Source: Desulfuromonadales bacterium (lineage in GTDB: Bacteria > Desulfobacterota > Desulfuromonadia > Desulfuromonadales > DASPGW01). From it: a stretch of 32,058 bases of DNA. The notes below the pieces were generated by a model. It had not been told where the DNA came from. It ran no database searches and was given only the letters and a program-made list of their open reading frames with translations. The stretch lies in assembly GCA_035620395.1 (NCBI GenBank), contig DASPGW010000159.1:1-32058 (forward strand). The letters are read 5' to 3'. Below are positions 1-32,058 of the stretch, piece by piece (position 1 is the stretch's first letter; each line of letters begins with the position of its first letter). The translations under genes were made by a program, and so were the position numbers.

Positions 1-1029
1 TTTGTGCGCACCCTCAACGACCAGCTCTCGCGGCACGTCGCGAACCTGGCCGAGGAGCCCGGCATCGGCCGGGAGCAGGCTGCGGCCCTCGGCGTGGATG
101 AACTGCTCCTCGTCCCCCTGGTCAGCAAGAACCGGCGCATCGGCCTGCTGCTGGCCGACAACATCGTCAACCGCCGGCCGATCAGCGACGAGGATCTCGC
201 CTCGCTGGAAACCTTTGCCCTGCCGGTTTCCTTCGCCATCGAGCGGGCCGCCCTCTATGAACGCCTGCAGGAGGAGTTGGCCAAGCTGACCGAGGCGAAC
301 AGACGCCTCAAGGCACAGCAGGAGCAGATCGTACGCATGGAAAAGATGGCGCTGGTGGGGAAGATCACCGCCAATATCGCCCATTCCATCCGCAATCCGC
401 TGACCATCATCGGCGGTTTCGCCCGCACGCTGATCAAGAGCACGCCGCCGGGCGACGCCAAGCGGCAGTTCATCGAATCGATCATCCGCGAGTCGCGCCG
501 CCTCGAGGAGGTCCTGCAAGAGGTGCTGAATTATTCGGAGTCGCTGCACCCCACCTTCGACCTTTGGGACATCAACCAGCTCATCGCCGGGGTCTACGCC
601 GGTCTGAACGAAGACCTCGAATTGGGCGGAATAGAGTGCCGGCTCGATTTCGCCGCCGGCCTGCCGCTGGTGCGCGTCGACTACAAGAAGATCTCCTACT
701 GCCTGCGCAGCCTCATCCGCAACGCCATCGAGGCAATGTCCCCGGGCGGCGCGATGGAAATCCGTACCTGCCGGCGTGAAAACGAACTGCTCATCGTTCT
801 GGCCGACAGCGGCCACGGTATGACGGCGGAGACGATGCACTCGGTGACGCTCCCCTTTTTCACCTCCAGGGACGACGGCAGCGGCCTCGGACTCCCCCTG
901 TGCGCCCGCATCCTCGACGAGCACGGCGCCCGGCTCGACATTACGAGCGAAGAGGGCGTCGGAACCATCATCACGATCATTCTGAACATACCGACGGAGG
1001 CAACTCATGGCCCGACTGCTGGTGGTTGA
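1..1029 (+). CDS. Sensor histidine kinase, GAF + HisKA + HATPase (5' truncated)
   Basis: The reading frame is open from the left edge, so the N-terminus lies outside the window; the GTG at position 4 is probably internal. Numbering from that GTG, residues 1-85 look like the end of a GAF sensor domain, followed by a short coiled linker (85-115). The HisKA helix carries the phospho-accepting H127 in AHSIRNPL. The HATPase domain shows the N-box (N240 in IRNAIEAM), the G1 box DSGHG at 268-272, an F-box-like PFFTS and the G2 box GSGLGL at 292-297, so ATP binding looks intact. No membrane segment is visible in this part. The 3' end overlaps the following response-regulator gene by 23 nt, so the two are translationally linked and very likely cognate partners. 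The signal sensed cannot be read from the sequence. Confidence 0.9.
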   Translation, partial: FVRTLNDQLSRHVANLAEEPGIGREQAAALGVDELLLVPLVSKNRRIGLLLADNIVNRRPISDEDLASLETFALPVSFAIERAALYERLQEELAKLTEANRRLKAQQEQIVRMEKMALVGKITANIAHSIRNPLTIIGGFARTLIKSTPPGDAKRQFIESIIRESRRLEEVLQEVLNYSESLHPTFDLWDINQLIAGVYAGLNEDLELGGIECRLDFAAGLPLVRVDYKKISYCLRSLIRNAIEAMSPGGAMEIRTCRRENELLIVLADSGHGMTAETMHSVTLPFFTSRDDGSGLGLPLCARILDEHGARLDITSEEGVGTIITIILNIPTEATHGPTAGG

Positions 1030-1381
1030 CGACGAGAGGGATATCCGCTATCTGTACGCCGCGGAGCTCAAGGACGAGGGATACCAGGTCGACACAGCCG
1101 CTTCCGGTGCGGACGCTGCAGAACTGCTGCAGCAGCACCATTACGATCTGATCGTGCTCGACATCCAGATGAAGGGGGAAAGCGGCCTGCAGCTGCTGCA
1201 GAAGATCGTCCGCGAAAAAACCGACCTGCCGGTCATCCTCTGCACCGCCTTCAGCTGCTACAAGGACGACTTCTCCTCCTGGCTGGCCGACGCCTACGTG
1301 GTCAAGAGCTCCGATTTGACGGAGCTCAAGAGCGAGGTGCGGCGAATACTGGAGAAACGGGGAAAACAAGGTTCAAGTTAA
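1007..1381 (+). CDS. Single-domain response regulator (receiver only)
   Basis: This 124-residue protein consists of a receiver (REC) domain alone. Visible catalytic features are the acidic pair D8/D9 in VVDDE, the phospho-acceptor D52 in LIVLDIQ, T80 and K100 in VVKSS. There is no DNA-binding or enzymatic output domain, so it should act by protein-protein contact or as a relay, as CheY/Spo0F-type proteins do. The ATG lies inside the 3' end of the upstream kinase gene, which argues for coupled translation and a cognate pair. An imperfect inverted repeat starts over its stop codon. Output partner unknown. Confidence 0.9.
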   Translation: MARLLVVDDERDIRYLYAAELKDEGYQVDTAASGADAAELLQQHHYDLIVLDIQMKGESGLQLLQKIVREKTDLPVILCTAFSCYKDDFSSWLADAYVVKSSDLTELKSEVRRILEKRGKQGSS

Positions 1382-1442
1382 AAGGTTCGAGGCCAAAGGC
1401 CAAAACCCGGCTCTTTCATCTTTTACCTTTTGCTTTGAACCT
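1369..1442. repeat. Imperfect intergenic inverted repeat
   Basis: Arms at 1369-1387 and 1424-1442 are reverse complements at about 15 of 19 positions (AGGTTCAA against TTGAACCT at the ends). A small hairpin GGCC-AAA-GGCC lies between them at 1391-1401. The left arm overlaps the response-regulator stop codon and the right arm ends just before the RBS of the next gene. It could be a weak terminator or a dispersed palindromic repeat. Confidence 0.55.
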
Positions 1443-1462
1443 GATTTTCCGGAGGGAAATCC

Positions 1463-3979
1463 ATGAAAGCCGTCATCATGGCGGGGGGCTTCGGCACCCG
1501 CATCCAGCCCTTGACCATCAACATGCCCAAGCCGATGATCCCGCTGATCAACCGGCCGATCATGCTGCATATCATCGACCTGTTGAAAAGGCACGGCATC
1601 ACCGAGCTGATCCTGCTGCTCTACCACCAGCCGATGGTGATCAAGAATTTCTTCGGCGACGGCAGCGAGTTCGGCGTCCACATCACCTACGTCACGCCGC
1701 TGGAAGACTTCGGCACCGCCGGGGCGGTCAAGGCGGCGGCCAAGTTCCTGGACGAGCGGTTTCTCATCATCAGCGGCGACCTGCTGACCGACTTCGACCT
1801 CTCGCAGGTCATCAAGTTTCACGAAGAGAAGGGGGCGAAGGCCACCATTACCCTGACCTCGGTCAAGGATCCCCTCCAGTTCGGCGTCGTCATCACCGAC
1901 AAGGAAGGCCGCATCACCAAGTTTCTGGAGAAACCGGGCTGGGGCGAGGTCTTCTCCGACACCATCAATACCGGCATCTACGTCCTCGAACCGGAAGTCC
2001 TGGCAATGATCCCGGCGGGGGAGAACCGCGACTGGTCGAAGGACGTCTTCCCGCAGATGCTCGCCGAGGACGCTCCGCTCTTCGGCTGCCAGCTTTCCGG
2101 CTACTGGGCCGACATCGGCAACACCGACGCCTACCTCGAAGCCGGCCGCGACATCACCCGCCGCCAGGTCAGGGTGCTGATCGACGAGCGCGCCACCGAA
2201 AGCCGTCCCGACATCCACCTCGGGGAAGACGTGCTGGTGGGCCGCAAGGACCTCTCGCTGCTCGAAGGGATGGTGGTTCTCGGCGACAACACGCAGGTGC
2301 TGGGCCACGCACGGCTGAAGAACACGGTGGTCGGCCGCAACTGCGTCATCGAGGACGGCTGCGAGCTCGAGGATGCCGTCCTCTGGGACAACGTCTACCT
2401 GAAGAAGGGGTGCCGCATCCAGGGGGCGGGGCTCTGTCACAACGTGCGGGTCGGTCAGGGGGTGGTCATCGAGGAGGGGGTGATCGTCGGCGACGAGACA
2501 ACCATCGGCGACGAGGCCTACCTGAAGAAGGACGTCAAGGTCTGGCCGCTCAAGGTCATCGAGGGGGGGGCGATCGTCACCACCAACCTGATCTGGGGCG
2601 AGAAATGGCGCAAGAGCCTGTTCGAGGGAGCGGTAGTGCGCGGCCTGACCAACGTCGAGCTGACCCCCGAATTCTCGGCCAAGCTGGGGGCGGCCTACGG
2701 CTCCACCCTGCCCAAGGACTCCTTCATCCTCGCCGGCCGCGACGCCATCCGGGCCTCGCGCATGCTCAAGCGATCCTTCCTCGGCGGCCTGTTGTCGGCC
2801 GGGGTCAACGTCCGCGACATCAAGATGGTCTCCCTGCCGGTGCTGCGCTACAAGCTGACCACCTTCGGCGAGGTCGGCGGCGTCCATTTCCGCCAGTCGC
2901 CCGAGGATCCGGCGGCCACCGACATCATCTTCTTCGACGCCGAGGGGATCGAGGTCTCCTCGGCGGCGGCCAAGGGGATCGAGCGCATCTACTACAAGGA
3001 GAACTTCCGCCGCGTCCATTTCTCCGAGCCCGGCGGCATTTCAGAGCTGCCCCGCATCTACGACTATTACCGGGAAGGGTACCTGCGCGCCCTCGATGGC
3101 GCCGCGCTGCGCGCGGCGGCGCCCAAGGTGGTGGTCGACCTCAACCACTCCCCGGCCGGCGAACTGCTGCCGGGCCTGCTCAACGATCTCGGCTGCGAGG
3201 TGATCGAGCTCAACTCGCACCTGCAGGAGAGCCGCTCCGGCACCTCCCCCGAGCAGGCGGAGCGTGCCCTGGAGCAGCTCTCGCGCATCGTCGTCACCCT
3301 CGGCGCCACCGCGGGTTTCTGGCTCGGGCCTTCCGGCGAACGGTTGAAGCTGATCGACGAGACCGGCGAAGTCCTTTCCGACATCGAGGCCCTGGCCAGC
3401 CTCGCCTCCCTGGTCTGCCAGGCCGAGCGCAGCGGCAGCCTGGTGTTGCCGGTGCCGGCACCGCTGGCGGTGGAGGAGTTGGCGGTGGCGGCAGGGTTGA
3501 CCGTCAAGCGCACCAAGACCGACGGCCGCTCCCTGGTCGAAGGGGCCAAGGAGCGGAACGTACAACTGGCCGCCGCCCTCGACGGGCGGTTCGCCTTCCC
3601 CGCCTTCCAGTCCAACTTCGATGCGCTTTTCGCCGTCGGCAAGACCATCGAACTGCTGGTGCGCACCGGCAAAAGCCTGGGCGAAGTCCGCCGGAGCAAC
3701 CCGACGCGGGCCTACCGGCATCTGCAGCTTCCCTGTTCCTGGGAGCTCAAGGGTGGGATCATGCGCAAGATGAGCGAGGATTCGGTCGAACTCGAAGCCT
3801 CCTTCGTCGACGGGGTCAAGGTCCAGTTGCCGGGCGGCTGGGCGCTGGTCCTGCCCGACCAGCACCGGCCGGTGGTACACCTGATGGCTGAAGCGGGCAA
3901 TGCCGCCCGCGCCGACGAGCTGCTCGAAACCTACCGCCGCAAGGTGGAGGAGTGGAAGAAGGAACTGCTGAAAAGCTAG
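1463..3979 (+). CDS. Sugar-1-phosphate nucleotidyltransferase / LbH / degenerate phosphomannomutase fusion
   Basis: The 838-residue protein has an N-terminal nucleotidyltransferase domain (about 1-235) with the signature MAGGFGTR...PLT...PKPM. A left-handed beta-helix of hexapeptide repeats follows (about 250-370). A C-terminal domain with the fold order of phosphomannomutase/phosphoglucomutase spans about 380-835. The family is usually annotated as mannose-1-phosphate guanylyltransferase/phosphomannomutase. The N-terminal domain should make an NDP-sugar from a sugar 1-phosphate and an NTP; which sugar and nucleotide (GDP-mannose or an NDP-glucose) is not decided by sequence alone. The mutase part looks catalytically impaired: the phosphoserine loop reads FRQSPEDP around S479 instead of TxSHNP, and the metal loop reads LGPSGER at 621-627 instead of DGDxDR. 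The ATG is preceded by GGAGGG at a good distance. It is first in a same-strand run with galT, a GH13 gene and glgA. Confidence 0.85.
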   Translation: MKAVIMAGGFGTRIQPLTINMPKPMIPLINRPIMLHIIDLLKRHGITELILLLYHQPMVIKNFFGDGSEFGVHITYVTPLEDFGTAGAVKAAAKFLDERFLIISGDLLTDFDLSQVIKFHEEKGAKATITLTSVKDPLQFGVVITDKEGRITKFLEKPGWGEVFSDTINTGIYVLEPEVLAMIPAGENRDWSKDVFPQMLAEDAPLFGCQLSGYWADIGNTDAYLEAGRDITRRQVRVLIDERATESRPDIHLGEDVLVGRKDLSLLEGMVVLGDNTQVLGHARLKNTVVGRNCVIEDGCELEDAVLWDNVYLKKGCRIQGAGLCHNVRVGQGVVIEEGVIVGDETTIGDEAYLKKDVKVWPLKVIEGGAIVTTNLIWGEKWRKSLFEGAVVRGLTNVELTPEFSAKLGAAYGSTLPKDSFILAGRDAIRASRMLKRSFLGGLLSAGVNVRDIKMVSLPVLRYKLTTFGEVGGVHFRQSPEDPAATDIIFFDAEGIEVSSAAAKGIERIYYKENFRRVHFSEPGGISELPRIYDYYREGYLRALDGAALRAAAPKVVVDLNHSPAGELLPGLLNDLGCEVIELNSHLQESRSGTSPEQAERALEQLSRIVVTLGATAGFWLGPSGERLKLIDETGEVLSDIEALASLASLVCQAERSGSLVLPVPAPLAVEELAVAAGLTVKRTKTDGRSLVEGAKERNVQLAAALDGRFAFPAFQSNFDALFAVGKTIELLVRTGKSLGEVRRSNPTRAYRHLQLPCSWELKGGIMRKMSEDSVELEASFVDGVKVQLPGGWALVLPDQHRPVVHLMAEAGNAARADELLETYRRKVEEWKKELLKS

Positions 3980-3991
3980 GCTCGAGGCCCT

Positions 3992-4030
3992 AGGCCCGAG
4001 GCAAAAGGTTAAACCTATAGCCTCGGGCCT
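3992..4030. repeat. 11-bp inverted repeat before galT
   Basis: AGGCCCGAGGC at 3992-4002 is perfectly complementary to GCCTCGGGCCT at 4020-4030, separated by a 17-nt loop. It fills the spacer between the fusion gene and galT and stops 2 nt before the RBS AAAGGAAC. With no T-run on either side it is not a classical terminator. It could attenuate galT translation or be a dispersed palindrome. Confidence 0.7.
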
Positions 4031-4045
4031 CGAAAGGAACTTTCC

Positions 4046-5086
4046 GTGTCCGAACTGCGCTGGGACCCGCTGAAGATGAGCTGGGTCATCATCACCAACA
4101 ACGGGACCAGGCGCCCGCGGGACTTCTACCACGAGCGGGAGCGGGTGGTGATGGCCGCCTGCCCCTTCTGCTACGGACAGGAGGATAAAACGACGCGGGA
4201 GATCTTTGCCATCCGCGACGCCGGCAGACGCCCCGACACCCCCGACTGGCGGGTCCGGGTGATTCCCCACAAGTACCCCGCCCTGCGCATCGAGGGGGAA
4301 CTGGAGAAGCGGGGAGTGGGACTCTATGATGCCATGAACGGAGTCGGTGCCCATGAGATCATCATCGAGAACCCGGACCACGACCGCAGCCTGGGGGAGC
4401 TGACCCCGGCCGAGATCACCGACGTGCTGCGCGCCTGGCGGACCCGGCTGGTCGATCTGCGCCGCGACCCCCGGTTTCGTTATATCCTCCTGTTCAAGAA
4501 CCACGGGGTGGAGGCGGGGGCGAGCGTCCCCCACTCGCACTCCCAGCTCATCGCGCTCCCGGTCACCCCCCCGGTGGCGGCCACCGAGCTCTCCGTCTGC
4601 CGCGAATACTACGCGCGCAAGGAACGCTGCCTGGTCTGCGACATGCTGGCCCAGGAGAGCGCGGCGACCGAGCGCATCGTCCGCGACGACGGCGACTTCC
4701 TGGTCTTCGCTCCCTTCGCCGCCAGTTTCCCCTTCGAACTGCGCCTCGTCCCCAAACGCCACAGCCATGACTTCGGACTGATGACCGAACAGGAACTCGC
4801 CAGTCTGGCCGAAGCGCTCAAGGACGCCCTGCTGCGACTGCGCAGCGTGCTGCACGATCCGCCCTACAACTTCGTTCTGCATAATACCCCGCCGATGCAC
4901 CTGAGGCTTGGAAAGCCTGCCTACTGGGGCTCCCTTCCCTACGATTACCACTGGTACATCGAGCTGATCCCCCGGTTGACCAAGATCGCCGGCTTCGAAT
5001 GGGGGACCGGCTTCCACATCAACCCGATGCCGCCCGAGGAGGCCGCCCGCCATCTGCGCGAAGCCGACCTCTCGGTCAGTTTCTGA
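4046..5086 (+). CDS. galT: Galactose-1-phosphate uridylyltransferase (GalT/HIT superfamily)
   Basis: The 346-residue protein matches the GalT branch of the HIT superfamily, which transfers a nucleotidyl group between UDP-glucose and a hexose 1-phosphate. Visible features are CPFC (C39, C42) and CLVC (C195, C198), candidate zinc ligands; the segment GAHEIIIENPDHD at 101-113; and the active-site stretch VPHSHSQLIALP, where H165 of HSHSQ is the expected uridylylated histidine. The start is a GTG at 4046 with AAAGGAAC about 6 nt upstream. Position between an NDP-sugar synthase and glycogen genes suggests it connects hexose phosphates with polymer synthesis. Related enzymes act on ADP-glucose or other nucleotides, so the nucleotide specificity is inferred. 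Confidence 0.85.
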   Translation: MSELRWDPLKMSWVIITNNGTRRPRDFYHERERVVMAACPFCYGQEDKTTREIFAIRDAGRRPDTPDWRVRVIPHKYPALRIEGELEKRGVGLYDAMNGVGAHEIIIENPDHDRSLGELTPAEITDVLRAWRTRLVDLRRDPRFRYILLFKNHGVEAGASVPHSHSQLIALPVTPPVAATELSVCREYYARKERCLVCDMLAQESAATERIVRDDGDFLVFAPFAASFPFELRLVPKRHSHDFGLMTEQELASLAEALKDALLRLRSVLHDPPYNFVLHNTPPMHLRLGKPAYWGSLPYDYHWYIELIPRLTKIAGFEWGTGFHINPMPPEEAARHLREADLSVSF

Positions 5087-5126
5087 GCGAACCGCCGAGA
5101 ACCGGCCGAACTGGAACGGAACGAAC

Positions 5127-8100
5127 ATGACACCTGATACTCCCCGCGCGACGGACTATTTTCCCCTGGGCCTCCAGATCTCCGGCCGGGCCTGGGACGA
5201 CCACGACCTGAATCTCGAGCTGTTCGCCGAATACCCCTCGGCACCCCTCTACCCCCTGCGCCTGCTCGCCTCCCGCCTGCGCGGGAAGGCACCACAGAGG
5301 CCGGCGAGCGCCGGCCAGCTCAATCTGCTCGCCCTGCTCAACACCGCCTTCCGCATCGTGGCCGGCCGCTATCTCGAGCAGCGCCGCTGCAGCGTCGGGC
5401 TGGAGGCCGTCGAACTGGCCGGCCGCCACTTTCCCCTCGCTTCCTTGCGGCACACCCTCGAAGCCTTCGTCCGCCACTATCCTCCCCTGGCGGTGCGGCA
5501 GGGGATGGGCAGGGACGGCTTTCTGCGCGGCCATGACGCCCCGGCCGGCCGCCGAAACGCCGCCGTCGAGCTCTTCGTCCTCGCCGTGCAGACGCTCAAC
5601 CCGGCCGCCCACTCTCTGGCCGGGCTCTTCGACGACGCCGAACTGCAACGCGACTGCGACTACCGCGAAACGCTGCGGCTGCTCGATGCCGAGCTGGCCG
5701 GCGAGGCGGCCTCCGGCCTGCTCGGCGGCTCGCTGCTGGCCCGGCTGCGCGAGCCGCTGCTGGCGGCGCCCGACTCTCTGGCCGGCCAGCTCGATTACAT
5801 GCGGCAGCACTGGGCGGCCCTGCTCCCCCCCGAACTGCTGCGTCGCCTGCTCAGCGCCTTCGACGTGCTGCGCGAAGAGGAGCAACTGCGCGGCGGCGGC
5901 CCCGGACCCACCCATATCCCCCGCTTCGCCGCGGCCGGCGATGAACCCGAGCGCTTCTCCCCGGACACCGACTGGATGCCGAACGTGGTCCTGATCGCCA
6001 AGACCATCTACGTCTGGCTCGACCAGCTCTCCACCCGCTACGGCCGGCCGATCGAGCGGCTCGACCAGATCCCCGGCGAGGAGCTCGACCGCCTCGCCCG
6101 CTGGGGCTTCACCGCTCTCTGGTTGATCGGCATCTGGGAGCGCTCGGTCGCCTCGGCCGAGATCAAGCAGCGCATGGGCAACCCCGAGGCTGTCGCTTCC
6201 GCCTACTCCCTCTACGACTACACGGTCGCCGCCGATCTTGGCGGCGAGGCGGCGCTGCACGAACTGGAGGAGCGCTGCCGCGCCCGCGGCATCCGCCTCG
6301 CCTGCGACGTCGTCCCCAATCACACCGGCATCTATTCGCGCTGGACCCGCGAGCACCCCGACTGGTACGTTCAGGTGGAACACCCCCCCTACCCGGCCTA
6401 CCGCTTCAGCGGCCCGAACCTCTCGCGCAGCGACGACGTCGAAATCGTCATCGAGGACGGCTACTGGAACCATGCGGACGCCGCCGTCGTCTTCAGGCAC
6501 GTCGAGCGCGGCAGCGGCCGGGTGCGCTTTATCTACCACGGCAACGACGGCACCCATCTGCCGTGGAACGACACTGCCCAGCTCAACTTTCTCCTCCCCG
6601 AGGTGCGCGAGGCGATGATCCGCACCATCGTCGAGGTGGCCCGCCGCTTCCGCATCATCCGCTTCGACGCCGCCATGACCCTGGCCAAGAAGCATTTCCA
6701 GCGCCTCTGGTTCCCGCTGCCCGGCGGCGGCGCCGGCGTCCCCAGCCGCGCCGAGCACGCGATGGCGGCGGAGGCGTTCGAGGCCGCCTTTCCCGCCGAG
6801 TTCTGGCGCGAGGTGGTCGACCGGGTGGCCGCCGAGGTCCCCGACACCCTGCTGCTGGCCGAAGCCTTCTGGCTGATGGAAGGCTATTTCGTGCGCACCC
6901 TCGGCATGCACCGGGTCTACAACAGCGCCTTCATGAACATGCTGAAGATGGAGGAGAACGCCAAGTACCGCACGGTGCTCAAGAACGTACTCGAGTTCAA
7001 CCCCGAGATTCTCAAGCGCTTCGTCAACTTCATGAACAACCCGGACGAGGCGACCGCCGTCGCCCAGTTCGGCAAGATGGACAAGTACTTCGGGGTGGCG
7101 GTGCTGCTGGTCACCCTGCCGGGGCTGCCGATGGTCGGCCACGGCCAGGTGGAGGGGTTCGAAGAGAAGTACGGCATGGAGTACCGCCGCGCCTACTGGC
7201 ACGAAACACCGGACGAGGGGTTCATCGCCCACCATGAGGCGCAGATCTTCCCGCTGATGCGGCGCCGGTATCTTTTCAGCGGCTCGGCCGAGTTCGTCCT
7301 CTACGATTTCTGGAGCGGCGGGCACGTCAACGAGGACGTCTTCGCCTACAGCAACCGCACCGGCGCCGAGCGGGCACTGGTCGTCTACCACAACCGATTC
7401 GCCGACACCGGCGGCTGGATCCGCGAGTCGACGGGGAAGATGGTACGCGACGCCGGCGGTGAGCACCTGCGGCGTTCCACCCTGGCTTCCGCCTTTTCCC
7501 TGCGCGGCGAGCCGGGGATATTCTACCGTTTCCGCGACCACCGCAGCGGCCTCGAATACCTGCGCGCCGGCCGGGAACTGGCCGAGCAGGGACTTTACCT
7601 GCCCCTCGGCCCCTACCAGTACTACGTCCTGCTCGACTGGCGCGAGGTCGTCGACGCCGACGGCAGCTGGAGCGAACTGGCCGCCGACCTCGACGGGCGA
7701 CCCGTCGCGGATCTGGACGCCGAATGGAAACGGCGCCGCTACGCGCCGCTGCACGAGGCGCTGCGGCGCGCCGTCGACCACGGCCTGCTGACGCGGGTCG
7801 GCACCGAGCTTCTCGCCGTCACCACCAAGGAACGCCCGGCCCTCACCCTTTTCGGCCGCGAAGTCGCCGCCCTCCGCACGGCACTGGCGCACGCCGCCGG
7901 CCTGCCGGAGCCGGAGACTGCCACCGGCGATGAACTGGCGGCGGATCTGGCCGCCCTGGAACGGCTGCTGGCGCTGGAGGGTCGGAATGCCCGCGAGCAG
8001 GCCGCTCTCGCCGCGTTGCGCTGCGCCTTCCCCGACGCGCCCGGCGCCGGGGGGGACATCCGGTCGCCGGAGTTCAGCCGCGTCTTCCTCTCCTGGCTGG

Positions 8101-8576
8101 CGCTGCGCCGTCTCGGCGAGCTCGGCGGCCCGCAGGGGGCGCCGGCCCGCACCGCCGCCTGGCTCGAGGAGTACCTGCTGCGCGACACCCTCTTCAGGCA
8201 GTTGCGGCTGGAGACCGACGAGGCGACCGCGCACCGCGATGCCCTGCTGGTCGCCATCCTCTGCCGGCACCAGGGGGCCTGGCGTGCCGACGCCGAGGAG
8301 ACGGCGGCGCTGCGAGCCGTCCTCGCCGATCCGCAGACCCGGGAACTGCTCGGCTGGCACCGCCATGGCGGCAGCCACTACATTCTCCGCGAACGTCTGG
8401 AGAGCCTGCTCTGCTGGCTTTACTTCACCGCCGCCGTCGATGCGGTCGCCGAGGCGGGGGAAGAAACCGCCGCCCTCCTCGCCGGCCTGGCCGGCCTGCA
8501 CGACTTCTTCGGCCAGGTGCAGGAGAAAGCGGCCGAGGTGCACTACCAGGTGGAAAAACTTGCCGAATTCGTCTAG
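5127..8576 (+). CDS. Large GH13 alpha-amylase-family protein (1149 aa)
   Basis: The protein has an N-terminal region of about 280 residues of unknown fold, then a GH13 (alpha/beta)8 catalytic region at about 290-750, then a long helical C-terminal region. GH13 signatures visible are region I CDVVPNHTG (393-401), region II RFDAAMTLAKK with the nucleophile candidate D514, region III LLAEAFW with the acid/base candidate E579, and a region IV equivalent FMNNPDEATA (635-644). In region IV the usual N-H-D is altered: N637-N638-P-D640. It presumably acts on alpha-1,4/1,6-glucan, either hydrolysing or transferring; the exact reaction is not clear. No signal peptide is seen, so it is probably cytoplasmic. 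It starts 40 nt after galT and ends 65 nt before glgA. The RBS is weak. GC-rich codon use leaves a long spurious antisense frame here. Confidence 0.85.
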   Translation: MTPDTPRATDYFPLGLQISGRAWDDHDLNLELFAEYPSAPLYPLRLLASRLRGKAPQRPASAGQLNLLALLNTAFRIVAGRYLEQRRCSVGLEAVELAGRHFPLASLRHTLEAFVRHYPPLAVRQGMGRDGFLRGHDAPAGRRNAAVELFVLAVQTLNPAAHSLAGLFDDAELQRDCDYRETLRLLDAELAGEAASGLLGGSLLARLREPLLAAPDSLAGQLDYMRQHWAALLPPELLRRLLSAFDVLREEEQLRGGGPGPTHIPRFAAAGDEPERFSPDTDWMPNVVLIAKTIYVWLDQLSTRYGRPIERLDQIPGEELDRLARWGFTALWLIGIWERSVASAEIKQRMGNPEAVASAYSLYDYTVAADLGGEAALHELEERCRARGIRLACDVVPNHTGIYSRWTREHPDWYVQVEHPPYPAYRFSGPNLSRSDDVEIVIEDGYWNHADAAVVFRHVERGSGRVRFIYHGNDGTHLPWNDTAQLNFLLPEVREAMIRTIVEVARRFRIIRFDAAMTLAKKHFQRLWFPLPGGGAGVPSRAEHAMAAEAFEAAFPAEFWREVVDRVAAEVPDTLLLAEAFWLMEGYFVRTLGMHRVYNSAFMNMLKMEENAKYRTVLKNVLEFNPEILKRFVNFMNNPDEATAVAQFGKMDKYFGVAVLLVTLPGLPMVGHGQVEGFEEKYGMEYRRAYWHETPDEGFIAHHEAQIFPLMRRRYLFSGSAEFVLYDFWSGGHVNEDVFAYSNRTGAERALVVYHNRFADTGGWIRESTGKMVRDAGGEHLRRSTLASAFSLRGEPGIFYRFRDHRSGLEYLRAGRELAEQGLYLPLGPYQYYVLLDWREVVDADGSWSELAADLDGRPVADLDAEWKRRRYAPLHEALRRAVDHGLLTRVGTELLAVTTKERPALTLFGREVAALRTALAHAAGLPEPETATGDELAADLAALERLLALEGRNAREQAALAALRCAFPDAPGAGGDIRSPEFSRVFLSWLALRRLGELGGPQGAPARTAAWLEEYLLRDTLFRQLRLETDEATAHRDALLVAILCRHQGAWRADAEETAALRAVLADPQTRELLGWHRHGGSHYILRERLESLLCWLYFTAAVDAVAEAGEETAALLAGLAGLHDFFGQVQEKAAEVHYQVEKLAEFV

Positions 8577-8587
8577 AATGCGCGGGC

Positions 8588-8615
8588 GTAGGGGCGCAGC
8601 ATGCTGCGCCCCTAC
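8588..8615. repeat. 28-bp perfect palindrome, GTAG-headed (copy 1)
   Basis: This is a perfect 28-bp palindrome with outer arms GTAGGGGC/GCCCCTAC, inner arms GCAG/CTGC and centre CATG. It lies in the 65-bp spacer between the GH13 gene and glgA. It matches the layout of the palindrome at 20129-20156, from which it differs only in the inner arms, on both sides at once. There is no T-run after it on the plus strand. The GTAG head recalls REP elements. Confidence 0.85.
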
Positions 8616-8641
8616 ATAACCCGAACCCGGATCCGGTTTCC

Positions 8642-10093
8642 GTGAATATTCTTCTTGTCTCTTCCGAAGTCGCCCCGTTTGCCAAGAGCGGCGGCATGGC
8701 CGATGTCGCCGGCGCCCTGCCCCGTGCCTTGCGCCAACTCGGCCACGACGTGCGCATCGTTTTGCCCTGCTACCGGACCGCCCGCCAGCGTTTCCCCATG
8801 GCAGAGACGGGGATCGTCATCGAGGCGGCCGTCGAAGGCCGGTCGCAACGGGCAGAGGTCCGGCAAACATCCCTGGACGATGTTCCGGTCTATCTTATCG
8901 ACCAGCCCCGCTATTTCGACCGTGACGGCCTCTACGGCACACCTGCCGGCGATTACCCGGACAACGCCCAGCGCTTCGGCTTCTTCTGCCGCGCCGTGCT
9001 CGAACTGCCCCGGCTCCTCCACTGGCGCCCCGACATGCTGCACTGCAACGACTGGCAGAGCGGCCTGGTGCCGGTGCTGCTGCGCACCGCCCACCGCGAC
9101 GACCCTTACCTTGCCGCCACCGGCAGCCTGCTGACCATCCACAACCTCGGCTACCAGGGTGTTTTCCCGGCCGGGGTGTTCGACACCCTCGACCTCGACC
9201 CGCGCCTCTTCACCCCCGCCGCCCTCGAATACTGGGGGCAGGTCTCCTTTCTCAAGGGAGGAGTGGTCTTCGCCGACCGCGTCAACACCGTCTCCGAGAC
9301 CTACTGCCTGGAGACCCTCATGCCCGAGTACGGCTTCGGTTTCGAGGGAATCCTGCGCGCCCGCGGCGCCGCCTACAGCGGCATCCTCAACGGCCTCGAC
9401 GAGCGGCAGTGGAACCCGGCCACCGACGCCGCCCTTGAGCAGACCTTCAGCGCCGCCGACCTTTCGGGCAAGGCGGCCTGCAAGCGCGCCCTGCAGCAGG
9501 CACTGGGCCTGACAGTCGACCCGGCCATCCCGCTGATCGCCATGGTCACCCGCCTCGACACGCAGAAGGGGCTCGACCTGGTGGAGCAGGCCTGGGAGGG
9601 GTTGCTGGAACGCAGGGTGCAGTTGGTCCTGCTGGGGACGGGAGAGGAGAAGCACATGCGCTTCTTCGCCGGCGTCCAGGGACACCACCCGGAGCAGGTC
9701 TCGATCCACCTCGAATTCGACGACGCCCTCTCCCGGCGCATTTACGCCGGCAGCGACCTTTTCCTGATGCCGAGCCGCTACGAACCGTGCGGCCTCGGCC
9801 AGTTGATCGCCCTGCGCTACGGCAGCATCCCGGTGGTGCGCCGCACCGGCGGTCTCGCCGATACCGTCATCGATCCGGCCGAGGATGCGGCGGCAGCCAA
9901 CGGCTTCACCTTCGGCGAGCCGTCTCCCCTCTCGATGCTGATCGCCCTCGACCGCGCGCTCGGCCTCTATCGGCAGCCGCAGCCCTGGCTGGCGATGGTC
10001 AGGCGGGGGATGCAGCAGGACTTCTCCTGGGACCGCTCGGCGCAGCACTACCTGGATCTCTACCGGCAGGCGAAGGAGGCGAAGGGTGCCTGA
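8642..10093 (+). CDS. glgA: Glycogen synthase (ADP-glucose type)
   Basis: The 483-residue protein is a GT5 glycogen/starch synthase, which adds glucose from ADP-glucose to an alpha-1,4-glucan. The N-terminus is typical (NILLVSSEVAPF), followed by KSGGMADVAGALP, the GlgA version of the KxGGL nucleotide-sugar loop. The C-terminal half has VTRLDTQKGLDL, LLGTGEEKH, and the conserved block SRYEPCGLGQLIALRYGSIPVVRRTGGLADTV. Length is usual for the family. The start is a GTG; no strong Shine-Dalgarno is visible, but starting later would remove the conserved first strand. It follows the GH13 gene and overlaps the small acidic gene downstream by 8 nt. Confidence 0.95.
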   Translation: MNILLVSSEVAPFAKSGGMADVAGALPRALRQLGHDVRIVLPCYRTARQRFPMAETGIVIEAAVEGRSQRAEVRQTSLDDVPVYLIDQPRYFDRDGLYGTPAGDYPDNAQRFGFFCRAVLELPRLLHWRPDMLHCNDWQSGLVPVLLRTAHRDDPYLAATGSLLTIHNLGYQGVFPAGVFDTLDLDPRLFTPAALEYWGQVSFLKGGVVFADRVNTVSETYCLETLMPEYGFGFEGILRARGAAYSGILNGLDERQWNPATDAALEQTFSAADLSGKAACKRALQQALGLTVDPAIPLIAMVTRLDTQKGLDLVEQAWEGLLERRVQLVLLGTGEEKHMRFFAGVQGHHPEQVSIHLEFDDALSRRIYAGSDLFLMPSRYEPCGLGQLIALRYGSIPVVRRTGGLADTVIDPAEDAAAANGFTFGEPSPLSMLIALDRALGLYRQPQPWLAMVRRGMQQDFSWDRSAQHYLDLYRQAKEAKGA

Positions 10094-10334
10094 GGGACTG
10101 AAGCAGAACGGGACGGCGCCCGCGGCAAGCGACGCGCCGGCGGCGGAGGAAAAGAAGGGAAAGCTCTTCCCCGAACTGGAAGAGCTGCAGCAGGAGATCG
10201 ACCGCCGCATCCGCGACAACAAGCGCTTTCTCGAGCGCTTCCTCGACGAGGACTTCAACGACGACGAGGACTTCAACGACGACGAGGAGGCGAAGGACGG
10301 GGAGGACGAGGAAGAGGATTTCGAGGAATTGTAG
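10086..10334 (+). CDS. Small acidic protein overlapping glgA
   Basis: An 82-residue hypothetical protein, not recognised. It starts with GTG inside the last codons of glgA, with GGAGG 6 nt upstream, so it is probably translated with glgA. The first 25 residues are Ala/Pro/Glu-rich. A helical stretch follows (about 28-52, LFPELEELQQEIDRRIRDNKRFLERFL), then an almost entirely acidic tail of Asp, Glu and Asn ending EEDFEEL. The tail contains DFNDDE twice, from a perfect 18-bp tandem duplication. No membrane segment or signal peptide. A GlgA accessory or regulatory role is a guess from overlap only. Codon use matches its neighbours, which supports a real gene. Confidence 0.75.
   Translation: MPEGLKQNGTAPAASDAPAAEEKKGKLFPELEELQQEIDRRIRDNKRFLERFLDEDFNDDEDFNDDEEAKDGEDEEEDFEEL
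10251..10286 (+). repeat. 18-bp tandem duplication inside the acidic tail
   Basis: The 18-bp unit GACTTCAACGACGACGAG occurs twice in direct succession, identical in both copies, and encodes DFNDDE twice. This is typical of slippage expansion in a low-complexity acidic tail. Confidence 0.9.
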
Positions 10335-10400
10335 GTTTTACCCGTGACGAATGAAAAGCAGAATAGGATGTAACTACTCAGCCATCGCGAAAAGAATCTT

Positions 10401-10505
10401 CCCCCCTGAGAAACAGGGGGGACGGCTCGCCCTGCGAGCCAGGGGGGTCACCTCCGCCGCGGCCACCCCCCTGCCCTACGGGCATCCCCCTATTTCATAG
10501 GGGGA
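10401..10505. terminator. Cluster of hairpins in the convergent glgA-operon/rdgC spacer
   Basis: Four consecutive perfect hairpins are visible: CCCCCCTG/CAGGGGGG at 10401-10421 (8-bp stem), GGCTCGC/GCGAGCC at 10424-10440 (7 bp), TGCCC/GGGCA at 10472-10484 (5 bp) and TCCCCCTAT/ATAGGGGGA at 10485-10505 (9 bp). AGGGGGG at 10441 can also pair with CCCCCCT at 10466-10472. The block separates the end of the plus-strand operon from the end of rdgC on the minus strand, so a bidirectional terminator role is plausible. There is no long T-run, so it could equally be a dispersed REP-like cluster. Confidence 0.6.
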
Positions 10506-10508
10506 CCT

Positions 10509-11675
10509 TTACGCCCCTTCCAGCCACCCCCGGATCGCCGCTTCCGTCTCGCCCCACCCCTCGCCCAGCCGCTCGGCGAGGAAGGTGGCGAAGAGGCTGT
10601 CGAAGAGCTGCAGTCCCTCCTCCAGCACTGCCATCCGCTCGTAGAAGACCGCCATCTGCTCGCTCGCCTCGTCGGTAAGGGCGTCCTTCTCCGGCTTCAC
10701 CGCCGGCGCCTTGAAGGAGGCGAAGGCGAAGACCTCTCCCTTGAGGTTGAGCCGCCAGAGGTGCTCCCCCTTCTCCAGGTAGAGGACCGCCTCCTGGATC
10801 TCCTTGCCGGCGCGCAGCGCCGTCACCACCTCGCCGAAGCTGTCCTGCGGACCGGTGACGGCGATCTTCTGCACCCCCGCCTCGCCGCCGCCGACCAGCA
10901 CCAGCCGGTCGTTGAGGGTGGCGACGAATCCTTCCCCTTCCAGCGACTGCCCGGGACGGCAGACCTGGTAGACCGAGTCGGCGTTCATCGTCCGGTACAT
11001 CAGCCAGAGGAGCAGGTCGCGGCCGAGCCATCGGTTGTCGCGGATCAGCTCGAGGACGCCGTCGCCGGCGGCCTGGTTGGCCTTCGCCAGGAGCGGCTGG
11101 AGAGCGGGCGCCACCACCTCTTCGGCGCGGGCATAGGGATGGTAGGCGACCAGGCGAAAACCGTCGAACGTCTGCTTGAAGAGAACCTCGAACTGGTCGA
11201 CCACCTTGGCGCTGAGGCTTGCCAGGGTGAGCAGGCCGCTGCGGGTGTCCCAGACGGCATCCCAGACCGCCGGGGCCGGCAGGGTCTTGGCCAGCAGCGC
11301 ACCGTGAACCGCCTCCTTGAGCTCCTCGCGCTTCGCCTTCGGCACCCGCTGCAGCCCCGGGTGCTGGGAGAGGAACTGGCGCTCGGCCTGCTGCATCCAG
11401 GCCTTCAACAGCGCCGGCGGCACCTTGCGCTGATCGCGGCGCAGGGTGAAGGTGAGCCAGTGGTCGCGGCAGAAGCTGGCGGGGTTGGCGAAACCGCTCT
11501 CGCGGGTGTCGTCGAGCTGGACCCAGCCGACGGAAAGCTCTTCTGCGTTGTGTTCGATGGACTGGAAGCCCTTGGCGGCGAGCTTTTCGCCGGCCCAGGC
11601 GCCGAGGTCGCCGGCGGGCAGATCACCGACGACGCGGAACTGACAGATGCTGACGGTGTTGCTGAGTAGACCCAT
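10509..11675 (-). CDS. rdgC: RdgC-family recombination-associated protein
   Basis: The 388-residue protein resembles RdgC, a ring-forming DNA-binding protein that limits RecA-dependent recombination. Recognisable blocks are the start GLLSNTVSICQFRV, LTFTLRRDQRKVPPALLKAWM, the KAKREELKEAV segment, and WDTRSGLLTLASLSAKVVDQFEVLFKQTF, which corresponds to the family pattern of a short strand followed by an ASAK helix. It is longer than E. coli RdgC (about 300 residues), with extra C-terminal sequence. The ATG at 11675 is preceded by AAGGAG on the minus strand. A 65-bp sequence that recurs 1.9 kb away begins directly upstream of this RBS and would form the leader or promoter region. Convergent with the glycogen operon. 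Confidence 0.8.
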   Translation of the reverse strand: MGLLSNTVSICQFRVVGDLPAGDLGAWAGEKLAAKGFQSIEHNAEELSVGWVQLDDTRESGFANPASFCRDHWLTFTLRRDQRKVPPALLKAWMQQAERQFLSQHPGLQRVPKAKREELKEAVHGALLAKTLPAPAVWDAVWDTRSGLLTLASLSAKVVDQFEVLFKQTFDGFRLVAYHPYARAEEVVAPALQPLLAKANQAAGDGVLELIRDNRWLGRDLLLWLMYRTMNADSVYQVCRPGQSLEGEGFVATLNDRLVLVGGGEAGVQKIAVTGPQDSFGEVVTALRAGKEIQEAVLYLEKGEHLWRLNLKGEVFAFASFKAPAVKPEKDALTDEASEQMAVFYERMAVLEEGLQLFDSLFATFLAERLGEGWGETEAAIRGWLEGA

Positions 11676-11688
11676 GGTACGGCTCCTT

Positions 11689-11753
11689 GCTTTGGGGTTG
11701 TTCGGAGCGTTATGGGATACACCTTTTCGGCGGTGGGGGCAAGGGGGAAGTTG
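11689..11753. repeat. Direct repeat A, copy 1 (65 bp)
   Basis: This 65-bp sequence starts GCTTTGGGGTTGTTCGGAG and ends AAGGGGGAAGTTG. It recurs in the same orientation at 13597-13659 with only two one-base length differences, both in homopolymers. It lies immediately upstream of the rdgC RBS, so it marks the left boundary of the accessory patch. Confidence 0.95.
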
Positions 11754-12105
11754 GTCGGGCCAGCAACTATGGTCGAAGCATTAATAAACACTATTGACTC
11801 TGGGATGTTGCAGAGGTAAAAAGGGGAGACGTTTTTTCCGGTGGAGGTGGGGAGATGGCCGGAACCCCGAATCACAGATCGACACATCCAAGCCGCCCGT
11901 AACCGGCCCCGCGCCGGCGGGCGGCTCTTTGCATTCACGGGAAGGGGCGTTGAAAATCGGGGCAACGCTGCTGCCTGGGCAGAAGAGAACCCGGCAACGG
12001 GTCGAGGTCTACGGCAACACTCCGCCGGTGTCCGGTACTGCTGCGGAAAGGTCATTAAATACATGAAAACTGTATTTTAACCACAAATAATCAAGGAGTT
12101 TGCCC
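11754..12105. other. Spacer without a gene; one GC-rich hairpin
   Basis: No convincing coding region was found between repeat A and the first lipoprotein gene. Short frames here lack an RBS and recognisable content. The clearest structure is a hairpin at 11891-11926: AGCCGCCCG pairs with CGGGCGGCT, and inside it CCGGC pairs with GCCGG with a 3-nt bulge, followed by CTTTGC rather than a T-run. From about 12050 the sequence turns AT-rich toward the lipoprotein gene, so a promoter could lie there, but no strong -35/-10 pair stands out. Confidence 0.5.
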
Positions 12106-12732
12106 ATGTACAAAAACTTGAATGTTGGTAAAAGTTTGTTGCTACTTTTTCTTTGCCTCCTGCTTTCCGGTTGCGCAGTCTTTCGTGGTGGAAAAATACC
12201 TGAAGTGAATTTAATGCCGTTAGAAAAGACAGATCAGCCGAAGCCATCCATCTCATATGACATAAAGTCTATGGGTGGTCTTTTCGATACCGCTAACTCG
12301 TCAGAGCACATCCAGAGTATCATTGCGGGTGAATTATTACAGACTTTGGAACAAACAAACTATTTTAGTCGCATTTCAAAAAAAGATGAAGAAGCAGATC
12401 TTAGCCTCTCAGTTACGGTTAAAAATTCTGGCAATCCAGCAGCCATGATTCCTGCCTTTATTACAGGGTTAAGCCTTTACATTATACCATCATGGGCTAC
12501 AGACAATTTTGAGGTCACTGCTATAGCCAAAAATCGACAAGGACATAGCAAAGAATATGTTTTGTCCGACTCTACGACTTTAGTTCAATGGCTGCCAATG
12601 ATCTTCGTATTCCCGGCAAAAAACTTTTCTGTAATTCCGGAAGTAAGGAAGAACATATACAGGAATATTATTATGCAAATGAAAAATGATGGATTTATTT
12701 CAAACGACCCCACAGTAAAAGTGTCTGGTTAA
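12106..12732 (+). CDS. Predicted lipoprotein, AT-rich gene
   Basis: A 208-residue protein with a lipoprotein signal: Lys-containing N-terminus, hydrophobic stretch LLLLFLCLLL and lipobox LSGC at about residues 20-23. The mature part has no recognised domain. It contains a hydrophobic patch GLSLYIIPSWATDNFEVTA and later WLPMIFVFPAKNF. No function is assigned; it is presumably anchored to the outer or inner membrane. The ATG at 12106 has AAGGAG 7 nt upstream; an in-frame TTG two codons earlier is too close to the RBS. Codon and base use are markedly AT-richer than neighbouring genes, suggesting horizontal acquisition. It is followed by a second lipoprotein gene on the same strand. Confidence 0.8.
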   Translation: MYKNLNVGKSLLLLFLCLLLSGCAVFRGGKIPEVNLMPLEKTDQPKPSISYDIKSMGGLFDTANSSEHIQSIIAGELLQTLEQTNYFSRISKKDEEADLSLSVTVKNSGNPAAMIPAFITGLSLYIIPSWATDNFEVTAIAKNRQGHSKEYVLSDSTTLVQWLPMIFVFPAKNFSVIPEVRKNIYRNIIMQMKNDGFISNDPTVKVSG

Positions 12733-12834
12733 AACCAATAAAAACATAACAATCGGCAAGTCCCCGGCTTCCGCCTTGGGATTTATGCTCTGACTGCAGA
12801 CGAATTCTGCCCTAAACAAAAATTGGCCCATTTC

Positions 12835-12853
12835 AGATGGGATTATCCCATCT
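12835..12853. promoter_or_regulatory. Perfect 8-bp hairpin upstream of lipoprotein gene 2
   Basis: AGATGGGA and TCCCATCT pair perfectly around a TTA loop, ending about 10 nt before the AAGGAGG RBS of the gene at 12875. It may be an operator or an RNA hairpin affecting expression of this gene. No T-run follows, so a terminator is unlikely. Confidence 0.5.
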
Positions 12854-12874
12854 CGTTGTCATCAAGGAGGAAGT

Positions 12875-13351
12875 ATGCAAAAGCTTATCCCGGTTATCTT
12901 CTTATGTTTCTTGTCAGGATGTGCTTCGATCGTTTCAGGCGGGCCTGAAATAGTGACCATCAGTTCAAACCCGCCTGAAGCCAAAATGACCCTTTGCAAC
13001 GATCGTACAAAGCAGTGCATGGCAATCGGGCAGACCCCCTACACCGCAACCCTCGATAGAAGCCAGGGGTTTTTTACTCCAGCCAGATATTCTATTAAAT
13101 GTGAAAAGCCAGGCTTCGGCCCTGCTGAGAGAACCCTCTCTGCCGGAATGAACGGCTGGTACGCCGGGAATATCATTTTTGGTGGACTCATCGGTTTACT
13201 TATTGTCGACCCGGCCACGGGGGCCATGTGGGATATCAAGGAACACAATATGGTCCTGAATCTTTCCCCTTTGGCCATCGAGCCTGAGAAACCCCAAATT
13301 GTCCCGGACAGCCCCGCGCCACAACAAGAGATCGAAAAGTCCCAATCATAA
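12875..13351 (+). CDS. Predicted lipoprotein with PEGA-like segment
   Basis: A 158-residue protein starting MQKLIPVIFLCFLSGC, a short signal peptide with lipobox LSGC, Cys at residue 16. Residues about 25-75 (VTISSNPPEAKMTLCN...GQTPYTATLDR) resemble a PEGA-type beta domain, with the SxPxGA-like turn and the G-TP motif. A second hydrophobic Gly-rich segment (GNIIFGGLIGLLIVDPATGAMWDI) lies at about 108-132 and could insert in a membrane. The C-terminus is Pro/Glu-rich. The RBS AAGGAGG is strong. It forms a same-strand pair with the preceding lipoprotein gene, 142 nt away; similar lipoprotein pairs of unknown role occur in proteobacteria. Composition is closer to the host than that of its partner. 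Confidence 0.8.
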   Translation: MQKLIPVIFLCFLSGCASIVSGGPEIVTISSNPPEAKMTLCNDRTKQCMAIGQTPYTATLDRSQGFFTPARYSIKCEKPGFGPAERTLSAGMNGWYAGNIIFGGLIGLLIVDPATGAMWDIKEHNMVLNLSPLAIEPEKPQIVPDSPAPQQEIEKSQS

Positions 13352-13357
13352 ATCCCA

Positions 13358-13391
13358 GAGGGGACAAAATGCGCGGTTAACGTCTGTATCG
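13358..13391. repeat. Direct repeat B, copy 1 (34 bp)
   Basis: A 34-bp sequence beginning GAGGGGACAAAA and ending GCGGTTAACGTCTGTATCG. It recurs at 14396-14429 in the same orientation with only a 3-base difference in the middle (TGC here, CAA there). It sits directly before the transposase relic. Confidence 0.9.
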
Positions 13392-13393
13392 CG

Positions 13394-13563
13394 CATCGAC
13401 CATCTCTTGAAGAGCTGTTTGCAGGTAAGGATAGCAAAGAGAAAAAGTCCTTGGCCGCCTTGCAGCCCATGTTGAACGGAGTTACCCGCTGAAGGATATA
13501 GGGTGCTTTCTCGGGCGCCACTATGCCACTGTCAGCAAGATGCTCAAGTGGGCCGGAGCGTAA
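13394..13563 (+). pseudogene. Frameshifted C-terminal relic of an IS200/RAYT-like transposase
   Basis: Two short frames together read as the C-terminal part of a REP-associated (Y1/IS200-like) transposase. Frame one begins at 13394 with HRPSLEELFAGKDSKEKKSLAA. After a shift near 13465 the next frame gives AHVERSYPLKDIGCFLGRHYATVSKMLKWAGA and a stop at 13561-13563. The second part is a helix-turn-helix of the type that ends many RAYT proteins (pattern YxLKEIxxxLGxHYxTVSxxxK). The catalytic N-terminal domain with HUH and Tyr is absent, so this is a decayed remnant. Family assignment is from pattern recognition only. Confidence 0.7.
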
Positions 13564-13596
13564 AAACTGGCAAGGCAAGACTTGACCCCCCACTTT

Positions 13597-13659
13597 GCTT
13601 TGGGTTGTTCGGAGCGTTATGGGATACACCTTTCGGCGGTGGGGGCAAGGGGGAAGTTG
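13597..13659. repeat. Direct repeat A, copy 2 (63 bp)
   Basis: This is the second copy of the 65-bp sequence found upstream of rdgC at 11689-11753, in the same orientation. It lies between the transposase relic and the ccdAB promoter region. The only differences are one G fewer and one T fewer in homopolymer runs. Confidence 0.95.
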
Positions 13660-13704
13660 CAACCGGCGACGGTACACCAATTGGATACCAATGAATTTAT
13701 CCGC

Positions 13705-13733
13705 TTGACCGATAAAGGATGGACAGCGATACT
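13705..13733 (+). promoter_or_regulatory. Candidate sigma-70 promoter for ccdAB
   Basis: TTGACC (13705-13710) and GATACT (13728-13733) are separated by exactly 17 bp, about 30 nt before the ccdA start. ATGCGCAT, an 8-bp palindrome, lies between the -10 and the RBS at 13744-13751 and could be an autoregulatory operator, as is usual for CcdAB systems. Confidence 0.6.
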
Positions 13734-13763
13734 ATACGCATTAGATGCGCATGGAGGTTCTAA

Positions 13764-13997
13764 ATGGGAAATACCGCAAAAAAATTGCCGGCGAACCTGA
13801 GTATCCGCAGCGACCTGCTTCGAGAAGCCAAGGAACGCAAAATCAATCTTTCGCAGACCCTGGAGGAACGGTTGGAAGAGATTCTGCGCGAGCAGAACCG
13901 CCAGGCTTGGCGGGAGGAGAACAAGGAAGCCATCCAGGCTGCCAACGATTTCGTCGCCAGGCACGGCCTCTGGAGCGATGGGTTGAGGCGCTTCTAA
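13764..13997 (+). CDS. ccdA: CcdA-family antitoxin
   Basis: A 77-residue protein that fits CcdA antitoxins in size and layout. An N-terminal ribbon-helix-helix-like DNA-binding part (about 5-45: KLPANLSIRSDLLREAKERKINLSQTLEERLEEIL) is followed by a C-terminal toxin-binding tail with the typical stretch WREENKEAIQAANDFVARHGLWSDGLRRF. The protein should bind and neutralise CcdB and repress its own promoter. GGAGG precedes the ATG by 8 nt. The stop overlaps the start of the toxin gene (TAATG). It lies within a repeat-bounded accessory patch. Confidence 0.9.
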   Translation: MGNTAKKLPANLSIRSDLLREAKERKINLSQTLEERLEEILREQNRQAWREENKEAIQAANDFVARHGLWSDGLRRF

Positions 13998-14311
13998 TGG
14001 CCCAGTTCGATATCTACGCGAATCCGAACCAGGGACCTGAAGAACCGGTCAAATACCTCCTGGACCTGCAGGCCGAAATCCTTGAGGATCTGCCGACTCG
14101 GGTGGTCGCGCCGCTCGTTGCGCCGGACAGCCTCGGCCCATCCATGCGGATTCTCAACCCCCGGATTTTTGTTCATGGCGAACCATATATCCTGCTGTCA
14201 CATCTCCTCGCCGCAATTCCCGCCAAGTCCCTTGGCTTGTCAGTCGATTCAGCGAAAACGCAGCGGGACGAGGTCATTCGCTCCGTCGATTTTCTTTTCA
14301 CCGGCACCTGA
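13997..14311 (+). CDS. ccdB: CcdB-family toxin (gyrase poison)
   Basis: A 104-residue protein with the length and sequence pattern of CcdB: AQFDIYANPN at the start, KYLLDLQAEILEDLPTRVVAPL, then ILNPRIFVHGEPYILLSHLLAAIPAKSLG. CcdB toxins trap DNA gyrase on DNA. The ATG overlaps the antitoxin stop by one base, the usual antitoxin-first order, with translational coupling. The C-terminus reads VIRSVDFLFTGT; in F-plasmid CcdB the C-terminal W-G-I residues are essential for gyrase poisoning, and they are not obvious here, as in many chromosomal homologues. Activity cannot be judged from sequence. Confidence 0.9.
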   Translation: MAQFDIYANPNQGPEEPVKYLLDLQAEILEDLPTRVVAPLVAPDSLGPSMRILNPRIFVHGEPYILLSHLLAAIPAKSLGLSVDSAKTQRDEVIRSVDFLFTGT

Positions 14312-14313
14312 TT

Positions 14314-14328
14314 GAAGACAGCGTCTTC
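14314..14328. terminator. Short hairpin after ccdB
   Basis: GAAGAC-AGC-GTCTTC forms a perfect 6-bp stem beginning 2 nt after the ccdB stop. It is followed by GGAAGTTCG, not a T-run, so terminator function is uncertain. Confidence 0.35.
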
Positions 14329-14395
14329 GGAAGTTCGAGGGACCGCAAAACCTGATTCGTAGCGGAAGAATGCTGAAGGGTGCCCTCTGCACGCC

Positions 14396-14429
14396 GAGGG
14401 GACAAAACAAGCGGTTAACGTCTGTATCG
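14396..14429. repeat. Direct repeat B, copy 2 (34 bp)
   Basis: This is the second copy of the 34-bp repeat at 13358-13391. It ends where the GGGGAGG ribosome-binding sequence of the gene at 14446 begins, so it marks the right boundary of the accessory patch. Confidence 0.9.
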
Positions 14430-14445
14430 GGGAGGTCGCCAGCAG

Positions 14446-15030
14446 ATGATCGTGTCCTTGAGCCGCCAATACCTCAATCGCCATGCCGTTCCGGTTATCG
14501 AACGGGTCGATACCGCCATCTTCGAGCGAACCTGCTCGCCGCACTGCGCGAGCTGCGCCTTCTGCAACGACGCCTGCTGCGCTTTCGGGGTCTGCGTCGA
14601 CCTGGACAACGTGCGTCGCATCGAAGGCTGCGCCGACCGACTGGAGGGTTACCTCAGAATTCCGCGCGACCAGTGGTTTACGGGAAATGATGTTCCAGAC
14701 CCCGAGTACCCGGGCGGCAGCTACATGCGCACCCGGGTCGTCGGGGGAGCCTGCGTGTTCCTGAACCGGGCCGGGCGCGGCTGCCTGCTCCACGCCTTCT
14801 GTCTGGCCGAAGGTCTGGACCATCACCTCCTCAAGCCGATGTTCAGCTCCCTCTTTCCGGTAACGGCCGAGGCGGGACTGCTGCGCCCGGCGGCCGAGGT
14901 GCTCGACGAATCCCTGGCCTGCCTGGGCGGGGGGCTCACGCTATACCGGGGGGCGCGGGGCGATCTGCAGTACTACTATGGGGATGCCCTCATCCGGGAG
15001 CTGGACCGACTGGAGACCCGCGACAAATAA
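14446..15030 (+). CDS. Cys-rich protein, YkgJ/DUF3109-like
   Basis: A 194-residue soluble protein with seven cysteines in 21 residues near the N-terminus (C30, C34, C37, C40, C44, C45, C50; CSPHCASCAFCNDACCAFGVC). Further cysteines occur in GACVFLNRAGRGCLLHAFCLAEG. The pattern is like the zinc/iron-chelating Cys-cluster families (YkgJ, DUF3109), whose biochemical role is poorly known. No signal peptide or membrane segment. The ATG has GGGGAGG about 10 nt upstream; the 34-bp repeat B lies right before it. It was presumably divergent from rdgC before the accessory patch was inserted. A second Cys-cluster protein is encoded at 16683. Confidence 0.75.
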   Translation: MIVSLSRQYLNRHAVPVIERVDTAIFERTCSPHCASCAFCNDACCAFGVCVDLDNVRRIEGCADRLEGYLRIPRDQWFTGNDVPDPEYPGGSYMRTRVVGGACVFLNRAGRGCLLHAFCLAEGLDHHLLKPMFSSLFPVTAEAGLLRPAAEVLDESLACLGGGLTLYRGARGDLQYYYGDALIRELDRLETRDK

Positions 15031-15045
15031 TTTAAAACGGCATCT

Positions 15046-15180
15046 GCTCGCGCAAAGGCGCCAAGGCCGCAAAGAAATTCAAACACTTATGAAGATATAG
15101 ATCTGAACCAATCAGGCGAACCGCAAGGATCAAATAACTACCTGATTTTCCTTTGCGTTCTTTGCGAGCTTTGCGCGAAA
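15046..15180. repeat. Long imperfect intergenic palindrome (about 135 bp)
   Basis: The spacer between two convergent genes is a large inverted repeat rich in GCAAAG/CTTTGC. CGCGCAAAG (15049-15057) pairs with CTTTGCGCG (15169-15177), and CGCAAAGAAA (15068-15077) pairs with TTTCCTTTGCG (15147-15157) with a one-base bulge. Inside it ATCAGG (15111-15116) pairs with CCTGAT (15141-15146). The CGCAAAG-repeat composition is typical of dispersed palindromic elements in GC-rich bacteria. It may act as a bidirectional terminator here. Confidence 0.75.
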
Positions 15181-15204
15181 CTGCTTTTGCAGGTTTAAAT
15201 CACT

Positions 15205-16455
15205 TCAGCGGACCTCCCCCTCAACCCAGGCGACCCGGTTGCGACCTTCGCTCTTGGCCCGGTAGAGTCCGTCATCAGCCCGCTTCAGGGCCTCTTCGAA
15301 ACTCTCCCCATCGCCCACGGTGCAGGCAAGCCCCAGGCTCACCGTGACCGGGATTTCGACTCCGTCGATGACGACCGGCGCGGCCGCCACCCGCTCCCGG
15401 ATCCTTTCGGCAATCGCCCGCGCTCCATCGAAGCCTGTGCCGGGCAACACGGCGAGAAACTCCTCGCCGCCGTAGCGGCCGACGAAATCGTAGCGGCGGA
15501 GCGACCGGACGAGGCGGTCGGCGATCTCCTTCAGGATCAGGTCGCCGGTCTGGTGGCCGTAGGTGTCGTTGTGGCGCTTGAAGTGGTCGACGTCGAGCAT
15601 GAGCAGCCCGAGCGCCTTCTGCGGGGTGCCGGCTTCACGCTCGCGCTCCAGCCGGGCGAACTCCTGTTCCGCCCGCAGGAATATCTGGTGCCGGTTGAGC
15701 AGCGAGGTCAGGGCGTCGGTCGTCGCCAGAGTGTGCAGAATGTCCTGCGCCGCCTTGAGCTGATTGGTCCCCCGCCGCACCAGCAGGAAAGCGCAGGCGA
15801 AGACGATGAGCAGGACGGCCGCGAGCAGCAGCACCGACATTCCGACGACGCCGGCAATGTCGCGGCGGTCGGCAGTAACGTCGACATACAGCTCGAAACC
15901 GCCGATCACCTGTCCCGCATCATTCCGAATCGGAAAATAGGTTTCCACCACATCGACGTCGAACTTGCGCTCTTCGGCGAGGTCGAGAACCTCGTCCTTT
16001 TCCTCCAGTCGGGAATCGACCTGGCCTGTGAGCGCCCGCTGCAGGCGCCGGTTGTCGGCATCGACGCGGCCGATGAGCAGCGGGTCGGTGCTGTAGACGA
16101 TCCGGCCGTCGGCGGAAAAAATCTTTATCTTGAGAATATCGAAGGGCTTGAGGAATTGCCGCAGGCGGCGGTCGAGCTGGGTCAGCTGTCCGGGGTCGAC
16201 GGCGATGCTGCCGTCCTCTGCAGAGAAGAAGTTCAGCAGGGCGTCCCGCTCCAGAACCTGCAGGGCGCTGCCTATCCGGATCGCATCCAGCTCGGCGCGG
16301 GAAATCACATGACGGGAGTAAACGACGTAGATGCCGGTGGCCGCCAGGGAAAGGATGACGACGAGGGAGACCAGGGCAATCCTGATGAGCTGGCGCAGGA
16401 GCGCGAAGGGATCCTTGCTGGACACCTCCGCCCCGGCGATGCGTTTGGCAGTCAT
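15205..16455 (-). CDS. Membrane-bound diguanylate cyclase (GGDEF)
   Basis: A 416-residue protein with an inner-membrane helix at about 22-47, an extracytoplasmic sensor region at about 48-203, a second helix at about 204-226 and a C-terminal GGDEF domain (243-412). The active-site motif is GGEEF at 329-333, so synthesis of cyclic di-GMP from two GTP is expected. The inhibitory I-site RxxD is present as RRYD at 320-323, five residues before GGEEF, indicating product inhibition. LMLDVDHFKRHNDTYGH is the usual metal/GTP-binding block. The sensor part (FDILKIKIFSADGRIVYSTD...) resembles periplasmic single-Cache/PAS-like folds. The ATG is preceded by GAGG on the minus strand. Ligand unknown. Confidence 0.93.
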   Translation of the reverse strand: MTAKRIAGAEVSSKDPFALLRQLIRIALVSLVVILSLAATGIYVVYSRHVISRAELDAIRIGSALQVLERDALLNFFSAEDGSIAVDPGQLTQLDRRLRQFLKPFDILKIKIFSADGRIVYSTDPLLIGRVDADNRRLQRALTGQVDSRLEEKDEVLDLAEERKFDVDVVETYFPIRNDAGQVIGGFELYVDVTADRRDIAGVVGMSVLLLAAVLLIVFACAFLLVRRGTNQLKAAQDILHTLATTDALTSLLNRHQIFLRAEQEFARLEREREAGTPQKALGLLMLDVDHFKRHNDTYGHQTGDLILKEIADRLVRSLRRYDFVGRYGGEEFLAVLPGTGFDGARAIAERIRERVAAAPVVIDGVEIPVTVSLGLACTVGDGESFEEALKRADDGLYRAKSEGRNRVAWVEGEVR

Positions 16456-16682
16456 GGTAAAACCCTCAGGGGAGAATACCCCGGAGCTCTGCTGCTCCGG
16501 CCCCCCGACCGTTAAGGGCCATCTTATTCCAACCGGGCTTTTATTTCCAGCATTTCGGCAGGTTGCAGAAATGACTGAGACGCAGAAAAATTCCGCGCAT
16601 CGCCGGAAGGGGATTGACGGACGGCCCCAGGAGTTGTATCTAGCCTGTGGAAGCGGTCCTTTTTCGTCGGAGATGGGGATGC

Positions 16683-17393
16683 ATGTGGCAATCGCTTGAT
16701 TACTGGATCCGGCAGCAGCTGGCGCTGTTTGACGAGAAGGCCGGGGCGTCGGCCGAAACCTTTGCGGCCGGACGCGGCCGCATCTACTGCGGCCGGGGCT
16801 GCCGGAACTGCTGCAATCTGGCGGTCCAGTGCACCTTCACCGAGGCGCTGCCGGTCGCCGAAGCGTTGAGCGACGAGCAGGCCGCCACCCTGGGCGGTCA
16901 CGTCGCCCGCCTGCGGCAGCACCTCGCGGAGGTCTCCGACCTCAAGTCGTACCTGCGCCTGCACCGACAGGCCATCGGCTGCTGCCCCTTTCTCGGGGCG
17001 GACGGCGCCTGCGGCATCTACGCGGTGCGCCCCTTCGCCTGCCGCGCCCTCCTTTCCACCCGCCCCGCCGACTGGTGCGCCGTCGACTTCGCCGAGCTCC
17101 ACCCGCTGGAAAAGCAGGCCTACCTGAGCAGCCTCGATCCCGCCGTGGTCGCCTGGCCCACCCACTACCTCGCCGCTCCCCGCAACCTCGCCCAGGAGAT
17201 GGAAGCGGCAGCCGCCTGGCGGATGTTCGACACCTTCGGCTTCACCCTGAGCGGCAACCTCCCCTTTCTTGTCTGGCTGGAGAAGGAATACCGATTGAGC
17301 GCGGTGGCGGCCCAAGGGCACGCGGCGACACTCGCTCTGCTCGAAAAAGAGGGCCTGAGCCTCCCCTTTCTGGTCAGTCTCCATCGGCAATAA
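16683..17393 (+). CDS. YkgJ-family Cys-cluster protein
   Basis: A 236-residue protein with the YkgJ-type zinc/iron-chelating cluster: CGRGCRNCCNLAVQC (C36, C40, C43, C44, C50), then CCPFL...CGIYAVRPFACR. The biochemical function of the family is not established. The ATG at 16683 is chosen because GGAG lies 10 nt upstream; an earlier in-frame start at 16647 has no RBS. No signal peptide or membrane segment. The C-terminal third (LPFLVWLEKEY...LPFLVSL) is leucine-rich. It is divergent from the diguanylate cyclase. Confidence 0.8.
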   Translation: MWQSLDYWIRQQLALFDEKAGASAETFAAGRGRIYCGRGCRNCCNLAVQCTFTEALPVAEALSDEQAATLGGHVARLRQHLAEVSDLKSYLRLHRQAIGCCPFLGADGACGIYAVRPFACRALLSTRPADWCAVDFAELHPLEKQAYLSSLDPAVVAWPTHYLAAPRNLAQEMEAAAAWRMFDTFGFTLSGNLPFLVWLEKEYRLSAVAAQGHAATLALLEKEGLSLPFLVSLHRQ

Positions 17394-17504
17394 AACGGCC
17401 GGCTCGACGCGGGCAGGCGAGCCATTCCCTGCTAGAATGATAAATGCCGGCACGAAACTGACCGCTCCCGGCTGAAGCGCATCCACCCGACCAGAAGGCT
17501 TCGC

Positions 17505-17945
17505 ATGACCGCGCACACCTTCCTTTTCGAACCTGCCCGCTGGCAGGCGAGCGGCGTCTTTGTCGACCCTGCCGGGCAGACCCTGTCGATGGCGGGACAC
17601 AGCGTCGTCCTGCACTGCGATGGGATCTGGTCGCTCACCGGCAAGATCCACCTGACCGGCGAGTCGACGGTGGAGATCGTCAATGACTGCCGCATCGTCC
17701 CCTTCCCGGCGGGGGAACTGCAGACCACCTGGACCTCGCACAATCCGGCCCTCGGCATTCTCAAGGGGCGCTTCGTCATCGTCGACGACACCATTCTCTC
17801 CTTCTTCGAGAGCGACGACCACCAATTCCGCGGCACGGAATGGCTGCGCCGGCTCGATGCCGACAATTACGAGAACCGCGGTGTTCTCTTCGAGAGGGAG
17901 CGCCTGCTTTCGGCCTGGGCGTCGGAACTGCGGCGGGAGAAATGA
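17505..17945 (+). CDS. Hypothetical protein, beta-rich
   Basis: A 146-residue protein not recognised. The N-terminal two thirds alternate short hydrophobic strands (HTFLFEP, SVVLHCDGIWSLTGKIHLTGESTVEIVNDCRIVPF, RFVIVDDTILSFFES), suggesting a small beta-barrel. The last 45 residues are charged and helical (EWLRRLDADNYENRGVLFERERLLSAWASELRREK). No signal peptide. AGAAGG precedes the ATG. It sits 72 nt before the MshEN-receiver gene on the same strand, so co-transcription is possible. Codon use matches neighbouring genes. Confidence 0.65.
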   Translation: MTAHTFLFEPARWQASGVFVDPAGQTLSMAGHSVVLHCDGIWSLTGKIHLTGESTVEIVNDCRIVPFPAGELQTTWTSHNPALGILKGRFVIVDDTILSFFESDDHQFRGTEWLRRLDADNYENRGVLFERERLLSAWASELRREK

Positions 17946-18017
17946 CCGGCCGGGCAGAAGCGGCGTAATCAGGCCGCAGAGGGCAACGCCGCTGGCAGGG
18001 AGGAGAGGAGGGAGACG

Positions 18018-18863
18018 ATGCCTAACGCAAAAAGGCTGGGCGAGATTCTGGTCGAGCAAGGAATCATTTCTCTGAAAACCCGCGACCGGCTCCTGCAGCG
18101 AGCCGAAATCCTCCATCGCCGAATCGGCAATGTCCTGGAAGACCTGGGGCTGGTCACCGGCGAGGAACTGGCTGCCGCCCTGGCGAACCAGCACGGCTAC
18201 AAGACTGCCACCAACCTTGTCCGCATCACCGTTCCCCCCGACCTTCTTGAACTGCTTCCCATCGAAGTGGCGATGCAGCATCTCGTCTTCCCCCTGAAAA
18301 AGGAGGGAAGTCGCCTGGCGCTCGCCATGGCCGACCCGACCGACATGCGGATATGTAACAATCTGGCCGCCGACAGTGGACTGAAAATCATCCCCTTCAT
18401 CGCCACCAAACAGGAGATCCGCGAGGCGATCAGCCATCATTACCTCGGCAAGCCGGCCGCCCGCCCGACTTCACGCACGGTTCTGGCGGTGGACGACGAC
18501 CAGCTGATCCGCTCGATTCTGACCGACATCCTGGAGAAGGACAGATACCGGGTGCTGACGGCCAGCGACGGCATGCAGGCCTTCAGAACGGTCATCGCCG
18601 AGAGCCCGCATGTGATCATTACCGACCTGGTGATGCCGAAACTCGACGGTTACGGCCTGCTCAACGCCCTCAAGAACATCCCCGAGACCAGCTTCATCCC
18701 GGTCATCCTCATCAGCGGCCAGCTGAAATCCGAAGAGGAAGAGCTCAAGGCCTTTGAAAAGGGTTTTTTCGACGTGCTCCTCAAACCGCTCAACCAGGCC
18801 TCGGTGCGGGCCCGGGTCAAGCGGGCCTTCCATTTCTACGACAACCAGTACCGCCTCTTCTGA
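18018..18863 (+). CDS. MshEN-like/T2SSE-N domain fused to a receiver domain
   Basis: A 281-residue two-part protein. Residues 1-145 resemble the N-terminal region of type II secretion/type IV pilus ATPases. Two tandem motifs are visible, RLGEILVEQGIISLKTRDRLLQRA (6-29) and RIGNVLEDLGLVTGEELAAALANQ (35-58). They match the spacing of the MshEN motif RLGxxLxxxG...LxxxLxxQ known to bind c-di-GMP. Residues 63-145 are like the following T2SSE-N fold. Residues 153-281 form a receiver with D159-D161, phospho-acceptor D203 in IITDLVMPKLDGYG, S233 and the lysine of LLKPLN. There is no ATPase or DNA-binding domain. It is predicted to integrate c-di-GMP and phosphorylation. Strong RBS (GGAGGGAG). Confidence 0.85.
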   Translation: MPNAKRLGEILVEQGIISLKTRDRLLQRAEILHRRIGNVLEDLGLVTGEELAAALANQHGYKTATNLVRITVPPDLLELLPIEVAMQHLVFPLKKEGSRLALAMADPTDMRICNNLAADSGLKIIPFIATKQEIREAISHHYLGKPAARPTSRTVLAVDDDQLIRSILTDILEKDRYRVLTASDGMQAFRTVIAESPHVIITDLVMPKLDGYGLLNALKNIPETSFIPVILISGQLKSEEEELKAFEKGFFDVLLKPLNQASVRARVKRAFHFYDNQYRLF

Positions 18864-18876
18864 ACGACCGGCGCCG

Positions 18877-18905
18877 CTGGCGGTCCGTCTTCCTCCCGTT
18901 ATACT
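18877..18905 (+). promoter_or_regulatory. Candidate promoter for the acyl-CoA dehydrogenase gene
   Basis: CTGGCG (18877-18882) and TATACT (18900-18905) are 17 bp apart, placing a start point about 40 nt before the ATG at 18951. The -10 is strong and the -35 weak. Confidence 0.4.
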
Positions 18906-18950
18906 TCAGGCAGACAGGCAGTTCTCTGACTGCAGGCGAGGGAGGGAGCA

Positions 18951-20132
18951 ATGGCGGATTTGTGCAATGTCGATTTTCTGCAACTCGACGACCTGCTGAG
19001 CGAGAGGGAGAAGTCCCTCCGGAGCAGGGTCCGGACGATGGTGGAGCGGGAGGTCATCCCGCACATCGCCGGGTGGTACGAACGGGCCGAGTTCCCTCGG
19101 CACCTGATCGCGCACCTGGCGGAGCTGGGGCTGCCGGGAATGAAGCTGAAGGAGTTCGGCGGGGCGAGCAGCGTCGAGTACGGCCTCGCCTGCCGGGAGC
19201 TGGAGCGCGGGGACAGCGGCCTGCGCAGCTACCTGTCGGTCACCTCCTCCCTGGTGATGCACCCGATTTCGGTCTTCGGCTCGGCGCAGCAGAAGGCGCG
19301 CTGGCTGCCCGCGCTCGCCCGGGGGGAAGCGATCGGCTGCTTCGCCCTGACCGAGCCGGAGGCCGGCTCCGACCCGTCGCACCTGAAGACCTTCGCGCGC
19401 CGCGACGGCGACGACTGGCGCCTCTCCGGCCTCAAGCGCTGGATCTCCTTCGGCTCGATCGCCGACGTCGCCCTGGTCTGGGCGCAGACCGAGGAGGGGA
19501 TCCGCGGCTTTCTGGTGGAGACCTCCACCCCCGGCTTCTCGGCCCGGCAGATACCGCACATGGCGTCGCTGCGCGCTTCGGTGACCTCCACCCTGATCCT
19601 CGACGACGTGCGGGTTCCCGCAGCCGCCCGCCTGCCCGGAGCGGAAGGGCTCAAGGCCGCCCTCAGCTGCCTCAACGAGGGACGCCTCGGCATCGCCTGG
19701 GGGGCGATGGGCGCCGCCGCCGCCTGTTTCGAGGCGGCCCGCGACTACGCCGTGCGCCGGGTCCAGTTCGGACGGCCGATCGCCGCCTTCCAGCTCACCC
19801 AGCGCAAGCTGGCGGCGATGCTCACCGAGATTGTCAAGGGAGAGCTGCTCGCCTGGCGCATCGCCCGCCTGCGCGACGAGGAGAAGGCGCGGCCGGAGCA
19901 GATTTCGCTGGCCAAGATGAACAACGTCGCCGAAGCGCTGAACATCGCCCGCGAGGCCCGCAGCATCCTCGGCGGCAACGGGGTCAGCCTCGACTTTCAC
20001 GTCATCCGCCACATGAACAACCTGGAGAGCGTCTACACCTACGAGGGGACACACGAGATCCACACCCTGATCCTCGGCGCGGCGATTACGGGGATAAATG
20101 CCTTCGGGGGAGTGGAGACGGAGGGTTCGTAG
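18951..20132 (+). CDS. Glutaryl-CoA dehydrogenase-type acyl-CoA dehydrogenase
   Basis: A 393-residue FAD-dependent acyl-CoA dehydrogenase. GDSGLRSYLSVTSSLVMHPISVFGS closely follows the glutaryl-CoA dehydrogenase pattern, including the arginine expected to bind the distal carboxylate. CFALTEPEAGSDPSHL and WISFGSIADVALVWA form the FAD/substrate loops. The catalytic glutamate lies in VYTYEGTHEIHTLILG. The family oxidises glutaryl-CoA to glutaconyl-CoA and, in decarboxylating members, on to crotonyl-CoA; whether this one decarboxylates is not visible. Good RBS (GAGGGAGG). Convergent with a saccharopine dehydrogenase-like gene, which could fit lysine or glutarate metabolism. A palindrome follows the stop-codon region. 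Confidence 0.82.
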   Translation: MADLCNVDFLQLDDLLSEREKSLRSRVRTMVEREVIPHIAGWYERAEFPRHLIAHLAELGLPGMKLKEFGGASSVEYGLACRELERGDSGLRSYLSVTSSLVMHPISVFGSAQQKARWLPALARGEAIGCFALTEPEAGSDPSHLKTFARRDGDDWRLSGLKRWISFGSIADVALVWAQTEEGIRGFLVETSTPGFSARQIPHMASLRASVTSTLILDDVRVPAAARLPGAEGLKAALSCLNEGRLGIAWGAMGAAAACFEAARDYAVRRVQFGRPIAAFQLTQRKLAAMLTEIVKGELLAWRIARLRDEEKARPEQISLAKMNNVAEALNIAREARSILGGNGVSLDFHVIRHMNNLESVYTYEGTHEIHTLILGAAITGINAFGGVETEGS

Positions 20133-20156
20133 GGGCAATTCATGAATTGCCCCTAC
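20129..20156. repeat. 28-bp perfect palindrome, GTAG-headed (copy 2)
   Basis: A perfect 28-bp palindrome with outer arms GTAGGGGC/GCCCCTAC, inner arms AATT/AATT and centre CATG, overlapping the stop codon of the acyl-CoA dehydrogenase gene. It shares outer arms and centre with the copy at 8588-8615; the inner arms differ but remain complementary. It may also terminate the two convergent genes. Confidence 0.88.
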
Positions 20157-20178
20157 ACCGGCATGCTCTCCCTTGCCT

Positions 20179-21372
20179 TTAACACACCGGCTCGGTCTTC
20201 TCCGTCATCAGCTCGAAGCGGATGCCGGCGGCGGCAAGTTCCTCGAAGAGCCGGTCGAAGAGAGGACCGTGAATCGCCCGCTCCGGGGTGAGCAGGCCGA
20301 TCTCCTGCAGTTCGCCGCGTCCGATCAGCAGCGCCGTGACTGCCGCGGTGATGGCGGTAACCCGGGCCATGGCAGTGAGCCTCCGAGCCGGGTCGGGATG
20401 GATGACCCCCTCCAGGCGGTAGTGCCGCGGCCGACTGGCCTCGACCCCGCTCGCCTCGACCCGGAAAAGGGTAATATCCCGCGCTCCCCGCGGCAGTTGC
20501 ACTTGCGGCCCGAGCAGGGCATTCAGCAGCCGGATCGGCGGCACCTCCACCCCGTCCACCGCCAGCGGTTTCCGACCGAGCAGGCCCAGCTCCCGCAGCA
20601 GAGCCGCTTTGGCGGCGTAGCCGGGCCAGCGCAGGGTCTTCTGGGTGCCCCGGCGCAACCCCTGCAGGGCGGGGTACTCCAGCAGCCAGGGGGCAAAGCC
20701 CTCGTGATAGGCTTCCACCTCCCCGATCTCCGGAAAATGGAGCGTCTCCACCCCGGAATAGCGAGGGACGAGCCGCAGCTCGCCCTTCTCGACGACCGCG
20801 GCCTCATCCTCGCGCAGCGGCAGTTCCTTCCCGCCGAAGACGATCCGGTAGCCCAGCGGCGGCTGCGGCCGCTCCGGAATGCCGCCGCAGTAGAGGTGCA
20901 GCTCCTCGACCCGGTCGAGCCTCTCCGCAAGGTGGCGGGCGGCAATCTCGGCCAGGCCCGGATCGACGCCGCAGCCGATGACCACCGGCACCCCCGCCGC
21001 CTCGGCCCGCCGATGCAGTTCCAGCCACTCGCCGGCAGGGGGCAGTGTCAGATCGACCAGAGGGCGGCGCGCTTCGGCCGCGGCCCGAATTGCCGGGGCG
21101 CTGGCCGGCTGCGGCAGCGCCGAAACGATCACGTCGACTTCGGCAAAACGGCGGACGACCTCGGCCTGTCCGGTCATCACGTCGATGACCTGAAACTCCA
21201 GCTTGCCGCTGCCGGGAAAGGGCGCCAGCCGCCTGCGGACCGCCGCCAGCCGGCGCCGGTCGCGGTCGCCGATCACCGCCCCCGCAACGCCGGGATCGGC
21301 CATCAGGTGCAGAGCCGCCGCCGGACCCATCAGCCCGCTGCCCAGAACCATTGCTCGCAGCTTCCGCTCCAT
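20179..21372 (-). CDS. Saccharopine dehydrogenase-family protein
   Basis: A 397-residue protein with an N-terminal Rossmann fold (RAMVLGSGLMGPAAALHLMADPGVAGAVIGDRD, GxGxxG-type loop), then VDVIVSALPQPASAPAIRAAAEARRPLVDLTLPP and GVPVVIGCGVDPGLAEIAARHL, a block seen in saccharopine dehydrogenase and related carboxynorspermidine-type reductases. It is expected to be an NAD(P)-dependent oxidoreductase on an amino-acid-like substrate; the exact substrate is unknown. The ATG at 21372 is chosen because AAAGGAG lies upstream by 11 nt; an in-frame ATG at 21408 precedes that RBS. Convergent with the glutaryl-CoA dehydrogenase-type gene, so a link to lysine catabolism is possible but inferred. Confidence 0.75.
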   Translation of the reverse strand: MERKLRAMVLGSGLMGPAAALHLMADPGVAGAVIGDRDRRRLAAVRRRLAPFPGSGKLEFQVIDVMTGQAEVVRRFAEVDVIVSALPQPASAPAIRAAAEARRPLVDLTLPPAGEWLELHRRAEAAGVPVVIGCGVDPGLAEIAARHLAERLDRVEELHLYCGGIPERPQPPLGYRIVFGGKELPLREDEAAVVEKGELRLVPRYSGVETLHFPEIGEVEAYHEGFAPWLLEYPALQGLRRGTQKTLRWPGYAAKAALLRELGLLGRKPLAVDGVEVPPIRLLNALLGPQVQLPRGARDITLFRVEASGVEASRPRHYRLEGVIHPDPARRLTAMARVTAITAAVTALLIGRGELQEIGLLTPERAIHGPLFDRLFEELAAAGIRFELMTEKTEPVC

Positions 21373-21511
21373 TGCTACGTCGGCTCCTTTCCCGACATTC
21401 CCGGCCAAAACCCTGGCTCAGGATGGCGACAATGCCCAAGTTGCGGGTGGGTATGGCAGAAAATCCGTGACTGGCTATACGTTACCGCTGAAAGACAAAA
21501 TCAATCACCCA

Positions 21512-22213
21512 TTACCGGGCTTTCTCTTCCAGATAATACCTCTCCACCACCTGCAACTCGCCGTCCAGTTCGTAGACGAGCGGCTTGCCGGTGGGAATCT
21601 CGACCCCTGGAATGTCCGCGTCCGAAATTTGATCCAGATGCTTGACCAGCCCGCGCAGGCTGTTGCCGTGCGCCGCAATGAGCACCCGCTTTCCCAGCTT
21701 CAGCTCGGGGACGATCGCCGACTGCCAATAGGGGAGGACCCGCGCTATGGTGTCCCTTAGGCTTTCGGTTGCCGGAAGCTCGTCCGGGGAAAGGGAGATG
21801 TAGCGGGGATCGAAGCGGGGATGGCGTTCATCGTTCGGGTCGAGGGCGGGCGGCGGCACATCGAAGCTGCGCCGCCAGAGGTGGACCTGCTCCGGCCCGG
21901 CCTGCTGCGCCGTCTCTTCCTTGTTCAACCCCTGCAGCGCGCCGTAGTGGCGCTCGTTGAGCCGCCAGTGGTTGTGCACCGGCAACCACATGAGGTCCAT
22001 CCCCTCGAGGACGATCCAGAGCGTCTTGATGGCCCGCTTGAGATAGGAGGTGAAGCAGAGGTCGAAGACGAAGCCGTGCCGCAGCAGCAGATCAGCGGCT
22101 GCTTTCGCCTCGGCCACCCCCTGCTCCGAGAGACCGACGTCGGTCCAGCCGGTGAAGCGGTTCTCCCGGTTCCAGGTACTCTGGCCGTGACGCAATAAGA
22201 CGAGCTTGAGCAT
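21512..22213 (-). CDS. gpmA: 2,3-bisphosphoglycerate-dependent phosphoglycerate mutase
   Basis: A 233-residue glycolytic/gluconeogenic enzyme interconverting 3- and 2-phosphoglycerate. The phosphohistidine signature [11 protein letters not shown] (R8, H9) is at the N-terminus, followed by [15 protein letters not shown], the substrate loop [15 protein letters not shown], and the second histidine in [14 protein letters not shown]. Length and motifs are typical of GpmA. The start is the ATG at 22213 with GGGAG upstream; an upstream extension in the same frame has no family similarity. Two palindromic repeats lie in the spacer upstream. Confidence 0.95.
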
Positions 22214-22247
22214 GGCGTTCTCCCTCACTTCAAGGCTGTCAGAGGCA

Positions 22248-22275
22248 GTTGAGACGCAAAGTCTTGCGCCTCTAC
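22248..22275. repeat. 28-nt imperfect palindrome, GAGACGCAA type (copy 1)
   Basis: A 28-nt near-palindrome with GAGACGCAA on the left and TTGCGCCTCTAC on the right, upstream of gpmA. The mismatches are mainly G-T pairs. It is the same length as the GTAGGGGC palindromes and ends in CTAC (GTAG on the other strand). Confidence 0.65.
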
Positions 22276-22327
22276 GCTCTGCCATTGTAGCAGAGTGAGA
22301 GCGATTGCCAATTCAGGGGAGGAGGTC

Positions 22328-22355
22328 GCAGAGATGCAAAATCTTGCGTCTCTGC
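22328..22355. repeat. 28-nt imperfect palindrome, GAGACGCAA type (copy 2)
   Basis: GCAGAGATGCAA on the left and TTGCGTCTCTGC on the right form a 28-nt near-palindrome, extendable by one C-G pair on each side. It is 53 nt from copy 1 and clearly related to it. Confidence 0.7.
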
Positions 22356-22416
22356 GAAACCAGGCGGGATGCGCGTCGGGAGGCTGGCGCCGGCACGCTG
22401 CCGGCGGGGCAGCGCT

Positions 22417-22442
22417 GCGGGGAGGCGGTGCTGCCTCCCCGC
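22417..22442 (-). terminator. Strong hairpin downstream of the MetA-like gene
   Basis: GCGGGGAGGC and GCCTCCCCGC form a perfect 10-bp stem around a 6-nt loop, just after the stop codon of the minus-strand gene ending at 22452. A second hairpin GCCGGC-ACGCT-GCCGGC lies further on at 22389-22405. No T-run follows on the minus strand, so this is a stem-type terminator or mRNA stabiliser. Confidence 0.5.
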
Positions 22443-22451
22443 TGAAACGGC

Positions 22452-23399
22452 TCAGAAGTGGTGGACGAAACGCAGGGTGAACCGCTCGCCCTCGGTGCGG
22501 TTCTCGGCGGCGGTCTCGAAATAGGCATTGAAGAAGAGGTGGCTGTCGCGGGAGAGGTGCCAGAGCAGGCCGGGGCCGACGGCGAAGACCCGCTCCCGGC
22601 CCGAAACGTCGTGGCCGTCGACTTCGCTGGCGGTTATCTGCTTCAGGTAGTAGCCGTTGAGGCCGAGACGCAGCTGCCCGGGCAGCACTTCATAGGCGGA
22701 GGCGAAGTTGGCGTGCACGGCCTGGCCGGCCTGACTGTCGTCGACCGCACGCACATCATTCGGGTCGTTGTTTTCGGCATTCCAGAGATAGTGCAGACGC
22801 CAGGAGCCGGTCCACTTCGGCGTCAGGAAAACGGTGCCGGCCCAGTAGGGGTTAAAGGAGAAGAAGTTGCTTCCCGGGTTGAGGTCCTTGTCGTCATCGT
22901 ACTTGCCGGTCGGCAGGAGCATCTGCAGTTCGATGCGGTGCATGAAGAGCGGGCCGCTCTTCCCCATGACCGGGTCCCACTGCAGGAAGGGACCGACCAC
23001 GATATCCCCCAGCCCCGATCCATTGTCCCGCAGCAGCGGCGGCGTCATTTCGAGGTCGATGCTGACATAGGGAACGATCACGTTCATCCCCCATTTGCCG
23101 CCCCAGAGCAGTTCCTGGTCCGACTGGTAGACCAGCTGCGTCAGGCTGACCCAGACGTCGAGGTCGTTTTTGGTGACGAACGGGGGCAGCGCCCGGTCGC
23201 CATCCTTGTCCTGGAACTCATCGGCGGTGTAGTACTGCAGGTACTGCTGAAAGTAGAGGCCGGGGCCGGACGGCGGCGCGCCGTCGAGAAAACTCGTCGC
23301 CCCCAGGTTCACCGGGGGCAGGTCGAAGGCCCGTACCGGGTCGGCCGGCAGCAGTGCGCTCGCCAGCCCCATCAACAACAAGGAAATCAGACGTCTCAT
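22452..23399 (-). CDS. MetA/SphA-like outer-membrane beta-barrel protein
   Basis: A 315-residue protein with a signal peptide (MRRLISLLLMGLASALLPADPVRAF) and alternating amphipathic strands, ending in the C-terminal phenylalanine (FVHHF) usual for outer-membrane barrels. Features such as GGKWGMNVIVPYVSIDLEM, GLGDIVVGPFLQWDP, LPTGKYD...NPGSNFFSFNPYWAGTVF are typical of the Phenol_MetA_deg family, predicted to move hydrophobic compounds across the outer membrane. The substrate is unknown. The ATG at 23399 has GGAGG 6 nt upstream; the in-frame TTG one codon earlier is not needed. Divergent from the quinone oxidoreductase gene. Confidence 0.85.
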   Translation of the reverse strand: MRRLISLLLMGLASALLPADPVRAFDLPPVNLGATSFLDGAPPSGPGLYFQQYLQYYTADEFQDKDGDRALPPFVTKNDLDVWVSLTQLVYQSDQELLWGGKWGMNVIVPYVSIDLEMTPPLLRDNGSGLGDIVVGPFLQWDPVMGKSGPLFMHRIELQMLLPTGKYDDDKDLNPGSNFFSFNPYWAGTVFLTPKWTGSWRLHYLWNAENNDPNDVRAVDDSQAGQAVHANFASAYEVLPGQLRLGLNGYYLKQITASEVDGHDVSGRERVFAVGPGLLWHLSRDSHLFFNAYFETAAENRTEGERFTLRFVHHF

Positions 23400-23528
23400 C
23401 AATTACCTCCTTCACTCGGAATCAAGGCGGCCGGAACCGCGCCACAGCTCAGGCCGTCAAGGTCGCAGATTACCGGGAACTTGTCAATTCGGAATAACCG
23501 GCAATGCGCTGCCAGCGCCGACAGCGAC

Positions 23529-23556
23529 TTGCACAACGACACCCACCGGCGATAAT
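23529..23556 (+). promoter_or_regulatory. Candidate promoter for the quinone oxidoreductase gene
   Basis: TTGCAC (23529-23534) and GATAAT (23551-23556) are separated by 16 bp, 38 nt before the ATG at 23595. The -10 is a 5/6 match to the sigma-70 consensus; the -35 matches in its first three bases. Confidence 0.45.
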
Positions 23557-23594
23557 GAAGGAAAAGTTCGTCTGCATCGCCAACGGAGGTTCTG

Positions 23595-24557
23595 ATGAAA
23601 GCGATTCGTGTCCACGAATTTGGCGACCCGGAAGTCATGCGCCTGGAAGAGGTTCCCGACCTCATCCCCGGCCGGGGCGAGGTGCTGGTACAGATCCAGG
23701 CGATCGGCGTCAACCCGGTCGATACCTATATCCGCTCCGGCACCTACCCTGCCCGGCCCACCCTCCCCTACACCCCCGGACTGGATGCGGCCGGTGTGAT
23801 CGAGGCGGTCGGCGAGGGGGTTGGTCACCGCCGGGCCGGTGAGTGGGTCTACGTCGCCGGCAGCCTCTCCGGCACCTACGCCGAGCAGGTGCTCTGCCGG
23901 GAAGATCAGACCCACCCCCTGCCGGAGACGATCTCCTTCGCCCAGGGGGCGGCCGTCGGCGTCCCCTACGGCGCCGCCTGGTACGCCCTGTTTTCGCGCG
24001 CCGCGGCCCGGCCGGGCGAGTTCGTGCTGGTACACGGCGCCAGCGGCGGGGTCGGCACCGCTTGCGTACAGCTGGCCCGGGCCGCCGGCATGCGGGTGAT
24101 CGGCACCGCCGGCACCGATGAAGGTCGAAAACTGGTTCTGGAACAGGGGGCGCACCATGTGCTCGACCACCGCGCCGCCGGTTACCTGGAAGCCATCCCC
24201 GGCCTCACCTGCGAGCACGGCATCGACGTGGTGCTGGAGATGCTGGCCAACGTCAACCTCGGGCGGGACCTGAAGGCTCTCGCAATGGGGGGGCGGATCG
24301 CCGTCATCGGCAGCCGCGGCACGGTCGAGATCGACCCCCGCGACACCATGGGACGCAACGGTTCGATCCTCGGCATGGTCCTCTTCAACGCCACCGAGGC
24401 CGAAACAAGAAGCATGCACGCGGCCCTGGGCGCCGGACTGGAGAATGGTACCCTGCGCCCCGTCGTCGGCCGGGAGCTGCCGCTGGTCGAGGCAGCGGCC
24501 GCCCACCGGGCGGTGCTGGAGCCGGGGGCCTACGGCAAGATCGTGCTGGTGCCATAG
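23595..24557 (+). CDS. NADPH:quinone oxidoreductase (zeta-crystallin type MDR)
   Basis: A 320-residue medium-chain dehydrogenase/reductase without the catalytic zinc ligands. N-terminal GroES-like part: MKAIRVHEFGDPEVMRLEEVPDLIPG...IGVNPVDTYIRSGTYP, LPYTPGLDAAGVIEAVG. The Rossmann fold has VLVHGASGGVGTACVQLARAAG, the AxxGGVG nucleotide-binding loop typical of the quinone oxidoreductase subfamily. It is expected to reduce quinones or enones with NADPH in the cytoplasm. GGAGG precedes the ATG. A pirin gene follows 54 nt downstream on the same strand, so the two may form an operon. Confidence 0.9.
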   Translation: MKAIRVHEFGDPEVMRLEEVPDLIPGRGEVLVQIQAIGVNPVDTYIRSGTYPARPTLPYTPGLDAAGVIEAVGEGVGHRRAGEWVYVAGSLSGTYAEQVLCREDQTHPLPETISFAQGAAVGVPYGAAWYALFSRAAARPGEFVLVHGASGGVGTACVQLARAAGMRVIGTAGTDEGRKLVLEQGAHHVLDHRAAGYLEAIPGLTCEHGIDVVLEMLANVNLGRDLKALAMGGRIAVIGSRGTVEIDPRDTMGRNGSILGMVLFNATEAETRSMHAALGAGLENGTLRPVVGRELPLVEAAAAHRAVLEPGAYGKIVLVP

Positions 24558-24611
24558 TCACAAGACACCAGCATTTTGTGCCCGAACTGCCCGAACGGAA
24601 AGGATTGCATC

Positions 24612-25307
24612 ATGATCACCCTGCGCAAATCGGCAGAAAGAGGCCACTTCCGGGCCGACTGGCTCGACAGCCGCCACTCCTTCTCCTTCGATACCTACCA
24701 CGACCCGGCGCACATGGGCTTTCGCACCCTGCGGGTCATCAACGAGGACCGGGTGGCGCCCGGCGCCGGCTTTCCGCTGCACCCGCACCGCGACATGGAG
24801 ATCGTCACCTTCATCCTCGCGGGGGCGCTGGAACACCGCGACGACCTCGGCCACCGGGAAATCATCCACGCCGGCGAGGTGCAGCGGATCACTGCCGGCA
24901 CCGGCATCCGCCACAGCGAAGCCAACCCCTCGGCGACCGCTGAGGTCCACCTGCTGCAGATCTGGCTTCTTCCCGAAGAGAAGGGGCTGGCGCCGAGCTA
25001 CGAGACACGGCGGTTCGACGCTCTCGACGGCAACAGTCTGCGCCTGCTGGCCTCGCGCGACGGCCGCGGGGGCTCGGCCGTCATCCATCAGGACGTCAGC
25101 CTTTATGCCGGCGCCCTGGCCGCCGGCAGCCGCCTGGAGCATCTCCTGCTGCCGGGACGTCACGCCTGGCTGCAGGTGACCGGCGGCGAGCTGACCCTGA
25201 ACGGCATACCGCTGGCGGCCGGGGACGGCGCGGCCGCCAGCGCGGAGAGCGAACTGGAACTGGCGGCCTTCAGCGAAACCGCCTTCCTCCTCTTCGACCT
25301 CGCCTGA
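24612..25307 (+). CDS. Pirin-family bicupin protein (YhhW-like)
   Basis: A 231-residue bicupin. The metal-binding set is complete: H57 and H59 in HPHRDME, and H101 and E103 in GIRHSE, the same positions as in E. coli YhhW, which has quercetinase activity. The pirin signature RHSFSFDTYHDPAHMGFRTLRVINED is near the N-terminus. The C-terminal cupin (YAGALAAGSRLEHLLLPGRHAWLQVTGGELTLNG) lacks obvious metal ligands, as is usual. The ATG at 24612 is chosen because AAAGGA lies upstream and family members begin at this MITLRK position; an earlier in-frame start adds a Cys-rich stretch without support. The physiological substrate is unknown. Confidence 0.9.
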   Translation: MITLRKSAERGHFRADWLDSRHSFSFDTYHDPAHMGFRTLRVINEDRVAPGAGFPLHPHRDMEIVTFILAGALEHRDDLGHREIIHAGEVQRITAGTGIRHSEANPSATAEVHLLQIWLLPEEKGLAPSYETRRFDALDGNSLRLLASRDGRGGSAVIHQDVSLYAGALAAGSRLEHLLLPGRHAWLQVTGGELTLNGIPLAAGDGAAASAESELELAAFSETAFLLFDLA

Positions 25308-25416
25308 CCACCGCCGCCGGCGGCGGAGACAGCCCAGGAAAATGGTGCAACTGCCGGAAAGACGATGTACAATACCGCTGGCCCAAGCTGTAACCGAACG
25401 GGGCCAGGAGACATCC

Positions 25417-26088
25417 GTGGATATGAAACGACTCGGCAGAATCATGTTCCAGGGGCTGGTGGCGATACTACCGGCCGTACTGACTCTCTATATCCTCTTC
25501 TGGCTGGTCCGCTCGGCGGAAATCGTGCTCGGCGGCATGCTCGAGGTGCTGTTGCCGGTGGGCTGGTACCTGCCCGGCATGGGCCTTCTGACCGGGCTGG
25601 TGGTGGTCTTTCTCTTCGGCCTGGCGCTCAACGCGTTTCTGGTGCGGCGGCTGCTCGACCTGAGCGACGAGTTGATGAACCACATTCCGCTGGTCAAGAC
25701 CCTCTACGGCTCCCTCAAGGACTTCGTCGGCTTCTTCACCAGCAAGCGGGAGACGCAGTTCAACCAGGTGGTGGCGGTTGAGCTGAATTTCGGCGGGACG
25801 CCGATGCGCATGATCGGTTTCGTCACCCGCAGCGACTTCAGCGGGTTGCCGGCGGGGATCGGCAACGAGGGAGAAATCGCCGTCTACCTCCCCCTGAGCT
25901 ACCAGATCGGCGGCTACACGGTGATCGTTCCCCGCACCTCGGTCCAGACGGTGAACATTTCCACCCACCGCGCCATGGGTTTTGTCGTTACCGGCGGCAT
26001 GACCACCGACAAGGGGCACCATCGTGCGACTCACTCTGCGCCGTCCGCCCCCACCCCCGTCCAGAGCGAACACCCGGTCGAAAGCTGA
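25417..26088 (+). CDS. DUF502-family inner-membrane protein
   Basis: A 223-residue membrane protein with helices at about 10-35 (GLVAILPAVLTLYILFWLV) and 48-73 (LPGMGLLTGLVVVFLFGLALNAFLV). These are followed by LMNHIPLVKTLYGSLKDFVGFF and a soluble part with GFVTRSDFSGLP, GEIAVYLPLSYQIGGYTVIVP, all characteristic of DUF502. Function unknown. GTG at 25417 is favoured because AGGAG lies 6 nt before it; an ATG two codons later is the alternative. The last 25 residues (GHHRATHSAPSAPTPVQ) are low-complexity. TACAAT at 25368-25373 could be a -10 element with a poor -35. A terminator overlaps the stop. Confidence 0.85.
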   Translation: MDMKRLGRIMFQGLVAILPAVLTLYILFWLVRSAEIVLGGMLEVLLPVGWYLPGMGLLTGLVVVFLFGLALNAFLVRRLLDLSDELMNHIPLVKTLYGSLKDFVGFFTSKRETQFNQVVAVELNFGGTPMRMIGFVTRSDFSGLPAGIGNEGEIAVYLPLSYQIGGYTVIVPRTSVQTVNISTHRAMGFVVTGGMTTDKGHHRATHSAPSAPTPVQSEHPVES

Positions 26089-26102
26089 GCCGGGCGTTTT
26101 TT
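26073..26102 (+). terminator. Rho-independent terminator after the DUF502 gene
   Basis: CCCGG (26073-26077) and CCGGG (26090-26094) form a stem, extendable by weaker pairs inside, followed after CG by TTTTTT at 26097-26102. The stop codon of the DUF502 gene lies in the loop. Confidence 0.6.
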
Positions 26103-26131
26103 CTTGCTTCGGCAACCTTTGCCCAGCCGGC

Positions 26132-27286
26132 TCAGGTGATCAGGAAGCGGGTGAAGTCCTCGCGCAGAAAGCGCTCGGCCTCGGCAAAGCCGGGCGAGCG
26201 GGTGAAGATGACGGCCAGCACCGGGTAATGGCGGAAGTCGGTGCGGCGGCAGTCGAGGACGGTGCCGAAGAGGCGCCGCAGTTCATCGTAGCGGACGGCG
26301 CGGATGCGGCTGCGGTCGAGAGTCGGGGGAAGGTCGGCGATGTTGAAGAAGAAATGCTCCTTGCTGCAGCGGGACAGGATCGTCCCCCAATCGGGGGGCC
26401 GGCCGAAGAGGAAGGCCTCATAGGGATTGATCCCGTAGGCGAACCACGCCAGGTCGGTGGTGCCCCAGCCGGCGAAGCGCAGCGGGTTGACCTCGACGGG
26501 GACGATGCCGCGAGGCGTGCGGCGAAACTCGGCGTGAACCGGAAAATCCCGCAGACCGCAGAGTTCGCCGATCCTTGCCAGTTCCCGTTCGCAGAGCGGC
26601 CGCCACTCCTCGATGACCTCCCGCCCCGTGAAGTAGACGCGATCGCTGGTGTCCTCCGGCCCGGCGAAGAGGTGCTGGAAGATGTTCAGCACCACCGGCC
26701 GCCCCTCCCCATCAAAGTAGGCATCGACGGCCAGTTCCTCCCCTTCCAGGTACTCCTCGACGAGAAACTCCTCCAGGCCGATCACGCAGCCGGGATAGAG
26801 TCCGCGCAGCCTGGCCAGTTCGGCAGGCAGCTCACGGACCAGGCGGGCCCAGGCTCCCGCATCGACGACCCGGTGCACCCCCATGCTGAAGAAGCCCACC
26901 GCCGGCTTGAGCACCACCGGGAAGGAGAGGTCGGCCGCACTCACCCGGGAGAGTTCCTCCAGCCGCAGGTGCCGAAAATGGACGTGGGGATAGAGAGGCC
27001 GGGTGCGCCGGCGGAATTCATCCTTGTCCTTGAGCAGAAGCGTGGCCTGCCAGAGGGGAGTGTCGCCCAGGTTTCGCTCGATGCAGGCCAGGGCGTTTTC
27101 GGAGTTGGTATAGAGCCGCGGTCTCGCCGCCTGCCGGAAGCGGGCGAAAAAGGTCGCCTCCGCCAGCCGCTCCATCTGCTCCCCCAACATGAGGGGCAGC
27201 CCTTCGGCGGCAAGGACCGGAAGGCGGTTACGAACAGCGGTCTCTTCGAGCAGACGCGAAACGTAGGGCCAGTCGAGGATCAGCAT
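26132..27286 (-). CDS. ATP-grasp domain protein
   Basis: A 384-residue protein with ATP-grasp features. FPVVLKPAVGFFSMGVH holds the ATP-binding lysine and Gly/Ser loop, EEFLVEEYLEGEELAVDAYF is the adenine/Mg-binding strand pair, and FPVHAEFRRTPRGIVPVEVNPLRFAG carries the metal-binding E and N. ATP-grasp enzymes join a carboxylate to an amine or other nucleophile using ATP. The substrate is not recognised. The ATG at 27286 has GGAG 6 nt upstream; the in-frame GTG four codons earlier lacks a spaced RBS. It lies 80 nt downstream of a flavin amine oxidase gene on the same strand and is probably co-transcribed with it. It ends 30 nt from the terminator of the convergent DUF502 gene. Confidence 0.8.
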   Translation of the reverse strand: MLILDWPYVSRLLEETAVRNRLPVLAAEGLPLMLGEQMERLAEATFFARFRQAARPRLYTNSENALACIERNLGDTPLWQATLLLKDKDEFRRRTRPLYPHVHFRHLRLEELSRVSAADLSFPVVLKPAVGFFSMGVHRVVDAGAWARLVRELPAELARLRGLYPGCVIGLEEFLVEEYLEGEELAVDAYFDGEGRPVVLNIFQHLFAGPEDTSDRVYFTGREVIEEWRPLCERELARIGELCGLRDFPVHAEFRRTPRGIVPVEVNPLRFAGWGTTDLAWFAYGINPYEAFLFGRPPDWGTILSRCSKEHFFFNIADLPPTLDRSRIRAVRYDELRRLFGTVLDCRRTDFRHYPVLAVIFTRSPGFAEAERFLREDFTRFLIT

Positions 27287-27366
27287 GGACGACTCCACTT
27301 CCTGCCACTTACTGATACTTCCAATCTGCCCCCCTTCAGACTTATTTTACCTGCAAACCAGGCGTG

Positions 27367-28887
27367 TCAGGCATCGTTGGCCGCCGCCTCCCCGGCGATC
27401 TGCAGGGCGGCCCGCAGCCCCGACTGCACCGCCCCTTCCACCCAGCCGTGGAGCAGGGAAGCGTGCTCGCCGGCAATGCGGATCCGTCCCTCCGGGCGGA
27501 CGATATCTTCATGCATCGCCATCTGCCCGGGGGTGAAGAGGGCGAAGGCGCCGCGGGCGAAGGGCTCCTGGTGCCAGGCGATGGAAGCCCCGCTCTCGCA
27601 CTGGTCGAGAAATGCGGGAAATATCCGGCCGAGCTGCCGGGCCGCCGCCGCCACCCGCTCTTCGGAGCGGAGCGGATACCAGCGTTCGGCATCCTCCGCC
27701 CAGGTGTAGCTGGCCAGGATCAGGCTGCGGCAAGTTTGCGGAAAGGGTTCGAGGGGGAAATAGGCGGCCCGCAGGGGAAGGTCGGTGATGGTCGTGCCGG
27801 CCGTGGCCGGCTCGCCGGGGGAGGCCGGCTCCCAGAAACGCTCCCGGACCTGGAGGAACACCTTGGCCGAGGCGATGTAGTGCAGGTTCTGGATGGCTCG
27901 CCGCTTGCCGGGGGAGAAGGGAGGATCGACCTCGACGGTGGTGGCCAGAACCGGGAAGGGCGCGGTCAGGATGAGGTAATCCCCTTGCATCTTGCCCCGG
28001 CCGGCGGGGCCGCGCCAGTGGACCGTCACCCCCGCCCCGGACTGCTCGATACGGACCGCCTCGGCGCCGAACCGGATCCGCTCTGCCAGGGTGCGGCCGC
28101 AGCCCGGCGGCGGGGTGGACAGAAACTTCTGCGCCAACTGGTCGCAGCCACCGACGATCTCCACCTGGTCCCGGTCCCAACCGCAGTAGAAGACCCGGAG
28201 CAGCTCGAGGAAGGCGATCCCCAGCATCGAATCGTATCCCCCCAGGCCGAGGCCGACCAGGCCGAACAGTTGCAGATCCTCGGCCGACCAGGGCTTCGGC
28301 CCCCGGACCAGGAAGTCGCGCAGGGAGAAGTCGCGAAACTCCTCGGTCAGCGTCCGCCAGACCTCCGAAAACCGGTCGTCGACGGCGCAGTCCAGCCGTT
28401 CCCGGATCGGGGCAAGAGATTCCTCCCAGAGGCGCAGCACCCGCCTGGCGGCGAAATCGGCATCGTTCTTCACCCCCCGGCCGGCAAAAAGCCTGCCCCC
28501 GAGGTGGTAGAAGCCCCGGTCGTCGACGTCGACGTTGGGAAACAGGCGGGTCCTGAGCCCGAAGAGATCCCGGGCGTAGTAAAGAGTAGTGCGGTGGACT
28601 TCCGGAATGCGCATCGACCCGGCCTCACCGTAGAGCCCCGGGGCAAAGGCTTCCCGCATGGTGTAGAGGCGCCCCCCGGCCCGGTGCGAGGCCTCCAGGA
28701 TGACGGGCTCATGCCCGGCTCGCAGCAGCTCGAAGGCGGCGGTCAGCCCGGCCGCTCCGGCGCCGACGATGAGGACGGTGCGGGGTCTTCCGGCCCGCGG
28801 CAGGCCTTTTTGGGCCAGGGCGAGGTAATCGAAGGGGTCGTCGGGAAAATGCCGGGGATTCCAGCTCGGAGATCCTCCTTCGGACAT
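27367..28887 (-). CDS. Flavin monoamine/L-amino-acid oxidase-like protein
   Basis: A 506-residue FAD enzyme of the amine oxidase family. The dinucleotide-binding site VLIVGAGAAGLTAAFELLRAGHEPVILEASHRAGGRLYT is at residues 38-76, followed by GEAGSMRIP, which matches the substrate entry block of L-amino-acid oxidases. The C-terminal FAD block is GRIRIAGEHASLLHGWVEGAVQSGLRAA. No signal peptide, so cytoplasmic. It should oxidise an amine or amino acid to the imine with O2 or another acceptor. The start at 28887 is chosen for the AAGGAG 8 nt upstream; the frame stays open further back without family similarity. A good promoter lies about 60 nt upstream, and the ATP-grasp gene follows. Confidence 0.88.
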   Translation of the reverse strand: MSEGGSPSWNPRHFPDDPFDYLALAQKGLPRAGRPRTVLIVGAGAAGLTAAFELLRAGHEPVILEASHRAGGRLYTMREAFAPGLYGEAGSMRIPEVHRTTLYYARDLFGLRTRLFPNVDVDDRGFYHLGGRLFAGRGVKNDADFAARRVLRLWEESLAPIRERLDCAVDDRFSEVWRTLTEEFRDFSLRDFLVRGPKPWSAEDLQLFGLVGLGLGGYDSMLGIAFLELLRVFYCGWDRDQVEIVGGCDQLAQKFLSTPPPGCGRTLAERIRFGAEAVRIEQSGAGVTVHWRGPAGRGKMQGDYLILTAPFPVLATTVEVDPPFSPGKRRAIQNLHYIASAKVFLQVRERFWEPASPGEPATAGTTITDLPLRAAYFPLEPFPQTCRSLILASYTWAEDAERWYPLRSEERVAAAARQLGRIFPAFLDQCESGASIAWHQEPFARGAFALFTPGQMAMHEDIVRPEGRIRIAGEHASLLHGWVEGAVQSGLRAALQIAGEAAANDA

Positions 28888-28946
28888 GGCAAACGCTCCT
28901 TGGTCATGGCAATCGCTTCCGGGTTCTCGCCGGAAATGGAGCCTAA

Positions 28947-28975
28947 AGTATAGCAGCCCTTCAGGATGATGACAG
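28947..28975 (-). promoter_or_regulatory. Sigma-70-type promoter for the amine oxidase/ATP-grasp pair
   Basis: On the minus strand CTGTCA (28975-28970) and TATACT (28952-28947) are separated by exactly 17 bp. The -35 matches 4/6 and the -10 5/6. A start about 7 nt after the -10 gives a leader of roughly 50 nt. Confidence 0.65.
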
Positions 28976-29087
28976 AGCCGGGCGGTTTCGCCGTCCGAGC
29001 GTTGCCTCGCCGGGGTATTGTGGTAGTAGATACGCAGGGAAGGAACGGACGGCCGGCACCCTGCCCCTTCCGGCCAAGGAGGACGAC

Positions 29088-29654
29088 ATGACATACGGAA
29101 TCACGCGCGGCGAGGCCCTCGCCCTGGTGCGGCAGCGCCTGCGCAATCCCAACCTGGTGAACCACTGTCTCGCCACCGAGGCGGTGATGCGGACCCTGGC
29201 CCGGCGCTTCGGCGCCGACCCGGAGCTGTGGGGCCTGGCCGGGCTGCTGCACGATCTCGACGCCGAAACCCGGCCCGACCTGCAGACGCATACCCTGGAG
29301 ACCGCGGCGTTGCTGGCGGAGAAGGGAGTGGCGCCGGAGATCATCGATGCCATCCGGATGCACAACGAACAGGCCCAGGGCGGGCGCCGCCGGCAGGAGG
29401 TATTCCATCACGCCCTCGCCGCCGGCGAGACGATCACCGGCCTGATCGTCGCCGCCGCCCTGGTCTATCCGGACCGGAAACTCGCCAGCGTCCAGCCCAA
29501 GTCGGTGCGCAAGCGCTTCAAGGAGAGGCAGTTCGCCGCCGGCGCCGACCGGGAGACCATCGCCGAATGCGAAAAGATCGGTATCCCGCTCGACGAGTTC
29601 TGCGAGCTCTGCCTGCGGGCGATGCAGGAGGTGGCCGGTGATCTGGGGCTCTGA
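29088..29654 (+). CDS. HD-domain protein (predicted metal-dependent phosphohydrolase)
   Basis: A 188-residue protein with an HD-domain signature: H26, H55-D56 in GLLHDLDAE, H68 in LQTHTLETA and H92 in AIRMHNE. It is similar to the small HDIG-type hydrolases found alone in many bacteria; the substrate (a nucleotide or phosphoester) is unknown. No membrane segment. AAGGAGG lies 6 nt before the ATG. It is divergent from the amine oxidase gene and convergent with hsdR, with only 33 bp between the stops of this gene and hsdR. Confidence 0.87.
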   Translation: MTYGITRGEALALVRQRLRNPNLVNHCLATEAVMRTLARRFGADPELWGLAGLLHDLDAETRPDLQTHTLETAALLAEKGVAPEIIDAIRMHNEQAQGGRRRQEVFHHALAAGETITGLIVAAALVYPDRKLASVQPKSVRKRFKERQFAAGADRETIAECEKIGIPLDEFCELCLRAMQEVAGDLGL

Positions 29655-29687
29655 TGACTTATTTTGGGGAAAAATTGGGCATGGGGC

Positions 29688-32058
29688 TCAATGCACCGTC
29701 CCATACACGCTGCGCCCCTGCCCGTAGTACGCATCGTAGACATGTTGGTAGATGGCGTCGCACTTCTTTTCATACAGGGACTTGTCGAACACCTCCGGCA
29801 GGTAGTCGAGCATGATCTCGATGGTCTGCCGCACCCCCGCCCGGGTCATTTCCTTTTTGCGCCAGTCGAGGACCAGCTTCTCCCGTTTCAGGAGATCGAG
29901 CAGGTCGCGGGCGACCTTCTTGACCTGCTTGCGCTCCTTCTCGGTCAGCCCCGGCGCGGGCTTAATCAGCAGGTCGAAGAGGGCCAACTCCTCTTCGGAC
30001 AGTTCCTCCTGCATGTGCCGGCGCTCCTCGTCGTTCAGGTCACGGGCGAACTTGAGCAGTTCGCCGAAGACCGCCTCGACGTTGAGGGCGCCACTGTTGT
30101 ATTCGTCGATGAGGCGCTGGAACCTCTCCAGGTAGTCCATGCGCGAGCGGTTGAGAAGCACCAAGGTTTTGAGTCTCTGCTCCAGCGCTGCCTTGAGCTT
30201 CTCGATTTCGGTCCGCTTCCGGGCCTTGGCGAATTTCGCCTTCAGGGCCTCGAAGTCGATCTTGGAGATGTCGATGGGTCCGCCGTACTCGGTATCCTTC
30301 GGATCGCGGATGAGGTACCCCTCGGCGGCGATCGATTCGTCGAGCAGACCCTCGACCTGCTCCATGACGCCGGTGATGTCGACTTCGGGGTCTAAGGAGC
30401 GGATCGCCTCGGCGATGTTGACGATCACCGCCCGTTTCGGGCCGAACTCGTTGGCCGCCGGGTCGGGGAGGATCGCCTTGTAGATGCGCGCCACCCAGTT
30501 GGCCAGGCCGAGGTACTGCTTCTTCGACTCGTCGCTGACCAGGATCGCTTCGACCGCCGCGTCGCGCCGGGCGATGAAATCAAAGTCGCGGGCCGCTTGA
30601 ATGCCATTCAAGGGGCTGCCGACCTTGTTCAGGAAGGCCTCGGTCTCGGCAACCTTCTCCCGCAGTTTCTCCACCAGGAAGGCCTTGACCTTGACCGGAC
30701 ACTCGCCCTCCCCTACCCCGCCCCCTGCTCCCGAGCCGTAGATGGCCAGCGCCTTCTGCATGTTGCGGAATACGCCGACGTAGTCGACGATCAGGCCGTT
30801 GAGCTTGTCCCGGAAGACCCGGTTGGCGCGGGCGATGGTCTGCATCAGGGTGTGGTTGCGCATCGGCTTGTCGAGGTAGATGGTGTTGCAGCACGGCACG
30901 TCGAAGCCGGTGATCCACATGGCGCAGACGAAGACCAGGCGAAAGGGGTCGTCCGGGTCCTTGAACTTCTTCTCCAGGTCCTCCCTGACCAACCGCAGCC
31001 GATGCGGCTTGAAGTCGATCCCTTTCTCGGCGAAGAGCTCCAGCTCGTTCTGCGCCTGGGAGACGACCACGGCCATGTCGGTCGCTTCCATGTAGGTGAG
31101 CTGTTCGGCGAGCCGCTGCTTCTTCCAGTCGTGGCGGGCGACGGCCAGCTCGTCCTTGAGGTGGGCGATCTCCCGCTGCCAGTGGGCCTGGACCTTGTGG
31201 TACATGCGCACGGCGGTGAGCTTGTCGATGGCGATGAACATCGCCTTGCCGCGCTGCCCCCGCCCGACGAAGTGGCGCACCACGTCCTCGGCGACCTTCT
31301 CCAGCCGCTCGTCGCGGGTGACCAGGTGGTACTCGCGGGCGAACTCCCGCTCCAGCTTGCGCTCCTGCGCCTCGTCGAGTTCCGCCTCCTCCAGCAGGCG
31401 CTCCATCTCCTCGTTGAGTTTCTCGTTGGTGAGCTGCAGCTCGGGGATGCGGTTCTCGTAGTAGAGGGGGACGGTGGCGTTGTCCTCCACCGACTGCTTG
31501 AAGTCGTAGATGCTGACGTAGTCGCCGAAGACCTTGCGGGTCAGCTCCTCGCCGGCCATCAGCGGCGTGCCGGTAAAGCCGATGAAGGCGGCGTTGGGCA
31601 GGGCGTTGCGCATGTTGAGAGCGAAGACGTCGTACTGGCTGCGGTGCGCCTCGTCGGTGATGACGATGATGTCCGAGCGGTCGGAGAGCTGCGGGTAGGT
31701 TGCCCCCTTCTCGGTGCGGAACTTCTGGATCAGGGTGAAGACGAAGCGGTGATCCTCGCGCAGCAGCTCCTTCAGGTGCTCGCCGCTGCCGGCGTGGATG
31801 CGCTTCTCCTCCTCGGTGACCACCCCGCAGTTAGCGAAGTTCTTGTAGATCTGGCCATCCAGCTCCTGCCGATCGGTGACGATGACGAAGGTCCAGTTCC
31901 CCGGCAGCGTGCGCAGCACCTTCTGCGAGAAGAAGACCATCGAGTAACTCTTGCCGCTCCCCTGCGTGTGCCAGAAGACCCCGAGCCGCCCCTGGTTTTC
32001 CTTGAGGTTTTCTACCGCCACGATGGCGTTATTGACTCCCAAGAATTGGTGATTCTTG
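29688..32058 (-). CDS. hsdR: Type I restriction enzyme R subunit, HsdR (N-terminus outside the window)
   Basis: The frame is open to the right edge (the last visible residues upstream are KNHQFLGVNNAI, typical just before the motor domain). The N-terminal endonuclease part is therefore missing, and about 790 residues are visible. Superfamily-2 helicase motifs are the Walker A HTQGSGKS, IVTDRQELDGQ, the DEAH-type TDEAHRSQYD, GFTGTPL, and the motif VI stretch QTIARANRVFRDK. The C-terminal 250 residues have the helical DUF3387 region of HsdR. The subunit translocates and cuts unmodified DNA with HsdM and HsdS; those genes are not in the window and should lie beyond the right edge. Coding appears intact. 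Confidence 0.93.
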   Translation of the reverse strand, partial: KNHQFLGVNNAIVAVENLKENQGRLGVFWHTQGSGKSYSMVFFSQKVLRTLPGNWTFVIVTDRQELDGQIYKNFANCGVVTEEEKRIHAGSGEHLKELLREDHRFVFTLIQKFRTEKGATYPQLSDRSDIIVITDEAHRSQYDVFALNMRNALPNAAFIGFTGTPLMAGEELTRKVFGDYVSIYDFKQSVEDNATVPLYYENRIPELQLTNEKLNEEMERLLEEAELDEAQERKLEREFAREYHLVTRDERLEKVAEDVVRHFVGRGQRGKAMFIAIDKLTAVRMYHKVQAHWQREIAHLKDELAVARHDWKKQRLAEQLTYMEATDMAVVVSQAQNELELFAEKGIDFKPHRLRLVREDLEKKFKDPDDPFRLVFVCAMWITGFDVPCCNTIYLDKPMRNHTLMQTIARANRVFRDKLNGLIVDYVGVFRNMQKALAIYGSGAGGGVGEGECPVKVKAFLVEKLREKVAETEAFLNKVGSPLNGIQAARDFDFIARRDAAVEAILVSDESKKQYLGLANWVARIYKAILPDPAANEFGPKRAVIVNIAEAIRSLDPEVDITGVMEQVEGLLDESIAAEGYLIRDPKDTEYGGPIDISKIDFEALKAKFAKARKRTEIEKLKAALEQRLKTLVLLNRSRMDYLERFQRLIDEYNSGALNVEAVFGELLKFARDLNDEERRHMQEELSEEELALFDLLIKPAPGLTEKERKQVKKVARDLLDLLKREKLVLDWRKKEMTRAGVRQTIEIMLDYLPEVFDKSLYEKKCDAIYQHVYDAYYGQGRSVYGTVH

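Follow-up and report, generated by a model that had tools for sequence, protein, structure and literature searches.

The window analysed here, a stretch of 32,058 nucleotides corresponding to contig 159 of a 3.3 Mb Desulfuromonadales genome (313 contigs, 95.8% complete), carries two short palindromes, and the question they raise is what kind of element they are, what keeps their arms paired and which transposase, if any, they belong to. From the letters of the window, the original prediction had described two perfect 28-bp palindromes, and both proved to be letter-for-letter exact at 8588-8615 and 20129-20156.

Two palindromes at gene junctions of the window

The palindromes and the genes that flank them, the latter taken from the open reading frame list and named by their Pfam domains, are as follows.

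5127..8576, + strand: flanking alpha-amylase-domain gene (PF00128), ending 11 bp upstream of the first element
8588..8615, no strand assigned: probable double-foot REP, variant GCAGC, GTAG GGGC GCAGC AT GCTGC GCCC CTAC (28 bp, exact)
8642..10093, + strand: flanking glycogen/starch synthase (PF08323), starting 26 bp past the first element
18951..20132, + strand: flanking acyl-CoA dehydrogenase, with its stop TAG (20130-20132) within the foot of the second element
20129..20156, no strand assigned: probable double-foot REP, variant AATTC, GTAG GGGC AATTC AT GAATT GCCC CTAC (28 bp, exact)
20179..21408, - strand: flanking saccharopine dehydrogenase-like gene, convergent

A search of the window for the outer arms with up to three mismatches returned exactly two matches, both with 0 mismatches, where 0.18 were expected from shuffling. 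Both stems are paired over 12 bp, with the GTAG feet paired with CTAC at both ends, and at the stem bottom of each copy GTAG is followed by GGGC opposite GCCC, which gives three consecutive G-C pairs. Folded as single-stranded DNA, the two elements reached -14.7 (8588) and -11.9 kcal/mol (20129), with z of about -6.5. Both window copies, for which the position relative to genes was tallied, lie at gene junctions. Their position, just past or at stop codons and in one case between convergent genes, is what would be expected of palindromes kept by the chromosome as transcript ends, mRNA stabilisers or protein-binding sites, independently of any transposase; an Rfam search of the window, which gave no match, counts against such a role.

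The foot of the palindrome at 20129-20156 supplies the TAG stop of the acyl-CoA dehydrogenase frame, whose short terminal tail reads GGVETEGS. Elsewhere in the window, a CcdB-like toxin gene lies at 13745-14311 (PF01845, E 7e-25).

The palindrome recurs in the host genome

The host is the only genome in its own family, which leaves no relative there for comparison. The pattern GTAGGGGCN{2,32}GCCCCTAC, which holds the outer arms constant, fitted 17 places in the host genome, as compared with 1 for the reversed control pattern, and the palindrome is thus not confined to the two sites of the window. Of these 17 copies, ten are single hairpins, 27-29 bp long, and the other seven are two-hairpin units of 47 bp. 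Among the single hairpins, the 8588 variant occurs four times (the window copy included), ACGGC twice with different centres, and GATTC and AATTC are also represented, the remaining two being a 27-bp form with the loop TGC and a 29-bp form. The complete 28-mer of 8588 recurs identically at three host loci (L001, L004 and L010).

The 47-bp units, exemplified by GTAG-GGGCGGAC-TGC-GTCCGCCC-A-GGGCGCAT-GCA-ATGCGCCC-CTAC, fold into two separate hairpins with unpaired feet, and they look like inverted REP dimers of the REPIN kind. They make up the family's other common form and lie on host contigs 34, 53, 145, 163, 206 and 285 (L002, L003, L005, L011, L014 and L015), with the hairpins in either order and a spacer of A or T. 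The base preceding GTAG was C or T in all 15 host copies fetched, including those of the window (8587 and 20128), and the base following CTAC was a purine (A or G) in 14 of the 15; this bias, which was weaker in other genomes, may stem from the site of insertion or cleavage.

Pairing is maintained across phyla, with discrete stem variants

A scan of 84,980 species genomes returned at least 118 stretches with the palindrome. Among the genome matches listed, inner positions were complementary in 687 of 738 cases, as compared with 278 ± 14 when the arms were shuffled, and therefore pairing is maintained. This bears out the claim of the original prediction that pairing and not sequence is conserved: inner bases do not vary without complementarity. 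In the same matches, identical stem pairs numbered 122, as compared with the 9.7 ± 3.3 expected from independent columns, indicating that the variation is organised as discrete stem variants. Most inner variation consists of whole-stem variants, many of them exactly common to several phyla, and not of scattered single compensated pairs. Of the listed cross-phylum matches, for example, 83 were perfect palindromes, 10 of them the AATTC 28-mer of 20129.

The genome matches listed came from Cyanobacteria, Chloroflexi, Planctomycetes, Desulfobacterota, Bacteroidetes, Acidobacteria, Nitrospirae, Omnitrophota, Firmicutes, Calditrichota, Gemmatimonadetes, Poribacteria and candidate phyla such as Kuenenbacteria and Falkowbacteria, among others, so that one hairpin family, in part as identical 28-mers, is spread over many phylum-level groups. 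Judged from these shared sequences, the stem variants appear to have reached several phyla through descent or transfer. Identical 28-mers in different phyla also speak against palindromes kept for a chromosomal function. Viral contigs contain the palindrome as well (at least 120 stretches, L165-L284), and phages could be its carriers between hosts; a plasmid search gave 2 distant matches, which leaves a plasmid vehicle unsupported.

With 16 fixed bases, some chance matches are to be expected across a collection of 257 billion bases, and a GC-rich genome might produce such palindromes by accident. The 17 host copies against 1 for the control, together with inner complementarity far above that of shuffled arms, refute this explanation, to which we assign a negligible probability.

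The palindrome is associated with transposase genes of subclass 2.4

Generic Y1 transposase genes matching PF01797 were considered as partners and rejected. Such Y1_Tnp genes are present in 216 of the 244 genomes of the class, and among 60 of their loci that were fetched, none had the palindrome within about 300 bp, a result that initially argued against RAYTs.

Screening of palindrome-centred loci pointed to a weakly matching Y1 subgroup, whose proteins begin M-YNPDIHHRRSIRLKGYDYS, and a profile built from four of these proteins (A1) was used in the gene searches. The proteins found contain the motifs NH[IFV]H, WQ and YIxNNP. Two founding proteins matched NCBIfam REP_Tyr_transpos at 2e-17 and 2e-19, both under the model cut-off, and two subclass-2.4 proteins scored 27 and 18 bits against PF01797, for which the cut-off is 23. 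Within the class, A1 found the gene in 87 of the 244 genomes. For other groups, 50 palindrome loci served as starting points, and of the 50 palindrome-bearing genomes so reached, 34 had the gene as well.

At 60 subclass-2.4 loci, the palindrome lay inside the gene at 20, within 400 bp of it at 20, and in one or the other position at 26; the strict double-foot pattern was absent at 34, which counts against the link. Internal copies are situated between the HuH motif and the Y-motif region, where they keep the frame and are read through, for instance as RGTMHRAPT or RGVLQYAPT, and some copies lie right at the gene edge. Both window 28-mers were found in such a context. That of 8588 is inside the gene of L357, which belongs to the same order as the host, in frame as VGAQHAAPL, and again in frame inside the gene of L395 (Aggregatilineales), while that of 20129 is inside the gene of L382 (Brocadiaceae) and beside the gene in L375 (Zixibacteria). 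Palindrome pairs were identical in 20 of 22 cases within a locus, as compared with 46 of 968 between loci (permutation p 0.0002). Two loci (L346 and L354) have a flank-gene-flank layout with three identical copies, and the gene of L350 has one internal copy and two on the same side.

Across the 244 genomes, gene and palindrome occurred together in 70, the gene alone in 17, the palindrome alone in 71 and neither in 86 (odds ratio 5.0, p 9e-8, with kinship ignored). The 71 genomes that have the palindrome and no detected subclass-2.4 gene, the host with its 17 copies among them, count against the link; in one genome (G193) there were 50 copies with the gene undetected, and G013, assembled in one contig and with 4 copies, had no Y1_Tnp match either. 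That many genomes contain copies without the gene would suit a chromosomal function independent of transposases, but the palindrome is concentrated in or beside the genes of a single transposase subclass and was found at 0 of the 60 other Y1 loci, which argues against it.

We consider it very likely that the window palindromes are non-autonomous double-foot REPs of TnpA_REP/RAYT subclass 2.4 (Bertels group 4), the mobility route proposed below included. The original prediction of a RAYT-linked, REP-like element with a GTAG foot can accordingly be made specific as to REP type and transposase subclass, and a palindrome that was anonymous is now tied by direct evidence to a named transposase subclass.

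The host retains a decayed remnant of the transposase gene

No intact subclass-2.4 gene was detected at E 1e-20 in the host assembly. A looser search returned a match of about 36-37 codons on contig 104 (C104:3834-3941), reading VWQGNCFEHISSSDADPHCLRDGIATDPTRWKGDESH, which is a decayed C-terminus of subclass 2.4 (tblastn E 7e-7 against L357). Since this decayed remnant is all that was found, the host copies are probably leftovers of a transposase that has been lost or was left unassembled. Proximity to intact RAYT genes, which had been put forward as a check, was thus observed in other genomes, at the 26 of 60 loci described above, and not in the host. The RAYT-like relic that the original prediction had placed in the window was not recovered there, the best subclass-2.4 matches amounting to little more than translations of the two palindromes (VGAQHAAPLH and VGAIHELPLRT).

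The host does have two Y1 transposases of another kind (L016 and L017), and their fetched flanks, up to 1.5 kb, lack the palindrome. With two intact Y1_Tnp reading frames (319 and 325 aa) and no intact subclass-2.4 gene, it might be supposed that these enzymes, or others like them, move the REPs. However, about 28 of the 60 palindrome-free loci of such genes came from palindrome-rich genomes, and a genome assembled in one contig (G013) has 4 copies with neither a subclass-2.4 gene nor any Y1_Tnp match. Mobilisation by Y1 transposases outside subclass 2.4 is therefore, in our judgement, highly improbable.

A possible route of mobility

According to the literature, TnpA_REP is an HUH enzyme whose target is a GTAG-footed hairpin in single-stranded form and which cuts DNA and joins it again (PMC8266576). 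Because the elements studied here have GTAG at one end and its complement CTAC at the other, each strand presents a GTAG-footed hairpin. Single-stranded GTAGGGGC...GCCCCTAC hairpins are putative targets of subclass-2.4 TnpA_REP, with single-stranded GTAGGGGCGCAGCATGCTGCGCCCCTAC as a putative substrate. In single-stranded form, probably as part of the lagging-strand template, the DNA would be nicked by the transposase at the GTAG-footed hairpin, which would then be joined at a new site. A palindrome with two feet could be recognised on either strand and would carry both boundaries of a mobile unit, unlike a one-foot REP. The 47-bp GTAG-hairpin-hairpin-CTAC form may represent two REPs joined as an inverted dimer, from which the 28-bp form would have arisen by loss of the centre, unless the latter is a unit that is mobile in its own right.

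Stems differ at orthologous junctions

The genus of G012 was compared at a few junctions, whose gene names are our reading of the flanks: cysH-cysD, nuo, hisB-hisD and one site before an asd-like gene (L405, L412, L413, L417 and relatives L418-L447). The same junction was occupied in several species, with GTAG/CTAC and complementarity kept and the whole stem different; at the nuo junction, for instance, GCACCGACGTGC / GGACGCAGTCC stood against GACCCGCTGGGTC / GAGGCACCGCCTC. The element was absent from G014 at the asd-like site and from G023 and G207 at cysH-cysD, a pattern of presence and absence that supports its gain or loss. In G012, several different two-hairpin units were clustered within a few hundred bases (L408, L414 and L415).

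An element that stays while its stem changes is also what a useful hairpin would show, in line with a chromosomal function. Its presence or absence at orthologous junctions and its patchy copy number among related genomes, from 0 to 50, nevertheless speak against that explanation, which we regard as distinctly improbable when weighed with the transposase association.

For the double-foot REPs, the comparison suggests that what looks like a compensatory change may often be the exchange of a whole stem. The original prediction of compensatory changes thus holds as far as complementarity is concerned, while stepwise covariation is doubtful because orthologous junctions exchange whole stems. The differences at one junction might also have arisen from repeated insertion at the same site. 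How REP stems change, whether by compensation pair by pair, through renewed insertion into the same site or by a swap of the whole hairpin, is turned into a testable question by the comparison of orthologous sites.

In a tree of 54 transposases, the stem variants clustered only in part, 5 shared variants requiring 7 changes, and the same stem was also found on distant branches (GCAGC in L357 and L395, GTATTG in L350 and L375), many forks being weakly supported. The stem variant thus tracks the transposase phylogeny only weakly, a point against the assignment to subclass 2.4 that leaves strict recognition of a cognate stem unsupported. We tentatively raise the idea, which we think unlikely on present evidence, that hairpins are rewritten in place: the feet and the insertion point would be kept, both arms would give way together to a different standard variant, and identity would be maintained among the copies in and around one transposase gene, in a concerted and perhaps transposase-driven exchange that draws on a cross-phylum pool of variants. 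If true, such in-place exchange would account for the mismatch between stem type and transposase phylogeny.

Comparison with known systems

The closest counterpart is TnpA_REP subclass 2.4 of Quentin, Siguier, Chandler and Fichant (2018), equivalent to Bertels group 4, which is characterised by NH[IFV]H, WQ and YIxNNP and by occurrence in many phyla (PMC6006769). Its double-foot REPs are described as long hairpins that open with GT[AG]G and close with C[TC]AC, three consecutive G-C pairs are stated for the stem bottom of the canonical long REPs of the subclass, a central deletion of an inverted dimer is proposed as a possible origin of double-foot REPs, and REPs within genes without frame disruption are called unique to subclass 2.4 (PMC6006769). 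Set against this description, our elements agree in the GTAG and complementary ends, the G-C base of the stem, the repetition in the genome (17 copies, with those of the window in the intergenic setting usual for the kind), the flanking and in-frame in-gene REPs, the transposase motifs and the scatter over phyla, and they differ in that the genome of the window lacks an intact gene. Since subclass motifs, double-foot ends and in-gene REPs are as published, the window elements belong to a known kind; double-foot REPs were already described in 2018 (PMC6006769), and ours are well-supported further examples. The match is drawn at the level of these features and not of the exact GTAGGGGC sequence family, and a literature search with the literal string GTAGGGGC gave nothing relevant among the papers listed. 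Whole-stem exchange in place and exact sharing across phyla were seen here and were not found in the accessible text of Quentin et al. (PMC6006769).

The elements also resemble the GTAG REPs that Di Nocera et al. (2013) reported from Chloroflexi, Cyanobacteria and all proteobacterial divisions (PMC3733652), with which they share the GTAG foot and a short stem with complementary changes. In the head-to-head dimers of that super-family, GTAG is on the outside and the partners are 1-2 bp apart in some families, an arrangement that the 47-bp form resembles (PMC3733652). In contrast, GTAG in the super-family is unpaired and present at one end only (PMC3733652), whereas each end of the 28-bp form has a foot and the two are paired; accordingly, the 28-bp copies fall outside the classical one-foot definition of a GTAG REP, while each half of the 47-bp form fits it. 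With the REPINs and BIMEs of Pseudomonas and E. coli (group 2 and 3 RAYTs), the elements have in common inverted REP pairs as the mobile unit and a transposase of the HUH superfamily, but those systems belong to other transposase subclasses, usually have single-foot REPs and, in E. coli, have bulged stems.

What the first reader, a model, noticed from the sequence alone, without database searches (positions are those of the whole stretch)
11689..14429. Accessory patch bounded by interleaved direct repeats A-B-A'-B'
A 65-bp repeat (11689, 13597) and a 34-bp repeat (13358, 14396) interleave. The outer copies abut the RBS of rdgC on the left and the RBS of the Cys-rich gene on the right. Between them lie two lipoprotein genes, a transposase relic and ccdAB, but no integrase. 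The repeats are far too long for target-site duplications. The order suggests two nested insertions or recombination-driven exchange of cassettes at a fixed site between two divergent core genes.
Basis: partly seen in the sequence, partly recalled or inferred. Interest (0 to 1): 0.62.

Follow-up and report, generated by a model that had tools for sequence, protein, structure and literature searches.

The report
Duplicated rdgC promoter around foreign genes
Two short repeats that alternate around a patch of acquired genes are real, but one is a copy of the host's own rdgC gene-control region, so the pattern looks like the scar of an ordinary duplication-type recombination event and not a new mobile element.

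Summary
The interleaved repeats are real. A is 11687-11753 and 13595-13660, identical except for two 1-nt homopolymer gaps. B is 13358-13391 and 14396-14429, 31/34, all three differences in one contiguous block. Both far exceed chance. A is not part of a mobile element: it is the promoter/leader of rdgC. A TTGCC...AAAAGGTGTATCC motif lies upstream of rdgC in 19 of 37 upstream regions (window plus relatives), mostly 34-48 nt before the ATG. The left copy is therefore ancestral and the right copy ectopic. B occurs nowhere else in 277 genomes of the class. Between the inner copies lies the 3' end of a REP-associated transposase (RAYT), cut at B and ending in a typical REP five bases before the second A. 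The cargo (two lipoproteins, ccdAB) has lower G+C than its flanks. The A-B-A'-B' order fits one recent duplication-type event: unequal exchange, or circle integration, between two versions of the rdgC upstream region. A replication-repair filler is the main rival. "Fixed site between two core genes" is not supported: the Cys-rich gene is rare (4 of 136 genomes) and never beside rdgC in relatives. No same-family relative is held, so no empty site could be inspected. Ordinary genome plasticity, low interest.

The parts
10509..11675 (-). rdgC, left flank, core gene
   Evidence: PF04381 E=5.5e-8, above the curated cut-off; homologues in 53 of 58 genomes searched, up to 66% identity in relatives
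11687..11753 (-). Repeat A, ancestral copy: rdgC promoter/leader (TTGCCC-N17-TATCCC on the minus strand)
   Evidence: Motif conserved upstream of rdgC in 19 of 37 upstream regions, against 0.075 expected in shuffles
12106..12732 (+). Lipoprotein gene 1 (208 aa, 39% G+C)
   Evidence: LLSGC lipobox; distant homologues in 4 other genomes of 277 in the class; no family match above a cut-off
12875..13351 (+). Lipoprotein gene 2 (158 aa, PEGA-like)
   Evidence: phrog_6823 E=2e-26; homologues at 41% identity in phages such as epsilon34; PEGA below cut-off
13358..13391 (.). Repeat B, inner copy (B1); carries TGC where B2 has CAA
   Evidence: 31/34 to B2; no other copy in the class
13392..13567 (+). 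RAYT 3'-end relic, 5'-truncated at B1, frameshifted
   Evidence: Two pieces in different frames with stops; matches the C-terminus of a RAYT in G009 (50% identity) and RAYTs in 8 other genomes; no homology extends into B
13568..13589 (.). REP-type end TGGCAAGGCAAGACTTGACCCC
   Evidence: Same 22-mer with 0-3 changes at other loci of the order, and as an inverted pair on contig C184 of this genome
13595..13660 (-). Repeat A', ectopic copy of the rdgC promoter/leader, spacer shortened by one base
   Evidence: Identical to A over all aligned bases, two 1-nt gaps
13764..13997 (+). ccdA antitoxin
   Evidence: PF07362 1-71/71, E=1.1e-24
13997..14311 (+). ccdB toxin, overlapping ccdA
   Evidence: PF01845 1-101/101, E=1.1e-25
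14396..14429 (.). Repeat B', outer copy (B2), abutting the ribosome-binding site of the Cys-rich gene
14446..15030 (+). Cys-rich gene, right flank; rare, not core
   Evidence: 4 of 136 genomes of the order; no Pfam or NCBIfam match

Best explanation
The patch is a partial duplication of the region between rdgC and the Cys-rich gene, formed by one recent unequal exchange between two versions of that region that carried different cargo. Integration of a circle by a single crossover would leave the same product. One version was rdgC-A-(two lipoproteins)-B. The other had a RAYT/REP element next to A and read RAYT-REP-A-ccdAB-B-Cys gene. Joining the right end of B of the first to the interior of the RAYT gene of the second gives exactly A-lipoproteins-B-RAYT relic-A'-ccdAB-B'. 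A is the rdgC promoter; its second copy is a passenger. Shown: the repeats, the identity of A, the relic with its REP end, the contrast in G+C. Inferred: the two parental versions and the crossover. Expected consequence (inferred): recombination A x A' would delete the lipoproteins and keep ccdAB; B x B' would delete ccdAB, which the toxin-antitoxin pair should counter-select.
For: The order A-B-A'-B' is the standard product of a tandem duplication or of single-crossover integration. The A copies differ only by two homopolymer slips, and B by one contiguous triplet that completes an inverted repeat with its new flank (ATGCGCG/CGCGCAT), so both pairs were probably identical when made, consistent with one recent event. 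The two cargo stretches share no significant homology, so a plain duplication of one version does not suffice. The outer A is the conserved rdgC promoter. The RAYT relic is cut at B1 and ends in a REP 5 nt before A'. Cargo stretches have 46% and 55% G+C, flanks 63-67%.
Against: Neither parental version was found: this is the only genome of its family held, and rdgC relatives of other families lack the Cys-rich gene beside rdgC. The proposed event joined B to RAYT without visible homology. The repeats are short, and sharp edges on all four copies also fit a templated filler.
Confidence: 0.5

Rival explanations
1. Templated filler: a single acquired island (lipoproteins plus ccdAB) carries an internal 303-bp block (B1-RAYT fragment-A', 13358-13660) copied by replication template switching during repair from B 1 kb away, a RAYT gene elsewhere, and A 1.9 kb away.
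For: All pieces are short with sharp edges, and the templates for A and B are local and in the same orientation.
Against: Does not explain why the copied pieces are exactly the two sequences at the outer edges of the patch; no intact RAYT of this subtype was found in the genome.
Confidence: 0.25
2. One reading: a fixed site where cassettes are repeatedly exchanged by recombination at A and B.
For: Both cargos sit between exactly the same edges (A right end, B left end), and the cargos are unrelated.
Against: A is a promoter conserved for rdgC, B is found nowhere else, the right-hand gene is not conserved beside rdgC, and no other cargo is known at A or B.
Confidence: 0.1
3. Plain tandem duplication of one A-cargo-B stretch, followed by RAYT insertion at the joint and deletion of different cargo from each copy.
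For: The order fits; deletion endpoints would define the inner edges of A' and B1.
Against: Needs a duplication, an insertion and two deletions, yet the copies of A have no substitutions.
Confidence: 0.1
4. Assembly error: interleaved repeats allow the two cargos to be swapped or wrongly joined.
For: Draft genome of 313 contigs; interleaved repeats are the classic ambiguous case for assembly.
Against: Repeats of 34-67 nt are shorter than common reads, and the copies differ enough to be told apart.
Confidence: 0.05

Closest known systems
Tandem duplication / Campbell-type (single-crossover) integration footprint
   Same: Direct repeats in the order A-B-A'-B'; recombination between copies would restore single-copy versions
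   Different: The two copies enclose different cargo, and a RAYT fragment sits at the joint
RAYT / REP elements (IS200-like Y1 transposases with palindromic ends)
   Same: C-terminal RAYT coding sequence followed by a REP end; REP pair elsewhere in this genome
   Different: Only the last ~55 codons remain, frameshifted; A and B are not its ends
Homologous exchange of cargo in accessory hotspots between conserved genes (e.g. PMC5635113, abstract only seen)
   Same: Acquired low-G+C genes without integrase between flanks shared by both copies
   Different: Right flank is not a core gene; no second cargo-bearing relative known

Membership tests
Tandem duplication / single-crossover integration footprint | Order A-B-A'-B' in the same orientation | tested here: met
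Tandem duplication / single-crossover integration footprint | Copies of A and of B equally old | tested here: inconclusive
   A has 0 substitutions and 2 slips; B one 3-nt block, possibly templated by the new flank
Plain tandem duplication | Same content between A and B in both copies | tested here: not met
   Cargos share no significant homology; two different parental versions, or a circle, are needed
Transposon / IS with target-site duplication | Repeats are element ends or short target duplications | tested here: not met
   A is the conserved rdgC promoter, B has no other copy
RAYT/REP element (relic) | RAYT coding sequence next to a REP sequence | tested here: met
   degraded, 3' part only
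Cassette-exchange hotspot between core genes | Both flanks core and adjacent in relatives | tested here: not met
   Cys-rich gene in 4 of 136 genomes, not adjacent to rdgC in fetched loci
Cassette-exchange hotspot between core genes | Different cargo between the same flanks in close relatives | not testable with these tools
   No other genome of the family is held

The most novel reading that the evidence does not exclude
The boundary between the rdgC promoter (A) and B is a preferred insertion point for small gene cassettes: two unrelated cargos sit between exactly the same A and B edges, without integrase, which could reflect an unknown site-directed capture mechanism.
Probability: 0.04. Interest if true: 0.65.

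Novelty: new member of a known kind. Interest (0 to 1): 0.2.

Why it matters
Mostly as a worked example: apparent cassette boundaries can be duplicated host promoters. It also shows a conserved promoter-like element in front of rdgC across the order.

Tried and rejected
B as part of the RAYT gene or its REP: rejected, RAYT homology starts after B, and B was found at no RAYT locus looked at. B as conserved leader of the Cys-rich gene: absent upstream of both good orthologues. B in viruses: only 16-mer hits without the rest of B. A as part of a repeat family: strong hits are rdgC leaders only, plus one weaker promoter-like match on contig C78. Plasmid match to the patch: none. Co-travelling lipoproteins: lipoprotein 1 homologues are not next to lipoprotein 2 homologues within the fetched flanks. 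A first own-genome pattern search for B was mistyped by one base and is void; searches cover the point.

Full report
Observation. Both repeat pairs exist, in direct orientation and interleaved. A is 11687-11753 / 13595-13660 and B is 13358-13391 / 14396-14429. Over their aligned bases the A copies are identical, apart from a missing G and a missing T in two homopolymer runs. The B copies differ only at TGC/CAA. Shuffled sequence gives at most 25 matches in 34 (20 shuffles), against 33 and 31 here.

What A is. Searching the joint B-relic-A' (13340-13680) in 136 genomes of the order returned A-like matches just upstream of rdgC in several other families: G012, 94% over 34 nt; G057, G046 and G019 (rdgC positions). 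Comparing rdgC upstream regions shows TTGCC-...-AAAAGGTGTATCC-type sequences in 19 of 37 (one organism, L012/L044, is counted twice), mostly 34-48 nt before the start codon, with 0.075 expected in shuffles. A is therefore the rdgC promoter/leader; that it acts as a promoter is inferred from the -35/-10-like arrangement. The copy next to rdgC is in its ancestral place and A' is ectopic. A' has lost one base of the spacer that A shares with relatives.

What B is. The 15-mer core of B has no further locus in this genome, and its one other hit in 277 genomes of the class lacks the rest of B. It is not upstream of the two good orthologues of the Cys-rich gene. Its origin stays unknown. The triplet TGC that distinguishes B1 makes a perfect 7-bp inverted repeat with the sequence right after B1 (ATGCGCG...CGCGCAT). 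This is what a quasipalindrome-templated change would give (inference), so B1 may have been identical to B2 when it was made.

The relic. 13392-13567 encodes, in two frames, the C-terminus of a REP-associated tyrosine transposase. A long G009 reading frame (part of it masked as N) gives 50% protein and 77% nucleotide identity. It is followed by TGGCAAGGCAAGACTTGACCCC, a REP end found at other loci of the order and as an inverted pair in this genome. RAYT homology begins directly after B1, and the REP ends 5 nt before A'. Two other Y1 transposase genes exist in the genome, but without matches to the patch. RAYTs and REPs are described in PMC2817692 (abstract seen).

Cargo and flanks. G+C is 39% (lipoprotein 1), 50% (lipoprotein 2) and 56-57% (ccdA, ccdB), against 65-68% in rdgC, the Cys-rich gene and the GGDEF gene. 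Lipoprotein 2 resembles phage proteins. ccdAB is intact by Pfam; plasmid relatives of CcdB are about 40% identical. The Cys-rich gene is rare in the order and absent from every fetched rdgC neighbourhood of relatives (1.5 kb flanks for most, up to 8 kb for L039-L045), so the site is not one between two core genes.

Mechanism. Two simple nested insertions would give A-B-B'-A' or separate pairs. A-B-A'-B' is produced in one step by tandem duplication or by single-crossover integration of a circle. Because the cargo differs between the halves, the simplest single event is an unequal exchange between two versions of the region, one of which carried a RAYT/REP element beside A. Each step other than the present anatomy is inferred. 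The main rival is a templated filler block inserted by faulty replication. No other genome of the same family is held, so no empty or single-version site could be inspected.

Verdict. A real but ordinary footprint of recombination, with the useful correction that repeat A is a host promoter.

Noticed in passing
11687-11753 and rdgC loci L011, L014, L031, L039, L041, L045 and others: A motif TTGCC...AAAAGGTGTATCC lies at a near-constant distance upstream of rdgC in about half of the loci examined in the order; the spacer is conserved too, which hints at regulation beyond a plain promoter.
   Followed up: partly
13369-13396: B1 with its right flank forms a perfect inverted repeat ATGCGCG/CGCGCAT exactly where B1 differs from B2, suggesting a quasipalindrome-templated change.
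   Followed up: partly
G000:C184:18231-18302 (L002): Inverted pair of the GGCAAGACTTGACCC REP, REPIN-like, elsewhere in the genome.
   Followed up: partly
14446-15030 and 16647-17393: Two different Cys-rich proteins with CxxC-type clusters within 3 kb, on either side of a GGDEF gene; neither has an NCBIfam match.
   Followed up: no
10244-10288: Internal repeat in the acidic tail of a small ORF (10086-10334) after glgA.
   Followed up: no
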